Origin: Streptomyces sp. H27-H5
GTDB lineage: Bacteria > Actinomycetota > Actinomycetes > Streptomycetales > Streptomycetaceae
DNA length: 64,000 nt
Direction: 5' to 3'
NCBI RefSeq assembly: GCF_026627505.1
Contig: NZ_JAPNLK010000003.1
Coordinates: 2,840-66,839, forward strand
Each line of letters opens with the position of its first letter. Positions within the stretch are counted from its first letter, which is position 1. Below are positions 1 through 64,000 of this stretch, one piece after another. The translations under genes were made by a program, and so were the position numbers. The notes under the pieces were generated by a model. It did no database searches. It saw nothing but the letters and a program-made list of their open reading frames with translations, and was not told where the DNA came from.

Positions 1-1738
<1,738 letters not shown>

Positions 1739-2211
1739 ATATTTACCCGTAATCGGGTGCACACGCACTTAGAGCGGGCCGATCATGTCGGAATAAGACC
1801 GATCGACCACTGCGTCCTCGCTGTGTAATCGCCTGCAAGCACCACAATCCCGAGGGATGGTGACCTCACAGGTCTTTTTCAAAGGAACCTCATCCACCGA
1901 AATGGACGGGGTATCAACTTTTGGCGTTGATTTTTGGCACGCTGTTGAGTTCTCAAGGAACGGACGCTTCCTTTGTACTCACCCTCTCGGGCTTTCCTCC
2001 AGGCGCTTCCTTCGTTTCCGACTCTATCAGACTCTTTCGTGTCCGATTCCCGGTCGAAGCGGGTTTTGCTTTCCAGTTCTTCGCTTTCGCGTTTCCCTTT
2101 CCGGCGAGTCCGACTCTATCAGAGGTTTTCCACCGGATTTCCCGGCTTCAGACTTTCTGGAAGAAGAGTCGATTGTGCCCACTTGGAATTCAATTCCTGG
2201 GGGCGAGAGAG

Positions 2212-2241
2212 ACTTTAAACCATCGCTGCCGAACTTGTCCA
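2212..2241 (-). promoter_or_regulatory. second rRNA promoter candidate
   Basis: On the minus strand, TGGACA (2236-2241) lies 18 bases from TAAAGT (2212-2217). It is about 50 bases downstream of the stronger promoter and points the same way. No in-sequence evidence shows which one is dominant. Confidence 0.55.
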
Positions 2242-2259
2242 GTTCGAGGCAACCGTTCG

Positions 2260-2288
2260 AATCTACCTCCCCGCTGCGACCGTGTCAA
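2260..2288 (-). promoter_or_regulatory. rRNA promoter, vegetative sigma type
   Basis: On the minus strand, TTGACA (2283-2288) is separated by 17 bases from TAGATT (2260-2265). This is an excellent -35/-10 match for the principal Streptomyces sigma factor HrdB, and it points toward 16S. Confidence 0.75.
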
Positions 2289-2341
2289 CGGTGTTTGCGG
2301 GACGACGAGGAGACTAGCAGCTCGGCCGGCTCGTCCGCACA

Positions 2342-3349
2342 TCAGGCCGCGGTGGGGAGCGTCGCCGTCTGGTCGGCTTCCTCGACGTCACCCACGTCGC
2401 CGGCACGGGCGGCGCGACCGCCCAGGACGTAGACGTAGACCAGGAAGGCCGCCTCGGCGGCGATGCCGATGGCGATGCGGGCCCAGGTGGGGAGGCCGGA
2501 CGGGGTGACGAAGCCCTCGATGAGGCCGGAGATGAAGAGGATGAAGGCCAGGCCGATGGCCATGCCGAGGGCGGCTCTGCCCTGTTCGGCCAAGGCGGCG
2601 CGGCGGGTGCGGGGTCCCGGGTCGATGACCGTCCATCCCAGGCGCAGGCCCATGCCCGCGGCGACGAAGACCGCCGTCAGTTCGAGCAGGCCGTGCGGAA
2701 GGATCAGGCCGAGGAAGACGTCGAGGCGACCGGCGGATGCCATCAGGCCGATGCCGACGCCGAGGTTGGCCATGTTCAGGAACAGGATCCAGAGCACCGG
2801 CAGCCCCAGGAACGCGCCCAGGACCAGGCACATCGCGGCGGCCTGCGCGTTGTTCGTCCAGACCTTCGCGGCGAAGGAGGCCGCGGGATGGCTGGAGTAG
2901 TACGTCTCGTACTCCCCGCCCGGCTTGGTGAGTCGCCTCAGGTCGTCCGGGGCGGCGATGACGCTCTGCGCCTCGGGGTTGGTGGCTATCCACCAGCCGA
3001 GGAGGACGCCGACGGCTATCGAGAGCACGGCCGTGGGGATCCACCAGCGGCGGCTGCGGTACACGGCGGCCGGGAAGCCGGCCGTGAAGAAGCGGGCGGC
3101 GTCGCGCCAGCCGGCCCGGCGGGCGCCGGTGACGGCGGAGCGGGCGCGGGCGACGAGCTGCGTGAGGCGGCCGACGAGCATCGGGTCCGGGGCGCTCGAC
3201 TGGATCAGGGACAGGTGGGTGGAGGTGCGCTGGTAGAGCGAGACGAGTTCGTCCGCCTCCTCGCCGGTGAGCCGCCGGCCCCGGCCGAGGAGTTGTTCCA
3301 GACGCGCCCACTGCGCCTGGTGGGCCGCCACGAAGACGTCGACATCCAT
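2342..3349 (-). CDS. stage II sporulation protein M (SpoIIM) family membrane protein
   Basis: A 335-residue integral membrane protein of the SpoIIM/DUF95 family. The N-terminal 100 residues are soluble and Arg-rich, with the family-typical opening MDVDVFVAAHQAQWARLEQL. They are followed by about five hydrophobic segments, for example near residues 105-122, 170-190, 200-225, 265-285 and 295-320. In Bacillus, SpoIIM acts in engulfment peptidoglycan remodelling. In actinobacteria this longer form is common and its role is not established, so the sporulation label is by family only. It is divergent from an RDD protein across a 114-base gap. That pairing is frequent in actinobacteria and suggests linked membrane functions. 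Start is ATG at 3349. Confidence 0.85.
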   Translation of the reverse strand: MDVDVFVAAHQAQWARLEQLLGRGRRLTGEEADELVSLYQRTSTHLSLIQSSAPDPMLVGRLTQLVARARSAVTGARRAGWRDAARFFTAGFPAAVYRSRRWWIPTAVLSIAVGVLLGWWIATNPEAQSVIAAPDDLRRLTKPGGEYETYYSSHPAASFAAKVWTNNAQAAAMCLVLGAFLGLPVLWILFLNMANLGVGIGLMASAGRLDVFLGLILPHGLLELTAVFVAAGMGLRLGWTVIDPGPRTRRAALAEQGRAALGMAIGLAFILFISGLIEGFVTPSGLPTWARIAIGIAAEAAFLVYVYVLGGRAARAGDVGDVEEADQTATLPTAA

Positions 3350-3463
3350 CCGGTTTACCGCTCCCCTGCCCCAGCCCAGCCGCCACCGCTTACTTCTCCT
3401 GTGGTCAGCTTGGCAGACTGGGGGAAACAGGGGCGGGTCAGGGCGGATGAAGGGTGCGCGTCA

Positions 3464-4402
3464 GTGAGCGATCTGGTGACGGGGGACGCGGTCGTCCTGG
3501 GGTTGAGGCCTGCGAGGCTGCCGAGCCGGGCGCTGGCGATCTGTCTCGACGTGCTCGTCTACGGCGCCGGATACCTGCTCGTCTCGATCGGCATCGTGTT
3601 CGCGACGGCCTCGCTGGACGACGCCGCCCAGGCCGCCGTCTCGGTGGGCATGTTCCTGCTGGTGCTGGTCGGTGTCCCGATCGCCGTGGAGACGCTCACC
3701 CACGGACGTTCGCTCGGGAAGTTGGCGCTGGGGTTGCGCGTGGTGCGGGACGACGGCGGGCCCATCCGGTTCCGGCACGCGCTGGTGCGCGGCGCGATGG
3801 GGGTCGTGGAATTGCTGATCACCTTCGGGAGCGTGGCCTGCATCGCCTCCCTGGTGTCGTCGCGGGGGCGGCGGCTCGGTGACGTGTTCGCGGGGACGCT
3901 GGTGGTCCGGGAGCGGGTGCCGGGAGCACGGGTGATGCCGGTGCCCCCGCCGCCGCCGTGGCTGGCGGGGCGGTTCACGGGACTGGACCTGTCGGCGGTA
4001 CCGGACGGACTGTGGCTGACGATCAGGCAGTACCTGACGCGGATGAACCAGCTGGACCCGCACACGGGCGCCGCGATGGCGGCGAAGCTCGCGGACGAGG
4101 TCGTGGCGCGTACGGGGACCCCGCCGCCGGCGGGCGTGCCGGCCGCCGCGTTCCTGGCGGCCGTGGTGCACGAGCGGCAGTCGCGCGAGGCGGCGCGGGC
4201 CTTCCGGGCGGCTCCGCCGCAGGCCCCGTACGGAGCGCAGGCCGCGCCGGCTCCCGTGCCGTACGGCGCGATGCCCGCGGTGCCCGCGCCGGTGGTGACG
4301 GCGCCGGTCGCGCCGCCCGTCCGGCCCGAGGCGGTCGCTCCGGCGCGGGTCTCGCCCGTCGAGCCGCCGCGCGGCCGCACCGGGTTCGCGCCGCCCGCCT
4401 GA
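3464..4402 (+). CDS. RDD family membrane protein
   Basis: A 312-residue protein starting at GTG 3464 (VSDLVTGDAV), with an AAGGG ribosome site nine bases upstream. The same frame stays open far upstream, but that part is antisense to the SpoIIM-like gene and is not coding. The RDD domain covers about residues 15-150: a PSRALA arginine motif, two or three membrane helices, and a second Arg/Asp-rich segment (GRSLGKLALGLRVVRDDGG). The C-terminal 150 residues are soluble, ending in an Ala/Pro-rich tail. The RDD function is poorly defined; some members are linked to cation exchange. It converges on the gene at 4440. Confidence 0.85.
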   Translation: MSDLVTGDAVVLGLRPARLPSRALAICLDVLVYGAGYLLVSIGIVFATASLDDAAQAAVSVGMFLLVLVGVPIAVETLTHGRSLGKLALGLRVVRDDGGPIRFRHALVRGAMGVVELLITFGSVACIASLVSSRGRRLGDVFAGTLVVRERVPGARVMPVPPPPPWLAGRFTGLDLSAVPDGLWLTIRQYLTRMNQLDPHTGAAMAAKLADEVVARTGTPPPAGVPAAAFLAAVVHERQSREAARAFRAAPPQAPYGAQAAPAPVPYGAMPAVPAPVVTAPVAPPVRPEAVAPARVSPVEPPRGRTGFAPPA

Positions 4403-4439
4403 GGCCGGTGACCGCGAGGGACCGCGTGACCGTGAGGGG

Positions 4440-5066
4440 CTAAGGGGCCGGGTCCTCGAACGTCGAGGGCGGGGTCTCCAGGTGTTCGAGTTCGATGCCG
4501 GGGGCGGAGAGCACGACGTCGCCGGCGATGTGCACGGTGTGGACCTCGCCGGTGTCCAGGGCCGTGACGCGGTACGCGTCCACGGTGAGCGGGCCGCTGT
4601 CGGTGGGGTGTTCCTCGCGGCCGGTGAGCTCCCAGGCCTGGTCGACCGTGCGGGCGGCGAGGACCGGGTCGGTCAGGGCGAGCAGTCGGACGCGGGTGGC
4701 GGGGGCGCCCGGGGTCAGGCGCAACAGGCGGGTCGTCGCGACGAGGAAGGCCGGCGAGGTGCCGGTGAAGCCGGGCGCCCGGACGTTGCCCTCGGTGGCC
4801 TCCGCGCCGGCGGGATCGGTCCGGACCCAGGTGACGCCGTCGACGGCGGCGCCGCGGACCTGCCATCCGGAGGCGTTGACCTCCAGCCGGATGGGGCGGC
4901 CGATCTCGTCGACGGCCAGGTCCACCGAGCCGGCGTGGTCGCCGCTCGGGGTGGTGCGTTGGGCGACGTAGCGCCATCCGGAGGGGCCGGGCGCGCAGTG
5001 GAAGTGCTCCTCGCCGAGGGGCGTGTGGTCGTGCGGGTCGTGGAGCGAGTAGCGGCCGCGGGGCAT
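4440..5066 (-). CDS. conserved hypothetical protein
   Basis: A 208-residue soluble protein that I do not recognise as a named family. It opens MPRGRYSLHDPHDHTPLGEEHFHCAPG, with several His and one Cys, and has no signal peptide or membrane helix. The rest looks beta-rich, with many short Val/Thr/Arg strands (for example GSVDLAVDEIGRPIRLEVN). It ends 37 bases from the convergent RDD gene and lies downstream of sahH, separated from it by a strong terminator, so it is probably transcribed on its own. Start is ATG at 5066. Confidence 0.7.
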   Translation of the reverse strand: MPRGRYSLHDPHDHTPLGEEHFHCAPGPSGWRYVAQRTTPSGDHAGSVDLAVDEIGRPIRLEVNASGWQVRGAAVDGVTWVRTDPAGAEATEGNVRAPGFTGTSPAFLVATTRLLRLTPGAPATRVRLLALTDPVLAARTVDQAWELTGREEHPTDSGPLTVDAYRVTALDTGEVHTVHIAGDVVLSAPGIELEHLETPPSTFEDPAP

Positions 5067-5129
5067 CGGGTCCCAATTCTCGGATGGGCCGCAGGGGCCC
5101 GGGTGGTCGGGGGCCCGGGGCGGGGACGG

Positions 5130-5162
5130 GGCAGGCCCCCGGCGTGGTGCCGGGGGCCTGCC
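5130..5162 (-). terminator. sahH terminator hairpin
   Basis: A perfect 14-base inverted repeat (5130-5143 with 5149-5162, loop GTGGT), about 30 bases after the sahH stop. It is GC-only, without a long U tract, as is usual for Streptomyces terminators. Confidence 0.7.
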
Positions 5163-5192
5163 TGTGGTGCCGTGCCGCGGATCCGCCGGGGA

Positions 5193-6629
<1,437 letters not shown>

Positions 6630-6972
6630 GGGTGCTGCTCCTCATGGTTCGAGAGGGTGGGTACGGCTGAGCCGTGCATGGGCGGACCCGTGCACCGAGC
6701 ACAGTCCGTCGGGGGCCCTCTCTCCCCTCGGCCGGTCACGAGGACCGCCCGACCGCCATCAGCAGCGACGCCTGACACTGAGGACGAATCTACACCGACC
6801 GGCCCGGTGGGCCCCAGCGGGCCGGAGAAGAAGTGCCGACCGGATTCGGGCCGTCCTGCGGAGGGGTTCAGGGCCTTTCGGTCTTTTGGTCGCCCCCTCG
6901 TGTGGAGAAGGATGCGGTGGGATCGGGTCGCGAGTGCGATCCCACAGGACCGACTGCACGAAGGAGAACCCA
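6630..6972. promoter_or_regulatory. divergent sahH / PTS control region
   Basis: A 343-base gap without a credible gene. A -10-like TAGATT on the minus strand (6787-6792) could serve sahH, but no good -35 is paired with it. Near the PTS start, a 9-base inverted repeat (GTGGGATCG 6917-6925, CGATCCCAC 6937-6945) lies 28 bases before the GTG and could be an operator or a leader hairpin. I looked for an SAH riboswitch and did not find its conserved core. Confidence 0.5.
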
Positions 6973-9117
6973 GTGACCAGTCCGGCAGGCCCTCCCGGTG
7001 GCGGGGGCGCAAGCGGGGGCAGGCGCCTGAAGCTGCTCGCCGTGACCGCGTGCCCCACGGGGATCGCGCACACCTACATGGCTGCGGAGAAGCTCCAGCA
7101 GGCCGCCGAGCGGCTCGGCATCGACATCAAGGTGGAGACCCAGGGGTCCATCGGGGCCGAGAACGTACTGGATGACAACGATGTCAGGGAGGCGGACGGG
7201 ATCATCATCGCCGCCGACAAGGAGGTCGATCGCACGCGGTTCGCGGGCAAGCGGGTCCTGTCGACGGGGGTCGCGGACGGGATCCACCGGCCCGAGGAGC
7301 TGATCGAGCGGGTGCGGAGCGCGCCGGTGCAGTCGGGGGCGACGTCGTCGGAGAACTCCGGTGGCGGCGGCAACGAGCGCAGCGCCGCGTACAAGGCGCT
7401 GATGAACGGCGTCTCGCACATGATCCCGTTCGTGGTGGTGGGCGGTCTGCTGCTCGCCGTCTCGATCGCGCTCGGCGGCCACGCGTCCGCGAAGGGCATC
7501 ACCTTCGACGAGGGGTCGTTCTGGTTCTACGTCAACGCCCTCGGCGGCCTCGGCTTCAAGCTGATGCTGCCGATCTTCTCCGGGTACATCGCCTTCGCGT
7601 TGGGTGACCGGCCGGCGCTGGTGCCGGGCATGCTCGGCGGATTCCTGGCCGCGGAGGCCACGACCGTCTACGGGGCGGAGGCGAACGCGGGGTTCCTGGG
7701 CGCCATCGCGACGGGCTTCCTCGCCGGCTACCTGGTGATCTGGATCAAGAAGGTCAAGGTCCCGAGGTTCGTACAGCCGATCATGCCGATCATCGTGATC
7801 CCGATCGTCTCGACGCTGGCCCTCGGTCTGCTCTACATCCATGTGATCGGGCAGCCGATCTCCTGGGTGTTCACGCACCTGACCGACTGGCTGAACGGGA
7901 TGACCGGCTCCAGCGCGATCGTGCTCGGCGCGCTGATCGGCCTGATGATCGCCTTCGACATGGGCGGCCCGGTCAACAAGACGGCCTTCCTCGTCGCCGT
8001 GGGTCTCATCGGCACGAACAACGCCGTCATGGGCATGGCCGCCGCCGCCATCCCGGTCATGCCGCTGGGGCAGGGCCTGGCCACGCTGCTGCGGCGCCGG
8101 CTCTACAGCGATCAGGAGCGGGAGACCGGCATCGCCGCTCTCTTCATGGGCTTCTTCGGCATTTCCGAGGGCGCCATCCCGTTCGCCGCCGCGCGACCGG
8201 CGCAGGTCATCCCGGCGAACATGCTCGGTGGCGCCGTGGCCGGCGCCGTCGCGGGCATGGCCGGGGTCGAGAACTCGGTGCCGCACGGCGGTCCGATCGT
8301 CGCGCTGTTCGGCGCGGTGAGCGGGCTCGCGATGTTCTTCGTCGCCATCGCCGCGGGTGTCGCGGTCACCGCGCTGACGACCAACGCGCTGATCGGGCTC
8401 AAGGAGCGGCGGGGCCGCTCCGCCGAGCCGGTACCGGGCGCGGTGCACGAGCCGGTGCTCGTCGGGGTGGGCGCCGGTGCGGCGGGCGCGGCCGAGGGGT
8501 CGGTCCCGGCCCCGCGGACCGCCGCTGCCGCTGCCGCTGCCGGTGCCGGTGCCGGTGCCGGTGCCGGTGCCGGTGCCGGTGCCGGTGCCGGTGCCGCGAA
8601 GGCGACCGCGACCGCGACGGTCGTGGCGGGGCCTTCGGCCGGCGCGGACGACGGTGGGGCCGAGGTGCTGTCCGGCTACCTGACCGCGCGGACCGTGAGG
8701 ACGGAGCTGATCGCGGACACCAAGGAGGCGGCGATCCGCGAGATGGCGGAGATGCTCGCGGCCACCGGCAACGTCCGTGACGTGGAGGAGCTGGTACGGG
8801 TCGCCCTCGCCCGGGAGGCGCAGGGGACGACGGGGCTCGGCGAGTCGATCGCGATCCCGCACGCCAAGACGGACGCGGTCACCCGGCCGACGGTGGGCTT
8901 CGCCCGGTCCGACGAGGGCGTCGAGTGGGGTTCGCTGGACGGGACGAAGGCCCGCCTGGTCTTCATGATCTCGGTGCCGGAGGCGGCGGCCGGTGACGAA
9001 CACCTGCGGATCCTGGCCCTGTTGTCGCGCAAGTTGATGGACGTCGACTTCCGGGCCCGATTGCAGTGCGCACCGGACGAGCGGGCCGTCCTCGCGGTGC
9101 TGCGCGAGATCGCGTAG
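6973..9117 (+). CDS. PTS fructose-type transporter, fused IIB-IIC-IIA
   Basis: A phosphotransferase-system permease of 714 residues. Start is GTG 6973 with AAGGAG six bases upstream; the open frame continues upstream but is antisense or noncoding. The IIB domain comes first, with the phospho-Cys at residue 27 in TACPTGIAH. The membrane IIC domain spans about 130-470 (motifs DMGGPVNKTAF and GISEGAIPFAA). The IIA domain is at the C-terminus, with the phospho-His at about residue 630 in IAIPHAKTD. A linker at about 505-545 is an Ala/Gly run encoded by hexamer repeats. It should import and phosphorylate fructose or a related hexitol, but no fructokinase or regulator gene is adjacent, so the substrate is unproven. 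Confidence 0.9.
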   Translation: MTSPAGPPGGGGASGGRRLKLLAVTACPTGIAHTYMAAEKLQQAAERLGIDIKVETQGSIGAENVLDDNDVREADGIIIAADKEVDRTRFAGKRVLSTGVADGIHRPEELIERVRSAPVQSGATSSENSGGGGNERSAAYKALMNGVSHMIPFVVVGGLLLAVSIALGGHASAKGITFDEGSFWFYVNALGGLGFKLMLPIFSGYIAFALGDRPALVPGMLGGFLAAEATTVYGAEANAGFLGAIATGFLAGYLVIWIKKVKVPRFVQPIMPIIVIPIVSTLALGLLYIHVIGQPISWVFTHLTDWLNGMTGSSAIVLGALIGLMIAFDMGGPVNKTAFLVAVGLIGTNNAVMGMAAAAIPVMPLGQGLATLLRRRLYSDQERETGIAALFMGFFGISEGAIPFAAARPAQVIPANMLGGAVAGAVAGMAGVENSVPHGGPIVALFGAVSGLAMFFVAIAAGVAVTALTTNALIGLKERRGRSAEPVPGAVHEPVLVGVGAGAAGAAEGSVPAPRTAAAAAAAGAGAGAGAGAGAGAGAGAAKATATATVVAGPSAGADDGGAEVLSGYLTARTVRTELIADTKEAAIREMAEMLAATGNVRDVEELVRVALAREAQGTTGLGESIAIPHAKTDAVTRPTVGFARSDEGVEWGSLDGTKARLVFMISVPEAAAGDEHLRILALLSRKLMDVDFRARLQCAPDERAVLAVLREIA
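8521..8592 (+). repeat. hexanucleotide repeat in PTS linker
   Basis: Three GCCGCT units are followed by nine perfect GCCGGT units, all in frame, encoding an Ala run and then an Ala-Gly run in the IIC-IIA linker. Unit number could change by slippage without shifting the frame. Confidence 0.95.
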
Positions 9118-9133
9118 CCGGGGCGGGACGGGC

Positions 9134-9169
9134 GAAGGCCCCCGCGGCCGGTGGGTCGCGGGGGCCTTC
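9134..9169. terminator. bidirectional terminator
   Basis: A perfect 13-base inverted repeat, GAAGGCCCCCGCG (9134-9146) with CGCGGGGGCCTTC (9157-9169), between the convergent PTS and cation-efflux genes. It suits both strands. Confidence 0.8.
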
Positions 9170-9186
9170 GTACGTTCTCGGGTGTG

Positions 9187-10155
9187 TCAGTGGGCGGGAT
9201 CGCCGCCGGGGGTGGCGGCGGGGTTGGCGCCGGCCTCGGCGGCCTCGGCGTTGTAGATGTCCGGCTCCAGGTAGATCACCCGGGCGATCGGGACCGCGGC
9301 GCGGATGCGGGCCTCGGCCTCGTTGATGGCGTTGGCCACCTCGGTCGCGGTGTCGTCGTGCCGGACGGCGATCTTCGCGGCGACGAGCAGTTCCTCGGGG
9401 CCGAGGTGCAGGGTGCGCATGTGGATGACGCCGGTGACCACGTCGCCGTCGACCATGGCTGCCGTGATCTTGTCGACGTCCTCGGTGCCGGCGGCCTCGC
9501 CCAGCAGCAGCGACTTGGTCTCGGCGGCGAGCACGATGGCGATGATGATCAGCAGGACGCCGATGCAGAGGGTGCCGATGCCGTCCCACACGCCGTCGCC
9601 GGTGGCCAGGGCCAGACCGACGCCGCCGAGGGCGAGGACCAGACCGATGAGCGCGCCGAGGTCTTCGAGGAGGACGACGGGGAGCTCGGGGGCCTTGGCG
9701 CGCTTGATGAACTGGCCCCAGCTGAGCGAGCCGCGGATCTCGTTCGACTCCTTGATGGCGGTGCGGAAGGAGAAGGACTCCGCGATGATCGCGAAGACGA
9801 GGACGCCGATCGGCCAGTACCACTGCTCGATCGGGTGCGGATGGTTGATCTTCTCGATGCCCTCGTAGATGGCGAACATGCCACCGACGGTGAACAGCAC
9901 GATGGACACCAGGAAGGCGTAGATGTAGCGCTCGCGCCCGTACCCGAAGGGGTGTTGGGGCGTGGCCTCGCGCTTGGCCTTCTTGCCGCCGAGGAGCAGC
10001 AGCCCCTGGTTGCCGGAGTCCGCGAGCGAGTGGACGCTCTCCGCGAGCATCGACGACGAACCGCTGAAGACGTAGGCCACGAACTTGGCTACGGCGATGG
10101 CGAGGTTGGCGGCGAGTGCCGCCACGATCGCCCTGGTACCGCCCGACGCGCTCAT
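9187..10155 (-). CDS. cation diffusion facilitator family transporter
   Basis: A 322-residue CDF-family efflux protein, likely exporting a divalent metal such as zinc in exchange for protons. It has about six membrane helices. The metal-site motif HSLAD (His42, Asp46) is in helix 2, with a second acidic pair, LLEDLGAL, about 120 residues later. A cytoplasmic C-terminal domain of about 90 residues carries the family-typical HMRTLHLGPEELLVAAKI. Helix content and motifs resemble the ZnT9-like subgroup, so the exact metal is uncertain. Start is ATG 10155. It follows manA after a 94-base gap that contains a hairpin, so it may be independently transcribed. Confidence 0.88.
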   Translation of the reverse strand: MSASGGTRAIVAALAANLAIAVAKFVAYVFSGSSSMLAESVHSLADSGNQGLLLLGGKKAKREATPQHPFGYGRERYIYAFLVSIVLFTVGGMFAIYEGIEKINHPHPIEQWYWPIGVLVFAIIAESFSFRTAIKESNEIRGSLSWGQFIKRAKAPELPVVLLEDLGALIGLVLALGGVGLALATGDGVWDGIGTLCIGVLLIIIAIVLAAETKSLLLGEAAGTEDVDKITAAMVDGDVVTGVIHMRTLHLGPEELLVAAKIAVRHDDTATEVANAINEAEARIRAAVPIARVIYLEPDIYNAEAAEAGANPAATPGGDPAH

Positions 10156-10180
10156 GGGTGCTGGGTGTCCCTTCCTCGAT

Positions 10181-10206
10181 GCGGCGCCCCAGGGCCGGGG
10201 CGCCGC
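10181..10206 (-). terminator. hairpin after manA
   Basis: A 10-base inverted repeat (10181-10190 with 10197-10206, six-base loop), 44 bases past the manA stop. It is a likely terminator of the mannose block. Confidence 0.6.
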
Positions 10207-10249
10207 GCTACGGCCGCATATTGTCGCAGCCGCCGGTAGGGACGGTACG

Positions 10250-11407
10250 TCAGACCACGACGGTGGCGCGGAAGACGGTACCGCTACCGGACAGTTCGGC
10301 CTTTTCGCCCGCGGGGACGAAGACGGACCGGCCGGGGGCCAGGGTCAGTTCGCCGGCCTTCGGGGAACCGGCGGTGCAGAGCAGGATCTGCGGGGTGGTG
10401 TCGGGGAGGAGTTGCGGGGCGCCGCCGGGGGCGAGGAGGAAGCGGGAGAGCCGGAACTCGTCGATGGGGGTCTCGTAGACCTCCTCGGCGCCGCCTTCGG
10501 GGCGCTGCACGGCGGGGTCGCCGGACTCGAACCGCACGATCTTCAGCAGTTCGGGCACGTCGACGTGCTTGGGGGTGAGGCCCGCGCGCAGCACGTTGTC
10601 GGAGTTGGCGAGCAGCTCGACGCCGAGGCCGTCGATGTAGGCGTGCGGGACGCCGGCGCCGAGGAACATGGCCTCGCCGGGCTGGAGCCGTACGTGGTTG
10701 AGCAGCATGGCCGCGATGACACCGGGGTCGCCCGGGTAGTCGTGGACGAGGGCCGCGTAGGGCGCGTAGGGGCCGCCGAGGCGGTCGGCGGCGGCGGCCG
10801 CCTCGGTGACCGTGCGGGCCATCTCGGCGCGGTCGGCGGTGAGGACGGCGGTGAGGACCTCGCGCAGCGCGGCCTCTTCGGGGTGCGCGTGCAGCAGGTC
10901 GACGTACGGCTTGAGGGAGTCGACCTCCAGGCCGGCGAGGAGGTCGGCGGTCTCCAGCGGGGCGCGGAAGCCGCACAGTCCCTCGAAGGGGGTGAGGGCG
11001 CAGATCATCTCGGGCTTGTGGTTGGCGTCCTTGTAGTTGCGGTGGGCCGCGTCGATCGGGACGCCTCGGCGTTCCTCGTCCTCGTGGCCCGCCCTGGCCT
11101 GTGCCAGGTCGGGGTGGACCTGGAGGGAGAGGGGGGCGTCGGCCGCGAGGATCTTGAAGAGGAAGGGCAGTCGGGGGCCGAACCTGGCCACGGTGGCCGC
11201 GCCGAGTTCGCGGGCGGGGTCGGCGGCGATGACGTCCGACAGCGTGGTCTCGCCGGCTCCGCGGTCGAGGCGGGAGGGCGCTCCGGGGTGGGCGCCCATC
11301 CACATCTCGGCCTGGGGTTCGCCCGTCGGCTCGATCCCGAGGAGGGCGGGGATCGCGGTGGTCGATCCCCACGCGTAGGGGCGGATGGTGTTCGTCAGAC
11401 GGTCCAT
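10250..11407 (-). CDS. manA: mannose-6-phosphate isomerase, class I
   Basis: Type I phosphomannose isomerase, 385 residues, interconverting fructose-6-P and mannose-6-P with zinc. It is the entry step to GDP-mannose for lipomannans, polyprenyl-P-mannose and protein mannosylation. Visible signatures are MDRLTNTIRPYAWGS at the N-terminus, the Zn-site segment SLQVHPD, HKPEM, and the cupin-like C-terminal region. Start ATG 11407 has AGGAAG seven bases upstream; the frame is open further upstream but overlaps the SIS gene antisense. It follows the TobH-like gene by 53 bases. The manA/TobH/manB order is the same as in mycobacteria. Confidence 0.95.
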   Translation of the reverse strand: MDRLTNTIRPYAWGSTTAIPALLGIEPTGEPQAEMWMGAHPGAPSRLDRGAGETTLSDVIAADPARELGAATVARFGPRLPFLFKILAADAPLSLQVHPDLAQARAGHEDEERRGVPIDAAHRNYKDANHKPEMICALTPFEGLCGFRAPLETADLLAGLEVDSLKPYVDLLHAHPEEAALREVLTAVLTADRAEMARTVTEAAAAADRLGGPYAPYAALVHDYPGDPGVIAAMLLNHVRLQPGEAMFLGAGVPHAYIDGLGVELLANSDNVLRAGLTPKHVDVPELLKIVRFESGDPAVQRPEGGAEEVYETPIDEFRLSRFLLAPGGAPQLLPDTTPQILLCTAGSPKAGELTLAPGRSVFVPAGEKAELSGSGTVFRATVVV

Positions 11408-11460
11408 CGTCGTCTTCCTGGGTCTTGATGTGGGGCTGGGCAGGCGGGCACGGGTGTGCC

Positions 11461-12594
11461 TCAGCGGTGTCCCCCTGACGCCAACGCCAGGTAGGCGGTG
11501 GCGAAGTCGGTGATGGCGAGGAGTTCGGCGAGCTGTTCCAACTCGGTTCCCTCCTCGGGTTCGAGTTCGCTGATGGCCGTGTCGTGGCCGAGGGCGAGTT
11601 CGCGGGCGGCGGGTGCGGCGCTGAGTCCGCCGGTGGGTCGGTCGCGCAGCAGGACGACGCGGGCGCGCATCGCCTGGGGTTCGTCGACGCGGTCGCGGAA
11701 GAAGTCGTCGGGGTCGGCGCCGGCGGCGAAGGCCCCGGAGAGGAGCACTCCGTGGGCGGGCAGGGCCTCGGGGAGTTCGGCGGCGAGGGCGGGGCGCCCG
11801 GCGAGTTCGGCGAGGGTTGCGGCGAACCGGCGTCCGGCCGGGCCGGCTCCGGCTCCCTCGCTCCAGATGAGCGGGAGGGAGTCGGCGAGTTCGGTGGCGA
11901 GGGTCTTGGCCGGGTTGGAGTAGGTGGCGATCGCGGGGCCGCAGCGTTCGGCGGTGCGGTCGAGCCGGTCGGCGACGAGCAGGAGCGTGTCGGGTGCGGC
12001 GGTGACGAGTCCGACCTTGTCGAGGAGGACGAGGAGCGGGGTGAGCAGGGCCCACAGGGCGCCGGGGCCGGCCGCGGCGGATTCGTCGTACTCCTGGTAG
12101 GGGGCCCGGGCCATCGGTACGAGCACTCCGTGGGCGCCGTCCACGGCCTCGCTCAGCGGGGAGCGTTCGGGGGCGACGGCGACGACGGTGCAGCCGCGCC
12201 GGTAGGCCTGCTCGGTGAGGACGGCCAGTCCGGGCTCGGTGCCGTCGGTGGTGGCGACGAGCAGCAGGTCCACGGGACCGGCCCAGCCGGGCAGGGTCCA
12301 GCGCAGTGCGCCGGCGGCGTGTGCGACGCCGGTGGGATGCAGGCGGGTGACCGGTACGGAGGCTCCGGCGAGGGCGCCGAGGAGGTCGGCGACGCCGGTG
12401 GCGGCGGTGCCGGGGCCCGCGATGAGCACGGCGCGGGGGCGGCCGTCGGGCCGCAGGTCGGCCAGGCCGGCCTCGGCGGCGTGCCGGGCGGCGGTGCGGA
12501 CCCTGGCTCCGGCGTCGGCGGCGCCGCGGAGCAGGCCGCGGCGGTCGGCGCGGGCGAGATCGTCCGGTGCGTCGAGGATGGACTCGTCGAGCAT
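11461..12594 (-). CDS. SIS domain protein, TobH / bifunctional PGI-PMI-like
   Basis: A 377-residue protein with a sugar-isomerase (SIS) fold, starting at ATG 12594 (MLDESILDAPDDLARAD). The first SIS half shows VLIAGPGTAATGVADLLGAL (about residues 70-90). The C-terminal part corresponds to the bacterial PGI/PMI C-terminal domain. In mycobacteria the equivalent gene (Rv3256c) also sits between manA and manB, and its activity is not firmly established. It may act on phosphosugars or be regulatory. It is the third gene of a leftward manB-Trm112-SIS-manA block, 82 bases after the small Trm112 gene. Confidence 0.8.
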   Translation of the reverse strand: MLDESILDAPDDLARADRRGLLRGAADAGARVRTAARHAAEAGLADLRPDGRPRAVLIAGPGTAATGVADLLGALAGASVPVTRLHPTGVAHAAGALRWTLPGWAGPVDLLLVATTDGTEPGLAVLTEQAYRRGCTVVAVAPERSPLSEAVDGAHGVLVPMARAPYQEYDESAAAGPGALWALLTPLLVLLDKVGLVTAAPDTLLLVADRLDRTAERCGPAIATYSNPAKTLATELADSLPLIWSEGAGAGPAGRRFAATLAELAGRPALAAELPEALPAHGVLLSGAFAAGADPDDFFRDRVDEPQAMRARVVLLRDRPTGGLSAAPAARELALGHDTAISELEPEEGTELEQLAELLAITDFATAYLALASGGHR

Positions 12595-12676
12595 GGCGGC
12601 CTCCGGCTGTGGGTGGACGGACCCGGGGGCGAGGGCCCAGGGGGACGGAACCGGTCTCAGCGTCTGCGCGGGCGGG

Positions 12677-12862
12677 TCAGGCGGGGCGGCGGGCCTCGTC
12701 CACGAGGAGGACCGGGATGCCGTCACGGACCGGGTACGCGAGGCCGCAGTCCTGGCCGGTGCAGATCAGCTCGGGGGTGTTCTCGTCGGCCGACTTGTCG
12801 TCGAGGGGCGAGTGGCAGGCGGGACAGGCGAGGATCTGCAGGAGGCCGGCTTCGAGCGGCAT
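12677..12862 (-). CDS. Trm112 family small zinc-binding protein
   Basis: A 61-residue protein beginning MPLEAGLLQILACPACHSPL. It carries two Cys pairs (CPACHS and CTGQDCGLAYPVRDGIPVLL), which form the zinc-binding fold of the Trm112/YcaR family. The eukaryotic relative activates methyltransferases; the bacterial role is not settled. I prefer ATG 12862 because GAAGGGAAG lies a few bases upstream; a start seven codons earlier (12883) is possible. The gene always seems to travel with manB and the SIS gene in actinobacteria, which suggests a linked role. Confidence 0.85.
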   Translation of the reverse strand: MPLEAGLLQILACPACHSPLDDKSADENTPELICTGQDCGLAYPVRDGIPVLLVDEARRPA

Positions 12863-12909
12863 GGGGCGCTTCCCTTCGAACATGCGGATTGGGCGAGGTC
12901 AGCGTACCG

Positions 12910-12934
12910 CCGGGCCGCGTGTGACGCGGCCCGG
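12910..12934 (-). terminator. hairpin between manB and Trm112 gene
   Basis: A perfect 11-base inverted repeat (12910-12920 with 12924-12934, GTG loop), just before the Trm112 start. It could attenuate or terminate manB transcription. Confidence 0.5.
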
Positions 12935-12971
12935 CCCGGTGATGCCGAGGCGCTTCTTGTCCGGCGGGTGA

Positions 12972-14342
12972 CTACGCGCGGACGAGCGCGAGGACCTCGT
13001 CGCGGATCTTTTCGAGGGTCGCGGTGTCGCGGGCCTCGACGTTCAGGCGCAGCAACGGCTCCGTGTTGGACGGGCGCAGGTTGAACCACCAGTCGGCGGT
13101 GGTCACGGTGAGGCCGTCGAGTTCGTCGACGGTGGCGCCGTCCCGGGAGCCGTAGGTCTTCCTGACGAGGGCGGTGCGGCCGGCCTGGTCGGCGACGGTC
13201 GAGTTGATCTCGCCGGAGCCGACGTAGCGGTCGTAGGAGGAGACCAGGTCGGAGAGGGTGCCGGGCTGGCCGCCGAGGGCCGCGAGGACGTGGAGCGCGG
13301 CGAGCATGCCGGTGTCCGCGTTCCAGAAGTCCTTGAAGTAGTAGTGCGCGGAGTGCTCGCCGCCGAAGATGGCGCCGGAGGTGGCCATCTCCTGCTTGAT
13401 GAAGGAGTGTCCGACGCGGGTGCGGACGGGGGTGCCGCCGTGTTCCTTGACGACCTCGGGGACGGACCAGGAGGTGATCAGGTTGTGGATCACGACGCCG
13501 GTGCCGCCGTTGCGGGCCAGTTCGCGGGCGGCGACCAGGGCGGTGATGGCGGAGGGGGAGACGCCCTCGCCGCGCTCGTCGACGACGAAGCAGCGGTCGG
13601 CGTCGCCGTCGAAGGCGAGTCCGAGGTCGGCGCCCTCGGCGAGCACGCGGGCCTGGAGGTCCACGAGGTTCTTCGGGTCGAGGGGGTTCGCCTCGTGGTT
13701 GGGGAAGGTCCCGTCGAGTTCGAAGTACAGGGGGACGAGGTCCAGCGGGAGGCCTTCGAAGACGGTGGGGACGGTGTGTCCGCCCATGCCGTTGCCGGCG
13801 TCGACGACGACCTTGAGGGGGCGGATGGCGGTGAGGTCGACCAGGCCCTTGAGGTGGTCGGCGTACCCGGTGAGGGTGTCCTGTTCGGTGACGGTGCCCG
13901 GGACGGTGTCGGCGGGGACGGCGGGGGCGCCCTCGTCGGTCCACTTCTCGACGAGTTCGCGGATGGTGGCGAGGCCGGTGTCCTGGCCCACGGGGGCGGC
14001 GCCGGCGCGGCAGAGCTTGATGCCGTTGTACCGGGCCGGGTTGTGGGAGGCGGTGAACATCGCGCCGGGCCGGTCCAGCGTTCCGGAGGCGTAGTACAGC
14101 TGGTCGGTGGAGCACAGTCCGATCAGGGTGACGTCGACGCCGCGGGCGGCCGCGCCGCGGGCGAACGCGGCGGAGAGGCCGGGCGAGGAGGGGCGCATGT
14201 CGTGGCCGACCACGATCGCGGTGGCGCCGGTGACCTCGACGAACGCGGCGCCGAAGAGTGCGGCCAGCGATTCGTCCCACTCGTCGGGCACGACGCCGCG
14301 CACGTCGTACGCCTTGACGATGTTCGAAAGATCTGCGGCCAC
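12972..14342 (-). CDS. manB: phosphomannomutase / phosphoglucomutase
   Basis: An alpha-D-phosphohexomutase of 456 residues that converts mannose-6-P to mannose-1-P, and probably glucose phosphates too. The catalytic phosphoserine is Ser99 in TASHNP (97-102). The metal loop DGDADRC is near residue 240 and the sugar-binding GGEHSAHYYF is in domain 3. The C-terminal phosphate loop is RPSNTEPLLRLNVEA. Start is GTG 14342 (VAADLSNIVKAYDVRG), matching the conserved family start; an ATG at 14378 is less likely. With manA it supplies mannose-1-P for the nucleotidyltransferase at 39629 and for mannosyl lipids. Confidence 0.94.
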   Translation of the reverse strand: MAADLSNIVKAYDVRGVVPDEWDESLAALFGAAFVEVTGATAIVVGHDMRPSSPGLSAAFARGAAARGVDVTLIGLCSTDQLYYASGTLDRPGAMFTASHNPARYNGIKLCRAGAAPVGQDTGLATIRELVEKWTDEGAPAVPADTVPGTVTEQDTLTGYADHLKGLVDLTAIRPLKVVVDAGNGMGGHTVPTVFEGLPLDLVPLYFELDGTFPNHEANPLDPKNLVDLQARVLAEGADLGLAFDGDADRCFVVDERGEGVSPSAITALVAARELARNGGTGVVIHNLITSWSVPEVVKEHGGTPVRTRVGHSFIKQEMATSGAIFGGEHSAHYYFKDFWNADTGMLAALHVLAALGGQPGTLSDLVSSYDRYVGSGEINSTVADQAGRTALVRKTYGSRDGATVDELDGLTVTTADWWFNLRPSNTEPLLRLNVEARDTATLEKIRDEVLALVRA

Positions 14343-14432
14343 TGCCTGCCCCCCTGAAGGATCCGTGCGGTGGGGCAAACCTACCCTGTGCCCGGATCGC
14401 CCTTTCGGACGAGCCGAGGGGGGATCGGCGGG

Positions 14433-14807
14433 TCAGGAATCGGGCGAACGCAGGACGCGCAGGTGGCCTCGCCGGGTTTCGCCGGGGGTGGGGGCGCCGG
14501 GTGCGGAGCCGCCCGCCTGGGCCGCGCGGTCGTGCGGGCGGGCCGCCTCGCGCACGGCGTTGGCCAGGGCTTCGAGGTCGTCGCCGCTGGGGCGGGAGGG
14601 GGCCGAACCGTCGGTCAGCCGCACCACGTCCCAGCCCCGGGGGGCGGTCAGGCGCTCGGAGTGCTCGGCGCACAGGTCGTAACAGTGGGGTTCGGCGTAG
14701 GTGGCGAGCGGGCCGAGAACTGCGGTCGAGTCGGCGTAGACGTACGTCAGTGTGGCGACGGCAGGGCGGCCGCACGCGGTGCGCGAACAGCGACGTACAA
14801 GGCTCAC
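14433..14807 (-). CDS. DUF3499 family protein
   Basis: A small actinobacterial protein of unknown function, 124 residues from GTG 14807 (VSLVRRCSRTACGRPA). An upstream ATG at 14921 would add 38 Arg/Gly-rich residues of doubtful coding value. The conserved N-terminal half has four Cys and paired His (RRCSRTACGRPA and PHCYDLCAEHSERL), which looks like a zinc-binding treble-clef or knuckle. The C-terminus is polar and variable. It is divergent from the zincin-like gene and upstream of manB. Confidence 0.8.
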   Translation of the reverse strand: MSLVRRCSRTACGRPAVATLTYVYADSTAVLGPLATYAEPHCYDLCAEHSERLTAPRGWDVVRLTDGSAPSRPSGDDLEALANAVREAARPHDRAAQAGGSAPGAPTPGETRRGHLRVLRSPDS

Positions 14808-14979
14808 GACGTTGGACGGTACCGCACTCTTGACCGGGCCGCGACGACTCCCCCACCGGGCACGCCCCCGTGTCGCCCTGAACGGGCCCCGCCCCCGGCC
14901 GGATTGCTCGCGGTACGACATGGGGCCGTGGCCGCCGGGAGGCCCTGCCGGGGGGCAGGGTGACGGCTACCCTGCGAGG

Positions 14980-15459
14980 GTGACGGACAGCCCGCTGAAG
15001 CCCCCGATTCCCACGAGTCCCGAAGGGACCCCCCACGAGCCGAGGCCCCGGCGGCGCGACCGCCACGGGCGGGGGATGCGGGGGCCGGTGGCGCCACCTC
15101 AGGTACCGCTGGCGGCGAGCCGGGCGGAGCTCTTCGGTGATCTCGTACGGGATTCCGTGGAGCGGTTGGAGCGGCGCTGGACGCAGCTGGCCGAGGTGGA
15201 GTTCGTGGTCGCGGACGTGCCGGGGCCGCCGGGGGGCGCGGACGGTGGTTGGAACGACGAGGCGGTGCCGCTCGGCGGGCTGGTGGAGGCCCGGGACGGG
15301 CGACCGGCCCGGATCGTGGTGTTCCGGCGGCCGGTGGAGATCCGGGCGAAGGGGCGCGACGAGAAGGCCATGCTGGTCCACGAGATCGTGGTGGAGCAGG
15401 TGGCGGAGCTGTTGGGGCTCTCGCCGGAGATCGTGGATCCCCGCTACGGGCAGGACTGA
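14980..15459 (+). CDS. metallopeptidase family (minimal zincin-like) protein
   Basis: A 159-residue protein of the DUF1025 minimal-zincin family (PF06262), starting at GTG 14980. The first 45 residues are basic and Pro-rich and look disordered. The fold begins at PPQVPLAASRAELFGDLV. The expected zinc motif HExxH is present only as HEIVVE (His134, Glu135, Glu at the second His position), so classical zinc peptidase chemistry is doubtful. I recall actinobacterial members sharing this change. It converges on the DUF5719 gene, with a strong hairpin between them. Confidence 0.8.
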   Translation: MTDSPLKPPIPTSPEGTPHEPRPRRRDRHGRGMRGPVAPPQVPLAASRAELFGDLVRDSVERLERRWTQLAEVEFVVADVPGPPGGADGGWNDEAVPLGGLVEARDGRPARIVVFRRPVEIRAKGRDEKAMLVHEIVVEQVAELLGLSPEIVDPRYGQD

Positions 15460-15485
15460 GGGCCCGCCCGTCGCTGCTTCCCGCG

Positions 15486-15514
15486 GGGGCTCCGCCGGGT
15501 GCCGGCGGAGCCCC
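15486..15514. terminator. bidirectional terminator
   Basis: A perfect 13-base inverted repeat (15486-15498 with 15502-15514) between the convergent zincin-like and DUF5719 genes. Confidence 0.7.
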
Positions 15515-15522
15515 GCGCCGGT

Positions 15523-17001
15523 TCACCTGGTCAGGATCGAGAGGTCCTCGACGGCCTTGGGGACCGAGACCGTGGAGAGGTCGTCGCCGAAGGGCTGGAT
15601 CGTGAACATGGGGATGCCCTCGTGCGGCAGGGTCAGCGTGCGGGAGGCGTACACGGGGCCTCCGGAGAGGGTTTCCAGCGTCAGGGCGTAGGCGCCCTTC
15701 GCGCCGGTGGGGGCCGGCGGCGGGGACACGGCCAGGGTGGTGCCCGCCTTGACGGTGACTTCCTTGACGGTGGGTTCGCCGCCGTCGGTGCCCGGTGAGG
15801 CCGTGACGCGGACCTTCGCGTCCCCGCTGCCCGCGGCGGTGAGGGCGAGCAGGGTCGCCTTGTCGTCGAGCCGGTTGTCCGCGACGGTGGCCCGCGCGCC
15901 CACGGGGGCGGTGGCCGGGAGGAAGCCCAGCTCCTGCTTGGCGCCGGTGCCGCGGACCACGCGGACGGCCGCGACGACCGGGGTGGCCTTCTTCGGGTCC
16001 GCGGGGGTCAGGTGCAGGGAGCCCACCTCGCCGCGGGTGACGTCCTTGAGGTCCACGCTCGCCGTCATGCCGGCCTTGACGTGGACCTGCTCGTTGCCGG
16101 CCGGGCTGATGGAGCCGCCGGGGCCGGCCAGTCGGAGGTTGAGGTCGGCGTCGTCCTCGCCGGGGGCGAAGGCGACGAGCCGGACGGAGGTGGCGTCCGC
16201 GGGGATGCCCGGCAGGACGAGGCTGCCCGTGGGTCCGGTGGACGCCGGCAGCCAGTCGACGCCGACTCCCTCCTCGGCGATCTGCGCGGTCGCGCCGACC
16301 CGGCCGGTGACGACGGTGACGCGGGCGGTGAGGTCGGCGAGCTGGGTGCCCGGGAGGAAGTCGGACAGCATCACCTTGGCGCTGGCGCGGGGGTCGACCT
16401 TGTAGGGGAGCCGTTCGGGGCTGCCGGGCTTGTCCTTGAGCAGGCCGTCCGGGCCGTACAGCTTCACCTGGACGGTGGCCTCGGTGTCGTCCGGGTTGGT
16501 CAGGTGGATGGAGTCGAGGCGGCTCTTGACGCTGCTGAGGGCGGGGAACCAGAAGTCGGTCCCGGGCGGGGTGCAGGCGACGCCGAGGAGGCCTCGGGAC
16601 TGGCCCACCGCGACCTTGGTGGTCTGTTGGGCGGTCCAGCCGGGGGCCATGACCCCGTCGGCGGAGCCGGTCAGCGGGGGTGCCTCGGCGCCCGAGGCGG
16701 CGGCTCCGGCGGGCTTGCCCGGTTCCTTCGGCTGCACGACGGGCTTGCCGTCCCTGGTGAGGAGCCGGGCCGTTCCGGGGGCGCCCGGCTTGCCGGGGGT
16801 GATCGAGGTGTAGGTGGTCTCCGCGATGTCCGAGGTGCTGGGTGCCGGGCACGTCAGCACGGACCGTTCCACGGGCATCCGGGAGGCGCCCGCGGCGCCC
16901 TCGGCGGCCGGGGCGGCGGGGGCGGTCAGTGAGGCGATGCCGGTGACGGCGGCCAGCGCGGCGGCCACCGCCGCGAGCGTCAGGGGTGCGCGCTGCTTCA
17001 C
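15523..17001 (-). CDS. DUF5719 family secreted protein
   Basis: A 492-residue protein with an N-terminal export signal (KQRAPLTLAAVAAALAAVTG, ending in an AAPAAEG-like Ala stretch). The rest is a beta-rich extracytoplasmic domain with repeated short Val/Thr strands. The function is unknown. Its GTG start (17001) overlaps the TGA of the upstream glycosyltransferase as GTGA, so translation is coupled. This pairing is characteristic of actinobacteria and suggests that DUF5719 assists the membrane glycosyltransferase outside the cell, for example in glycan assembly. I see no catalytic motif. Confidence 0.85.
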   Translation of the reverse strand: MKQRAPLTLAAVAAALAAVTGIASLTAPAAPAAEGAAGASRMPVERSVLTCPAPSTSDIAETTYTSITPGKPGAPGTARLLTRDGKPVVQPKEPGKPAGAAASGAEAPPLTGSADGVMAPGWTAQQTTKVAVGQSRGLLGVACTPPGTDFWFPALSSVKSRLDSIHLTNPDDTEATVQVKLYGPDGLLKDKPGSPERLPYKVDPRASAKVMLSDFLPGTQLADLTARVTVVTGRVGATAQIAEEGVGVDWLPASTGPTGSLVLPGIPADATSVRLVAFAPGEDDADLNLRLAGPGGSISPAGNEQVHVKAGMTASVDLKDVTRGEVGSLHLTPADPKKATPVVAAVRVVRGTGAKQELGFLPATAPVGARATVADNRLDDKATLLALTAAGSGDAKVRVTASPGTDGGEPTVKEVTVKAGTTLAVSPPPAPTGAKGAYALTLETLSGGPVYASRTLTLPHEGIPMFTIQPFGDDLSTVSVPKAVEDLSILTR

Positions 17002-20000
17002 TGCTGGGGGCTCCCGTCCGGACGCGGTTCGTGCTGTCCGTAGGTGTTCTCGTAAGGCTCGTACTGGTACGGGTACTGCTGTTGCTGCTGCTGGTAGGGG
17101 TCGTGGGGCGGGTACGGCTCGGCGTACTGCTCCCGGGTGGGCTCCTGCGGGGTCTGCTGCTGCTCGTACGGGTGGTCCTGGTACGCGTACTGCTCCTCCC
17201 CGTACGCCTGCTGCGCGGGGATCTGCGCGTACGGGTCGGCGACGGCGGCCGTCGGGGTCGCGGGCCGCTGTTCGGCCTCGGCCTCCGCGCGCAGGCGGCG
17301 GGCGCGCCGGCCTTCCCCGGCGGCGTCGGCCTGGGCGGGGATGGCGGCGTCCTCCTCGGGGAGGTCGTCGTCGAGCCGGGCGCGGCGGCCCGGCAGGGCC
17401 ATCACGAGCAGGACCAGCGCGAGCAGGCCCTGGGCCCAGTGCCAGGCGTCGCGGCCGGCGGCGTCCTCGTGGACGAGGTCCAGGCGGCCTTCGCCGGCGG
17501 GCAGTTCGAAGCCCTGGGCCCAGCCGTCCACCGTCTTGGCCTTGAGCGGCTTGCCGTCGACGGTGGCCCGCCAGCCCGGGTCGGCCCGGTCGGCGATGCG
17601 CAGGACCCGGCCCTCCTCGCCGGCCGGGATGGTGGTGTGGACCTCGACGGGTCCGGCTTCGATGGCGACGGGGGCCTGGCCTTGGCGGCCGGGGACGATG
17701 ACGGCGCGGGCCGGGGCCCGTTCGACCTCCCAGGAGGCGACGTCGTCGTCCTGGACGGCCTTGAGGCCCGGGGTGGCGTCGAGTACCTGGCGAAAGTGGT
17801 CGGGCGCGCCGGGCTGGAGGACGACGTAGCGGACGGCGAAGTCGTCGAGTTGGGCGGACTGGTCGGCGCCGGAGCCGGAGACGAGGCTGGAGACGACCTT
17901 GACGAGGCGGGGTTCGGAGCCGGCGCCGGCGAGGAGTTCGGCGTCGCCGAGGCGGGCGCCGGAGCCGCGGACCAGGCTGTAGGAGACGGTGGCGGGCGAG
18001 TCGCCGGTCAGGACGAGGGTGCGGGTCTGGTTGGTGTCGCCGCTCAGGTAGGCGGCGGCGGCCGGGACCTGGGCGGGGTCGCGGCGGGTCAGCGGGCCCT
18101 CGGCTCCGGAGAACATCCAGCCGGCGGCGGCGAGCAGCGGGCCGACGGCCGCGGCGAGTCCGACGAGCGCGGCGAGCGGTTGGCGCCAGCCGAAGCTGCT
18201 GGCGGCGACCCGGTACTTGGCGCCGTCGGCGCCGAGCAGGGCGGCCGCGAGGAGGCCGATGCCGTAGACGAGGGTGGCGGGGCCGGCCCAGGTGTCGCGG
18301 TTGAGGAGGACGGCGAGGAGCAGCCCGGTCAGGGCCGTGGCCCAGGCGACGCGGACGGCGAAGCGCCGGTCGGCGCGCAGCAGGGCGGCGAGCGCGGCGA
18401 GCAGGACGCCGATCAGGAGCAGCCCGCCGCCGGCGCCGGGGCCGCCGGGGCTGATGCCGAGCAGGTCGAGGGCGCCGGCGCGGGCCCCGTAGGGCAGTCC
18501 GGCCTCGCGCAGGAAGCGGGTCGGGTGGCTGAGCAGGCCCAGCGACCAGGGGGCGAGCACGAGGAGCGGTACGCCGAGGTTGGCGAGGAGGCGGGGTCCG
18601 TACGTCTTCCAGCGCGCGCGGCGGGTGACGAGCGCGGCGGCGCCGAGGACGAGGGCGAGCGGCCACACGACGGGGGTGAAGGCGGTGGCCAGGGTCAGCA
18701 GCAGGGTGTACGTCCACAGCGCCCGCCAGCTGCCTTCGGCGGCGGGTCCGCCCAGGCCGAAGGCGGTGACGGCGGCGCGGGCGATGAGCGGGAGCAGGAC
18801 GGCGAGGACGGCGGTGCCGAGGAGGCCGCCGGCCAGGGCGCCGGTGACGGCGGGGAGGAAGGCGTAGGCGACGGCGGCCCAGGCGCGCAGGAGCCGGGAT
18901 TCGACGAGCGGCCGGGACGCGAAGTAGGCGGTGAGGCCGGCGAGCGGGACCGAGCAGACGAGCAGCAGGGTCAGGGCGGCCTGGGTGGAGCCGAACAACA
19001 GGCCGGCGACGGCGCCGAGCACGGCGAGGTAGGGCGGGGCCCCGGTGGTGGTGCCGAGGCCGACGGGCTGCCAGTCGGTGGTGTAGGCGCGCCAGAGGTC
19101 GAGGCCCCGGTCGGGGGCGGGGAGCAGGGCGCCGCCCATGAGGGAGCCGCCGAAGAGCAGGGAGCGGCAGGCGACGAGGGAGACGAGTAGGAGCAGGGCG
19201 AAGAGGACGGGGGCCGGGTTGCGGGCGATCCGCTTGAGCCGGGCGAACTGTTCGATCTCCAGGTAGTCGGCGTCGTCGCCGCCGGGGCCGGATTCGATGG
19301 CTCCGCCGTGTCTGCTGACGCCGGCGGAGTCGCTGTCGCGGTCGGCGCCGAAGTACCCGGCGAGTTGTTCGACGTTGACGCGCAGGGTGGCGCCGGGCGG
19401 CGGGAAGAGCGGGCGCAGTTCCTTGGCGGGGACGACGGCGCCGCGGCGGGCCTTGCGGGCGGCGAGGATCCGGCCGGGGCGGAGCAGGGTGGCGAGCAGG
19501 CCGGTGAACTCGTCGACGGCTTGGCCGGGGGCCTTGCCGACGAGGTAGCCGAGGGTGCGCAGCACGGTGCCGAGGAGCAGCCGCAGCAGGACGTACGGCA
19601 GGGCGCGGCCGGAGCTGTTGGTGAGCACGGTGTAGACCGCGCCGGCCTTGTCGACGCGGTGGGCTCCGACGGCGGAGCGGCCGGCGCAGTCGACGGTGCG
19701 GCGTTCGCGGGCGGCGGCCTCGGCGTGCCGCATGACGGCGTCGGGGGCGACGAGGACGGTGTGGCCGGCGCTCTGTACGCGCCAGCACAGGTCGACGTCG
19801 TCGCGCATGAGCGGGAGTCTGCGGTCGAAGCCGCCGAGGGCGTCGTAGACGTCGCGGCGCACCAGCATGCCCGCGGTGGAGACGGACAGGACGGGGCGGA
19901 TCTGGTCGTGCTGGCCCTGGTCCTGTTCGCGGCGGTCGAGTCCGGTCCAGCGGCGGCCGCTGCGGGCGATGGTGACGCCGGCTTCGAGGAGCTGCTTCTT

Positions 20001-20540
20001 GTCGTACCAGCCGCGCAGTTTGGGGCCGATGACGGCGGCCTCGGGGTTCTCCTCGGCGACGCGCAGCAGTTCGGCGAGGGCGTCGGGTTCGGGGGCGCAG
20101 TCGTCGTGGAGCAGCCAGAGCCACTGCACCGGTTCGCCGTGGGGGAGTTCGGGGAGGTCGTACGCGTCGTCCCGCCAGGTGCGGCTGACGGGGTCCCAGC
20201 CGCTGGGGCGCTTGAGGTAGGGAAGGTCCTCGGTGGTCGGCACGCCGGCGGTGCGGGCGGCCTCGTCGACGGCGGTGCCGAATCCGGTGCGGCGGGCCAG
20301 GTGCAGGACCCGGTCGGCGCCGAGGGCCTCGGTCAGCAGTCGCGCGGATTCGTCGGCGCTGCCGGTGTCGGCGGCGACGTGGTTCTGCGCGGGGCGTTCC
20401 TGGCCGAGGAGTCCGGCGAGGGCGCGGGGGAGCCAGCGCGCGCCGTCATGGGCGACGAGGACCGCGGTGACGACGTGCCGGGGGAACTCGGGGGTGGCGG
20501 CGCCCTGGTGGGAGGCCGACGAGTTGCTGTGCAGGGACAT
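16998..20540 (-). CDS. family 2 glycosyltransferase with multi-pass membrane domain
   Basis: A very large protein of 1180 residues from ATG 20540. The GT2 catalytic domain covers about residues 15-330: VVTAVLVAHDGARWLPRALAGLL, acidic metal motif LLHDDCAPEPDAL, and DDVDLCWR. About a dozen membrane helices follow (about 420-820), then an extracytoplasmic beta-rich part and a final helix near 1060. The last 80 residues form a Gln/Tyr/Pro-rich tail (YQQQQQQYPYQYEPYEN). The order suggests a polyprenyl-linked or periplasmic glycan synthase; the substrate is unknown. It is translationally coupled to the DUF5719 gene. The mannose block nearby makes mannose a reasonable guess only. Confidence 0.88.
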   Translation of the reverse strand: MSLHSNSSASHQGAATPEFPRHVVTAVLVAHDGARWLPRALAGLLGQERPAQNHVAADTGSADESARLLTEALGADRVLHLARRTGFGTAVDEAARTAGVPTTEDLPYLKRPSGWDPVSRTWRDDAYDLPELPHGEPVQWLWLLHDDCAPEPDALAELLRVAEENPEAAVIGPKLRGWYDKKQLLEAGVTIARSGRRWTGLDRREQDQGQHDQIRPVLSVSTAGMLVRRDVYDALGGFDRRLPLMRDDVDLCWRVQSAGHTVLVAPDAVMRHAEAAARERRTVDCAGRSAVGAHRVDKAGAVYTVLTNSSGRALPYVLLRLLLGTVLRTLGYLVGKAPGQAVDEFTGLLATLLRPGRILAARKARRGAVVPAKELRPLFPPPGATLRVNVEQLAGYFGADRDSDSAGVSRHGGAIESGPGGDDADYLEIEQFARLKRIARNPAPVLFALLLLVSLVACRSLLFGGSLMGGALLPAPDRGLDLWRAYTTDWQPVGLGTTTGAPPYLAVLGAVAGLLFGSTQAALTLLLVCSVPLAGLTAYFASRPLVESRLLRAWAAVAYAFLPAVTGALAGGLLGTAVLAVLLPLIARAAVTAFGLGGPAAEGSWRALWTYTLLLTLATAFTPVVWPLALVLGAAALVTRRARWKTYGPRLLANLGVPLLVLAPWSLGLLSHPTRFLREAGLPYGARAGALDLLGISPGGPGAGGGLLLIGVLLAALAALLRADRRFAVRVAWATALTGLLLAVLLNRDTWAGPATLVYGIGLLAAALLGADGAKYRVAASSFGWRQPLAALVGLAAAVGPLLAAAGWMFSGAEGPLTRRDPAQVPAAAAYLSGDTNQTRTLVLTGDSPATVSYSLVRGSGARLGDAELLAGAGSEPRLVKVVSSLVSGSGADQSAQLDDFAVRYVVLQPGAPDHFRQVLDATPGLKAVQDDDVASWEVERAPARAVIVPGRQGQAPVAIEAGPVEVHTTIPAGEEGRVLRIADRADPGWRATVDGKPLKAKTVDGWAQGFELPAGEGRLDLVHEDAAGRDAWHWAQGLLALVLLVMALPGRRARLDDDLPEEDAAIPAQADAAGEGRRARRLRAEAEAEQRPATPTAAVADPYAQIPAQQAYGEEQYAYQDHPYEQQQTPQEPTREQYAEPYPPHDPYQQQQQQYPYQYEPYENTYGQHEPRPDGSPQQ

Positions 20541-20630
20541 CGCGGTACGGGCCCTCCGGCCGGGGGTCCGGGGGTGGTGTGCCCTCGGAGGCTGCTGGAC
20601 AGCGCCCCACACTAACGGCTCGGAACACAG

Positions 20631-20669
20631 CGGTCCGCCTCCTGCGGGGAAGGTGCGGGAGGCGGACCG
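20631..20669 (-). terminator. hairpin downstream of whiB
   Basis: A perfect 12-base inverted repeat (20631-20642 with 20658-20669), about 160 bases past the whiB stop and before the glycosyltransferase gene. The 20670-20831 stretch shows nothing else I can support. Confidence 0.5.
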
Positions 20670-20831
20670 TTTGCTCTGTTCGTCCTGCGGTTCGGCGCGC
20701 GGTTCCGGACGGGGCGGATCCGCGGGTGGATCGTACTGCGGGCCGGTCTTCGGGAGGGTCGGCGGCCGGTGTGCCGGCGGATATGAGGTGGGTGGTGCCG
20801 TCGGCGCCGGGCAGCCGGCGCGCGGTGCGCC

Positions 20832-21095
20832 TCAGACCGCCGCCTTCTTCAGGCGGCGGCGCTCACGCTCGGACAAACCGCCCCAGATACCGAAGCGTTC
20901 GTCGTTCGCGAGGGCGTATTCAAGGCATTCGGAGCGGACCTCGCAGGCGAGGCAGACCTTCTTGGCTTCGCGGGTGGAGCCGCCCTTCTCGGGAAAGAAG
21001 GACTCGGGGTCGGTCTGGGCGCAGAGTGCGCGCTCCTGCCATCCGAGCTCCTCGTCCGCCTCCTCGACCAGCAGTTCCTGAAACAGCTCGGTCAT
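20832..21095 (-). CDS. whiB: sporulation transcription factor WhiB
   Basis: An 87-residue iron-sulfur protein of the Wbl family. Four Cys ligands (Cys25, 48, 51 and 57, the last three as CLACEVRSEC) bind a 4Fe-4S cluster. GIWGG (69-73) is followed by the basic tail ERERRRLKKAAV. Length and sequence match S. coelicolor WhiB as I remember it. There, WhiB works with WhiA to start sporulation septation in aerial hyphae. Start ATG 21095 has GAGGGG six bases upstream. It is transcribed alone, divergent from the cysteine dioxygenase region. Confidence 0.95.
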   Translation of the reverse strand: MTELFQELLVEEADEELGWQERALCAQTDPESFFPEKGGSTREAKKVCLACEVRSECLEYALANDERFGIWGGLSERERRRLKKAAV

Positions 21096-21168
21096 GTGCG
21101 CCCCTCGCTCTGTCTGTGCGTCCCCGTGGTGTTGCCGTCACTGATCGCTACGTAACGACACGAGTGAA

Positions 21169-21198
21169 ATTACAAGTGGGGGGCTCCAGCGCAGTCAA
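21169..21198 (-). promoter_or_regulatory. whiB: whiB promoter candidate
   Basis: On the minus strand, TTGACT (21193-21198) is 18 bases from TGTAAT (21169-21174). This would start transcription about 70 bases before the whiB ATG. In S. coelicolor whiB is developmentally controlled; I could not place a full BldD box here. Confidence 0.45.
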
Positions 21199-21540
21199 GC
21201 CGAGATCTGCTATTGGGCCCCTTATTCACTCTGCGGAACCAAGCGTATGCAGTAAGTGTTCATATCGCCAAAAATCGTGACACATGCCACTGGCCTGAAA
21301 GCAGCACCCGAAACGGCACCCCGCCCTCACCCGTAGCCGACGTGACTCCGCGTGACGTGGTTGCGATCCGTCCCGAGATGCGGTGCGGATCACAGTCAGG
21401 TCACGAGTGGCGTCAGTTGGTTTGAATTGCGGTTGATGCGACTCTCGGGGCGGCACATGCCCCGGACCTCACTGCACAAACCTTTCTCCGGACTCAGTAA
21501 CCGGATGAGGTGAAACTTTTGCCTCAATCCGGACATTGGG
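21199..21540. other. long intergenic region, no gene seen
   Basis: An AT-richer stretch between whiB and the leader ORF promoter. The overlapping ORFs on both strands lack Streptomyces codon bias. It probably holds developmental regulatory sites for whiB, but I cannot name one from the sequence. Confidence 0.5.
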
Positions 21541-21577
21541 TTGACAGTCCGACCCCTCGCCGGTTCTCCTTGTACGC
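21541..21577 (+). promoter_or_regulatory. promoter of cysteine leader ORF
   Basis: A perfect TTGACA (21541-21546), an 18-base spacer and a weak -10 TCTCCT (21565-21570). Transcription would begin at about 21577-21578, which is the A of the leader ORF's ATG. No ribosome-binding site lies in front of that ATG, so a leaderless transcript is the simplest reading. Confidence 0.5.
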
Positions 21578-21664
21578 ATGTCAGCGCCCGCAGCCGCCAC
21601 CTGGACCCCCATTCGTGGGTTCCTGCGCGCTGCCCAGGTTCGCTGTTGCTGTTGCAGCTGTTGA
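21578..21664 (+). CDS. 28-residue Cys-rich leader peptide (uORF)
   Basis: A short ORF of 28 codons beginning MSAPAAATWTPIRG and ending RCCCCSC before TGA, with codons TGT TGC TGT TGC AGC TGT. Five Cys codons in the last six is far beyond chance. It ends 83 bases before the ATG of a cysteine dioxygenase-like gene in the same orientation. In mycobacteria, leaderless polycysteine short ORFs are known cysteine-responsive attenuators, and this has the same design: promoter placed for a leaderless start, Cys run at the end, sulfur gene behind it. The product is likely a regulatory by-product rather than a functional peptide. Confidence 0.7.
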   Translation: MSAPAAATWTPIRGFLRAAQVRCCCCSC

Positions 21665-21747
21665 TGCCACCGGAGCCACGGCTCCCCTGAGCACCGGCTC
21701 CCCACAGCAACCGCCAGCACGACTGACATCCGTCGAGGAATCCCCCG
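21665..21747 (+). promoter_or_regulatory. candidate attenuator / translation-control leader
   Basis: The stretch between leader ORF and CDO-like gene. GGAGCC (21672-21677) can pair with either of two GGCTCC copies (21680-21685 or 21696-21701), giving alternative hairpins. The GAGGAA ribosome site (21735-21740) lies in CGAGGAATCCC (21734-21744), which is largely complementary to GGGTTCCTGCG inside the leader ORF (21617-21627). Ribosome position on the Cys codons could therefore decide which structure forms. The pairing is my inference. Confidence 0.4.
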
Positions 21748-22305
21748 ATGAACAGCACCACCGCCCCGCACCCCACCGCCGCGGCCCCCACCGTTCCCGT
21801 CGTCGCGGCGCCCATGGTCGAGAGCGACCTCCAGATCGCCGGCGACATCCTCTCCGTACAGCACCTCCTCCAGCCGGCCCGCGAACACCCGACCACCGTC
21901 GCCGAGTTCGTGGGCCTCGCCCGCTCCATCGCCGAGAACCGCGCGGAGTGGGAGCACCTGGTCCAGTACGACGCCACCACCCGCTGGTACCACCGCCTGC
22001 GCACCGGACCCGGCTACGAGGTCTGGCTGCTCAGCTGGGTCCCCGGGCAGGGCAGCGGCCGGCACGACCACGGCGGCTCCTCCGGCGTCCTGACCGTCCT
22101 GGACGGCGAACTCACCGAGCACGCCCCGCGCGGCCCGCTGACCCTGCGCGCCGGCTCCCAGCGCGTCTTCGCCCCCGGCTACGCCCACGAGGTCGTCAAC
22201 GACACCCTCGACGGGGCGGTCAGCCTGCACGTCTACTTCCCCGGGCTCACCGAGATGCCGATGCACAGCTGCTCCCCGGCCAGGCCGGAGGCCCTTTCCG
22301 TCTGA
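21748..22305 (+). CDS. cysteine dioxygenase family protein
   Basis: A 185-residue cupin of the cysteine dioxygenase type I family, which oxidises cysteine to cysteine sulfinate with a non-haem iron. The iron ligands are visible as HDH (His106, His108) and HEVVN (His147). The cupin signature runs SGVLTVLDGELTEHAPRG. The length is right for the bacterial form. The first 25 residues are Ala/Pro/Thr-rich and probably disordered. Start ATG 21748 has GAGGAA seven bases upstream. The Cys-rich leader ORF in front supports a cysteine-linked substrate; other thiol dioxygenase substrates remain possible. Confidence 0.85.
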   Translation: MNSTTAPHPTAAAPTVPVVAAPMVESDLQIAGDILSVQHLLQPAREHPTTVAEFVGLARSIAENRAEWEHLVQYDATTRWYHRLRTGPGYEVWLLSWVPGQGSGRHDHGGSSGVLTVLDGELTEHAPRGPLTLRAGSQRVFAPGYAHEVVNDTLDGAVSLHVYFPGLTEMPMHSCSPARPEALSV

Positions 22306-22385
22306 TCGACGGACGCCCGGCCCGTCCCACCCGTCACCCGACCACCGCCCCTCGACGGGCGGCCCGCGGCTGACAGACTGTCCGC

Positions 22386-23345
22386 ATGCGCATTGTTGTT
22401 CTGGCCGGCGGCATCGGCGGCGCCCGTTTCCTCCGCGGACTCAAGTCGGCGGTTCCCGAGGCGGAGATCACGGTCATCGGCAACACCGGTGACGACATTC
22501 ACCTGTTCGGGCTGAAGGTGTGCCCCGATCTGGACACCGTGATGTACACCCTCGGCGGTGGCATCAACGAGGACCAGGGTTGGGGACGCACCGACGAGTC
22601 CTTCACCGTCAAGGAGGAACTCGCGGCGTACGGGGTCGGACCCACCTGGTTCGGCCTCGGCGACCGCGACTTCGCGACCCACATCGTCCGTACCCAGATG
22701 ATCGGTGCGGGCTACCCGCTCAGCGCCGTCACCGAGGCCCTCTGCGACCGCTGGCAGCCCGGGGTCCGGCTGCTGCCCATGTCCGACGACCGGGTCGAGA
22801 CGCACGTCGCCATCACCGAGCCCGGCTCCGGCGAACGCCGCGTCATCCACTTCCAGGAGTACTGGGTCAAGATGCGCGCCGCGGTGGACGCGGAGGCCGT
22901 CGTACCCGTGGGCGCCGAGCAGGCCAAGCCCGCGCCCGGCGTGCTGGAGGCCATCGCGGCCGCCGACGTCATCGTCTTCCCGCCGTCCAACCCGGTGGTC
23001 TCCGTCGGGACCATCCTCGCCGTGCCCGGCATCCGGGAGGCGGTGGCCTCGGCCTCGGCGCCGGTCGTGGGCCTCTCCCCCATCGTCGGGGGGGCCCCCG
23101 TGCGCGGGATGGCCGACAAGGTGCTGGCCGCCGTGGGCGTCGAGTCCACCGCCGCGGCCGTCGCCCTGCACTACGGCACCGGCCTGCTCGACGGCTGGCT
23201 GGTGGACACCGCCGACGCGGCGGCCGTCGCCGAGGTCGAGGCCGCCGGCATCACCTGCCGTGCGGTCCCGCTGATGATGACCGACCTCGACGCCACCGCG
23301 GCGATGGCCCGGGCGGCGTTGGAGCTGGCGGAGGCCTCCCGGTGA
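22386..23345 (+). CDS. fbiA: 2-phospho-L-lactate transferase family, coenzyme F420 biosynthesis
   Basis: CofD/FbiA, 319 residues. It transfers the phospho-carboxylate unit from a guanosine-diphosphate donor to the deazaflavin Fo. In actinobacteria the donor is enolpyruvyl-PP-guanosine, giving dehydro-F420-0. The N-terminal nucleotide/Fo-binding segment [19 protein letters not shown] and GNTGDD (32-37) are diagnostic, as is [14 protein letters not shown]. No ribosome site precedes ATG 22386, and a -10-like CAGACT (22374-22379) suggests a leaderless start. Its TGA overlaps the GTG of fbiB (GTGA), so the two are coupled. Confidence 0.95.
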
Positions 23346-24637
23346 CCGTTCCCTCCTACGAGGTGCGCGCCGTCCCCGGGATCCCCGAGGTCGCCCCGGG
23401 CGACGACCTGGCCGCGCTGATCGCGGCGGCCGAACCGGGGCTGCGCGACGGGGACGTCCTCCTGGTCACCTCGAAGATCGTGTCCAAGGCGGAGGGCCGG
23501 ATCGTGCGGGCCGACTCCCGCGAGGACGCCATCGACGCGGAGACCGTCCGCGTGGTCGCCCGCCGGGGCGCCCTGCGGATCGTCGAGAACCGCCGCGGCC
23601 TGGTGATGGCGGCGGCCGGCGTGGACGCCTCGAACACCGCCCCGGGCACGGTGCTGCTGCTCCCCGAGGACCCGGACGCCTCGGCGGCGGCGATCCGCGA
23701 GGGGCTGCGGGCCGCGCTGTCGGTGGACGTCGGCGTGATCGTGACGGACACCTTCGGGCGGCCCTGGCGCTCCGGGCTCACCGACGTGGCGATCGGCTCG
23801 GCCGGCGTGCGGGTGCTGGACGACCTGCGCGGCGGCGCGGACGCTCACGGGAACCCTCTGAGCGCGACGATAGTGGCCACGGCGGACGAACTGGCCGCAG
23901 CCGGCGACCTGGTCAAGGGCAAGGCCTCGGGCCTTCCCGTGGCCGTCGTGCGCGGGCTGTCGCACCTGCTCGGCGAGGGATCCTCGGCGGCCGACCTGGT
24001 CCGCCCGTCCGTCGACGACATGTTCCGGCTGGGAACCTCGGAGGCGGTACGCGAGGCCGTGACGCAGCGGCGTACCGTACGGGCCTTCACTGACGAGCCG
24101 GTGGACCCGGGCGCGGTCCGCCGGGCGGTGGCGGCGGCCGTGACGGCCCCGGCCCCGCACCACACGACGCCGTGGCGGTTCGTGCTGCTGGAGTCGGCCG
24201 CCGCGCGGCTGGAACTCCTGGACGCGATGCGGGACGCGTGGATCGACGACCTGCGGCGGGACGGCAAGTCCGAGGAGTCCGTCGCGAAACGGGTGCGGCG
24301 CGGCGACGTGCTCCGCAACGCCCCGTACCTGGTCGTGCCGTGCCTGGTCATGGACGGGGCGCACGACTACGGGCACGCGCGCCGGGACGCGGCGGAGCGG
24401 GAGATGTTCGTGGTCGCGATGGGCGCGGGCGTCCAGAACTTCCTGGTCGCGCTGGCCGGGGAGCGGCTGGGCTCCGCGTGGGTGTCCTCGACGATGTTCT
24501 GCCGGGACGTGGTGCGCAAGGTGCTGGCGCTCCCGGAGGACTGGGACCCGATGGGGGCGGTGGCCGTGGGCCACGCCGCCGCGGCTCCGGCGGAGCGGCC
24601 CGCGCGGGCGGCTTCCGCGTTCGTCGAGGTGCGCTGA
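23342..24637 (+). CDS. fbiB: coenzyme F420 gamma-glutamyl ligase / dehydro-F420-0 reductase, bifunctional
   Basis: A 431-residue two-domain FbiB from GTG 23342. The CofE domain (about 1-240) adds the gamma-linked glutamate tail to F420-0; its motifs include [19 protein letters not shown] and [17 protein letters not shown]. The C-terminal nitroreductase-fold domain (about 245-431: [30 protein letters not shown]) uses FMN to reduce the dehydro intermediate. This fusion is typical of actinobacteria. The 4-base overlap with fbiA implies stoichiometric expression. FbiC and FbiD are not in the window. Confidence 0.95.
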
Positions 24638-24640
24638 GGG

Positions 24641-24703
24641 GGCGCCGGGTCCGGTGCGGATCCGGCGCCGGGAAGGGGTCGCGGGGCATACCCGCGGCCC
24701 CTT
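24641..24703. terminator. double hairpin after fbiB
   Basis: Two adjacent inverted repeats. The first is GGCGCCGG (24641-24648) with CCGGCGCC (24662-24669). The second is a 13-base stem (24673-24685 with 24691-24703, one G-T pair) ending in CCCCTTT. They lie between the convergent fbiB and DNA glycosylase genes. Confidence 0.7.
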
Positions 24704-24717
24704 TCCGCGTACCGGGG

Positions 24718-24776
24718 GTGCGGCGCCTGCCGGAGTGCGGCGCGTACCGGGGTGTGGCGCCTGCCGGGGTGTGGGG
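24718..24776. repeat. 17-base tandem repeat
   Basis: Three consecutive 17-base units (24718-24734, 24735-24751, 24752-24768) of the form GTGYGGCGCSTRCCGGR, plus a partial fourth unit, ending just before the stop of the DNA glycosylase gene. The function is unknown. Confidence 0.85.
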
Positions 24777-25778
24777 TCAGAGGCGGCCGATGTCCGTGCG
24801 CGGCATCTTCGGCGTGCGGCGGGGCGGGGTGCGGCCCGCCAGCAGGATGAGGCGGGCCGCGCGGTGGCGCTGGCCCTCGTACGGGGCGAGGAGCTCCAGC
24901 ATGGCCGCGTCGTCGGCGTCCCGGTCCCCGGCGAGGGCGTACCCGACGATCCCCGGCAGGTGGAGGTCCCCGGTGGTGACCGCGTCGGCGGCGCCGTTGC
25001 TGCGCTGGAGGGTCTCGGCGGAGGTCCAGGGGCCGATGCCGGGTACGGCCTCCAGCCGTCGGGTCGCCGCGGCCAGGTCCATGGCGACGGCCTCCTCCAG
25101 CCGGTTCGCGACCCGGGCGGCGCGGACGATGGTGGCGGAACGCTTCGAGTCGACGCCGGCCGTGTGCCAGTCCCAGGACGGGATCATGGCCCAGACGCGG
25201 GCCGTCGGCATCACGTACAGGTCCGGGCGCGGGCCGGGGGCCGGTTCGCCGTGGCGGCGGACCAGCCGGCGCCAGGCGCGGTAGGCCTCGTCGGTGGTGA
25301 CCTTCTGCTCCAGGACGGTCGGGATCAGCGACTCCAGGACCAGCCCGGTCCGGGTCAGGCGCAATCCGGGACGGCGGCGGTGGCTGGCGTGCACGAGCCG
25401 GTGCCGGGGCACGAAGGCGGCCGGGTCGTCGGCCGCGCCGAGGAGTTCGGGCAGCCGGTCGAGGACCCAGTCGGCGCCCGGCCCCCAGGCCTCGGCGCCG
25501 ACCTTGCCGTCGGCGCCGGCGACACGGAGGGTGGCGGGCCCGTCGGGGGTCCGGCTGGTCTTCCAGACAGAGCCGTCGGGGCTGGTGCGGAAGGTGGGGT
25601 CGGCGGGGCCGCGCCGGAGGGGGCCGAGGGTGAGGCCCAGGTCGACGGGGCCCTCGGGGGCCCAGATCCGTCTCCGGGCGTCGATCGCCTCCCCCGGCGT
25701 GTGGCCCCGGCCCGCGGGCACGTCGGTGCGGCCGCCGCGGATCGCGGTGCGGGTGAGGGGGTCGAAGCGGCCGGCCAT
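24777..25778 (-). CDS. DNA-3-methyladenine glycosylase family (HhH-GPD) protein
   Basis: A 333-residue AlkA-like base-excision glycosylase, starting at ATG 25778 (MAGRFDPLTRTAIRGG). The open frame upstream runs through repetitive DNA and is not coding. The helix-hairpin-helix motif is LEAVPGIGPWTSAETLQRS, followed by VTTGDLHLP, whose Asp is the expected catalytic residue. VLEQKVTTDEAYRAWRRLV corresponds to the usual recognition helix. The N-terminal 120 residues resemble the AlkA beta domain. It should remove alkylated purines; the exact base range cannot be read from sequence. It appears monocistronic. Confidence 0.85.
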   Translation of the reverse strand: MAGRFDPLTRTAIRGGRTDVPAGRGHTPGEAIDARRRIWAPEGPVDLGLTLGPLRRGPADPTFRTSPDGSVWKTSRTPDGPATLRVAGADGKVGAEAWGPGADWVLDRLPELLGAADDPAAFVPRHRLVHASHRRRPGLRLTRTGLVLESLIPTVLEQKVTTDEAYRAWRRLVRRHGEPAPGPRPDLYVMPTARVWAMIPSWDWHTAGVDSKRSATIVRAARVANRLEEAVAMDLAAATRRLEAVPGIGPWTSAETLQRSNGAADAVTTGDLHLPGIVGYALAGDRDADDAAMLELLAPYEGQRHRAARLILLAGRTPPRRTPKMPRTDIGRL

Positions 25779-26147
25779 GCCTTTGAGCGTAGCCGGGTGG
25801 GGGGTGGGGCGGGGCCGGGTCGTTCGTGGGCCCCGGGACCGGCCCCGGGCCTCGGGGCGACGGTCGGCCCGCCGGGGCCGCGCGGCGCCGTGGCCCCCGG
25901 GACTGGGTCGGCCGGGGCCGCGCGGCGCCGTGGCGCGGAGCGGCCCCGGCTGCGCCGGGCTTTCGGGGCTCCGCCCCGGACCCCGCGCCTCAAACGCCGG
26001 CGGGGCTGGATTCGGCCCGGGTCCGGGGAGCACCCACCGCAGGCGGCGGTTGGATGTGGCCCGGCCCCCGGGGACCGGACCGCCGGCGGAATTGGCTGTG
26101 GACCGGCCCCGGCGAGGCTGGATAGGCCCGGGTCGGGGCCCGGTGGG
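25779..26147. repeat. repeat-rich intergenic region
   Basis: A 369-base, about 80% GC spacer. It holds a 24-base direct repeat (25871-25894 and 25911-25934, 40-base period). It also holds a copy of the common Streptomyces intergenic motif GGGGCTCCGCCCCGGACCCC followed by CCTCAAACGCCGGCGGGGC (about 25965-26010). No gene or RNA is supported; the long ORFs crossing it are composition artefacts. Confidence 0.7.
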
Positions 26148-27575
26148 TCAGCGGCCCTGGAGTTTGGCCGCGGAGGTGCGGGCCGGGGGGAGTTGGCCGT
26201 AGAGGAGGCGGCCCGGGCATTCCGTGGCGAAGCCGTCGCGGTGGCCCGAGATGACGTTGAGCTTCACGTTGCGGCCCTTGGCGTACAGGTTGCCGCCGCC
26301 CGACTTCAGGGTGGCCTTCGCCCGCGGGTCCGCCCCGAAGAGGCCCAGCTTCCAGGCCGTGAGCCGGGCGACCGCGTTGACCGAGGCGGCCGGCGGGGTC
26401 GTCGAGGTGTACGAGCCGATCACCGCGATGCCCATGCTGTCGGTGTTGAAGCCCATGGTGTGGGCCCCGAGCACCGGCTTGGCGACGCCGCCCGCCCGGC
26501 CCTCGTAGACGGTGCCGCACTTGTCGACGGCGAAGTTGTAGCCGATGTCGCGCCAGCCGCTGCTGACCACGTGGTAGCGGTACAGGCTGCGCAGGACCGC
26601 CGGGGCGTCCTTGCAGGCGTAGTTGTTGCCGGAGGCGGTGTGGTGGACGAAGGCGGCCTTGACGGTCTTGGTGTAGACGAAGCCCTTCTCGCGCAGGCCC
26701 TCGTCCGCACCCCAGCCCTTTCGGGTGACGATGCGGGGGCGCGGCCCGATGTACGGGCGCCCCGCGGCGGCGAGGGACTCGTCGGCCAGGACGGCGTCCG
26801 CGGTGGAGTCGGCCTTGTTGAGTTCGGTGATCTCGTCGGCGCCGATCGGGGCGAGCGGGACGTTGGCGGAGGAGGACTCGGCCATCTCCATCGTCATGCC
26901 GGGGAGGAGGACGAGTTCGCCCTTGTCGTCGCCCTCGGGGTCCTCGTCCGGGTCGTCGTCCTTCGGGCCGGCGTTCTTCCCGTCGATGGTGACCGGTGGC
27001 GTCTGCGCGCCCGGGTCGACGAGTTCGATCCGCATCCCGGACGGGAGGCGGGACGGGGCGCGGGTGGTGGTGGCGCCCGTCTCGGCCTGGACGCGGACCT
27101 CGATGCCGTCGGACTCGCCGACCCACAGGGGGGCGGTGCTGCCGCGCACGCGGCCGGATCCGCGTTCCACGGTGTCGGGGTCGGCGGCGTGTTCGCTGTT
27201 GTGGGTCTCGACGTCCTGCCAGTCGGACCAGGTGGACGTCTTCACGGAGCGGGTGCGGACCTGGACCCGGCCGAGGAGTTGGGTGCTCGCGTCGTCCCAG
27301 ACGACGCCGACCAGCGAGAACGTCTTGACCTCCCGAGCGGTCAGGCCCCGCGCCTCGGGAAGGCGCGGCGCGGTGCTCATGCCGGGGGTGCCGGAGGTGC
27401 GGTCCGCCGTCGGTCCGAGCGGGACGAGCCGCAGTGACTGGGTGGACCCCGCGGGGTTCACGGGGGCGACCGCCACCGCGGAGGGGGTGGCCAGGGCGGG
27501 AGTGGGGAGCGCGAGCGGCATGGCCAGCGCGGCGGCCGTCGCGACGCCGATCGAGGAAGCAAGGAATGCACGCAT
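26148..27575 (-). CDS. secreted peptidoglycan recognition / N-acetylmuramoyl-L-alanine amidase
   Basis: A 475-residue exported protein. The signal peptide covers about residues 1-29 (MRAFLASSIGVATAAALAMP, cleavage near TPALA). Residues 50-230 form a beta-rich region, an acidic DDDPDEDPEGDD linker sits near 205, and the C-terminal PGRP/Amidase_2 domain runs from about 290 to 465. The zinc ligands are visible in AFVHHTASGN and SGHRDGFATECPG. It likely cleaves the muramyl-L-Ala bond or binds peptidoglycan. Start ATG 27575 lacks a clear ribosome site; an in-frame ATG at 27611 is the alternative. It is divergent from the TIGR03089 gene. Confidence 0.88.
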   Translation of the reverse strand: MRAFLASSIGVATAAALAMPLALPTPALATPSAVAVAPVNPAGSTQSLRLVPLGPTADRTSGTPGMSTAPRLPEARGLTAREVKTFSLVGVVWDDASTQLLGRVQVRTRSVKTSTWSDWQDVETHNSEHAADPDTVERGSGRVRGSTAPLWVGESDGIEVRVQAETGATTTRAPSRLPSGMRIELVDPGAQTPPVTIDGKNAGPKDDDPDEDPEGDDKGELVLLPGMTMEMAESSSANVPLAPIGADEITELNKADSTADAVLADESLAAAGRPYIGPRPRIVTRKGWGADEGLREKGFVYTKTVKAAFVHHTASGNNYACKDAPAVLRSLYRYHVVSSGWRDIGYNFAVDKCGTVYEGRAGGVAKPVLGAHTMGFNTDSMGIAVIGSYTSTTPPAASVNAVARLTAWKLGLFGADPRAKATLKSGGGNLYAKGRNVKLNVISGHRDGFATECPGRLLYGQLPPARTSAAKLQGR

Positions 27576-27713
27576 GAAAGGATGCTCGGCGCGCGCACCG
27601 CCGGGCGCCATCGGAGAACTGACGCCCCGTCCGGTACGACGTTGATACCTCTCCCCCGTACGGGGGAGTCCGGGGCCGCCGTACGGACGAGGGCGCCGCG
27701 TACCCTGTGCCGG

Positions 27714-28463
27714 GTGAACGCCACTGACCGCACCCCTGCCGACCTGCTGCGATCCGCGCTCGCCGCCGATCCGGGCCGCCCGCTCGTCACCTTCTACGAC
27801 GACGCCACGGGCGAGCGCGTCGAATTGTCCGTCGCCACCTTCGCCAATTGGGTGGCCAAGACCGCCAATCTGCTCCAGGGCGACCTGGGCGCGGAGCCCG
27901 GCGACCGGCTCGCGCTGCTGCTTCCCGCGCACTGGCAGGGCGCCGTGTGGTTGCTCGCCTGCGCCTCCGTCGGGGTGGTCGCGGAGGTGGGCGGGGATCC
28001 GGCCGCCGCGGACCTCGTCGTGACCGGTCCCGACACGCTGGAGGAGGCCTCCGCGTGCGGGGGCGAGCGGGTCGCGCTCGCCCTGCGTCCGCTGGGCGGC
28101 AGGTTCCCGCAGCCGCCCGCCGGGTTCGCGGACTACGCGGTGGAGGTTCCGGGGCAGGGTGACCGGTTCGCCCCGTTCCAGCCCGTGGACGCCGACGGTC
28201 CGGGGCTCGTGGTGGGCGGCGAGGAGCTCTCGTACGCGGACCTGGTCGCGCGCGCCCGCGAGGACGCGGTCAAGCTCGGCCTCGGCGAGGGTTCCCGGGT
28301 GCTGTCCGGGCTGGGGTACGACACCTGGGAGGGGTTGTCGGCCGGTCTCTTCGCGCCGCTGGCCGCCGGCGGGTCCGTGGTGCTGTGCCGGAACCTGGAC
28401 CGGCTCTCGCCGGACGGGCAGGCGCAGCGGGTGGAGAGCGAGCGGGTCACCCACACCGTCTGA
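27714..28463 (+). CDS. TIGR03089 family protein
   Basis: A 249-residue actinobacterial protein from GTG 27714 (VNATDRTPADLLRSALAAD). It resembles the N-terminal part of AMP-dependent ligases (VTFYDDATGERVELSVATFANWVAKTANLL, like the region before the P-loop of acyl-CoA synthetases). It lacks the AMP-binding P-loop and the C-terminal lid, so it is unlikely to be an active ligase. The function is unknown. In actinobacteria it is regularly found beside the LytR-CpsA-Psr genes that follow here. Confidence 0.82.
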   Translation: MNATDRTPADLLRSALAADPGRPLVTFYDDATGERVELSVATFANWVAKTANLLQGDLGAEPGDRLALLLPAHWQGAVWLLACASVGVVAEVGGDPAAADLVVTGPDTLEEASACGGERVALALRPLGGRFPQPPAGFADYAVEVPGQGDRFAPFQPVDADGPGLVVGGEELSYADLVARAREDAVKLGLGEGSRVLSGLGYDTWEGLSAGLFAPLAAGGSVVLCRNLDRLSPDGQAQRVESERVTHTV

Positions 28464-28628
28464 GTCCCCCCTCACCTGCGCCGCGTCGTGACCACATCGG
28501 GCGATTTGTCACCCACACGGCCCAGTACAAGGGGTCGCCCCCGGGCCGCCTCGGCGTCTCGGGGGCAGGATCGGCACAGGCCCATCCACCCGTGCGGCCT
28601 CCCGGTACGGCGAGGGGACGGAACGCCA

Positions 28629-29840
28629 GTGACGGACAGCGCAGGCATACCGGGCGGCGACGCGGCCGGGGGGCCCCGGAAGCCCCCGCACGGCCGCAGG
28701 CGCCGACTGCTGCGCCTGACCGGACTGGGCGTGGCCGTGTTGGTGCTGGCGGGGGCCGGTGGCGGCTGGTGGCTCTATCACAAGCTCGACGGGAACATCA
28801 CCGAGGACACCTCCGCCGCCGCCGAGCTGGAGCGGTACGAGCGGGAGCGCCCGACGCACCTCGCGAACGGCTCCCAGAACATCCTGCTGATCGGCTCGGA
28901 CTCGCGTTCCGGCAAGGGGAACGCGAAGTACGGGCCGGACCGCGGCACCCAGCGCTCGGACACCGTGATCCTGCTGCACCTGCCGGCCGACCGGAAGAGC
29001 GCGGCGGCGGTCTCGATCCCCCGGGACCTGATGACCGAGGTGCCCAGTTGCCTCAAGGCGGACGGGCAGCGCACCCGCGAACAGCTCGCGCAGTTCAACT
29101 GGGCCTTCGAGTGGGGCGGGGCCGCCTGCACGATCCGTACGGTCGAGAAGCTCACCGGGATCCGGATCGACCACCACATGGTGGTGGACTTCGTCGGCTT
29201 CAAGCGGATGGTGGACGCCGTCGGCGGGGTGGAGGTCTGCCTCGGGCGCCCGGTGAACGACACGGAGGCCAAGCTGAGGCTGCCGGCCGGCCGGAACCTG
29301 CTCCGGGGGGAGCAGGCCCTCGGTTTCGTGCGGGCCCGCCACAGCCTGGGCAACGGCAGCGACACCGACCGGATGGAGCGGCAGCAGCAGTTCCTCGGTT
29401 CGCTCGTGAACAAGGTGCAGAGCAACGGGGTGCTGCTGAACCCGACGCGGCTCTACCCGCTGCTGGACGCGGCGACCTCCTCGGTGACCACGGACCAGGG
29501 GCTCGCCTCGCTGCGGGGACTGTACGAACTCGTCCGGGGCGTAAGGAACATACCGACCGAATACATAACGTTCCTCACGGTTCCGCGCCGACCGTACCCT
29601 TCCAACCCGAACCGTGACGAACTGGTACAGCCCGAGGCCGGCCGGCTGTTCGGACAACTGCGCGCGGACAAGCCCTTGAAGGTGACTCCCCCGCCGCCGA
29701 TGGAGGAGCGGGAGCGCAACGAGCGGACCTCGCACGCCCGAACGGCGTCTCCCGAACCCAGTCCCAGCGCAACCGGCACGGGCCCCGCACCCGTCCCCAC
29801 CTTCACGGGAACCACCGCGGACGCGGCCGACTGCCGGTAA
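28629..29840 (+). CDS. LCP family protein 1 (LytR-CpsA-Psr)
   Basis: A membrane-anchored glycopolymer phosphotransferase, 403 residues from GTG 28629. LCP enzymes move lipid-linked polymers such as teichoic or teichuronic acids or arabinogalactan onto peptidoglycan. A basic cytoplasmic tail precedes one membrane helix (about 28-49). The LCP domain follows, with NILLIGSDSR (84-93) and the pyrophosphate-binding SIPRDL (129-134). Later motifs are IDHHMVVDF and GEQALGFVRARH. A Pro/Ser/Thr-rich tail ends in DAADCR. There is no LytR_C domain. It is the first of five LCP paralogues in 10 kb. The upstream 165 bases contain ATTTGTCACC, shared with LCP2. Confidence 0.92.
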   Translation: MTDSAGIPGGDAAGGPRKPPHGRRRRLLRLTGLGVAVLVLAGAGGGWWLYHKLDGNITEDTSAAAELERYERERPTHLANGSQNILLIGSDSRSGKGNAKYGPDRGTQRSDTVILLHLPADRKSAAAVSIPRDLMTEVPSCLKADGQRTREQLAQFNWAFEWGGAACTIRTVEKLTGIRIDHHMVVDFVGFKRMVDAVGGVEVCLGRPVNDTEAKLRLPAGRNLLRGEQALGFVRARHSLGNGSDTDRMERQQQFLGSLVNKVQSNGVLLNPTRLYPLLDAATSSVTTDQGLASLRGLYELVRGVRNIPTEYITFLTVPRRPYPSNPNRDELVQPEAGRLFGQLRADKPLKVTPPPPMEERERNERTSHARTASPEPSPSATGTGPAPVPTFTGTTADAADCR

Positions 29841-30062
29841 AGCAATCCAAAAGGCCGGTGCCGAACCTGGCCGGTTGGGCGCTTTGGGGCGTTATGGGGG
29901 GAGTGGAATTTGTCACCAGCATGGTTTGCAGTTGACCTGGCCGGATAGGGTGAGCGATCCGGTGCACCGGCCAGCAAAGAGGCCTTGCACCAGCAGCCGG
30001 ACGTTGACCGTGCGCCTTGGGGGAGGCGCATCGCGAGGCACCGACGGAGGATTCGAGCAACC
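29841..30062 (+). promoter_or_regulatory. LCP2 upstream region
   Basis: A 222-base gap. ATTTGTCACC (29908-29917) is also found upstream of LCP1 (28504-28513). A TTGACC (about 29932-29937) and TAGGGT (29946-29951) are present, but their spacing is too short to form one promoter. GGAGG (30046-30050) is the likely ribosome site of LCP2. Confidence 0.4.
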
Positions 30063-31802
30063 GTGGATGCGCAAAGCCGTGGGCGGGCAGACGAGATCGA
30101 CCCCGCAGACCAGTGGGTTCTCAACCCTCGCACCGGCAACTACGAACTGCGACTGGGCGATTCCGTTGCGCAGCAACAGAAGCCGTCCGTCGCCGCCCCC
30201 CGCAGATCCCGTACCACCCGCCCCGCTCCCCCGGGAACCGGCACCCCCGCGACACCGGGAGTCCCGAAGCCGCGCCGCGGCGACGGGCCGGCCGGCGGTC
30301 GACGCGGCGGGCGCTCCCGCAAGGCCGGCGGCAGGGGCCCGAGCAAGCGCAAGAAGCGGCTCGCGATCACCGGCGGCACGCTGGCGTTCCTGCTGCTCGG
30401 CGGCTCGCTGGCGGGGTACCTCTACTACCAGCACCTGAACGGCAACATCAACGTCATCAACACCCCCGGCGCGAGTTCGGGCACCTTCAGCAAGGGCCGC
30501 GCGATCAACATCCTGGTCATCGGCACCGACAAGCGCAGCGGCGCGGGCAACGAGGGCTACGGGGACTCGGGCAGTGTCGGGCACGCCGACACCACGATCC
30601 TCTTCCACGTCTCGAAGGACCGTTCCAACGCGACGGCGTTGTCCATCCCGCGCGACCTGATCACCGACATCCCGGCGTGCAGTTCGCAGCAGCCGGACGG
30701 TTCGGTCAAGCAGGTGCCCGCCGAGAAGGGCACCCGGTTCAACACGAGCCTGGGGCAGTCGGGCCGGGACCCGGGTTGCACGATGAGCACGGTCAAGAAC
30801 CTGACCGGCATCCCGGTCGACCACTTCATGATGGTCGACTTCAACGCGGTGAAGAACCTGAGCACGGCCGTCGGCGGTGTTCCGGTGTGCGTGGAGAAGG
30901 ACGTCAACGACAAGGACTCCAAGCTCAACCTCAAGGCCGGCGAACACCGGTTGCAGGGCGAGCAGGCGCTGGCCTTCGTACGGACCCGGCACGCCTTCGG
31001 CAACGAGAGCGACCTGGACCGGATCCAGACGCAGCAGCAGTTCCTCGGCTCGATGATGCGCGAGATGAAGTCCAAGGAGACGCTGACCAGCCCGAAGAAG
31101 TTCTTCTCCCTCGCGGAGGCGGCCACCAAGTCGCTGAGCGTGGACCAGGGCATCGGCGGCATCAAGCAACTCACCTCGCTGGCAGGCGAGTTGAAGGACA
31201 TCGAACTGCAGAACATCACCTTCACCACCTTGCCGGTGCTCGACAACCCGGCCGAGCCGGCGAACCGCAAGGCGACGGTCGTCCTCAACAACACGCTGGC
31301 CAAACCGCTGTTGGAGATGATCCGGGGCGACGTCTCCCTCACGGACGTCAAGGCGGCGAAGGCCGCGGCCGACAAGGAGGCCAAGACCAAGCAGGACGCC
31401 CAGCTCCAGGGCACCCGCTCGCCCGCCGGGGACGTCCGGGTGGACGTCTTCAACGGCGGTGGCCCCTCCGGTTCGGCCCAGACCACGCTGAACTGGCTGC
31501 AGAACAGCAAGGGCGTGAACAAGGCCGCCAACCGGGGCAACGCCCCGGCGAAGGTGGCCACGACCCAACTGGAGTACGCCCCCGACCAGGCCGACCAGGC
31601 AAGGGCGTTGGCGGACATGATGGGGTTGCCGGCCTCGGCGCTGAAGGTGGGCACGGCGGACGCCGGGGACCGGACGCCGATGAAGCTCACGCTCGGTTCG
31701 GACTTCAAGGAAGCGGGGACCCCGTTGACCGCGGCGGCGCCCCAGAAGGCACCCGAGGGTCTCCAGCGGGTGGAGGCGGACAAGGCCGTCTGCGCCAAGT
31801 AG
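30063..31802 (+). CDS. LCP family protein 2 with LytR_C domain
   Basis: A 579-residue LCP protein. I choose GTG 30063 (VDAQSRGRADEIDPADQWVL), which matches the family's conserved opening; a TTG at 29985 would extend it. It has a long basic cytoplasmic region (to about 100), one membrane helix (LAITGGTLAFLLLGGSLAGYL), and an LCP domain with NILVIGTDKRS, SIPRDL, VDHFMMVDF and GEQALAFVRTRHAFG. A coiled, Lys-rich linker follows. The C-terminal LytR_C domain (about 455-540) starts VRVDVFNGGGPSG, and the chain ends DKAVCAK. It likely ligates a wall polymer to peptidoglycan. Confidence 0.92.
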   Translation: MDAQSRGRADEIDPADQWVLNPRTGNYELRLGDSVAQQQKPSVAAPRRSRTTRPAPPGTGTPATPGVPKPRRGDGPAGGRRGGRSRKAGGRGPSKRKKRLAITGGTLAFLLLGGSLAGYLYYQHLNGNINVINTPGASSGTFSKGRAINILVIGTDKRSGAGNEGYGDSGSVGHADTTILFHVSKDRSNATALSIPRDLITDIPACSSQQPDGSVKQVPAEKGTRFNTSLGQSGRDPGCTMSTVKNLTGIPVDHFMMVDFNAVKNLSTAVGGVPVCVEKDVNDKDSKLNLKAGEHRLQGEQALAFVRTRHAFGNESDLDRIQTQQQFLGSMMREMKSKETLTSPKKFFSLAEAATKSLSVDQGIGGIKQLTSLAGELKDIELQNITFTTLPVLDNPAEPANRKATVVLNNTLAKPLLEMIRGDVSLTDVKAAKAAADKEAKTKQDAQLQGTRSPAGDVRVDVFNGGGPSGSAQTTLNWLQNSKGVNKAANRGNAPAKVATTQLEYAPDQADQARALADMMGLPASALKVGTADAGDRTPMKLTLGSDFKEAGTPLTAAAPQKAPEGLQRVEADKAVCAK

Positions 31803-31817
31803 GGCACGCGCACGCTC

Positions 31818-31850
31818 CGACGACCGGCCGTCGACGACGGCCGGTCGTCG
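31818..31850 (+). terminator. hairpin between LCP2 and LCP3
   Basis: A perfect 14-base inverted repeat (31818-31831 with 31837-31850), 16 bases after the LCP2 stop. Confidence 0.65.
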
Positions 31851-31958
31851 ACACACCGCAGCACCGACACACCATCGCCGGCGCCGCCCCACGACGGGCG
31901 GGGCCGGCGGTGGGGACCGGCAGCACACCGACCAGCAGTGATCTTTAGGGGGGTACAC

Positions 31959-33653
31959 GTGGGGCACAGCAGCGTGCGTGGGGAGGGGGCGCCCGACCAG
32001 GCCGTCGGTGGCATACCCGACGGTGCGGGGGCCTCGGGCGGCAGCGTGCCTCCGCCCCGCTCCGGATCGGATGGTTCCAAAGGTCCGGGCCATCGGGCGA
32101 CCCCTGTTCGACGGCGCAGACGGCGCGTGCTGTTCTGGGTGGCCGCGGTCCTGGCGTTCCTGATCCTCGCGGTCTCCGCGGCCGGCTACCTGTACTACCG
32201 CCACCTCGACGGCAACATCCGCAGCGGCCAGCGGCTGAGCGGCGAGAGCGGCGTCGAGAGATCCGAGGCCAACGCCGACGGACAACGCCCGCTGAACATC
32301 CTGCTCCTCGGCTCCGACAGCCGGAACAAGCCCGAGAACCTCGAACTCGGCGGCCACCGCAAAAGCGTCGGCGCTCCCCCGCTGGCCGACGTGCAGATGC
32401 TCCTGCACGTGTCCGCCGACCGGCAGAACGCCTCGGTGGTCAGTGTCCCGCGCGACACCCGGGTGGACATACCCGAGTGCACGGACCCGAAGACCGGCGA
32501 GAAGTTCAAGAAGACCAAGGCGATGATCAACGAGACCCTCGGGCGCGGGGGTCCCGGCTGCACCCTCGCCACCTGGGAGAAGCTGACCAACATCTACATC
32601 GACCACTGGATGACGATCGACTTCTCCGGTGTGGTGCAGATGGCCGACGCGATAGGCGGCGTCGAGGTCTGTGTGAAGGACAACGTCTGGGACCGGCCCC
32701 TGCCCACCGCCGAGGGCGGCTCGGGCCTCAAGCTCAAGGCCGGCAAGACCAAGGTCAAGGGCGAGCAGGCGCTCCAGTGGCTGCGCACCCGGCACGCCTT
32801 CAGCAGCGACCTCGGCCGGGCGCAGGCCCAGCACATGTACATGAACTCGATGATGCGCGAGCTGAAGGGGCAGAACGCGTTCACCGACGTCGGTCGGATC
32901 ACGTCGCTGGCCGAGGCGGCGACCAAGGCGCTGGAGGTCTCCGAGGAGATCGGCTCGGTCAAGAAGCTGTACTCCCTGGCGATGCAGCTCAAGAACGTCC
33001 CGACCAACCGCATCACGATGACCACGATGCCCACGCTGCAGGACCCGCTGGACGTCGACCGGCTGGTCGTGAACCCGACGGACGCCGACAAGCTGTGGAC
33101 GATGGTCCGCAAGGACGTGCCCTTCGACAAGAACGGCGCCCCGCAGGCCCCCGAGGGCGCGCAGCCCTCCGCCCCCGCGTCGGGGCAACCGGCTTCGCCG
33201 CCGGCGTCGCCGGGCCAGGAGCCCTCGAAGGCTCCGGTGACCGCGCCCGACAAGGTCAACGTGTCCGTGGTCAACGGCACGGGCGCCGGCATGCCGCTGG
33301 TCAACGGGCGGGCCGGCGCCGTCGCGCAGGCGCTCGTGGGCAAGGGCTACACCGCCGCCAAGGCGGCGTCCGGGCTCACCCCGGAGAAGGCCACCGTGAT
33401 CCGCCACCCGAGTGCGGACCTGGCGGACGAGGCGCAGGCCGTCGCGGCCGCGCTGGGTGTCCCGAACACGCAGGTACAGCTGTCGGCCGAGGTGTCGCGG
33501 ATCACCGTGATCGTGGGCGCCGACTGGCGCGAGGGCGCCGCGTACCCGCGGCAGGCGCCGCCGGAGGCCGGGGCGGTCCCGGAATCGGCCGAGGCGATCA
33601 ACGGCTCGGACAGCGACGCCTGCATGGACGTGTACAAGCCCTACCGCTGGTGA
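31959..33653 (+). CDS. LCP family protein 3 with LytR_C domain
   Basis: A 564-residue LCP protein. GTG 31959 (VGHSSVRGEGAPDQ) is chosen because AGGGGGG (31947-31953) sits at ideal distance; a GTG seven codons upstream lies before that site. A basic, Gly/Ser-rich tail leads to a membrane helix (VLFWVAAVLAFLILAVSAAGY). The LCP domain shows NILLLGSDSR, SVPRDTRVDIPEC, IDHWMTIDF and GEQALQWLRTRHAF. An Ala/Pro/Ser linker precedes LytR_C (VNVSVVNGTGAGMPLVNGRA). It ends NGSDSDACMDVYKPYRW. It converges on a GT2 gene. Confidence 0.92.
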   Translation: MGHSSVRGEGAPDQAVGGIPDGAGASGGSVPPPRSGSDGSKGPGHRATPVRRRRRRVLFWVAAVLAFLILAVSAAGYLYYRHLDGNIRSGQRLSGESGVERSEANADGQRPLNILLLGSDSRNKPENLELGGHRKSVGAPPLADVQMLLHVSADRQNASVVSVPRDTRVDIPECTDPKTGEKFKKTKAMINETLGRGGPGCTLATWEKLTNIYIDHWMTIDFSGVVQMADAIGGVEVCVKDNVWDRPLPTAEGGSGLKLKAGKTKVKGEQALQWLRTRHAFSSDLGRAQAQHMYMNSMMRELKGQNAFTDVGRITSLAEAATKALEVSEEIGSVKKLYSLAMQLKNVPTNRITMTTMPTLQDPLDVDRLVVNPTDADKLWTMVRKDVPFDKNGAPQAPEGAQPSAPASGQPASPPASPGQEPSKAPVTAPDKVNVSVVNGTGAGMPLVNGRAGAVAQALVGKGYTAAKAASGLTPEKATVIRHPSADLADEAQAVAAALGVPNTQVQLSAEVSRITVIVGADWREGAAYPRQAPPEAGAVPESAEAINGSDSDACMDVYKPYRW

Positions 33654-33656
33654 GCC

Positions 33657-33728
33657 GTGCCGCCCCGCGCGAGCGGGGCGGCACGGAAAAGGGGTGACCC
33701 GGTCCGCGAGGGACCGGGTCACCCCTTT
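33657..33728. terminator. strong tandem terminator between LCP3 and GT2
   Basis: Two perfect hairpins. The first has 12-base arms 33657-33668 and 33673-33684 with a GCGA tetraloop. The second has 18-base arms 33688-33705 and 33711-33728, beginning AAAGGGG and ending CCCCTTT. It works for both convergent genes. Confidence 0.88.
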
Positions 33729-33751
33729 CGGGTTCCGGAGGCCGGTTCGGC

Positions 33752-34792
33752 TCAGACTTCCGTGGTGTCCCGGCGCACCGACGGGCGGCGGCTCGCGATG
33801 ACCTTGTTCGCGAGCGCCCGCGGGCTGGTCAGGAAGCCGAAGCCCCAGCACATGTGCATGGTGGCGAGGGCGACGGGGATCTGTGCCCGGGCCTTGAGCG
33901 AGAGTCCCTTGCCCGCCGGCACGGAGCCCGCGGCGATGGCGGCGAGGTAGCCCGCCGGGACCACGAGGGCCCAGGGGGTGACGGCCACGCCGGCGACCAC
34001 GCCGGCCGCGATCGCGCAGACGGCGGTCGGCGGGGCGAGGTAGCGCAGGTTGATGGAGCCCGAGTGGTAGCGGGCCACGACGTGGCGCCAGCGCCCGTAG
34101 TCCTTGTACTGCTTGGCGAGGGCCCGCACGGAGGGCCTCGGGCGGTACTGGACTTTCAGCTCGGGCGAGAACCAGATGAGCCCGCCGGCCTCGCGGATGC
34201 GGAAGTTCAGCTCCCAGTCCTGGGCGCGAATGAACTCCTCGTTGTAGCCGCCCTGCTGTTCCAGGGCCTCGCGGCGGAAGACGCCCAGGTAGACGGTCTC
34301 GGCCGGGCCGGCCTCGCCGCCCGTGTGGAAGGCTGCGTTCCCGACGCCGATCTTCGAGGTCATCGCGGCGGCGACGGCGTCCTCCCAGGCGTTCTCGCCC
34401 TCGGCGTGCATGATGCCGCCGACGTTCTGCGCGCCGGTCTCCTCCAGGAGGCGGACCGCGGTGGCGATGTAGTTCGGGGAGAGCATGCCGTGGCCGTCGA
34501 CGCGCACCACGATGGGGTGGCGCGAGGCCTTGATGGCGGCGTTGAGGGCGGCGGGGGTGCGGCCGGTGGGGTTCGGGACGGTGTGTACGCGCGCTCGGGG
34601 ATGGGAGGCGGTCTCGCGTACGAGCTCGGCGGCGATCTCGTCGGTGCGGTCCGTGGACGGCCCGAGCGCGATCACCACCTCCATCTCGCCTGCGTACTCC
34701 TGTCCGAGGATGTGGCGGACGGAGTCGCGCAGATGGCGCTCCTCGTTGAGCACCGGCATGATCACCGAGACTGCGGGCTGCTGGGCGGGCAT
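33752..34792 (-). CDS. family 2 glycosyltransferase, membrane-associated
   Basis: A 346-residue GT2 enzyme. ATG 34792 is preferred because AAGGA lies four bases upstream; GTG 34804 has no ribosome site. The GT-A domain shows VSVIMPVLNEERHL, the metal-binding VDGHG (in place of DxD) and QDWELNFR, which is the usual ED(W)E-like acceptor motif. Two C-terminal hydrophobic segments (about 250-290) suggest membrane attachment. It probably adds a sugar to a lipid-linked envelope glycan; the exact sugar is unknown. It sits among LCP genes and is divergent from LCP4. Confidence 0.85.
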   Translation of the reverse strand: MPAQQPAVSVIMPVLNEERHLRDSVRHILGQEYAGEMEVVIALGPSTDRTDEIAAELVRETASHPRARVHTVPNPTGRTPAALNAAIKASRHPIVVRVDGHGMLSPNYIATAVRLLEETGAQNVGGIMHAEGENAWEDAVAAAMTSKIGVGNAAFHTGGEAGPAETVYLGVFRREALEQQGGYNEEFIRAQDWELNFRIREAGGLIWFSPELKVQYRPRPSVRALAKQYKDYGRWRHVVARYHSGSINLRYLAPPTAVCAIAAGVVAGVAVTPWALVVPAGYLAAIAAGSVPAGKGLSLKARAQIPVALATMHMCWGFGFLTSPRALANKVIASRRPSVRRDTTEV

Positions 34793-35004
34793 GTGGTCCT
34801 TCACGGTCGGGTATCGGTGTCACGTTACCGCGTACGGGGGAACCGGGTGCGCGGCGGACGAGCGGTACGGACAGATGCTGATCGTATGGGCCTACTGTTC
34901 TGACGATCTGCCAAATCGTCCGCTCTCTCCACCTACCGGACTTTTCGCCACAGAAGCCCCAGCCGTTCCGGTCGTCCCGGTCGTCCCCCGCGGAGGTGTC
35001 CCCC

Positions 35005-36507
35005 GTGCCCCAGCCGCACCGTCCCACCCGTCCCGCCAGGCCACGGCAGTCGCAGCGCACGTCGCGTCGCGGTGGCGGTGGTCCGGCGCGCCGGCGGGGG
35101 GACGGGCCCCGGTGGGGCGTGCGGCTCGCGGCCGGGGTGTCGATCGTGGTGCTCGGCTCCGGGGCGGTCGGGCACGCCGTGATGACGGGCCTGGACACCG
35201 GGATCGAACGGGTCGACCCGTTCAAGGACATGAAGAACCGCCCCCAGGCCGGGCACGGGGTGAACTTCCTGCTGGTCGGCACGGACGGCCGCGAGAAGAT
35301 CACCCCGCAGGAGAAGCGGGAGTACCGCCTCGGCGGCGCCCCCTGCCACTGCACCGACACGATCATGCTGGTGCACCTGTCCGCCGACCGGGAACGCGCC
35401 AGCGTGATCAGCCTCCCCCGGGACAGCTACGCCGAGGTCCCCGCCCACCGCGACCTGACCACCGGCAAGGACCACAAGGCGCACGGGGTGAAGCTCAACG
35501 CGGCCTACGCGGAGGGCGGCCCCAACCTGACCGTCCGCACCGTCGAGAACATGACCCGCGTGAAGATCGACCACTACCTGGAGGTCGACTTCACCAGCTT
35601 CATGAGGACCGTCGACGCCGTGGGCGGCGTGGACATCTGCACGGCCAAGACGATGCGCGACGCCAACACCGGCCTGGACCTGCTGCCCGGCACGCACCGG
35701 CTGACCGGCGGGCAGGCCCTGCAGTACGTGCGCTCGCGCCATGTGGACGGAGCCTCCGACCTGGGCCGGATGCAGCGCCAGCAGCGGTTCGTGGCCGCGC
35801 TGATCAAGCAGGCCACCGGCGGCGGGGTGCTGCTGAACCCGGTGAAGTTCAAGGAGGTCAGCTCGACCCTGCTGGGCTCGGTCCGGGCCGACGAGGGCTT
35901 CGGCTCGGAACAGATGCTGGCCCTCGGACAGGCGATGCGCGACTTCACGCCCTCGTCCTCGGAGTTCGCGTCGGTGCCGATCGGCGACCCCTCGTACAGC
36001 GTCAAGGGCATCGGCTCGACCGTGAAGTGGGACCGGGCCAAGGCGGCGAAGCTCTTCGACTCGGTGCGCCGGGACCAGCCGCTCCAGCCCGTCCGCCCCG
36101 GTCGCCCCGCCCGGCAGGCGGCGGTGGCGGTGGACGTGCCTCCGGCGCAGATCCGGGTCCAGGTGGAGAACGGCACCCGGATCGACGGGCTCGGCGGGCG
36201 GGTCGACGAGGGTCTGCGGGCCACCGGCTTCGACACCACCCGGACCCCCGGCAACGGCGCCAGCCGGGAGGTCAAGCGCACGGTCGTGTCGTACGACCCC
36301 CGCTGGGACCGCTCGGCCCGCACCGTGTCGGCCGCACTGCCCGGGAGCGAGCTGCGGGCGGTCGCCGGACAGGGGCGGACGGTGCTGGTGATCGCGGGCG
36401 CGGACTACAGGAAGGTGGTGCCGGTCCGGGCGCAGGACCCGTACCAGGGCGGGGCGACGGCAGTGGTCACCGGCGACCAGGTGGTGTGCGCGAAGCCCGG
36501 GCAGTAG
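35005..36507 (+). CDS. LCP family protein 4 with LytR_C domain
   Basis: A 500-residue LCP protein. GTG 35005 has GGAGG (34992-34996) eight bases upstream; GTG 34996 overlaps that site. A short basic tail, rich in Arg and Gly, leads to one membrane helix (LAAGVSIVVLGSGAVGHAVM). The LCP domain carries NFLLVGTDGRE, SLPRDSYAEVP, IDHYLEVDF and GGQALQYVRSRHVDG. The C-terminal LytR_C domain starts IRVQVENGTRIDGLGGR. The chain ends DQVVCAKPGQ, nearly the same as LCP2's end. It lies between two leftward genes and has its own promoter region. Confidence 0.92.
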   Translation: MPQPHRPTRPARPRQSQRTSRRGGGGPARRRGDGPRWGVRLAAGVSIVVLGSGAVGHAVMTGLDTGIERVDPFKDMKNRPQAGHGVNFLLVGTDGREKITPQEKREYRLGGAPCHCTDTIMLVHLSADRERASVISLPRDSYAEVPAHRDLTTGKDHKAHGVKLNAAYAEGGPNLTVRTVENMTRVKIDHYLEVDFTSFMRTVDAVGGVDICTAKTMRDANTGLDLLPGTHRLTGGQALQYVRSRHVDGASDLGRMQRQQRFVAALIKQATGGGVLLNPVKFKEVSSTLLGSVRADEGFGSEQMLALGQAMRDFTPSSSEFASVPIGDPSYSVKGIGSTVKWDRAKAAKLFDSVRRDQPLQPVRPGRPARQAAVAVDVPPAQIRVQVENGTRIDGLGGRVDEGLRATGFDTTRTPGNGASREVKRTVVSYDPRWDRSARTVSAALPGSELRAVAGQGRTVLVIAGADYRKVVPVRAQDPYQGGATAVVTGDQVVCAKPGQ

Positions 36508-36515
36508 CACCGGTG

Positions 36516-36574
36516 CCCGAGGTCGGGCCGCCTTGGCCGCCCGGCTCGGGTCACGCCCGGGAGTGCGCCCGGGC
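36516..36574. terminator. bidirectional terminator
   Basis: A stem of CCCGAGGTCGGGC (36516-36528) with GCCCGGCTCGGG (36539-36550), one bulge. A second 7-base hairpin follows (36555-36561 with 36568-36574). It separates the convergent LCP4 and thioesterase genes. Confidence 0.6.
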
Positions 36575-36585
36575 GGTGGCGGACG

Positions 36586-37134
36586 TCACTCGTCGAGACC
36601 CTCGGCGGAGCGGCGCGCGCGCAGCTCCGTGATGGCCTGCCGCCGGGCCAGCCGGTGGGTGCGCCGGATCTGCGCCTCCTGGTAGCGGCGCTCGTCCTGT
36701 TCCGTCTCCGGGAGGACCGGCGGGACGGTGCGGGGCTTGCCCTCGGCGTCGACGGCCGCGAAGACCAGGTAGGCGCTGCCGACCTGGGTGGCGGGCGTGG
36801 ACTCGTTCCACCGCTCCGCGAGGACCCGTACGCCGATCTCCATGGAGGAGCGGCCGGTCCAGTTGCACTGGGCCCGTACGTGGACCAGGTCCCCCACACG
36901 GACCGGCGCGAGGAAGGCCATCTCGTCCATGGAGGCGGTCACGGCGGGACCGCCCGAGTGCCGGCCGGCCACCGCGCCGGCGGCGTCGTCGACCAGTTTC
37001 ATGATCACGCCGCCGTGCACCGTGCCGAGCAGGTTAGTGTCGTTCGCGGTCATGATGTGGCTGAGGGTCGTCCGGGAGGCCGATGTGGGCTTTCCCTCAG
37101 GAGCGCTGGCCGTATCGCCCGCTGTGTCTGTCAT
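36586..37134 (-). CDS. acyl-CoA thioesterase, hotdog fold
   Basis: A 182-residue hotdog-domain acyl-CoA hydrolase of the cytosolic ACOT/YciA type. Visible features are LSHIMTANDTNLLGTVHGGVIMKLVDDAAG (about 24-54, with the conserved N/D and HGG elements) and a second strand set, VRAQCNWTGRSSMEIGVRV. The C-terminal 30 residues are Arg/Glu-rich and helical. It should release free fatty acid and CoA from acyl-CoA; chain preference is unknown. Start is ATG 37134. It is divergent from LCP5 across about 100 bases. Confidence 0.9.
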   Translation of the reverse strand: MTDTAGDTASAPEGKPTSASRTTLSHIMTANDTNLLGTVHGGVIMKLVDDAAGAVAGRHSGGPAVTASMDEMAFLAPVRVGDLVHVRAQCNWTGRSSMEIGVRVLAERWNESTPATQVGSAYLVFAAVDAEGKPRTVPPVLPETEQDERRYQEAQIRRTHRLARRQAITELRARRSAEGLDE

Positions 37135-37240
37135 ATGGACACCTTAAAGCGGTATCGGAAGCATCAGCTCTGCAACAGCACCGGAACGAAGTGCGCCCCG
37201 GGCTGTCGGGCGACACGCCGGGGCGTGCATTCTTGTGCGC

Positions 37241-38581
37241 ATGAATGACTGGCCAGAAGGGTGGACCGGAGACCGCGACGACCGCGGTCGCCGGGACGAC
37301 GGGTACGGACGCGGCAGCGCTCAGGCGCAACCGGAAGGTCCCCAGCGGATGCGGCACGTCCAGCGGCAGCAGCCCGCTCGGCCCCAGGTGCCGCCGCCCT
37401 CGCGGCGCCCCGGCACGCCCCCGCCGCCGGCGCAGTCCCCCGCGTACGGGGTGCCCCCGCAGGCACAGAACCCGGACGGGTACGGCTACGACAGCGGCTA
37501 CAACACCGGCCAGGTCTACGGCGCACCCGGGGGCGCCCCCGGCGGCGGCGACGGCCGACCCCCGGCCGGCCCCGGCCGCCCGGGCCGCTCCCCCGGCCCG
37601 GCGCCGAACCGCGCCCGACAGATCAAGATCGGCGCGATCGTGCTGGTCTCCGCGCTGCTGGTGACCGGCATCGGCACCTACTTCTGGGCCGACTCCAAGG
37701 TGCGCCGCGAGGTCGACCTGTCCAAGGTCATCGAGCGGCCCGAGGAGGGCGACTGCACGACGTACCTCATCGTCGGGTCCGACAGCCGCGAGGGCATGTC
37801 CGCCGAGGAGAAGAAGAAACTCCACACGGGCTCCGCCGAGGGCAAGCGCACGGACTCCATGATGATCCTCGCGAAGTGCTCCAGCGGGAACACGATGGTC
37901 TCCCTGCCGCGCGACTCGGACGTGGAGATCCCCTCCTTCGTCGGCTCCCAGTCCGGCAAGACGTTCAAGGGGCAGGGCCGGCGGGTCAAGCTCAACGCCG
38001 CCTACGCCGAGGACGGACCGGAACTGCTCGTGCGGACGGTGGAGTACAACACCGGTCTGCGCATCGACCACTACGCGGAGATCGGCTTCGCCGGCTTCGC
38101 GAACATCGTCGACGCGCTGGGCGGCGTGGAACTCGACATCGAGAAGGGCTTCAAGGACGAGAAGTCCGGGGCCGACTTCAAGGCGGGCAAGCAGACCCTC
38201 AACGGCGAGCAGTCCCTGGCCTTCGTCCGCACCCGGTACGCGTTCGCCGAGTCGGACCTCCAGCGGACGAAGAACCAGCAGAAGTTCCTGTCCTCGCTCG
38301 CGAGCCAGGCCGCCACTCCGAGCACGGTCCTCAACCCCTTCGAGCTGTACCCGGTGATGGGCGCCGGCCTGGACACGCTCATCGTGGACAAGGACATGTC
38401 CCTGTGGGACATGGGCCAGATGTTCTTCGCGATGAAGGGCGTCAGCGGCGGCGAGGGCGTGTCGATGAACATGCCGATCTCCGGACAGCGCGGCGGCAAC
38501 CTGGTCTGGGACAAGGCCAAGGTGAAGCAGCTCGTCCAGCAGATCCAGAAGGACGAGAAGGTCACCGTCCAGTCCCGCTAG
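37241..38581 (+). CDS. LCP family protein 5
   Basis: A 446-residue LCP protein from ATG 37241; no ribosome site is seen, so translation may be leaderless. The first 115 residues are a Pro/Gln/Gly/Tyr-rich, probably disordered cytoplasmic region. One membrane helix (IKIGAIVLVSALLVTGIGTYF) leads to the LCP domain: TYLIVGSDSREGM, SLPRDSDVEIP, IDHYAEIGF and GEQSLAFVRTRYAF. It lacks LytR_C and the C-terminal Cys of LCP1-4, ending VTVQSR. It therefore looks like a separate lineage with a distinct acceptor or partner. Confidence 0.92.
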   Translation: MNDWPEGWTGDRDDRGRRDDGYGRGSAQAQPEGPQRMRHVQRQQPARPQVPPPSRRPGTPPPPAQSPAYGVPPQAQNPDGYGYDSGYNTGQVYGAPGGAPGGGDGRPPAGPGRPGRSPGPAPNRARQIKIGAIVLVSALLVTGIGTYFWADSKVRREVDLSKVIERPEEGDCTTYLIVGSDSREGMSAEEKKKLHTGSAEGKRTDSMMILAKCSSGNTMVSLPRDSDVEIPSFVGSQSGKTFKGQGRRVKLNAAYAEDGPELLVRTVEYNTGLRIDHYAEIGFAGFANIVDALGGVELDIEKGFKDEKSGADFKAGKQTLNGEQSLAFVRTRYAFAESDLQRTKNQQKFLSSLASQAATPSTVLNPFELYPVMGAGLDTLIVDKDMSLWDMGQMFFAMKGVSGGEGVSMNMPISGQRGGNLVWDKAKVKQLVQQIQKDEKVTVQSR

Positions 38582-38598
38582 TGGCGTGACCGAGGGCG

Positions 38599-38640
38599 GG
38601 GGCGGGCCGTGACGGCTCCCGGGCCGCCGCCCCCGGCGCC
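38599..38640. terminator. imperfect terminator-like hairpin
   Basis: A GC-rich imperfect stem (GGGGGCGGGCC with GGCCGCCGCCCCC) between the convergent LCP5 and mannosyltransferase genes. Confidence 0.4.
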
Positions 38641-38655
38641 CGCGCTCGCCGCCGG

Positions 38656-39471
38656 CTACTCGCCGGAACGGGCGCGGAGCACCCACGGCATGGCGATGGA
38701 TTCCAGTTGGACGGCGAGGTTCATCTTGGACTCGCCGATGGTGCGGTCCTCGAAGTGGATCGGCACCTCCACCACCTGGAACCCGCGACGCAGGGCGAGG
38801 TACTTCATCTCGACCTGGAAGCTGTAGCCGGCGCTGCCGATCGACGCGAGGTCGATCGCCTTCAGCGCGTCGGCGCTCCACAGGTTGAAGCCGCCCGTGA
38901 TGTCGCGGACACGGGTGCCCAGGATGGTGCTCGCGTACGCGTTGGCCCAGCGGGACAGCAGCTTGCGGTGCGCGCCCCAGGCGTCGGAGAGGCTGCCGCC
39001 GGGGACGTACCGGCTGCCGACGACCAGTCCGGCGCCGGTGGAACGGGCCACGCCCAGCAACTCGGCGATCTTGGCGGCCGGGTGCGAGCCGTCGGCGTCC
39101 ATCTGGAGCACGTACGCGGCGCCCTCCTCGACGGCCCGGGTCATGCCGGCGGCGTAGGCGCGGCCGAGGCCGTCCTTCGCGGTGCGGTGCAGGACCGACA
39201 TGCGGGGCTTGCCGTCCTCGGTGAGGAAGCCCTCCGTCAGCTCGTCGGCGATCCTGCCCGTGCCGTCGGGCGACGAGTCGTCGACGACCAGCAGGCGCAG
39301 GCCCGGCTGGTCGAGACCCATCAACAGCTCGACCATGCCGGGCAGGTTGCCCGCCTCGTTGTAGGTGGGCATCACCACGGTGAGCGGGGTCCGCGCCCAC
39401 GCGTCGGGGAGCCGCGTGGCCGCGGCGTCGTCCGCGTCTGCCGCGCGGGAAGTCTGCTGCTCGGCCGTCAC
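38656..39471 (-). CDS. polyprenol monophosphomannose synthase-like GT2
   Basis: A 271-residue family 2 glycosyltransferase closely resembling dolichol/polyprenol-phosphate mannose synthases. Motifs are LTVVMPTYNEAGNLPGM, VVDDSSPDGTG, QMDADGSHP (the DxD metal site), and the acceptor-side GSRYVPGG and ITGGFNLWS. It lacks a C-terminal membrane domain, as in bacterial single-domain Ppm1. The expected reaction is GDP-mannose plus polyprenyl-P to polyprenyl-P-mannose. This fits the manA/manB genes and the nearby nucleotidyltransferase. Start is GTG 39471. Confidence 0.85.
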   Translation of the reverse strand: MTAEQQTSRAADADDAAATRLPDAWARTPLTVVMPTYNEAGNLPGMVELLMGLDQPGLRLLVVDDSSPDGTGRIADELTEGFLTEDGKPRMSVLHRTAKDGLGRAYAAGMTRAVEEGAAYVLQMDADGSHPAAKIAELLGVARSTGAGLVVGSRYVPGGSLSDAWGAHRKLLSRWANAYASTILGTRVRDITGGFNLWSADALKAIDLASIGSAGYSFQVEMKYLALRRGFQVVEVPIHFEDRTIGESKMNLAVQLESIAMPWVLRARSGE

Positions 39472-39511
39472 CGGGGTCGCCTCACTGGGGTTGCGTTACG
39501 GGGGTGGAGCC

Positions 39512-40711
<1,200 letters not shown>

Positions 40712-40974
40712 TGTGTCTCCCCAACCGATTCGGGCGTACGAGGGCACAAATTTAGCCCATCGGGGGCCTGCCGAAGGCCGGAGACGGCAGGTGGGGCCGC
40801 CTCCGGCTCAATGTCGCGCCCAGGGCAGGTGGCGGGGGCTACCCACCGGTCAGGTCGCCACCCGTGGGCCTGCCTACGGGGCAGGCCCGCACCGACCCTC
40901 TTGACGACCTCGGTTGCCGGCCGCCAGGTCGTGCAACACAGGTCGCCCCATGCTCGACGCGGGAGAGGGTGGCC
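40712..40974. other. intergenic region
   Basis: A 263-base gap between divergent genes. It holds an 11-base hairpin (40864-40874 with 40880-40890, one G-T pair) and a TTGACG at about 40901, without a matching -10. No gene is seen. Confidence 0.4.
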
Positions 40975-41223
40975 GTGTCTCTGATGTTCTTCGGCAAGGA
41001 CCCCGACACAGACGAAGATCACTGTCCGACCGTCTGGGTGGATCGAGAGAACGCGGATCTCGCCTTTCAAGGGTGGAGGGCGGACGACGAGACAGAGAAG
41101 GAGTGTCCGGAGGTCGGCCCGATCCCCGACACCGAGGCCGTCATTCGGATTCCGGCTCGGATGGTGGCCCAGATCAGGAAGGCGTGCGATGCCGCAGAAC
41201 GCTCGGCAGCCGAGCTTCACTGA
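40975..41223 (+). CDS. small hypothetical protein, DUF6879 partner
   Basis: An 82-residue acidic protein from GTG 40975 (VSLMFFGKDPDTDEDHCP), with GGGAGAGG just upstream. It has no signal or membrane segment. The core DEDHCPTVWVDRENADLAFQGW and IPARMVAQIRKACDAAERS is of a type I associate with genes directly upstream of DUF6879 genes in Streptomyces; the function is unknown. Its 3' end overlaps the start of the next ORF by 35 bases, so they were probably co-translated. Confidence 0.6.
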   Translation: MSLMFFGKDPDTDEDHCPTVWVDRENADLAFQGWRADDETEKECPEVGPIPDTEAVIRIPARMVAQIRKACDAAERSAAELH

Positions 41224-41439
41224 GTGCGTCCGGGACGCGGACGGCTCGGCGGTCCACCTGGAAATGCGCGACGACTACGGCGACAACGAGCGGTTCGCGG
41301 CGTGGCGAGGAGGCGAAAGGATCGACTGGGACGACAGGTCGTCGTGGTGGCGACCGTTCCACGATCAGATCGCTGCGGCGGTTGCACGCGGCCTGTCCAT
41401 CCGTCGGGTCAGGATCGTCAGCGAGCCGGTGCGGGCGCC
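41189..41439 (+). pseudogene. DUF6879 family protein, C-terminally truncated
   Basis: Starts ATG 41189 (MPQNARQPSFTECVRDADGS). The family core runs AVHLEMRDDYGDNERFAAWRGGERIDWDD, WWRPFHDQIAAAVARGLSIRRVRIVSEP. Homology stops at about 41430, where about 25 C-terminal residues are expected (usually containing a YIRYEH-like motif). The frame then runs into the terminator and antisense through the acyl-CoA dehydrogenase gene without a stop until 42727. DUF6879 proteins often sit beside XRE/DUF397 regulators in Streptomyces; their function is not known. I read this as a 3'-truncated remnant. Confidence 0.6.
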
Positions 41440-41476
41440 ACGACGGCCCCGGCGCGAGCTGCGCCGGGGCCGTCGT
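41440..41476. terminator. terminator of acyl-CoA dehydrogenase gene
   Basis: A perfect 16-base inverted repeat (41440-41455 with 41461-41476, loop GAGCT), 19 bases past the acyl-CoA dehydrogenase stop. It falls exactly where the DUF6879 homology ends. Confidence 0.85.
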
Positions 41477-41494
41477 GGGATGCCTCGTGGGCCG

Positions 41495-42667
41495 TTACGG
41501 CAGGTTGCGGGCCATGACGATGCGCTGGACCTGGTTCGTGCCTTCATAAATCTGCGTGATCTTGGCGTCGCGCATCATGCGCTCCACCGGGTAGTCACGG
41601 GTGTAGCCGTAGCCGCCGAGGAGCTGGACGGCGTCGGTCGTGACCTCCATGGCCACGTCGGAGGCGAAGCACTTGGCCGCGGCGCCGAAGAACGTCAGGT
41701 CCTCGTGGGGGCCTCCGCCGGAGACGCGCTCCGAGCGGGCGGCCGCCGAGTACGTCAGCTGGCGGGCGGCCTCGATCTTCATCGCCATGTCCGCGAGCAT
41801 GAACTGCACGCCCTGGAAGTCGCCGATCGGCTTGCCGAACTGCTTGCGCTCCTGGACGTAGCCCTTGGCGTAGTCCAGGGCGCCCTGTGCGATGCCGAGC
41901 GCCTGGGCGGCGATCGTGATGCGGGTGTGGTCGAGGGTCTTCATCGCGGTGGCGAATCCGGTGCCCTCGGCGCCGATCATGCGGTCGGCGGGGATGCGCA
42001 CGTTGTCGAGGTAGACCTCGCGCGTCGGGGAGCCCTTGATGCCGAGCTTCTTTTCCGGGGCGCCGAAGGAGACGCCCTCGTCGCCCTTCTCGACGACGAA
42101 GGCGCTGATGCCCTTGGAGCGCTTCTCCGGGTCGGTGACGGCCATGACCGTGTAGTACTCGGAGACGCCCGCGTTGGTGATCCAGCGCTTCACGCCGTTG
42201 AGCACCCAGAAGTCTCCGTCGCGCACGGCGCGGGTCTTCATGCCGGCGGCGTCGGAGCCCGCGTCGGGCTCGGAGAGGGCGTACGAGAACATCGCGTCGC
42301 CCTTGGCCAGCGGGCCGAGGTACTTGGCCTTGAGCTCCTCGGAACCGGAGAGGATCACCGGGAGCGAGCCGAGCTTGTTCACGGCCGGGATGAGCGAGGA
42401 GGACGCGCAGACGCGGGCCACTTCCTCGATCACGATCACGGTGGCGAGCGCGTCCGCGCCGGCGCCGCCGTAGGTCTCGGGGACGTGGACGGCGTGCAGG
42501 TCGCTGGCGACCAGGGCGTCGAGGGCCTCCTGCGGGAAGCGGGACTCCTCGTCGACCGCCGCCGCGAACGGCAGGATCTTCGCCTCGGCGAGCGAGCGGA
42601 CCGACTCGCGGAGCATGTCGTGCTCCTCGGCCGGGCGGTACAGGTCGAAGTCGGCAGAACCCGCCAA
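41495..42667 (-). CDS. acyl-CoA dehydrogenase
   Basis: An FAD-dependent acyl-CoA dehydrogenase, 390 residues, introducing a trans-2,3 double bond in acyl-CoA. Visible are YALSEPDAGSDAAGMKTRA (FAD/substrate loop), VLNGVKRWITNAGVSEYYTVMAVTDP, RKQFGKPIGDFQGVQFMLADM, and IYEGTNQVQRIVMAR with the catalytic-base Glu position of the short-chain group. Start is TTG 42667 (LAGSADFDLYRPAEEHDML), with GGGGAG upstream; an in-frame ATG 17 codons in is less likely. The substrate chain is unknown. Operator-like palindromes lie just upstream. Confidence 0.92.
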   Translation of the reverse strand: MAGSADFDLYRPAEEHDMLRESVRSLAEAKILPFAAAVDEESRFPQEALDALVASDLHAVHVPETYGGAGADALATVIVIEEVARVCASSSLIPAVNKLGSLPVILSGSEELKAKYLGPLAKGDAMFSYALSEPDAGSDAAGMKTRAVRDGDFWVLNGVKRWITNAGVSEYYTVMAVTDPEKRSKGISAFVVEKGDEGVSFGAPEKKLGIKGSPTREVYLDNVRIPADRMIGAEGTGFATAMKTLDHTRITIAAQALGIAQGALDYAKGYVQERKQFGKPIGDFQGVQFMLADMAMKIEAARQLTYSAAARSERVSGGGPHEDLTFFGAAAKCFASDVAMEVTTDAVQLLGGYGYTRDYPVERMMRDAKITQIYEGTNQVQRIVMARNLP

Positions 42668-42687
42668 GATCTCTCACTCCCCAAGGT

Positions 42688-42722
42688 GATGCGTGACGCA
42701 TCAGTGATGCTAACTACCGTTA
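42688..42722. promoter_or_regulatory. overlapping palindromes upstream of acyl-CoA dehydrogenase
   Basis: Three inverted repeats lie within 35 bases: GATGCGTGACGCATC (42688-42702), GCATCAGTGATGC (42698-42710) and TAACTACCGTTA (42711-42722). They sit just upstream of the TTG start, where a TetR/FadR-type repressor could act. The regulator is unknown. Confidence 0.45.
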
Positions 42723-42905
42723 AGTAACCCAAATCTTAGTGTCCGGGGTCCCGGCAGCGATATGTAACGCGTACGTGAGCTGCGTGACAGCGTGCCGCGG
42801 CCGCCGGCGGCGTGCCGCACGGGCCGCGGCTCCCCGGGAGCGTCCCGGTCCGCGGGCCGGCCTATGCTCGGTGGCCGCAAAGGCCCGCCACACCTGGAGC
42901 AACGC

Positions 42906-44246
42906 ATGCCCCTCAAGATCACTGTGATCGGCACCGGCTACCTCGGCGCCACGCATGCCGCCGCGATGGCCGAGCTGGGCTTCGAGGTCCTGGGGCTGGA
43001 CGTGGTCCCGGAGAAGATCGAGATGCTCGCCTCGGGCCGTGTCCCCATGTACGAACCAGGGCTGGAGGAGCTGCTGGCCTCGCACGTGGAGGGGCTGCCG
43101 GGCTCGACGGGGCGGCTGCGTTTCACCACCTCCTGGGAGGAGGTCGGCGCGTTCGGCGACGTCCACTTCGTGTGCGTGAACACCCCGCAGAAGCACGGCG
43201 AGTACGCCTGCGACATGAGCTACGTGGACTCCGCGATGGATTCCCTGGCGCCGCACCTGACCCGGCCGGCGCTGGTGGTGGGCAAGTCCACCGTCCCGGT
43301 CGGCTCGGCCGAGCGGCTCGCGGCCCGGCTCGCGGCCGTCGCCCCGGCGGGCGAGGAGATCGAGCTGGCCTGGAACCCCGAGTTCCTGCGCGAGGGCTTC
43401 GCCGTTGGCGACACCCTGCACCCGGACCGCATCGTCATCGGCGTACAGGGCGAGCGCGCCGAGAAGCTGCTGCGCGAGGTGTACGCGACGCCCATGGCGG
43501 AGGGCACCCCGCTGGTGGTGACCGACTTCCCGACGGCCGAGCTGGTCAAGACGGCCGCGAACTCCTTCCTCGCGACGAAGATCTCCTTCATCAACGCGAT
43601 GGCCGAGGTGTGCGAGGCGGCCGGTGGTGACGTGGTCAAGCTGGCGGAGGCCATCGGTTACGACGAGCGGATCGGCTCGAAGTTCCTGCGCGCGGGCATC
43701 GGCTTCGGCGGCGGCTGCCTGCCCAAGGACATCCGGGCCTTCATGGCGCGGGCGGGCGAGCTGGGCGCGGACCAGGCGCTGACCTTCCTGCGGGAGGTCG
43801 ACTCCATCAACATGCGCCGGCGTGGCCACATGGTCGAACTGGCCCGGGACGCGGTGGGCGGTTCGTTCCTCGGCAAGCGGGTCGCGGTGCTGGGCGCCAC
43901 GTTCAAGCCGGACTCCGACGACGTGCGCGACTCGCCCGCGCTGAACGTGGCCGGGCAGATCCACCTCCAGGGCGGTCAGGTCACCGTCTACGACCCCAAG
44001 GGCATGGACAACGCCCGCCGCGTCTTCCCCACGCTGGGCTACGCGGACTCCGCGCTCGCGGCGGCCCGGGGCGCCGAGGTCGTGCTGCACCTCACCGAGT
44101 GGCGCGAGTTCCGCGACCTCGACCCGGCGGAACTCGGCGAGGTCGTCTCCGACCGGCTGGTCCTGGACGGCCGCAACTCCCTGGACCCCGAGCGCTGGCG
44201 CGCCGCCGGCTGGACGTACCGCGCCATGGGCCGCCCCAGGGCCTGA
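42906..44246 (+). CDS. UDP-glucose / GDP-mannose dehydrogenase family protein
   Basis: A 446-residue nucleotide-sugar 6-dehydrogenase, most similar to UDP-glucose dehydrogenase. It oxidises the sugar C6 alcohol to a carboxylate with two NAD. The N-terminal Rossmann segment is LKITVIGTGYLGATHAAAMAELGFEVLGLDV. The catalytic Cys is in GFGGGCLPKD, with Lys in TAELVKTAANSFLATKISFIN. The third domain shows VLGATFKPDSDDVRDSPAL. Start ATG 42906 has GGAG seven bases upstream. UDP-glucuronate would be a building block for teichuronic-type polymers that LCP enzymes attach, a plausible but inferred link. Confidence 0.9.
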   Translation: MPLKITVIGTGYLGATHAAAMAELGFEVLGLDVVPEKIEMLASGRVPMYEPGLEELLASHVEGLPGSTGRLRFTTSWEEVGAFGDVHFVCVNTPQKHGEYACDMSYVDSAMDSLAPHLTRPALVVGKSTVPVGSAERLAARLAAVAPAGEEIELAWNPEFLREGFAVGDTLHPDRIVIGVQGERAEKLLREVYATPMAEGTPLVVTDFPTAELVKTAANSFLATKISFINAMAEVCEAAGGDVVKLAEAIGYDERIGSKFLRAGIGFGGGCLPKDIRAFMARAGELGADQALTFLREVDSINMRRRGHMVELARDAVGGSFLGKRVAVLGATFKPDSDDVRDSPALNVAGQIHLQGGQVTVYDPKGMDNARRVFPTLGYADSALAAARGAEVVLHLTEWREFRDLDPAELGEVVSDRLVLDGRNSLDPERWRAAGWTYRAMGRPRA

Positions 44247-44255
44247 CGGCACACT

Positions 44256-44275
44256 CCCGGGGCGTTCTCCCCGGG
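44256..44275. terminator. hairpin after nucleotide-sugar dehydrogenase
   Basis: A 7-base inverted repeat, CCCGGGG (44256-44262) with CCCCGGG (44269-44275), between convergent genes. Confidence 0.5.
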
Positions 44276-44314
44276 CGTTCCCGGGCGCGCTCTCCGGGCT
44301 TTCCGTTCACAGCA

Positions 44315-45279
44315 CTAGACGTTCCTGCGGTGCTGTGCGGCGCGTGAGGTGAACTCCGCGTCGCGCAGCACCCTTTTGGCGTTGCCCCAGGTCAGCAGCG
44401 ACAGGTCGGTCTCCGACCAGCCCCGCTCCAGGAGTTCGGCGATCAGCCTCGGGTACCCCGAGGGGTCCGTCAGGCCCGCCGGCCGGGGGTTGCCGGGCTC
44501 GGCTCCGAAGGTGGCGCCGAGTCCGACGCCGTGCGGGCCCGCGAGCGCCCGTACGTGATCCACGTGGTCGGCCACCGCGTGCAGGGAGTCGCCCGTCCGG
44601 TTCGTGTCGAAGGTGACCATGGCCAGCCCGTCGGCCCCGCGCAGCGCGAGGAGCACCTCGTCGGTCGCGTTCTCCGGGTGCGGGTTGAGCGTCGCGGCGG
44701 CGGTGTGGGAGACGATGACCGGCGCCTTGGAGGCGGCCGTGAGTTGGCAGGCCACCGCCGGCGGGCAGCCGGTCAGGTCCACCAGCATCGCCAGCCGGTT
44801 CATCTCCCGGACCACCTCGTGGCCGAAGGCGGTGAGCCCCTCGCGGGCCCAGGGCGCTCCCGCCGGTGCGAGGATCCGTACGCCCAGCGCGTGGAAGGCG
44901 CGCAGGGTGCCGAGCCCGTCGGTCACCGCGCGTCCCGGCACGGGGCCCAGGTACGAGGCGATGCGGCCCCGGTTGCGGGCGTCGACCATGTCGTCGGCGG
45001 TCAGGGCGAGGCTCAGGCCGTCGGGGTAGCGGCGCAGGAAGGCCAGGGCGACGTCGATCTGTTCCAGGGTGTCGGACACCACCCGGTCGGGGCTCTCGGG
45101 CTCGCCCGGGGTCAGCAGCGACCAGAACTGGGCGCCCACTCCCCCGGCGCGACCCCCGCGTCGGGGGTCTCGATGTCGTGGTGCGGGCTCTGCCGCAGGG
45201 TCCAGACGAGCGTGTTGTAGCCGTCCGCGACGGGGTGCACGGCCAGGAGCGAGGCGGCCCGCTCGAGGGCGCCTGCCAC
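44315..45279 (-). pseudogene. degenerate dipeptidase paralogue with frameshift
   Basis: A second copy of the membrane dipeptidase family, directly downstream of an intact one. From GTG 45279 the protein reads VAGALERAASLLAVHPVADGYNTLVWTLRQ to about 45150. The frame then shifts by one base in a G-rich tract (45141-45156), and the rest continues as [20 protein letters not shown] to the stop at 44315. The zinc motif HND of the intact copy (DGHNDLPW) is YNT here, and GGDYDGTAF has become GATFGAEPG, so it would be inactive even if repaired. Downstream His-containing SHTAAAT is kept. Either a decayed duplicate or a repurposed non-enzyme; a sequencing error could explain the shift alone. Confidence 0.7.
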
Positions 45280-45371
45280 CGTCGCGGGGGCGGGCAGGTC
45301 CGGGCCCGCCCACCCGGGGCGGGCCCGTCGTCCCTCCTGCGCTTCTACGGCCGGAGCACCGCTCTACGCTC

Positions 45372-46556
45372 CTACGGCCGGAGCACCGCGTTGGACGGAC
45401 CCCGGGCGGCGGTGAGCTCGCGGGCCACCGCCTCGGCGTCGCGCAGCGCCCGTACGGCGTTGGACCAGGTCAGCTTCGCCAGGTCGGCGCGCGACCAGCC
45501 GCGTGCCAGCAGCTCGGCGACCAGGTTCGGGTACCCCGCGACGTCGTCCAGGCCCGCGGGGGTGAAGGCCGTGCCGTCGTAGTCGCCGCCGATGCCGATG
45601 TGGTCGACGCCCGCCACCTCGCGCATGTGGTCCAGGTGGTCGGCGACGGTGGCGGCGGTGGCCACCGGGCGGGGGCGCTCCGTCTCGAAGGCCCGGTGCA
45701 GGGCCATCGCCTCGGGGGTGGTGTCGAGGTGGTGGAACCCGTGGGCCCGCAGGTTCTCGTCCGCGGCCAGGGTCCAGGCGACGGCCTCGGGGAGGATGAA
45801 CTTCGGTACGAAGGTGGCCATGGCCACGCCGCCGTTGGCGGGCAGCAGTTCCAGCACGTCGTCCGGGACGTTGCGCGGGTGGTCGCAGATCGCCCGCGCC
45901 GAGGAGTGCGAGAAGATCACCGGGGCGGCCGAGACCGCGAGTGCGTCGCGCATCGTGGTCGCGGCCACGTGCGAGAGGTCCACGAGCATGCCGACGCGGT
46001 TCATCTCGCGGACGACCTCGCGACCGAAGTCGCTCAGGCCGCCGTGTCGGGGTTCGTCGGTCGCCGAGTCCGCCCAGTCGATGGTGTCGTTGTGCGTGAG
46101 CGTCATGTACCGCACGCCCAGCCGGTGCAGGGCGCGCAGGGTGGCGAGCGAGTTGTTGATGGAGTGCCCGCCCTCGGCGCCCATCAAGGAGGCGATCCTC
46201 CCCTCGGCGCGGGCAGCCTCCATGTCGTCGGCCGTCAGGGCCCGCACCAGGTCGGCGGGGTAACGGGCGATCAGCTGGTCGACGAGGTCGATCTGCTCCA
46301 GGGTGGCGCTGACCGCCTCGTCGCCCGCGTAGTCGGAGCGCACGTACACGGACCAGAACTGTGCGCCGACGCCGCCGGCGCGCAGCCGGGGCAGGTCGGT
46401 GTGCAGGTGGCCCGACTGGTCGGCGGCGATGTCCCGCCGGTCCAGGTCGTAGCGGACCTGCTCGCGCAGCGCCCACGGCAGGTCGTTGTGGCCGTCGACG
46501 ACCGGGTGCTCGGACAGCAGCTCCCGCGCCTCGCCCAGGCGCTGCGCGGCGCTCAC
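45372..46556 (-). CDS. membrane dipeptidase (renal-type) family metallopeptidase
   Basis: A 394-residue zinc dipeptidase (M19 family). Zinc ligands are visible: His-x-Asp in [10 protein letters not shown], the bridging-Glu region GAEGGHSI, His in [12 protein letters not shown] and IFSHSSAR, and the catalytic Asp in GGDYDGTAF. No signal peptide is seen, so it is probably cytosolic. The S. coelicolor equivalent (SCO3058, from memory) hydrolyses L,D-dipeptides such as L-Arg-D-Asp. Its GTG start (46556) overlaps the purE stop as GTGA, so it is translated with the purine genes. The degenerate paralogue follows 92 bases later. Confidence 0.9.
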
Positions 46557-47089
46557 TTGCCGAACCCGAAGGACTCCGCGCCCGCGACCTTGGCCCGCAG
46601 TCGCTTGCCCTTCTCGGTGGCCTGCTCGTTGAGCTCCTGCTGGAACTCCCGCATGCGGGTCAGCAGCTCCGGGTCGTGGGCGGCGAGCATCCGGACGGCC
46701 AGCAGGGCCGCGTTGCGCGCCCCGGCGACGGAGACGGTCGCGACGGGAACCCCGGCGGGCATCTGGACGATCGACAGCAGCGAGTCCATGCCGTCGAGGT
46801 ACTTCAGCGGTACCGGTACGCCGATGACCGGCAGCGGGGTCACGGATGCGAGCATGCCGGGCAGGTGGGCGGCGCCGCCCGCGCCGGCGATGATCGCCTT
46901 CAGGCCGCGGCCGTCGGCCTGCTCGCCGTACGCGATCATCTCGCGCGGCATCCGGTGGGCGGAGACCACGTCGACCTCGTACGGGATCTCGAACTCGTCC
47001 AGCGCCTGGGCCGCGGCCTCCATGACCGACCAGTCGGAGTCCGAGCCCATGACGATGCCGATGACGGGGCCTGCGGAAGAGGTGCTCAT
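46553..47089 (-). CDS. purE: 5-(carboxyamino)imidazole ribonucleotide mutase
   Basis: A class I PurE of 178 residues, converting N5-CAIR to CAIR in de novo purine synthesis. Motifs are [16 protein letters not shown], the conserved SAHRMP, and the glycine-rich [14 protein letters not shown]. It starts at ATG 47089, overlapping the purK TGA as ATGA, and its own TGA overlaps the dipeptidase start as GTGA. The three genes therefore form a tightly coupled purK-purE-dipeptidase set. Confidence 0.96.
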
Positions 47090-48225
47090 GCGGTGATCGT
47101 CCCTCTGAGGTAGCCGGCAGCGTGACGTGCTCGCTCCAGCACATCGTCCAGGTCGTCGCCGTAGGTGTTGACGTGGCCGACCTTGCGGCCGTGCTTCACG
47201 TCCTTGCCGTACATGTGGATCTTCAGCTGGGGGTCGTGGGCCATGCAGTGCAGGTACGCCGCGTACATGTCCGGGTAGTCCCCGCCGAGCACGTTCGCCA
47301 TGACCGTCCAGCGGGCCCGCGGGCGCGGGTCGCCGAGCGGGAGGTCCAGGACCGCCCGTACGTGGTTGGCGAACTGGGAGGTGATCGCGCCGTCCTGGGT
47401 CCAGTGGCCGCTGTTGTGCGGGCGCATGGCCAGTTCGTTGACCAGGATCCGGCCGTCGGTGGTCTCGAACAGCTCCACGGCCAGGTGGCCGGTCACGCCG
47501 AGTTCCTGGGCGATGCGCAGGGCCAGGGACTGGGCCTCGCCCGCCAGCTCCTCGGAGAGGTTCGGCGCGGGGGCGATCACCGTGTCGCAGACCCCGTCGA
47601 CCTGGATGGACTCGACCACGGGGTAGGCCACCGCCTGGCCGTGCGGGGAGCGGACGATGTTCGCCGCGAGCTCGCGGACGAAGTCCACCTTCTCCTCGGC
47701 GAGCACCGGGACGCCCGCGTGGAAGGGCGCCGCCGCGTCCTCGGGGGTGCGCACGAACCACACGCCCTTGCCGTCGTACCCGCCGCGCACCGTCTTGAGG
47801 ATGACGGGGAAGCCGCCGACCTCGTCCGCGAAGGCCACCACGTCCGCCGGATCGGCCACGATCCGGTGGCGGGGGCTGGGCGCGCCGATCGCGTCGAGCC
47901 TGGCGCGCATCACCCCCTTGTCCGCGGCGTGCACCAACGCGTCGGGCCCCGGGCGGACGGGGATGCCGTCCGCTTCCAGGGCCCGCAGGTGTTCGATGGG
48001 TACGTGCTCGTGGTCGAACGTGATCACGTCACAGCCGCGCGCGAAGGCGCGCAACGTCTCCAGGTCGCGATGGTCGCCGATGACGACGTCGCTCACGACC
48101 TGGGCCGCCGAGTCCTGTGGGGTGTCACTGAGGAGCTTGAATCTGATGCCGAGGGGGATGCCCGCCTCGTGGGTCATGCGGGCGAGCTGTCCGCCGCCGA
48201 CCATGCCGACTACCGGGAACGTCAC
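47086..48225 (-). CDS. purK: 5-(carboxyamino)imidazole ribonucleotide synthase
   Basis: An ATP-grasp enzyme of 379 residues that makes N5-CAIR from AIR, bicarbonate and ATP. Visible features are the N-terminal [20 protein letters not shown], the ATP-grasp segments [18 protein letters not shown] and [14 protein letters not shown], and [14 protein letters not shown]. Start GTG 48225 (VTFPVVGM) is the conserved family start, although the GGAG site is unusually close; the frame is open further upstream without homology. It feeds PurE through an ATGA overlap. Confidence 0.95.
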
Positions 48226-48497
48226 CTCTCCAGGATATCCGTCGGTATTGCGCCATCCGGACGCAGCCCTGGCGCGGACCCGCCGGCGGGCCGTGTGCCG
48301 GACCCCGCAAGGGCCGCAAGGGGGCGCGGGGCGGGCGAAGGCACGGGCGGGTCGCGGGGGCGACACTTAACATGGACGGGTTGACGAGAACGGGTGACGC
48401 CCCGCACCGGGGCGACGGACATGGCGACGGGTACGGCGACGGACAGCACGGACACGACGGATACCGCGGACACGACGGACAGGGACTGACCGATCAC

Positions 48498-49082
48498 ATG
48501 AGCACGCCGAAGAACGGATCCGCCCTCGAACGTCTGCGCGGCCTGGCTCGGGAGGCCGCCAGATTCGGGGCCGTCGGCGGAGTCGGTGTCCTGGTCAACC
48601 TGGGTGTCTTCAACCTGTTGCGTGCGACCACCGACCTCCAGGTCGTCCGGGCGAGCGTGATAGCCATCGTGGTGGCCATCGGCACGAACTACATCGGCTT
48701 CCGCTTCTTCACCTACCGGGACCGGTCGGGCGGCGACGGCAGCCGGCCCCCGGCCCGTGAGCTGCCCCTGTTCGCCCTCTTCAGCGCGATCGGCCTGGTC
48801 ATCGAGAGCGGCGTGCTCTACGCCGGGACCTACGGCCTGGGCATGGACGGCCGGCTGGCCACGAACGTCTTCAAGTTCGCCGGCATCGGCGTCGCCACCG
48901 TCTTCCGCTTCTGGTCCTACCGCACCTGGGTCTTCAAGGCCCTGCCCGCGGGCCGGCCCCCGGCGGCCGGGGCCGTCGTCGAGCAGCGGGAACGCCACGC
49001 GGCCGAGCCGGACGCCCCGGCCGTTGCGGTGGCCCCGGTCACGCCGGTCGTTCCCCTGGCGCACGAGTCCGCCGCCCAGTAG
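48498..49082 (+). CDS. GtrA family membrane protein
   Basis: A 194-residue protein with four membrane helices in the GtrA family (EAARFGAVGGVGVLVNLGVFNLL, then VVAIGTNYIGFRFFTY). GtrA proteins are thought to help flip or move polyprenyl-linked sugars for envelope glycans. The C-terminal 45 residues are Ala/Pro/Val-rich and disordered. I choose ATG 48498. An in-frame ATG at 48372 would add 42 Gly/His/Asp-rich residues encoded by imperfect repeats, and neither start has a good ribosome site. It is divergent from purK. Confidence 0.82.
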   Translation: MSTPKNGSALERLRGLAREAARFGAVGGVGVLVNLGVFNLLRATTDLQVVRASVIAIVVAIGTNYIGFRFFTYRDRSGGDGSRPPARELPLFALFSAIGLVIESGVLYAGTYGLGMDGRLATNVFKFAGIGVATVFRFWSYRTWVFKALPAGRPPAAGAVVEQRERHAAEPDAPAVAVAPVTPVVPLAHESAAQ

Positions 49083-49171
49083 ACCGGTCGCCGGGCCCGG
49101 GCCACCGTGGTCGTGCGGCCTCGCTCAAGGCACCCCCGGCTCGAAGCCACCCGGCCCGAAGCTCCCTCGGC

Positions 49172-50440
49172 TCAGCGCACCGTCGGCTCGGGTTCTTCCG
49201 CGCACTCCGGCGCGGTGCGGCTGAGGAACAGGGCGAACACCGGCGGCTGGGTCTGCAGCAGCTCCAGGCGTCCGCCGTCGGCCTCCGCGAGGTCGCGCGC
49301 GACCGCCAGGCCGATCCCGGTGGAGTTCCGGCCACTGATGGCCCGCTCGAAGATCCGGTTGCCGAGGTCCGGCGGGACGCCGGGGCCCTCGTCCGTGACC
49401 TCCAGCACCGCCTGGTTTCCGGTCACCCGGGTACGCAGCGCGACCGTGCCGCCGCCGTGCATGAGCGCGTTCTCCACGAGGGTGGCCAGCACCTGCGAGA
49501 CCGCGCCGGGGGTGCCCACGGCCCGCATGCCCGCCTTCCCCGAGCGCACGATGGCCCGCCCGGCGCTTCGGTAGGCCGGCCGCCACTCCTCGACCTGCTG
49601 TTTGACGACCTCGTCCAGATCGAAGGGGACCGCCGAGCCGGTCCGCGGGTCCCTGGAGTTCGTCAGCAGCCGCTCGACCACGTCCGTGAGCCGCTCCACC
49701 TGGGTGAGGGCGATGGTCGCCTCGTCCCGCACGGTCTCCAGGTCGTCGGTGACCGTGATCTCCTCCAGCCGCATCGACAGGGCCGTCAGCGGCGTCCGCA
49801 ACTGGTGCGAGGCGTCCGCGGCGAGCCGCCGCTCCGCCGTCAGCATCCGCGCGATCCGCTCCGCGCTGGAGTCCAGCACGTCCGCGACCCGGTCCAGCTC
49901 GGGAACCCCGTACCGCTTGTGGCGGGGCCGCGGATCCCCCGACCCCAGCCGTTCCGCCGTCTCCGCGAGGTCGGTGAGCGGGGAGGCCAGCCGGTTGGCC
50001 TGGCGTACGGCGAGCAGTACGGCCGCCACGACCGCCAGCAGCGCCACCGCGCCGACCACGGCCAGGGTGCGGCCCACCTCCCGGGTGACCGTCGAGCGGG
50101 TGGCCTCGACGACCACCTCCTCGCCCTGCTCGCCGTGGGCGGTGCCCCGGATGACGCTCTCGTCGATGGGCTCGCCGACCTCGACGGGCGACTGCCCCGG
50201 GATGGTGATGCGGGCGTACTTGCCGACGTCCAGTTGCTCCGCGAGCGCCGCGGGATTGACCGGCTTGTTCTCCAGGACGTTCGACTCGACGATGCCCACC
50301 AGGCGCAGCGCCTCGGACCCGATGCGGTCCTGGGCGCTGCTGGTGATGGTCCGGGTCTCGACGATGACGAGGGAGACCCCGAACACGGCGATCACGACGA
50401 GCACCACGGCGAGCGTGGAGTTGATCAGGCGGCGGCGCAT
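49172..50440 (-). CDS. two-component sensor histidine kinase
   Basis: A 422-residue membrane kinase. Helix 1 (about 8-28, LAVVLVVIAVFGVSLVIV) and helix 2 (about 125-146, LAVVGAVALLAVVAAVLLAV) flank a sensor domain of about 95 residues. A HAMP linker (RQANRLASPLTDLAETAERL) leads to the H box ADASHQLRTPL, whose His is the phosphorylation site. The N and G boxes are VENALMHGGG, DEGPGVP and GIGLAVARDLAE. The signal is unknown. It lies 13 bases after its response regulator, in the same operon. Confidence 0.95.
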   Translation of the reverse strand: MRRRLINSTLAVVLVVIAVFGVSLVIVETRTITSSAQDRIGSEALRLVGIVESNVLENKPVNPAALAEQLDVGKYARITIPGQSPVEVGEPIDESVIRGTAHGEQGEEVVVEATRSTVTREVGRTLAVVGAVALLAVVAAVLLAVRQANRLASPLTDLAETAERLGSGDPRPRHKRYGVPELDRVADVLDSSAERIARMLTAERRLAADASHQLRTPLTALSMRLEEITVTDDLETVRDEATIALTQVERLTDVVERLLTNSRDPRTGSAVPFDLDEVVKQQVEEWRPAYRSAGRAIVRSGKAGMRAVGTPGAVSQVLATLVENALMHGGGTVALRTRVTGNQAVLEVTDEGPGVPPDLGNRIFERAISGRNSTGIGLAVARDLAEADGGRLELLQTQPPVFALFLSRTAPECAEEPEPTVR

Positions 50441-50453
50441 GACTCAGTAAGTA

Positions 50454-51131
50454 CTAGCTCTTCTCGAAGCGGAAGCCGACGCCCCGCACGGTGGCGATGT
50501 AACGGGGGTTGGCCGCGTCGTCGCCCAGCTTCTTGCGCAGCCAGGAGATGTGCATGTCGAGGGTCTTGGTGGAGGACCACCAGGTGGTGTCCCACACCTC
50601 GCGCATCAACTGGTCGCGCGTGACGACCCGACCGGCGTCGCGGACGAGGACGCGCAGGAGGTCGAACTCCTTGGCGGTGAGCTGGAGCTCCTCCTCGCCC
50701 ATCCAGGCGCGGTGCGACTCGACGTCGATCCGCACGCCGTGGGTGGCGGGCGGCTGGGAGGCCTCGGTGGCGCCGCGGCGCAGCAGGGCCCGTACCCGGG
50801 CCAGCAGTTCGGCGAGCCGGAACGGCTTGGTCACGTAGTCGTCGGCGCCGGCGTCCAGGCCGACGACCGTGTCGACCTCGTCGGCACGGGCGGTGAGCAC
50901 GAGGATCGGGAACCCGTGTCCCTCGGCCCGCAGTCGTCGGGCCACTTCCAGGCCGTCCATCCCGGGCAACCCGAGGTCGAGGACGACGAGGTCGACGCCG
51001 CCCTGCAGTCCCGCGTCCAGGGCGGTGGGGCCGTCCTCCCGGACCTCGACCTCATAGCCCTCCCGGCGCAGGGCGCGGGCCAGGGGTTCCGAGATGGATG
51101 CGTCGTCCTCGGCGAGCAGTACACGCGTCAT
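50454..51131 (-). CDS. OmpR-family response regulator
   Basis: A 225-residue regulator from ATG 51131 (MTRVLLAEDDASISEPL); the open frame upstream is noncoding. The receiver domain has the acidic pocket EDD, phospho-acceptor Asp in VVLDLGLPGMDG, Thr in LTARA and Lys in VTKPF. The C-terminal winged helix (about 130-225) has LTAKEFDLLRVLV and TLDMHISWLRKKLG. It partners the downstream kinase. The target genes are unknown; the divergent peptide transporter 470 bases away is a candidate. Confidence 0.95.
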   Translation of the reverse strand: MTRVLLAEDDASISEPLARALRREGYEVEVREDGPTALDAGLQGGVDLVVLDLGLPGMDGLEVARRLRAEGHGFPILVLTARADEVDTVVGLDAGADDYVTKPFRLAELLARVRALLRRGATEASQPPATHGVRIDVESHRAWMGEEELQLTAKEFDLLRVLVRDAGRVVTRDQLMREVWDTTWWSSTKTLDMHISWLRKKLGDDAANPRYIATVRGVGFRFEKS

Positions 51132-51602
51132 GTGGGTGATGGTAGTCCGCACGGGGTCAAAGGAGGGGCACGCCGATAGACCCCTCTCTATCTGGGTACA
51201 CGAGGGACTTACGGCCTTCGAAAATGGCCAAACGGTTCCCGGCTCGCCTGTGATCCATCTCTCAAGTCCTTCCATATCCCGCAGTGTCGTGTCGTATGGT
51301 GGCGAGACGCCTGATGCACTACTCCGGGGATCTTTGTGCCGAAATGCGCACTGAGATCCTCAAATTCTGCTCTGGTCGGTTCAACCGACCCAGATGACAG
51401 TGAATGACCTGTGGGCCGGGCCCTGCGCGCGAGATGCGCGGAGGGCGTGGATCCCGGTTACGGCTGACCCTTCGTCCCCGGCATCCCGGAAGGCGAGACC
51501 CCGGGGCGTGGGGTGGGACATCCGTCGCCGGTGCCGGCCACCCCCCCACCGGGCGCCGTTCAGCTCACGAAGCCGCGCGTCCCGAGCAAGCAAGGATCGA
51601 CC
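51132..51602. promoter_or_regulatory. divergent control region, regulator / peptide transporter
   Basis: A 471-base gap with no credible gene. Its main feature is the near-perfect palindrome GGTCGGTTCAACCGACC (51374-51390), extended by TCT...AGA with one extra base. It could be an operator or a transcript hairpin in the transporter leader. The transporter ribosome site AAGGA is near 51591-51595. Confidence 0.5.
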
Positions 51603-53117
51603 ATGGCTTCCAGCCTGACGAAGGACTCGGCGGATCCGTCCGCGGAGAAGACCTTCTTCGGCCACCCCCGTGGCCTGGCCACTCTGTTCATGACCGAGAT
51701 GTGGGAGCGGTTCTCCTACTACGGCATGCGTGCACTGCTGGTCTACTACCTGGTCTCGGGCGGTGCCGACGCGGCCACCGGCTCGCAGGGCGGCGGTCTG
51801 GCCATGACCGCGGCCACGACGACGGCCATCTACTCCGTGTACGTCTCCATGGTCTACCTCATGGCGATGCCCGGCGGATGGTTCGGCGACCGTGTCTGGG
51901 GCGCCCGCAAGACGGTCGCCATAGCCGGTTTCGTGATCATGGGTGGTCACCTCTCCCTGGCCCTCCCCGGCCAGGCGATGTTCTTCGTCGGTCTGATCCT
52001 CGTCGCCGCCGGTTCGGGCCTGCTGAAGGCCAACATCTCCACCATGGTCGGCCACCTGTACGAAGGCCCTGAGGACCCCCGCCGCGACGGTGGCTTCACC
52101 CTCTTCTACATCGGCATCAACCTCGGCGCCTTCATCGCCCCGTTCATCGTCGGAACGGTCGGCAAGGAGTACAACTGGCACCTGGGCTTCGCCCTCGCCG
52201 CCGCCGGCATGGGCCTGGGCCTCGCGCAGTTCCTGCTCGGCACCAAGCACCTGAGCCCCAAGAGCAGCCTGGTTCCGAACCCGCTGTCCGTCGAGGAGCG
52301 CAAGGCCGTCATCACGAAGGTCGTGCTCGCGGCCGTGGGCATCGCGGTCTTCTACGGCGCTGTTGTCGCGCTCGGCTTCTACACCCTGAACTGGGCACTG
52401 GTGCCGCTGACCCTGGCCGGTCTGATCATCCCGATCGCCGTGCTGACGCGCATCAAGCGCGACCGGGACCTGTCGAACACCGAGCAGTCGAAGATGACGG
52501 CCTACATCTGGTTCTTCGTCGCCGCCGCCGTCTTCTGGATGATCTACGACCAGGGCGGCTCCACGCTCTCCCTGTTCGCCGACTCCAAGACCGCCGGCAG
52601 CGTCTTCGGCTTCGGCTTCTCGGCCACCTGGTACCAGTCGCTGAACCCGCTGTTCGTCATGGCTCTCGCCCCGGTCTTCGCCTGGCTGTGGCTGTGGCTG
52701 GCCCGCAAGAACCAGGAGCCGAACACCATCGTGAAGTTCGCGATGGGCCTGGTGCTGGTCGGTGCCTCGTTCTTCGTCTTCATCGTCCCGATGAACATGG
52801 CGGTCGACGGCAAGGTCTCCCCGATGTGGCTGGTCTCGATCTACATGATCCAGACCATCGGTGAGCTGTGCCTCTCCCCCGTCGGCCTGTCGGTCACCAC
52901 GAAGATGGCGCCGCAGAAGTACGCGTCCCAGATGATGGGCGTCTGGTTCCTCGCGGTCACCGCCGGTGACTGCACCACCAGTCTTCTGTCCATCGGCGGA
53001 GTGGACCTGAACGGCACCGGGGTGATCGCCCTGGAGGCGACCGCCGCCGTCCTCGCCGGCTTCGCGATCTTCTCGTACCGCAAGAAGGTCCAGTCCCTGA
53101 TGGGTAGCGTCCACTAG
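51603..53117 (+). CDS. POT/PTR family proton-dependent oligopeptide transporter
   Basis: A 504-residue major-facilitator-type peptide importer with 12-14 helices. Diagnostic POT motifs are present: EMWERFSYYGMRALLVYYL (ExxERFxYYG, proton coupling), GGWFGDRVWGARKTV, and LFYIGINLGAFIAPF (the FYxxINxG motif). EQSKMTAYIWFFVAAAVFWMIYDQ covers the conserved helix-7 Trp/Asp region. It likely imports di- and tripeptides with protons. Start ATG 51603 has AAGGA seven bases upstream. The nearby dipeptidase gene could process its substrates, but the two are not co-transcribed. Confidence 0.95.
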   Translation: MASSLTKDSADPSAEKTFFGHPRGLATLFMTEMWERFSYYGMRALLVYYLVSGGADAATGSQGGGLAMTAATTTAIYSVYVSMVYLMAMPGGWFGDRVWGARKTVAIAGFVIMGGHLSLALPGQAMFFVGLILVAAGSGLLKANISTMVGHLYEGPEDPRRDGGFTLFYIGINLGAFIAPFIVGTVGKEYNWHLGFALAAAGMGLGLAQFLLGTKHLSPKSSLVPNPLSVEERKAVITKVVLAAVGIAVFYGAVVALGFYTLNWALVPLTLAGLIIPIAVLTRIKRDRDLSNTEQSKMTAYIWFFVAAAVFWMIYDQGGSTLSLFADSKTAGSVFGFGFSATWYQSLNPLFVMALAPVFAWLWLWLARKNQEPNTIVKFAMGLVLVGASFFVFIVPMNMAVDGKVSPMWLVSIYMIQTIGELCLSPVGLSVTTKMAPQKYASQMMGVWFLAVTAGDCTTSLLSIGGVDLNGTGVIALEATAAVLAGFAIFSYRKKVQSLMGSVH

Positions 53118-53135
53118 CCCGACCCCCGCACGACG

Positions 53136-53173
53136 AACGGCCCGGCACACCGCGAGGTGTGCCGGGCCGTTCG
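53136..53173. terminator. bidirectional terminator
   Basis: A perfect 17-base inverted repeat (53136-53152 with 53157-53173, GCGA loop) between the convergent transporter and LAETG protein genes. Confidence 0.88.
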
Positions 53174-53184
53174 CTTTCCCGCGT

Positions 53185-54525
53185 CTACCGGGTGCCGCGC
53201 AGGCGGCGCCACGGGGTGAAGGTGAAGACCGCCCCGCCGAGCAGGATCACCGTGCCGGCGACCAGGGCCAGGGCCTTGATGCCGCCGTCGTCCTGCGCGC
53301 CGGTCTCGGCGAGGCCGCCCGAACCCGAGGGCGTGCCCGCGCTCGTGCTGCCGGTGGAGGACGGGGAGCCGGAGCCGCCGGCCTGGGCGGTGGTGTCCAG
53401 TTCGAGCGAGACGGCGCTGCTGGTCGCCTTGCAGGGCACGTTGATGGGCGTGGAGCCCGGTGCCATGGTGACGTCGATGGTCAGTTGGTCGGGGGTCAGC
53501 GTCACCTTTCCGGTCTTGCCGGGCTTGTAGGTGCCGGTCATGTCGCTGAGGCTGACCGGGGCCTTGTCGGGGATCGGCTCGACGTTGGCCGGGCCGGAGA
53601 CCTTGACCGTGCCGCTGTCGGCGCCGCCGAGCTTGACGTTCATCGAGGGCTTGAGGGCGCCGGCGGGCAGGGCCATGGGCGCGGCCATCGCGCCCTTGGC
53701 GGTCTTGACCGTGAGGTCGTAGGCGCCGCCGTTCTTCTTGGCGTTGACGGTGACCGGGGTCTTGATGCCGCCGGGGACGACCGGGCCGCAGTCGAAGGCG
53801 ACCTCGACGGCCTTGCCCGGGAAGTCGGTCTGACCGCCGCTGCCGCCCGTGGTGGAGCCGGTGGTGGAGCCGGTGGTGGCACCGCCGGTCGTGGCACCGC
53901 CCGTGGTGGCCCCACCGGTGGTGGCACCGCCCGTCGTCGCGCCGCCGGTGGTCGCCCCACCGGTGGTCGCGCCGCCCGTCGAGCCGGCGGAGACGTCGAT
54001 GGTGGTCCCGCCCGTCACGGTGCCCACGGGGGCGCACTTGGTGACGAAGGTCCCGAAGGGGAAGGAGACGGCGACCTCGTACCGGCCGGGCGTCAGGGTG
54101 ATCTTCCCCGCCTGGGTGAGCTTGAGCTTGCCCTTCATGGTCGACATGACCATCGGGGCCTTCTTCGGGATCTCCGGGTTCTTCTTCTCCCCGACGACCT
54201 TCAGCTCGGCCCCGCCGCCGCTCACCGTGAACCAGCCGGTGGGCACCACGGAGTCCTTGGGGATCACCATCAGGTCCGTGTTGTTGGAGGCGGGCTTGAC
54301 CGTCTCCCACGACACGTCGACCTCGTCGCCGACCTTGGCCGTCGGGGGCGCGGTGATCTTGGCGGTGGTCTCGCCCTCCACCGGGGAGCCGCCGCCCGTG
54401 GGCGGTACGCACTTCACCTTGAACGTGGCGTCGGCCGCCTGGGCGGGGGCGGCCGCCAGCAGGATGCCCGCGCCGCCGAACAGCAGCGCGACAGCGGCCG
54501 CGCTCACCCTCCGTTGGGTCTTCAC
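53185..54525 (-). CDS. sortase-anchored surface protein, LAETG type
   Basis: A 446-residue wall protein. The signal peptide is about 1-30 (ending APAQAAD). Domain A (about 32-175) carries two Cys (KVKCVPP and VTKCAPV). A Gly/Ala/Thr linker with about seven GGATT units follows, then domain B (about 215-375). Domain B is clearly related to the LPQTG protein upstream and has two Cys (FDCGPVVPGG, VPCKATSS). The sorting signal at the end is LAETGAQDDGG, a hydrophobic helix and WRRLRGTR. LAxTG is the class E sortase motif known from chaplins. GTG 54525 overlaps the previous gene's TGA (GTGA). Confidence 0.88.
   Translation of the reverse strand: MKTQRRVSAAAVALLFGGAGILLAAAPAQAADATFKVKCVPPTGGGSPVEGETTAKITAPPTAKVGDEVDVSWETVKPASNNTDLMVIPKDSVVPTGWFTVSGGGAELKVVGEKKNPEIPKKAPMVMSTMKGKLKLTQAGKITLTPGRYEVAVSFPFGTFVTKCAPVGTVTGGTTIDVSAGSTGGATTGGATTGGATTGGATTGGATTGGATTGGATTGSTTGSTTGGSGGQTDFPGKAVEVAFDCGPVVPGGIKTPVTVNAKKNGGAYDLTVKTAKGAMAAPMALPAGALKPSMNVKLGGADSGTVKVSGPANVEPIPDKAPVSLSDMTGTYKPGKTGKVTLTPDQLTIDVTMAPGSTPINVPCKATSSAVSLELDTTAQAGGSGSPSSTGSTSAGTPSGSGGLAETGAQDDGGIKALALVAGTVILLGGAVFTFTPWRRLRGTR
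53845..53985 (-). repeat. 15-base in-frame repeats in surface protein linker
   Basis: About nine imperfect 15-base units encode GGATT/GSTTG repeats. They are G/C-rich and likely variable between strains. Confidence 0.8.
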
Positions 54526-55715
54526 GAATGTCCCTTCGTTGTCGGACGGTTCTCAGACGGTGCGGACGCCTGTGGGGCAGGTGGGCCTGGTGGTGCTTGG
54601 GATCCCGGCGCGCTGTCCGGGGTGAACCACGGCAGGACCGCCGTGGTGGTCTGGGGGGAGGCCGCCGGGGTGTCGGCGGGCGGGGCGGGCGTGGATCCCC
54701 GTACGGCCGGGATCCGCGGCAGTCGGGCCGTCACCGCCGACGCCGCCGCCTCCAGCGCCTTGGCGCCCCGGTGGTGGCCGCCGGGCGGGGCCCCGCCCGG
54801 TCGGGCCCGGTCGACGACGGCCATGCCGACGCGGAAGACGGCGGCGGGGACGACCAGCAGGAGCAGGCCCCAGAAGAGCAGGACCCCGTACGGGCGGTCC
54901 ACGCCCCACGGCTGCGTGGCCAGGACCTTGTCCCCGTACTTGAGGGAGACGGTGTAGTCGCCGTGGGCCCCGGCCGACAGGGCGGTGTCCAGGCGGATCT
55001 CCGCCTTGCCGCCGGGCGGGACGGTGCCCTTCCAGCGGGCCTCCTCCCACAGGGGGGCGAACACCCCGTGGGCGGTGCCGAGTTGGAAGACGGGGTCGGT
55101 GACGGGAGCGGAGCCGAGGTTTCCGACGGTGACGGTGAACTTCCGGGTGGGCGGGGCGCCGAACCAGGTCAGGACCCCGTCGTCGCCCTCCAGGCGGACC
55201 CCCGTCAGCACCGCGAGGCGGGCCGTCCCGGAGTCGGTGGGCAGTTCCGCCACCGGGTGGTCGGTGATCTTCAGTGGTGCGGCGACGGTGGACTGGTCCC
55301 CGTTGACGGAGGTCACGTTCACGACGCACGGGCAGGGCTTGGGCGGTTCCACGACCGGGAGTTGGGCGGTGAACCGCCCGTCGTCGGCGACCGCGACGGC
55401 GACGCCGTCGGCGTTCGCGCAACTGTTGGTGCCGCCGATCATGTTCTGTCCGCAGACCAGCAGCATCACCATGGTCTTGGGCCGCCAGCCGGCGCCGGCG
55501 ACCGTGATCCCGGTGCCTTTGGCGACCTCCTGGAGGGAGAGCGACACGGTCGGCTTGGTCTCCGCGGCGGCGGCCGGGGGCGCCGGGAACAGGGTCAGGA
55601 CGGCCAGGGCCAGGGCCGCCAGGGCCGAGGCCACGAGGGCCGACACCGCCGACCACCCCGCGGCGGCGAGGGTCCCGCCCGCCCCGCCGACCTTGGCGCT
55701 CACCTGGGTGCTCAC
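54522..55715 (-). CDS. neocarzinostatin-like exported membrane protein
   Basis: A 397-residue protein from GTG 55715. A hydrophobic export segment (about 18-50, VSALVASALAALALAVLTLF) precedes an Ig-like domain (about 55-150). That domain resembles enediyne apoproteins of the neocarzinostatin family (VSLSLQEVAKGTGITVAGAGW, two Cys pairs including CGQN/SCANADG and CPCVVN). A second beta domain follows (about 160-275), then a membrane helix (about 283-305, YGVLLFWGLLLLVVPAAVF) and a 90-residue Pro-rich cytoplasmic tail. The fold assignment is tentative. It is coupled by GTGA overlaps to both neighbours, so it belongs to the surface operon. Confidence 0.75.
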   Translation of the reverse strand: MSTQVSAKVGGAGGTLAAAGWSAVSALVASALAALALAVLTLFPAPPAAAAETKPTVSLSLQEVAKGTGITVAGAGWRPKTMVMLLVCGQNMIGGTNSCANADGVAVAVADDGRFTAQLPVVEPPKPCPCVVNVTSVNGDQSTVAAPLKITDHPVAELPTDSGTARLAVLTGVRLEGDDGVLTWFGAPPTRKFTVTVGNLGSAPVTDPVFQLGTAHGVFAPLWEEARWKGTVPPGGKAEIRLDTALSAGAHGDYTVSLKYGDKVLATQPWGVDRPYGVLLFWGLLLLVVPAAVFRVGMAVVDRARPGGAPPGGHHRGAKALEAAASAVTARLPRIPAVRGSTPAPPADTPAASPQTTTAVLPWFTPDSAPGSQAPPGPPAPQASAPSENRPTTKGHS

Positions 55716-56722
55716 CTGGGTGCTCCCGTCAACTCGGGTTCCTTCGACGTCGGTTGCGCCTGCCCCGGTACCGGCCCGGAGGGCTCCGGCTGCTCCTCGC
55801 GGGTCGCCCGTCGGGTGCGTACGAGGAGCAGCGCGGCCGTGGTGGCCGCGCCGAGGAGGAGCAGCCCGAGGCCCGTCCAGCCGGCGACGCCCCAGGGCAC
55901 GAACCAGTCGGAGGCGGCGGCCGTGGCCCGGGCGCCGCCCGGGGCGGTGACGGTGAGGGTGAGGCGCACCTGGTCGAACACCGGGGCGCCGGGCCAGGGT
56001 TCGGTGAGTTCGACGCTCTGGCCGGGCAGCAGTTCCACCGGCAGGGCGTGGGCGGCGCGCCCCGGGACCTCGCCGAAGCGGCCGCGCACGTGCAGGGCGA
56101 GTTCGGGGACGAGGGCCACGTTGCCGCGGTTGACGAGGGTGTAGGCGACACGCGTCGCCGCGCCCTTGCCGCGTACGGAGACGTCCTCGACGGTGAGGGC
56201 GGCCAGGGTCGGCCCGCCGACGCGCAGGTGGATCCGTACGCCGACCTCGTGGCCGGCCTCGGTGGCGACGACGGCGGCGGGGTGGTCTCCGGGCGGGGTC
56301 GCGGGGGGCACGGAGACGGTGAAGGGGACCACGGCGCGGGTGCGGGGCGGGATCCTCACGGTCGTGCTCGCGCCGAAGGACAGCCAGGAGCCGGCGCCGG
56401 TGGACCGGCGGTCGGGGCGTACCGCGAGGGCTCCGTCGGCGGTGTTGTAGGCGTCGGCGCCGCGCAGGGTGAGGGTGCGTTCCCGGTCGGTGGTGTTGGT
56501 CAGGGCGAGGCGGTCCTCCAGCACGCTGCCGGAGGCGCCGGCGAGGTAGAAGTACGGGCGTACGGCGCCGGCGGTCCGCCCGGCGGCCGGTTCGGCGGTC
56601 CAGCCCGGTTCGTCGGCGACGGCGGCGGGCGCGCCGAGGAGCAGCGCGGCGCCGGCGAGCAGCGCGGGGCCGAGGCGCCGGACGGTGGGGCCGAGGCGCC
56701 GGAGGGTGGGGGGTGCGGGCAT
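55712..56722 (-). CDS. DUF916/WxL-type extracellular protein with C-terminal membrane helix
   Basis: A 336-residue protein. The signal peptide is about 1-36 (GAALLLGAPAAVADEPG). An N-terminal beta domain (about 55-170: YFYLAGASGSVLEDRLALTNTTDRERTLTL, RIPPRTRAVVPFTVSVPPATPPGDHPAAV) has the DUF916/WxL peptidoglycan-binding pattern. A second Ig-like domain follows (170-270), then one membrane helix (about 282-304) and a short basic tail. In Firmicutes, DUF916 proteins are partners of WxL surface proteins. Start is ATG 56722, 17 bases after the LPQTG gene; the stop overlaps the next GTG. Confidence 0.8.
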   Translation of the reverse strand: MPAPPTLRRLGPTVRRLGPALLAGAALLLGAPAAVADEPGWTAEPAAGRTAGAVRPYFYLAGASGSVLEDRLALTNTTDRERTLTLRGADAYNTADGALAVRPDRRSTGAGSWLSFGASTTVRIPPRTRAVVPFTVSVPPATPPGDHPAAVVATEAGHEVGVRIHLRVGGPTLAALTVEDVSVRGKGAATRVAYTLVNRGNVALVPELALHVRGRFGEVPGRAAHALPVELLPGQSVELTEPWPGAPVFDQVRLTLTVTAPGGARATAAASDWFVPWGVAGWTGLGLLLLGAATTAALLLVRTRRATREEQPEPSGPVPGQAQPTSKEPELTGAPR

Positions 56723-56739
56723 GGGCGGGGCCGCTCCGT

Positions 56740-57429
56740 TCAGGACCGGGCCTGCCGGCCGCGCCGGGTCAGCCAGAGCACGCCGGCGGCGCCGGAGAGC
56801 AGCACGGTGGCGCCGAGGGTGCCGAGCGCGAGGGCGGAGTCGGCGGGGCCGGTCTGCGGGAGGCTGTCGCCGCCCGCCGCCGTGGACGCGGGGGGTGGTG
56901 GTGCCGCGCCGCCGCCGGGGGCGGTGACGTCCAGTTCGAGGGAGGGCTTGGGGCTGTTGCCGGGGGTGCAGGTGGTGGTGGTGCCCATGGCCTTGATGGT
57001 GAGGACGCCGGCGGTGAAGGTGACCTTGCCGCTCTTCTTGGGGGTGTAGGTGCCCGAGAGGTCGGTGATCTTGATGGGGGTGTCGGCGGGCACGGCCTCG
57101 GGGTTGGGCGGGCCGGAGACGGGGACGGAGCCCTTGTCGGCGCCGCCGACGAGGATGACGGCGCCGGGACTCATCGCGCCCTTGCCGAGTTCGATGGGGC
57201 TGGAGGAGACGCCCTTCTGGAAGGACATCGTCAGCTTGTACCCGTCGCCCGCCTTGACCGCCTTGATGTCGATGGGCGAGACGGCCGACTTGTCCCCGAT
57301 GGGTGTGGCGCAGTTGTAGGCGACGTCGACCACGTCGGCGTGGGCCGAGGGGGCGAGCGTCAGGACGGCCGCCGATCCGGCCAGCGCGGAGGCCAGCGCG
57401 AGCGCGGTGGTGCGTTTGCGGTGGGTCAC
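56740..57429 (-). CDS. sortase-anchored surface protein, LPQTG type
   Basis: A 229-residue wall protein from GTG 57429 (VTHRKRTTALALASAL), with GGGGAAG upstream. The signal peptide is about 1-31 (ending PSAHAD). One beta-rich domain with two Cys (AYNCATP, TTCTPGN) spans about 32-180 and matches domain B of the LAETG protein across its length (SGTYTPKKSGKVTFTAGVLTI versus TGTYKPGKTGKVTLTPDQLTI). A Pro/Ala linker precedes LPQTGPADS, a hydrophobic helix and RRGRQARS, a classical sortase signal. It is first in the four-gene surface operon. Confidence 0.88.
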   Translation of the reverse strand: MTHRKRTTALALASALAGSAAVLTLAPSAHADVVDVAYNCATPIGDKSAVSPIDIKAVKAGDGYKLTMSFQKGVSSSPIELGKGAMSPGAVILVGGADKGSVPVSGPPNPEAVPADTPIKITDLSGTYTPKKSGKVTFTAGVLTIKAMGTTTTCTPGNSPKPSLELDVTAPGGGAAPPPPASTAAGGDSLPQTGPADSALALGTLGATVLLSGAAGVLWLTRRGRQARS

Positions 57430-57600
57430 CTTCGTCTTCCCCTCGAACCGTGAACCGTGGATGTCCGACAAGTTACTGACGGCACATCAGATTGGTGGCT
57501 CAAGGTACGCCGGGGGCCTTGCGGAGGGAAGACACGGGACGGGCCGGGATCGGCGGCCCGTCGACGGGGGTTCGACGGCGCGTCGGACGCACCTGTTTCG

Positions 57601-57631
57601 GCCGGCTCGGCCCGGTCAGGGCCGAGCCGGC
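57601..57631 (-). terminator. hutI terminator
   Basis: A perfect 13-base inverted repeat (57601-57613 with 57619-57631), about 48 bases past the hutI stop. The rest of the 57430-57678 gap shows no gene. Confidence 0.7.
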
Positions 57632-57678
57632 GGGTGCTCGTGCACGCCGGCGGGTGCCCGTGCGCGCCCGTGCTCGGG

Positions 57679-58857
57679 TCAGACGGCGCGGACCCCTCGC
57701 TGCCAGACCGCGGAGACCAGCGGGACGCCGGGGCGGTAGGCGAGGTGGACGTGGCTGGGGGCGTCCAGCAGGACCAGGTCGGCGCGGGCTCCGGGGGCGA
57801 GCGTGCCGATGTCGGTGCGGCGCAGGGCGCGGGCACCGCCGGCGGTGGCGGACCAGAGCGCCTCGTCGGGGGTCATCCCCATGTCCCGGACGGCGAGCGC
57901 GATACAGAACGGCATCGAACTCGTGTAGGAGGAGCCGGGGTTGCAGTCCGTGGACAGGGCCACGGTCGCGCCCGCGTCCAGGAGCCGGCGGGCGTCGGGC
58001 CACTGGGCGCGGGTGGAGAACTCGGCGCCGGGCAGCAGGGTGGCGACGGTGGTGCCGGCGGCCTGGGCGAGGGCGTCGACGTCGGCGTCCGTGAGGTGGG
58101 TGCAGTGGTCGGCGGAGGCGGCCTCCAGCTCGACGGCGAGTTGGACGCCGGGGCCGTGGGAGAGCTGGTTGGCGTGGATGCGCGGGATCAGCCCGGCGGC
58201 CGCGCCCGCGGTGAGGATCGCCCGGGCCTGGTCGCCGTCGAATGCGCCCTTCTCGCAGAACACGTCCACCCAGCGGGCGTACGGGGCGCAGGCCGTCAGC
58301 ATCTCGCCGGTGACCAGGTCCACGTAGCCGGCGGGGTCGTCGGCGTAGTCGGGGGACACGATGTGCGCGCCGAGGTAGGTGACCTCCTCGGTGTGCGCGG
58401 CGGCGATGCGCAGGGCGCGGGCCTCGTCTGCGACGGTGAGGCCGTAGCCGGACTTGGTCTCGAAGGTGGTGGTGCCCTGGCGGCGGGCCTCGTCGAGGTG
58501 GCGCAGCAGGTTGGCTTCGAGTGCGGCGTCCGTGGCGGCGCGGGTCGCGGCGACGGTGGTGCGGATGCCGCCCGCGGAGTAGGCGCGCCCGGACATCCGG
58601 GCGTTGAACTCGGCGGTGCGGTCGCCCGCGAACACCAGGTGCGAGTGGGAGTCGACGAAGCCGGGGATGACGGCCCGGCCCGCGGCGTCGACGTCGCGGT
58701 CGGCGGCGGGCGCCCGGTCGGCGGGGCCGACCCAGGCGACGCGCTCGTCCTCGATGACGACGGCCGCGTTCTCGATCAGGCCGAGGGGACTGCCGTCGCC
58801 GAGGGCGGGGTCGTTGGTGACGAGGCTGCCGATGTTGGTGATGACGGTGGTGGTCAT
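57679..58857 (-). CDS. hutI: imidazolonepropionase
   Basis: A 392-residue amidohydrolase that opens imidazolone-5-propionate to N-formimino-L-glutamate, step three of histidine breakdown. Metal-site motifs are [12 protein letters not shown] (His-x-His), the KSGYGLT loop, [23 protein letters not shown] and STDCNPGS. The length is normal. Start ATG 58857 has GAGAGGAA five bases upstream. It is last in the hut operon, 47 bases after hutF. Confidence 0.95.
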
Positions 58858-58904
58858 GATTCCTCTCGGGGTTGCCCGGGCTCCGCCCCGGATCTTTCGG
58901 CCGG

Positions 58905-60248
58905 TCAGCCTCGGACGGCTGCGATCGACTCGGAAAGGGCGGCCGCCACGTCCCCGACCAGGGTGTGTGCCCCGTCGCGGACCACGTGCCGGCCGCTCAC
59001 CACGGTGTGGCGGACGTCGGCGGCGGACGCGGCGAACACGGCGGTCTCGGCGGCCAGGCGGGGCAGCGGGCCGGCGGTGCGTACGGAGTCCAGGGCGATC
59101 GTGGTGAAGTCCGCGAGGGCGCCGATCTCCAGCCGGCCCGCGTCGGGCAGGCCCAGGGCGGCGTGCCCGTCCTCGGTGGCGGCGGAGAGCAGGGCGTGCG
59201 CCGTCCAGTGGCCGCGGGTGCGGCTGCGCAGCCGCTCGTTCAGCTCCATCGCGCGGGCCTCTTCGAGCAGGTCGATGACGGCGTGGCTGTCGCTGCCGAG
59301 GGAGAGCGGGCTGCCGGCGTGCTGGAGGCGGGTCGCGGGGCCGATGCCGTCGGCGAGGTCGCGTTCGGTGGTGGGGCACATGCAGGTGCCGGTGGAGGTT
59401 CCGCCGAGCAGGGCGATGTCGGTGTCGGTGAGGTGCGTGTTGTGGACGCCGGTGGTGCGGGGGCCGAGCACGCCGTGGTCGGAGAGGAGTTGGGTGGGGG
59501 TGCGGCCGTGGGCGGCCTGGCAGGCGTCGTTCTCGGCGGTCTGTTCCGAGAGGTGGACGTGCAGGGGTGCCCGCCGCTCCTCGGCCCAGTGGGCGACGGT
59601 GGCCAGTTGGTCGGCGGGCACCGCGCGCACCGAGTGGATCGCGGCGCCGATTCGGGCGTGCGCGCGGGGCTTGAGGGCGGTGACCCGTTCGGCCCAGGCA
59701 TCGGCGGTGCCGTCGGAGAACCGCCGCTGGTGCGGTTCGGGTGCCTTGCCGAAGCCCGAGGAGAGGTAGGCGGTGTCGAGGAGGGTGATGCGGATGCCGG
59801 CCGCGGCGGCGGCCTCGATGAGTGCCTCGCCCATCGCGTTCGGGTCGGCGTAGGGGGCGCCGCCGGGCGCGTGGTGGACGTAGTGGAACTCGCCGACGTG
59901 GGTGATGCCGGCCAGGGCCATCTCCGCGTACACCGCGCGGGCCAGCGCGAAGTAGCTGTCGGGGGTGAGGTTCTGGGCGACCTTGTACATGAAGTCGCGC
60001 CAGGTCCAGAAGGTGCCGCTGCCGACCTGGACCGTGCCCCGCAGGGCGCGGTGGAAGGCGTGGGAGTGCGCGTTGGCCAGGCCCGGGACGGTGAGACCGC
60101 GCAGCACCTCCGCCCCGGGGGGCGGGGTCGCGGTGTCCGTGCGCAGGGCGGCGATCCGCCCGTCGGCGTCCACGTCCAGGGCGACGCCCGGCTCGACGTG
60201 GGTGCCGAGCCAGGCGTGTTCCAGCCAGTACGTCTTGTCCGCGGTCAC
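58905..60248 (-). CDS. hutF: formimidoylglutamate deiminase
   Basis: A 447-residue amidohydrolase of the HutF type, converting N-formimino-L-glutamate to N-formyl-L-glutamate and ammonia. The metal site is visible as [14 protein letters not shown], with [31 protein letters not shown] and [14 protein letters not shown]. Start is GTG 60248, overlapping the TGA of the M20 gene. Its presence means histidine is degraded through formylglutamate, so a deformylase is required. No HutG homologue is in the window. Confidence 0.92.
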
Positions 60249-61474
60249 CTGCACGCGAGTCCTTCCAGTACGTCGGCGAGGGCCAGGACTCCGGCCACGC
60301 AGTCGTCCTCGGCGGCGAACTCCTTCGGGGAGTGGGAGACGCCGGTCGGGTTCCGTACGAACAGCATCGCGGTCGGGACGGCGGCGGAGAGGATTCCCGC
60401 GTCGTGTCCCGCCCCGGTGCCGAGGACGGGCAGGGATCCGCCGAGGATCCGGTCGAGTTCGTCGCGCAGGGCGTGTTCGAACTCGACGACGGGGGTGAAG
60501 GACTCCCGGACGATGTCGAGGTCGATGCCGTCCTGGTCGGCGCGTTCGCGGGCGGCCTTCTCGATGGCCGTGACGACCGTGTCGAGGGTGGCCTGGTCGC
60601 CGGCGCGCGAGTCGAGCCACCCGCGGACCAGCGAGGGGATGGCGTTGACCCCGTTGGGCTCGACGGCGATCTTCCCGAAGGTGGCGACGGCGCCGGCGAG
60701 GGCCGCCTCGGTGCGGGCGGCCAGCACGGTCGCCGCGTACGTGAGCATGGGGTCGCGCCGGTCGACGAGGCGGGTGGTGCCCGCGTGGTTGGCCTCGCCG
60801 TGGAAGTCGAAGCGCCAGCGGCCGTGCGGCCAGATCGCGGAGGCGATGCCGACCCGGTCCCCGGACAGGTCCAGGGCCCGGCCCTGTTCGACGTGGAGTT
60901 CGACGAAGGCGCCGATGCGGGCGAGGCGCTCGGGGTCGACGCCGATCGTCTCGGGGTCGTACCCGGCGGCCTCCATGGCGCGGGGCAGGGTGATCCCGTC
61001 CGCGTCGCGGAGCTCGTACGCCTTCTCCTTGGTCAGTTGCCCGGCCGCGAGGCGGGAGCCGACGCAGGCGAGGCCGAAGCGGGCCCCTTCCTCGTCACCG
61101 AAGTTGGTGATGGCCAGGGGCCTGGAGAGCTCCGCTCCCCTGCGGCGGAGTTCGTCCAGGGCCGCGAAGGAGGACACCACGCCGAGGGGGCCGTCGAAGG
61201 CCCCGCCGTCGGGGACGGAGTCCAGGTGCGAGCCGGTGACGACGGCGTCGCCCGCGAGGGGGTCGCCGAGCCAGGCCCACTGGTTGCCGTTGCGGTCCGT
61301 CTCGTAGGTGAGGCCGCGGGCCTGTGCCTGGGCCTGGAACCAGGTGCGGCAGTCGGCGTCGGCGCCGGTCCAGGCGTGCCGGCGGTAGCCGCCGGAGTCG
61401 GTGTGCCGGCCGATGGGGGCGAGCTCGTCCCACATGGAGTGGAACGAGGTCGCCCCGGCGGGGTGGTCGCTCAC
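60245..61474 (-). CDS. M20 family hydrolase, annotated type allantoate amidohydrolase
   Basis: A 409-residue metal-dependent amidohydrolase of the allantoate/N-carbamoyl-amino-acid hydrolase group. Metal ligands are in [16 protein letters not shown], the GDEEGARFG Glu pair and ELHVEQG, with NHAGTT in the dimer/lid domain and a C-terminal GAGHDAG site. GTG 61474 overlaps the hutU stop and its own stop overlaps hutF, so it belongs to histidine degradation. Pathway logic suggests it removes the formyl group from N-formyl-L-glutamate, replacing HutG, but allantoate or carbamoyl substrates are the family default. Confidence 0.85.
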
Positions 61475-63150
61475 GCGTCGTCGCCCTCGCGCATGGGGAC
61501 GCGGACGCCGCGGTCGTCGGCCACCGACTCGGCGATGTCGTAGCCCGCGTCGACGTGGCGGATGACGCCCATGCCCGGGTCGTTGGTCAGGACGCGGCGG
61601 ATCTTCTCGCCGGCGAGCTTCGTGCCGTCCGCGACGGTGACCTGGCCGGCGTGGATGGAGCGGCCCATGCCGACGCCGCCGCCGTGGTGGATGGAGACCC
61701 AGGACGCGCCGGAGGCGACGTTGACCATGGCGTTGAGCAGCGGCCAGTCCGCGATGGCGTCGGAGCCGTCGAGCATGGCCTCGGTCTCGCGGTACGGGGA
61801 GGCCACCGAGCCGCAGTCGAGGTGGTCGCGGCCGATGACCAGCGGGGCGGCCAGGGTGCCGTCGGCGACCATCTCGTTGAAGCGCTCGCCGGCCTTGTCG
61901 CGCTCGCCGTAGCCGAGCCAGCAGATGCGGGCGGGCAGGCCCTGGAAGTGGACGCGCTCGCCGGCCATCTTGATCCAGCGGTGCAGGGACGCGTTTTGAG
62001 GAGAATCGGCCTCCGGGAAGAGCTCCAGCATCGCCTTGTCGGTCTTGTGGATGTCCGAGGCCTCGCCGGACAGGGCGGCCCACCGGAAGGGGCCCTTGCC
62101 CTCGCAGAACAGCGGCCGGATGTAGGCGGGGACGAAGCCGGGGAAGGCGAAGGCGCGGTCGTAGCCGGCCAGCTGGGCCTCGCCGCGGATGGAGTTGCCG
62201 TAGTCGAAGACCTCGGCGCCGGCGTCCATGAAGCCGACCATGGCCTCGACGTGCGTGGCCATGGACTCGCGGGCGCGGGTGGTGAAGCCCGCCGGGTCCT
62301 TGGCCGCGTAGTCCGCCATGTCGTCGAAGTCGACGCCGACGGGGAGGTAGGCGAGCGGGTCGTGGGCGGAGGTCTGGTCCGTCACGATGTCGATCGGGGC
62401 GCCTTCGGCGAGCATCTGCGGCAGCAGGTCGGCCGCGTTGCCGAGCAGGCCGATGGAGAGCGGCTTGCGGGCGTCGCGGGCCTCGACGGCCAGCTGGAGC
62501 GCGTGGCGCAGGTTGTCGGCCTTGACGTCGAGGTAGCGGTGCTCGATGCGGCGGTCGATGGCGCGCGGGTCGACGTCGATGCAGATCGCGACGCCGTCGT
62601 TCATGGTGACGGCCAGCGGCTGGGCGCCGCCCATGCCGCCGAGGCCGGCGGTGAGGGTGATGGTGCCCGCGAGGGTGCCGTTGAACTTCTTCGCGGCGAC
62701 GGCGGCGAAGGTCTCGTAGGTGCCCTGGAGGATGCCCTGGGTGCCGATGTAGATCCAGGAGCCGGCGGTCATCTGCCCGTACATGGTGAGGCCGAGGTGC
62801 TCCAGGCGGCGGAACTCCTCCCAGTTGGCCCAGTCGCCGACCAGGTTGGAGTTGGCGAGCAGGACGCGCGGCGCCCACTCGTGGGTCTGCATCACGCCGA
62901 CGGGGCGGCCGGACTGGACGAGCATCGTCTCGTCCTGCTTCAGGGTCCGCAGGGTGCGGACCATGGCGTCGTACGAGCGCCAGTCGCGCGCGGCCTTGCC
63001 GGTGCCGCCGTAGACGACGAGCTTGTCGGGGTGCTCGGCGACCTCGGGGTCGAGGTTGTTCTGGAGCATCCGCAGCGCGGCCTCCTGCTGCCATCCCAGG
63101 GTGCTGAGTTCGGTGCCTCGCGCGGCCCGTACGGGGCGGGGTCCTGACAT
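61471..63150 (-). CDS. hutU: urocanate hydratase
   Basis: A 559-residue NAD-dependent urocanase, producing imidazolone-5-propionate from urocanate. Motifs are [44 protein letters not shown] (NAD-binding), and the C-terminal [20 protein letters not shown]. The active-site Cys lies in the region [12 protein letters not shown] to [11 protein letters not shown]. Start ATG 63150 has GGAGGAGG seven bases upstream. It is first in the hutU-M20-hutF-hutI operon. hutH, which makes urocanate, is not in the window. Confidence 0.96.
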
Positions 63151-63186
63151 GGCGGTGCCTCCTCCGGTGTGGGTCAATCCATTCAC

Positions 63187-63215
63187 ATCCTTGCGTCCTG
63201 AATAGATTCAGTCAA
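63187..63215 (-). promoter_or_regulatory. hut operon promoter with palindromic operator
   Basis: On the minus strand, TTGACT (63210-63215), a 17-base spacer and AAGGAT (63187-63192). A perfect 6-2-6 palindrome, CTGAAT-AG-ATTCAG (63198-63211), overlaps the end of the -35 and fills most of the spacer, the classical position for a repressor. It sits in the short divergent gap before the next gene. Confidence 0.55.
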
Positions 63216-63245
63216 CAGCTGCGGCCGGCCCCGTCGGATGATGGG

Positions 63246-64000
63246 ATGGCGGACATGGCCGCCGACACGCACGCGCAGAGCGCCGCCACCCGCCGGGACC
63301 GGGCCGTACGGGCCGCCGCACGGCAGGGCCTCCTCGACGCGGAACCGCTGGTCTGCCTGCTGGACACCGCCGGGATCCGCGCGTCGGCCGGCGCCCTGAC
63401 CCGCGCGTTCGCCGACGCCCTGCCGGCCGGCGCCCCCGTCCTGCACGCCTTCGCGGTGAAGGCCTGCCCCCTGGTGCCCGTGCTCCGGCTGCTGTCCTCG
63501 GTCGGGGTCGGCTGCGAGGTGGCGAGCCCCGGCGAGCTGGCCCTGGCCCGGGCGGCCGGGGTCGCGGCGGAACACACCGTGCTGGACTCCCCCGCCAAGA
63601 CCCCGGCGGAACTCCGCGAGGCTCTCGCCCTGGGCATCGCCGTCAACGCCGACAACGGGCAGGAGCTGCGCCGCATCGACGCCTTGGTCGCGGCCGCCCC
63701 CACCCGCTCCCCGATCGGCGTACGGATCAACCCGCAGACCGGCGCGGGCGCCATCGACGCCCTGTCCACGGCCACGGCCACCTCGAAGTTCGGCGTCCCG
63801 CTGCGCGACCCGGGGGCGCGCGAGTGGCTGCTGAGGGCGTACGCGGACCGGCCGTGGCTGACCCGGCTGCACACCCACTCGGGCTCCCAGGGCGTGCCCC
63901 TGCCGTTGATCGCGGAGGGGGTGCGGGAGCTGTACGCCCTGGCCGAGGAGATCAACGCGGCGGCCGGGCGCCGTCAGGTCGACACCCTCGACATCGGGGG
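63246..64000 (+). CDS. type III PLP-dependent decarboxylase, LysA-like (partial)
   Basis: The 5' part (251 codons) of a fold-type III PLP enzyme cut by the window edge. From ATG 63246 (MADMAADTHAQSAATRRDRA) it has about 35 variable residues, then the alanine racemase-like barrel. The PLP Lys is in HAFAVKACP. CEVASPGELALARAAG follows, RLHTHSGSQG matches the HxGSQ of diaminopimelate and ornithine decarboxylases, and DTLDIGG begins the PLP-phosphate glycine loop. The substrate may be diaminopimelate or another diamino acid; the active-site Cys region is outside the window. Confidence 0.82.
   Translation, partial: MADMAADTHAQSAATRRDRAVRAAARQGLLDAEPLVCLLDTAGIRASAGALTRAFADALPAGAPVLHAFAVKACPLVPVLRLLSSVGVGCEVASPGELALARAAGVAAEHTVLDSPAKTPAELREALALGIAVNADNGQELRRIDALVAAAPTRSPIGVRINPQTGAGAIDALSTATATSKFGVPLRDPGAREWLLRAYADRPWLTRLHTHSGSQGVPLPLIAEGVRELYALAEEINAAAGRRQVDTLDIG

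Follow-up and report, generated by a model that had tools for sequence, protein, structure and literature searches.

A four-gene streptomycete surface operon as a probable WxL-free derivative of a WxL/WxLIP display platform

How a DUF916 protein comes to be encoded with sortase substrates and a neocarzinostatin-like protein, with no WxL protein beside it, is the question raised by an operon in Streptomyces sp. H27-H5. Within the window, the whole stretch of 64,000 nucleotides that was analysed, four neighbouring open reading frames on the minus strand (here denoted A, B, C and D) make up this operon (Table 1). A first-pass annotation had described them as coupled by GTGA overlaps or a 17-base gap. 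The coordinates confirm this arrangement, B-C and C-D each overlapping by 4 bases, which read GTGA in the sequence. It had also described all four proteins as exported, and a simple hydropathy scan agrees with such a prediction, detecting two hydrophobic stretches in every protein, one N-terminal and the other close to the C-terminus. The second segment of B starts at residue 282 and corresponds to its C-terminal transmembrane (TM) helix.

Table 1. Features of the A-B-C-D operon, with positions in the window
Feature	Position	Strand	Description
Gene A	56740-57429	-	229 aa; putative exported sortase substrate with a single Cys-paired beta 'head' domain and an LPQTG sorting signal
A-B gap	56723-56739	-	17 bases; site of the WxL-type gene in 17/45 loci
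Gene B	55712-56722	-	336 aa; DUF916/WxLIP-type protein; DUF916-like domain ~38-168, second domain ~173-275 (read as Ig-like), TM helix, cytoplasmic tail
Gene B hairpin region	56219-56293	-	codons for residues 144-168, 25 aa
Gene C	54522-55715	-	397 aa; neocarzinostatin-like; neocarzinostatin fold 53-151, juxtamembrane beta-sandwich domain 165-273, one TM helix, cytoplasmic tail
Gene D	53185-54525	-	446 aa; two head domains with a Gly/Thr repeat linker between them, LAETG class-E-type sorting signal

The window B protein matches PF06030 (DUF916, also PGBD) with 16.0 bits (E 0.013), below the cut-off of 27.3, and PF06030 matches 32 of 39 relatives of B at E 0.1 or better (best 5.8e-10). A profile of the B family finds the solved EfmWxLIP1 (9i25, 9i1y) at E 3.6e-7, a narrower alignment doing so only at E 0.0066. 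The match is confined to the first domain of B, and the title of PDB entry 9i25 is 'WxLIP from Enterococcus faecium locus A bound to long WxL'. For the second domain, a DUF3324 (HBD) match was not seen among the 25 families listed of 26. The DUF916 identity first given to B thus holds at the family level, the window protein alone being under the cut-off, and the profile matches support the assignment of B to the WxLIP lineage.

Gene order was compared in 45 same-place loci, picked because C adjoins B and a POT or hutI-like gene lies in the vicinity. A precedes and D follows B-C in 41/45 loci, spread over several genera of the family; L036 lacks D, L185 lacks A, L044 lacks both, and in L062 the contig ends inside C. 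The 4-base overlap of B and C recurs in 31 of 51 loci compared, and the order WxL-B-C also occurs in another family of the class (L211), showing that gene order is conserved beyond close relatives. Since B is related to DUF916 at the profile level and the order is kept across genera, neither an absence of DUF916 at the HMM level nor an unconserved order was found.

The same loci bear on the WxL gene. A WxL-type gene lies between A and B in 17/45 loci, all with a long hairpin in B, and is absent from 28/45, all with a short one. The window operon belongs to the latter, and no WxL match was found within five genes of its B gene, in line with its earlier description as an operon without a WxL protein. 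The four surface proteins might act independently, their common operon serving regulation alone, with B shortened by relaxed constraint after the loss of its partner. This would account for the loci L036, L044 and L185 and for several B loops of variable length in WxL-less lineages. However, 26 of the 28 WxL-less loci keep both A and D, the order A-B-C-D is preserved in nearly all loci, one exception being a contig end, and the B-C overlap is widespread; we regard independence of the four proteins as rather unlikely.

In the relatives, the WxL-type protein is laid out as a D-like head, a neocarzinostatin fold and a WxL domain. Profile comparison showed that the heads of A, D and this protein are homologous, as are its middle domain and the first domain of C; in the predicted structure of one relative the middle domain is neocarzinostatin-like (Z 12.8). 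Among 29 WxL-type proteins chosen by motif, PF13731 (WxL) matches 25 at E 0.1 or better (best 7.4e-8), and one relative scores 17.1 bits, below the cut-off of 25. The first Trp of the domain is invariant, mostly as GWSL or GWTL, and the second motif is degenerate (LTLTL). A search of solved structures with the WxL domain profile returned one unrelated-looking chain (E 0.028), and the same search with the whole WxL-protein profile no related chain. The modelled domain shows a weak resemblance to the CfaE/CfaB pilins (Z 7.7, 118 residues, rmsd 3.1); this lies within the range of chance, though an Ig-like fold that a donor strand completes would agree with it. The first-pass annotation had placed Cys-paired beta domains and an enediyne-apoprotein fold in the position of the missing WxL protein. 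This part did not stand: A, C, D and a WxL-type protein coexist in 15/45 loci, and we rejected the A, C and D domains as WxL substitutes. Since a D-like head and a neocarzinostatin fold are parts of the WxL protein, the heads and the fold of C did not replace it.

The neocarzinostatin-like nature of C, claimed from the start, is upheld by the predicted structure, in which residues 53-151 match 1nco with Z 13.2 (rmsd 1.8, 97 residues, 22% identity). PF00960 is firmer at the family level, matching 26 of 27 C relatives at E 0.1 or better and window C just below the cut-off (23.2 bits against 25, E 7e-5). Such a fold, together with a match to the NCBIfam enediyne chromoprotein model NF040680 (E 2e-10), might make C a carrier of an enediyne or other small molecule, or a self-protection protein, in an operon that serves a natural product. 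We consider this very improbable: C scores 40.6 against the equivalog cut-off of 86, it also contains another domain and a TM helix, the fold is likewise a module inside the relatives' WxL protein, and the neighbours checked encode two amidohydrolases, one POT transporter and two components of a DraK-type two-component system. Compared with the neocarzinostatin family (PF00960), C shares the modelled fold and differs in its membrane anchor, its extra domain, its score far under the chromoprotein cut-off and four invariant Cys in the first domain, two of which form a CPC motif. The neocarzinostatin fold would thereby gain a surface-complex context.

A passes TIGR01167 (20.1 bits, cut-off 15.9). 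D gave no TIGR01167 match, and its LAETG motif, hydrophobic stretch and Arg-rich tail were read from the sequence. The sorting motif is LPxTG in 37 of 39 readable A proteins and LAxTG in 41 of 42 D proteins, and the genome of the window contains 11 sortase matches. With a sorting motif, hydrophobic segment and basic tail in each, and sortase in the genome, A and D are predicted sortase substrates. The head of A is homologous to domain 2 of D (hhalign E 4e-50); on the hyphal surface, the heads would most likely serve structure, adhesion or carbohydrate binding.

The B hairpin of the window compares with 35-40 aa in WxL-linked relatives, the short form having ~13 residues fewer. Among 83 DUF916 loci of the family, WxL is nearby at none of the 31 with a short hairpin and at 50 of the 52 with a long one, the exceptions being L032 and L194. 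These loci comprise 80 B in 81 stretches (28 short, 52 long), for which WxL was counted within 5 genes of B by a model built partly from the same loci, and three further short loci. The 80 stretches were hand-picked, mostly as best-scoring places, and L244 and L245 were fetched because matches split, so the set is not an unbiased sample; the B of L188 was read from an open frame, and the 83 do not include L247, where a divergent DUF916-like gene lies two genes from a weak WxL match (2e-6). In 80 named contigs, all 77 B genes found adjoin WxL, their hairpin being long by script in 75 and by eye in 2. Of the 45 B examined in other actinobacterial genomes, 19 combine a long hairpin with no WxL match within five genes; perhaps the WxL model does not reach far enough in these genomes, or the hairpin persists without WxL. 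A second loop of B (185-190), kept in L244, is also short in 28/28 short-hairpin B and in 2/51 long ones, and segment 87-109 is lost in 15 of the 28 short-hairpin B and kept in the window. We infer that the WxL-linked segment of DUF916 is a hairpin that contacts WxL, and the loop lost from B probably gripped WxL in the relatives.

Window B might instead work with a WxL protein supplied in trans, the operon having lost only its local copy. The same genome does have a second locus, L031, with a 406-aa WxL-type protein. That protein adjoins a long-hairpin DUF916 partner of its own, whereas window B is without the long hairpin and local WxL is missing at every short-hairpin locus; supply in trans is accordingly improbable.

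With the hairpin columns removed from the alignment, the trees require two changes of the hairpin (L032 was excluded from the first tree, and L032, L066, L044, L063 and L178 from later ones, as chimera or long branches). The AU test rejects a single short-hairpin clade (p 0.004), which appears in 0% of 200 bootstrap trees. On these sequence-based trees, joint loss of WxL and hairpin needs at least two independent events. Two independent losses, all that the data show, are too few to give the association of hairpin and WxL statistical force in itself (p 0.5 by an independent-pairs test). A short hairpin as the ancestral state was rejected: the hairpin is long in the outgroup rows and in 44 of the 45 B of other actinobacterial genomes (the remaining one is a fragment), although the alignment of the most distant ones is unsure. 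The window operon is, as judged from these comparisons, a secondary loss of WxL and not the ancestral actinobacterial form.

Together these data make it probable that the operon derives from an actinobacterial WxL/WxLIP platform for surface display and has become WxL-free, with sortase anchors (A, D) and membrane scaffolds (B, C) that would serve display. The sequences support A-WxL-B-C-D as the older form, from which the lineage of the window lost the WxL gene at the A/B junction and, from B, the hairpin segment retained in WxL-linked relatives. In WxL-bearing relatives, the B hairpin would insert a strand that completes the beta-sandwich of WxL, a mechanism proposed for E. faecium, thereby holding the head and neocarzinostatin-fold domains of the WxL protein at the surface. 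In the lineage of the window this joint would have been abandoned, the same kind of head being displayed through covalent attachment to peptidoglycan, of A via LPQTG and of D via LAETG. The evolutionary part of this explanation is well supported; we infer its functional part, in which the single-pass proteins B and C, each with a two-domain ectodomain, would serve as scaffolds on the membrane side and, by touching wall-bound A and D, link the membrane to the wall. The suggestion that the operon is an actinobacterial counterpart of the WxL locus accordingly stands for the profile-level DUF916 relation and the conserved order, and is not supported for domains replacing WxL. Tentatively, streptomycete WxL and WxLIP may form a strand-insertion socket for varied heads (Cys-paired with neocarzinostatin fold, metallophosphoesterases, ricin lectins), whose plug (WxL) and holding strand were lost together in at least two lineages, the heads being kept on sortase anchors; the neocarzinostatin fold might then be foremost a surface-complex building block, and the enediyne apoproteins a soluble offshoot. 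This natural experiment points to a DUF916 segment that serves WxL and predicts contacts in the solved WxLIP-WxL complex.

In the texts consulted, WxL proteins are described mainly from Firmicutes, above all gut commensals, and a literature search, judged by titles and abstract openings, found no streptomycete WxL locus; WxL/DUF916 pairs are now found in many actinobacterial genomes. WxL/WxLIP clusters, placed in Lactobacillales and Bacillales and defined by one WxLIP and two WxL proteins in the parts available (PMC10599100, PMC9772566), resemble the operon in the DUF916 domain, second domain and TM helix of B and in an exported protein set, and the window's relatives in having a larger protein that combines display domains with a WxL domain at its C-terminus. 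The window differs in having no WxL protein, in a B without the longer hairpin and with no DUF3324 match seen, and in a C-type protein, which is not among the cluster members described there. The csc (cscA-D) clusters likewise are all-exported sets, in which CscA is the DUF916 protein and CscD is of the LPXTG type. In the portion available (PMC1534035), CscD proteins have 90-140 residues, only 40-60 of them before LPxTG, whereas A and D are longer (229 and 446 aa) and bear head domains; counterparts of the WxL proteins CscB and CscC are absent from the window operon and within five genes. Finally, substrates of class E sortases include chaplins, according to the accessible text of PMC5148588. 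D resembles these in ending with LAETG, a hydrophobic stretch and an Arg-rich tail, and differs from them in that the operon pairs it with the LPQTG protein A.

The four genes of the window operon, A to D, are separated by 17 bases between A and B and overlap by 4 bases between B and C and, as read from the coordinates, between C and D. Amidohydrolase genes, which we read as hut genes, flank the operon on one side; on the other lies a POT transporter gene in opposite orientation and, beyond it, a DraK-type two-component system. In 17 of 40 fetched stretches, genes of sigma-factor type and anti-sigma (HATPase) type, mostly joined by one of STAS type, stand near the operon (for example L041:8018-10257 and L043:2595-3605; three of the proteins had their domains checked). 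This gene set was not seen beside the window operon.

Genes of the window operon
Gene	Coordinates	Strand	Feature
A	56740-57429	minus	sorting signal LPQTG at end
B	55712-56722	minus	one TM helix near C-terminus, plus tail
C	54522-55715	minus	one TM helix near C-terminus, plus tail
D	53185-54525	minus	sorting signal LAETG at end

The window B by itself gives a DUF916 match below threshold. PF06030 was matched by 32 of the 39 B relatives in alignment A1 (E 0.1 or better, best 5.8e-10), and the profile built from A1 retrieves the solved Enterococcus faecium WxL-interacting protein EfmWxLIP1 with E 3.6e-7, covering its first domain; with a narrower B alignment the match was only 0.0066. The title of its entry 9i25 reads 'WxLIP from Enterococcus faecium locus A bound to long WxL'. 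No match of B to DUF3324 was seen. In four of six Streptomyces plasmid records that have a B relative, it is already annotated as a 'DUF916 domain-containing protein'. B matches are present in 83/150 genomes of the family, and the B profile in 62/296 genomes of the phylum sample.

Gene calls on the 40 stretches and the window revealed many loci with an extra gene adjoining B, the product of which ends in a domain of the form ...DFRGGxxGWSLTG...GxYSGVLTLTLS. Among 29 such proteins, picked by this motif, 25 reached E 0.1 or better against Pfam WxL, the best being 7.4e-8. In 45 loci chosen for C adjoining B with hutI or POT nearby, the WxL-type gene lies immediately before B in 17 and is absent from 28; 15 of the former and 26 of the latter also have both A and D.

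Ten domains were compared profile against profile, giving 45 pairs. The Cys-paired beta domains, or heads, of A (one), D (two) and the relatives' WxL protein (one) all matched one another: A head with D head 2 (E 4e-50), D head 1 with the WxL-protein head (9e-33), D head 2 (3e-21) and the A head (1e-20), and the WxL-protein head with the A head and D head 2 (2e-11 each). The first domain of C matched the middle domain of the WxL protein (7e-9, 95.8%). The second domains of B and C gave 8e-5, but with a probability of only 60.6%, and the remaining 37 pairs reached 7% at most. In an AlphaFold2 model of C (mean pLDDT 75.7), residues 53-151 adopt a neocarzinostatin fold (Z 13.2) and residues 165-273 resemble glycosidase beta-sandwich domains (Z up to about 10); Foldseek with this model also returns 9i25, at low TM-score. 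A relative's WxL protein, that of locus L040, was modelled too (AlphaFold2, pLDDT 86.3) and shows the neocarzinostatin fold at residues 179-270 (Z 12.8). In the window, then, A and D as well as C's first domain are built from the same parts as the relatives' WxL protein, minus WxL.

Presence of WxL was set beside the length of the hairpin in B, counted from PGDH up to and including the following strand (xLRV). The window hairpin has 25 residues; A1 holds 17 short (25-31) and 22 long (35-40) hairpins. Among 80 B proteins from 81 stretches, WxL lies within five genes of none of the 28 with a short hairpin and of 50 of the 52 with a long one. L188, L244 and L245, added to these, are all short and without WxL (totals 31 short, 52 long). 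One long-hairpin exception is L032, a locus on contig C17 of the window's own genome, in which the WxL domain is gone and the front of a WxL protein is fused in frame to the second half of a DUF916 protein (L032:2866-5304). The other, L194 (4926-7380), has an intact hairpin, and its B gene and subtilase-like gene are 124 bases apart with the WxL gene missing between them; in L031, the window genome's second locus, the subtilase-like gene lies beyond the WxL gene. The L194 absence looks like a recent loss. At the era-adjacent locus, all 77 B genes found on 80 named contigs have WxL adjoining. In three genomes the DUF916 gene forms one open frame with the Era GTPase gene (L032:2866-5304, L191:4412-6277, L162:1518-3482); Era may there be translated from an internal start (MARMSDRS...). 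In other actinobacterial genomes, 44 of 45 B proteins have a hairpin of 32-47 residues, the remaining one being a fragment, and 26 of 45 have WxL matched at E 0.01 or better within five genes, leaving 19 long-hairpin B proteins with no WxL detected. This may reflect a WxL model too narrow for such lineages; alternatively, they may retain the hairpin without WxL.

Trees built without the hairpin columns, and later also without segments 87-109 and 185-190, require two hairpin changes and three WxL changes. One loss falls at the base of the streptomycete clade containing the window (27 rows in one tree, 26 in the later one), the other in another genus (L199, L244), where the pairing of the two is weak, so that it may represent two losses. 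A single origin of the short hairpin was rejected (AU p 0.004; 0% of 200 bootstraps). With only two events, the hairpin-WxL association has no significance by itself. Residues 185-190 are also short in 28/28 short-hairpin B versus 2/51 long ones, L244 retaining this loop, and segment 87-109 is lost in 15/28 short B and retained in the window. The consulted portion of PMC10599100 describes AlphaFold2 models in which a DUF916 hairpin is inserted into WxL, and attributes the angle between DUF916 and the following domain to a buttressing loop of 20 residues. We infer that the inserting hairpin corresponds to the B segment after PGDH; the buttressing loop may correspond to 87-109. The HMM alignment of the B family to 9i25 stops within the hairpin.

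Homology, gene order, joint loss, sorting motifs and the sortases of the genome (11 matches) are backed by data. In WxL-bearing relatives, B would hold WxL through an inserted strand; in the lineage of the window, sortase alone would bring the heads to the wall, with B and C bridging membrane and wall. Across the 45 loci, LPxTG occurs in 37 of 39 readable A proteins and LAxTG in 41 of 42 D proteins. A and D may thus be aimed at different sortases, and since their motifs are kept apart in one operon, their sequences suggest that two sortases serve one complex.

Other arrangements occur. L060, L064 and L065, of genus-level group g5, show an expanded form of the locus, in which a single DUF916 gene is surrounded by genes for 2-4 WxL-type proteins and for additional anchored proteins. 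On a Streptomyces goshikiensis plasmid (NZ_CP108058.1; L242:2436-5382), the gene immediately upstream of that for an annotated long-hairpin DUF916 protein encodes a RICIN-domain protein that ends in a WxL-type domain (E 1e-62 with our own model). In L067 (4613-6538) and L068-L070, a purple-acid-type metallophosphoesterase with a C-terminal WxL-like domain is encoded beside a DUF916 gene with a long hairpin; the metallophosphoesterase gene of L067 also adjoins one for a HupE/UreJ protein.

Among the papers listed in literature searches, no title or abstract opening dealt with streptomycete WxL loci. Firmicutes hold over 91% of 938 known WxL sequences, as stated in the portion of PMC9772566 consulted, and cscA-D are described in that of PMC1534035. 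The part of PMC12537917 consulted places DUF916 and metallophosphatases near 'Ang-2' proteins, and the L067-type locus, with its HupE/UreJ protein, metallophosphoesterase with WxL-like end and DUF916, resembles this neighbourhood, as compared by description only.
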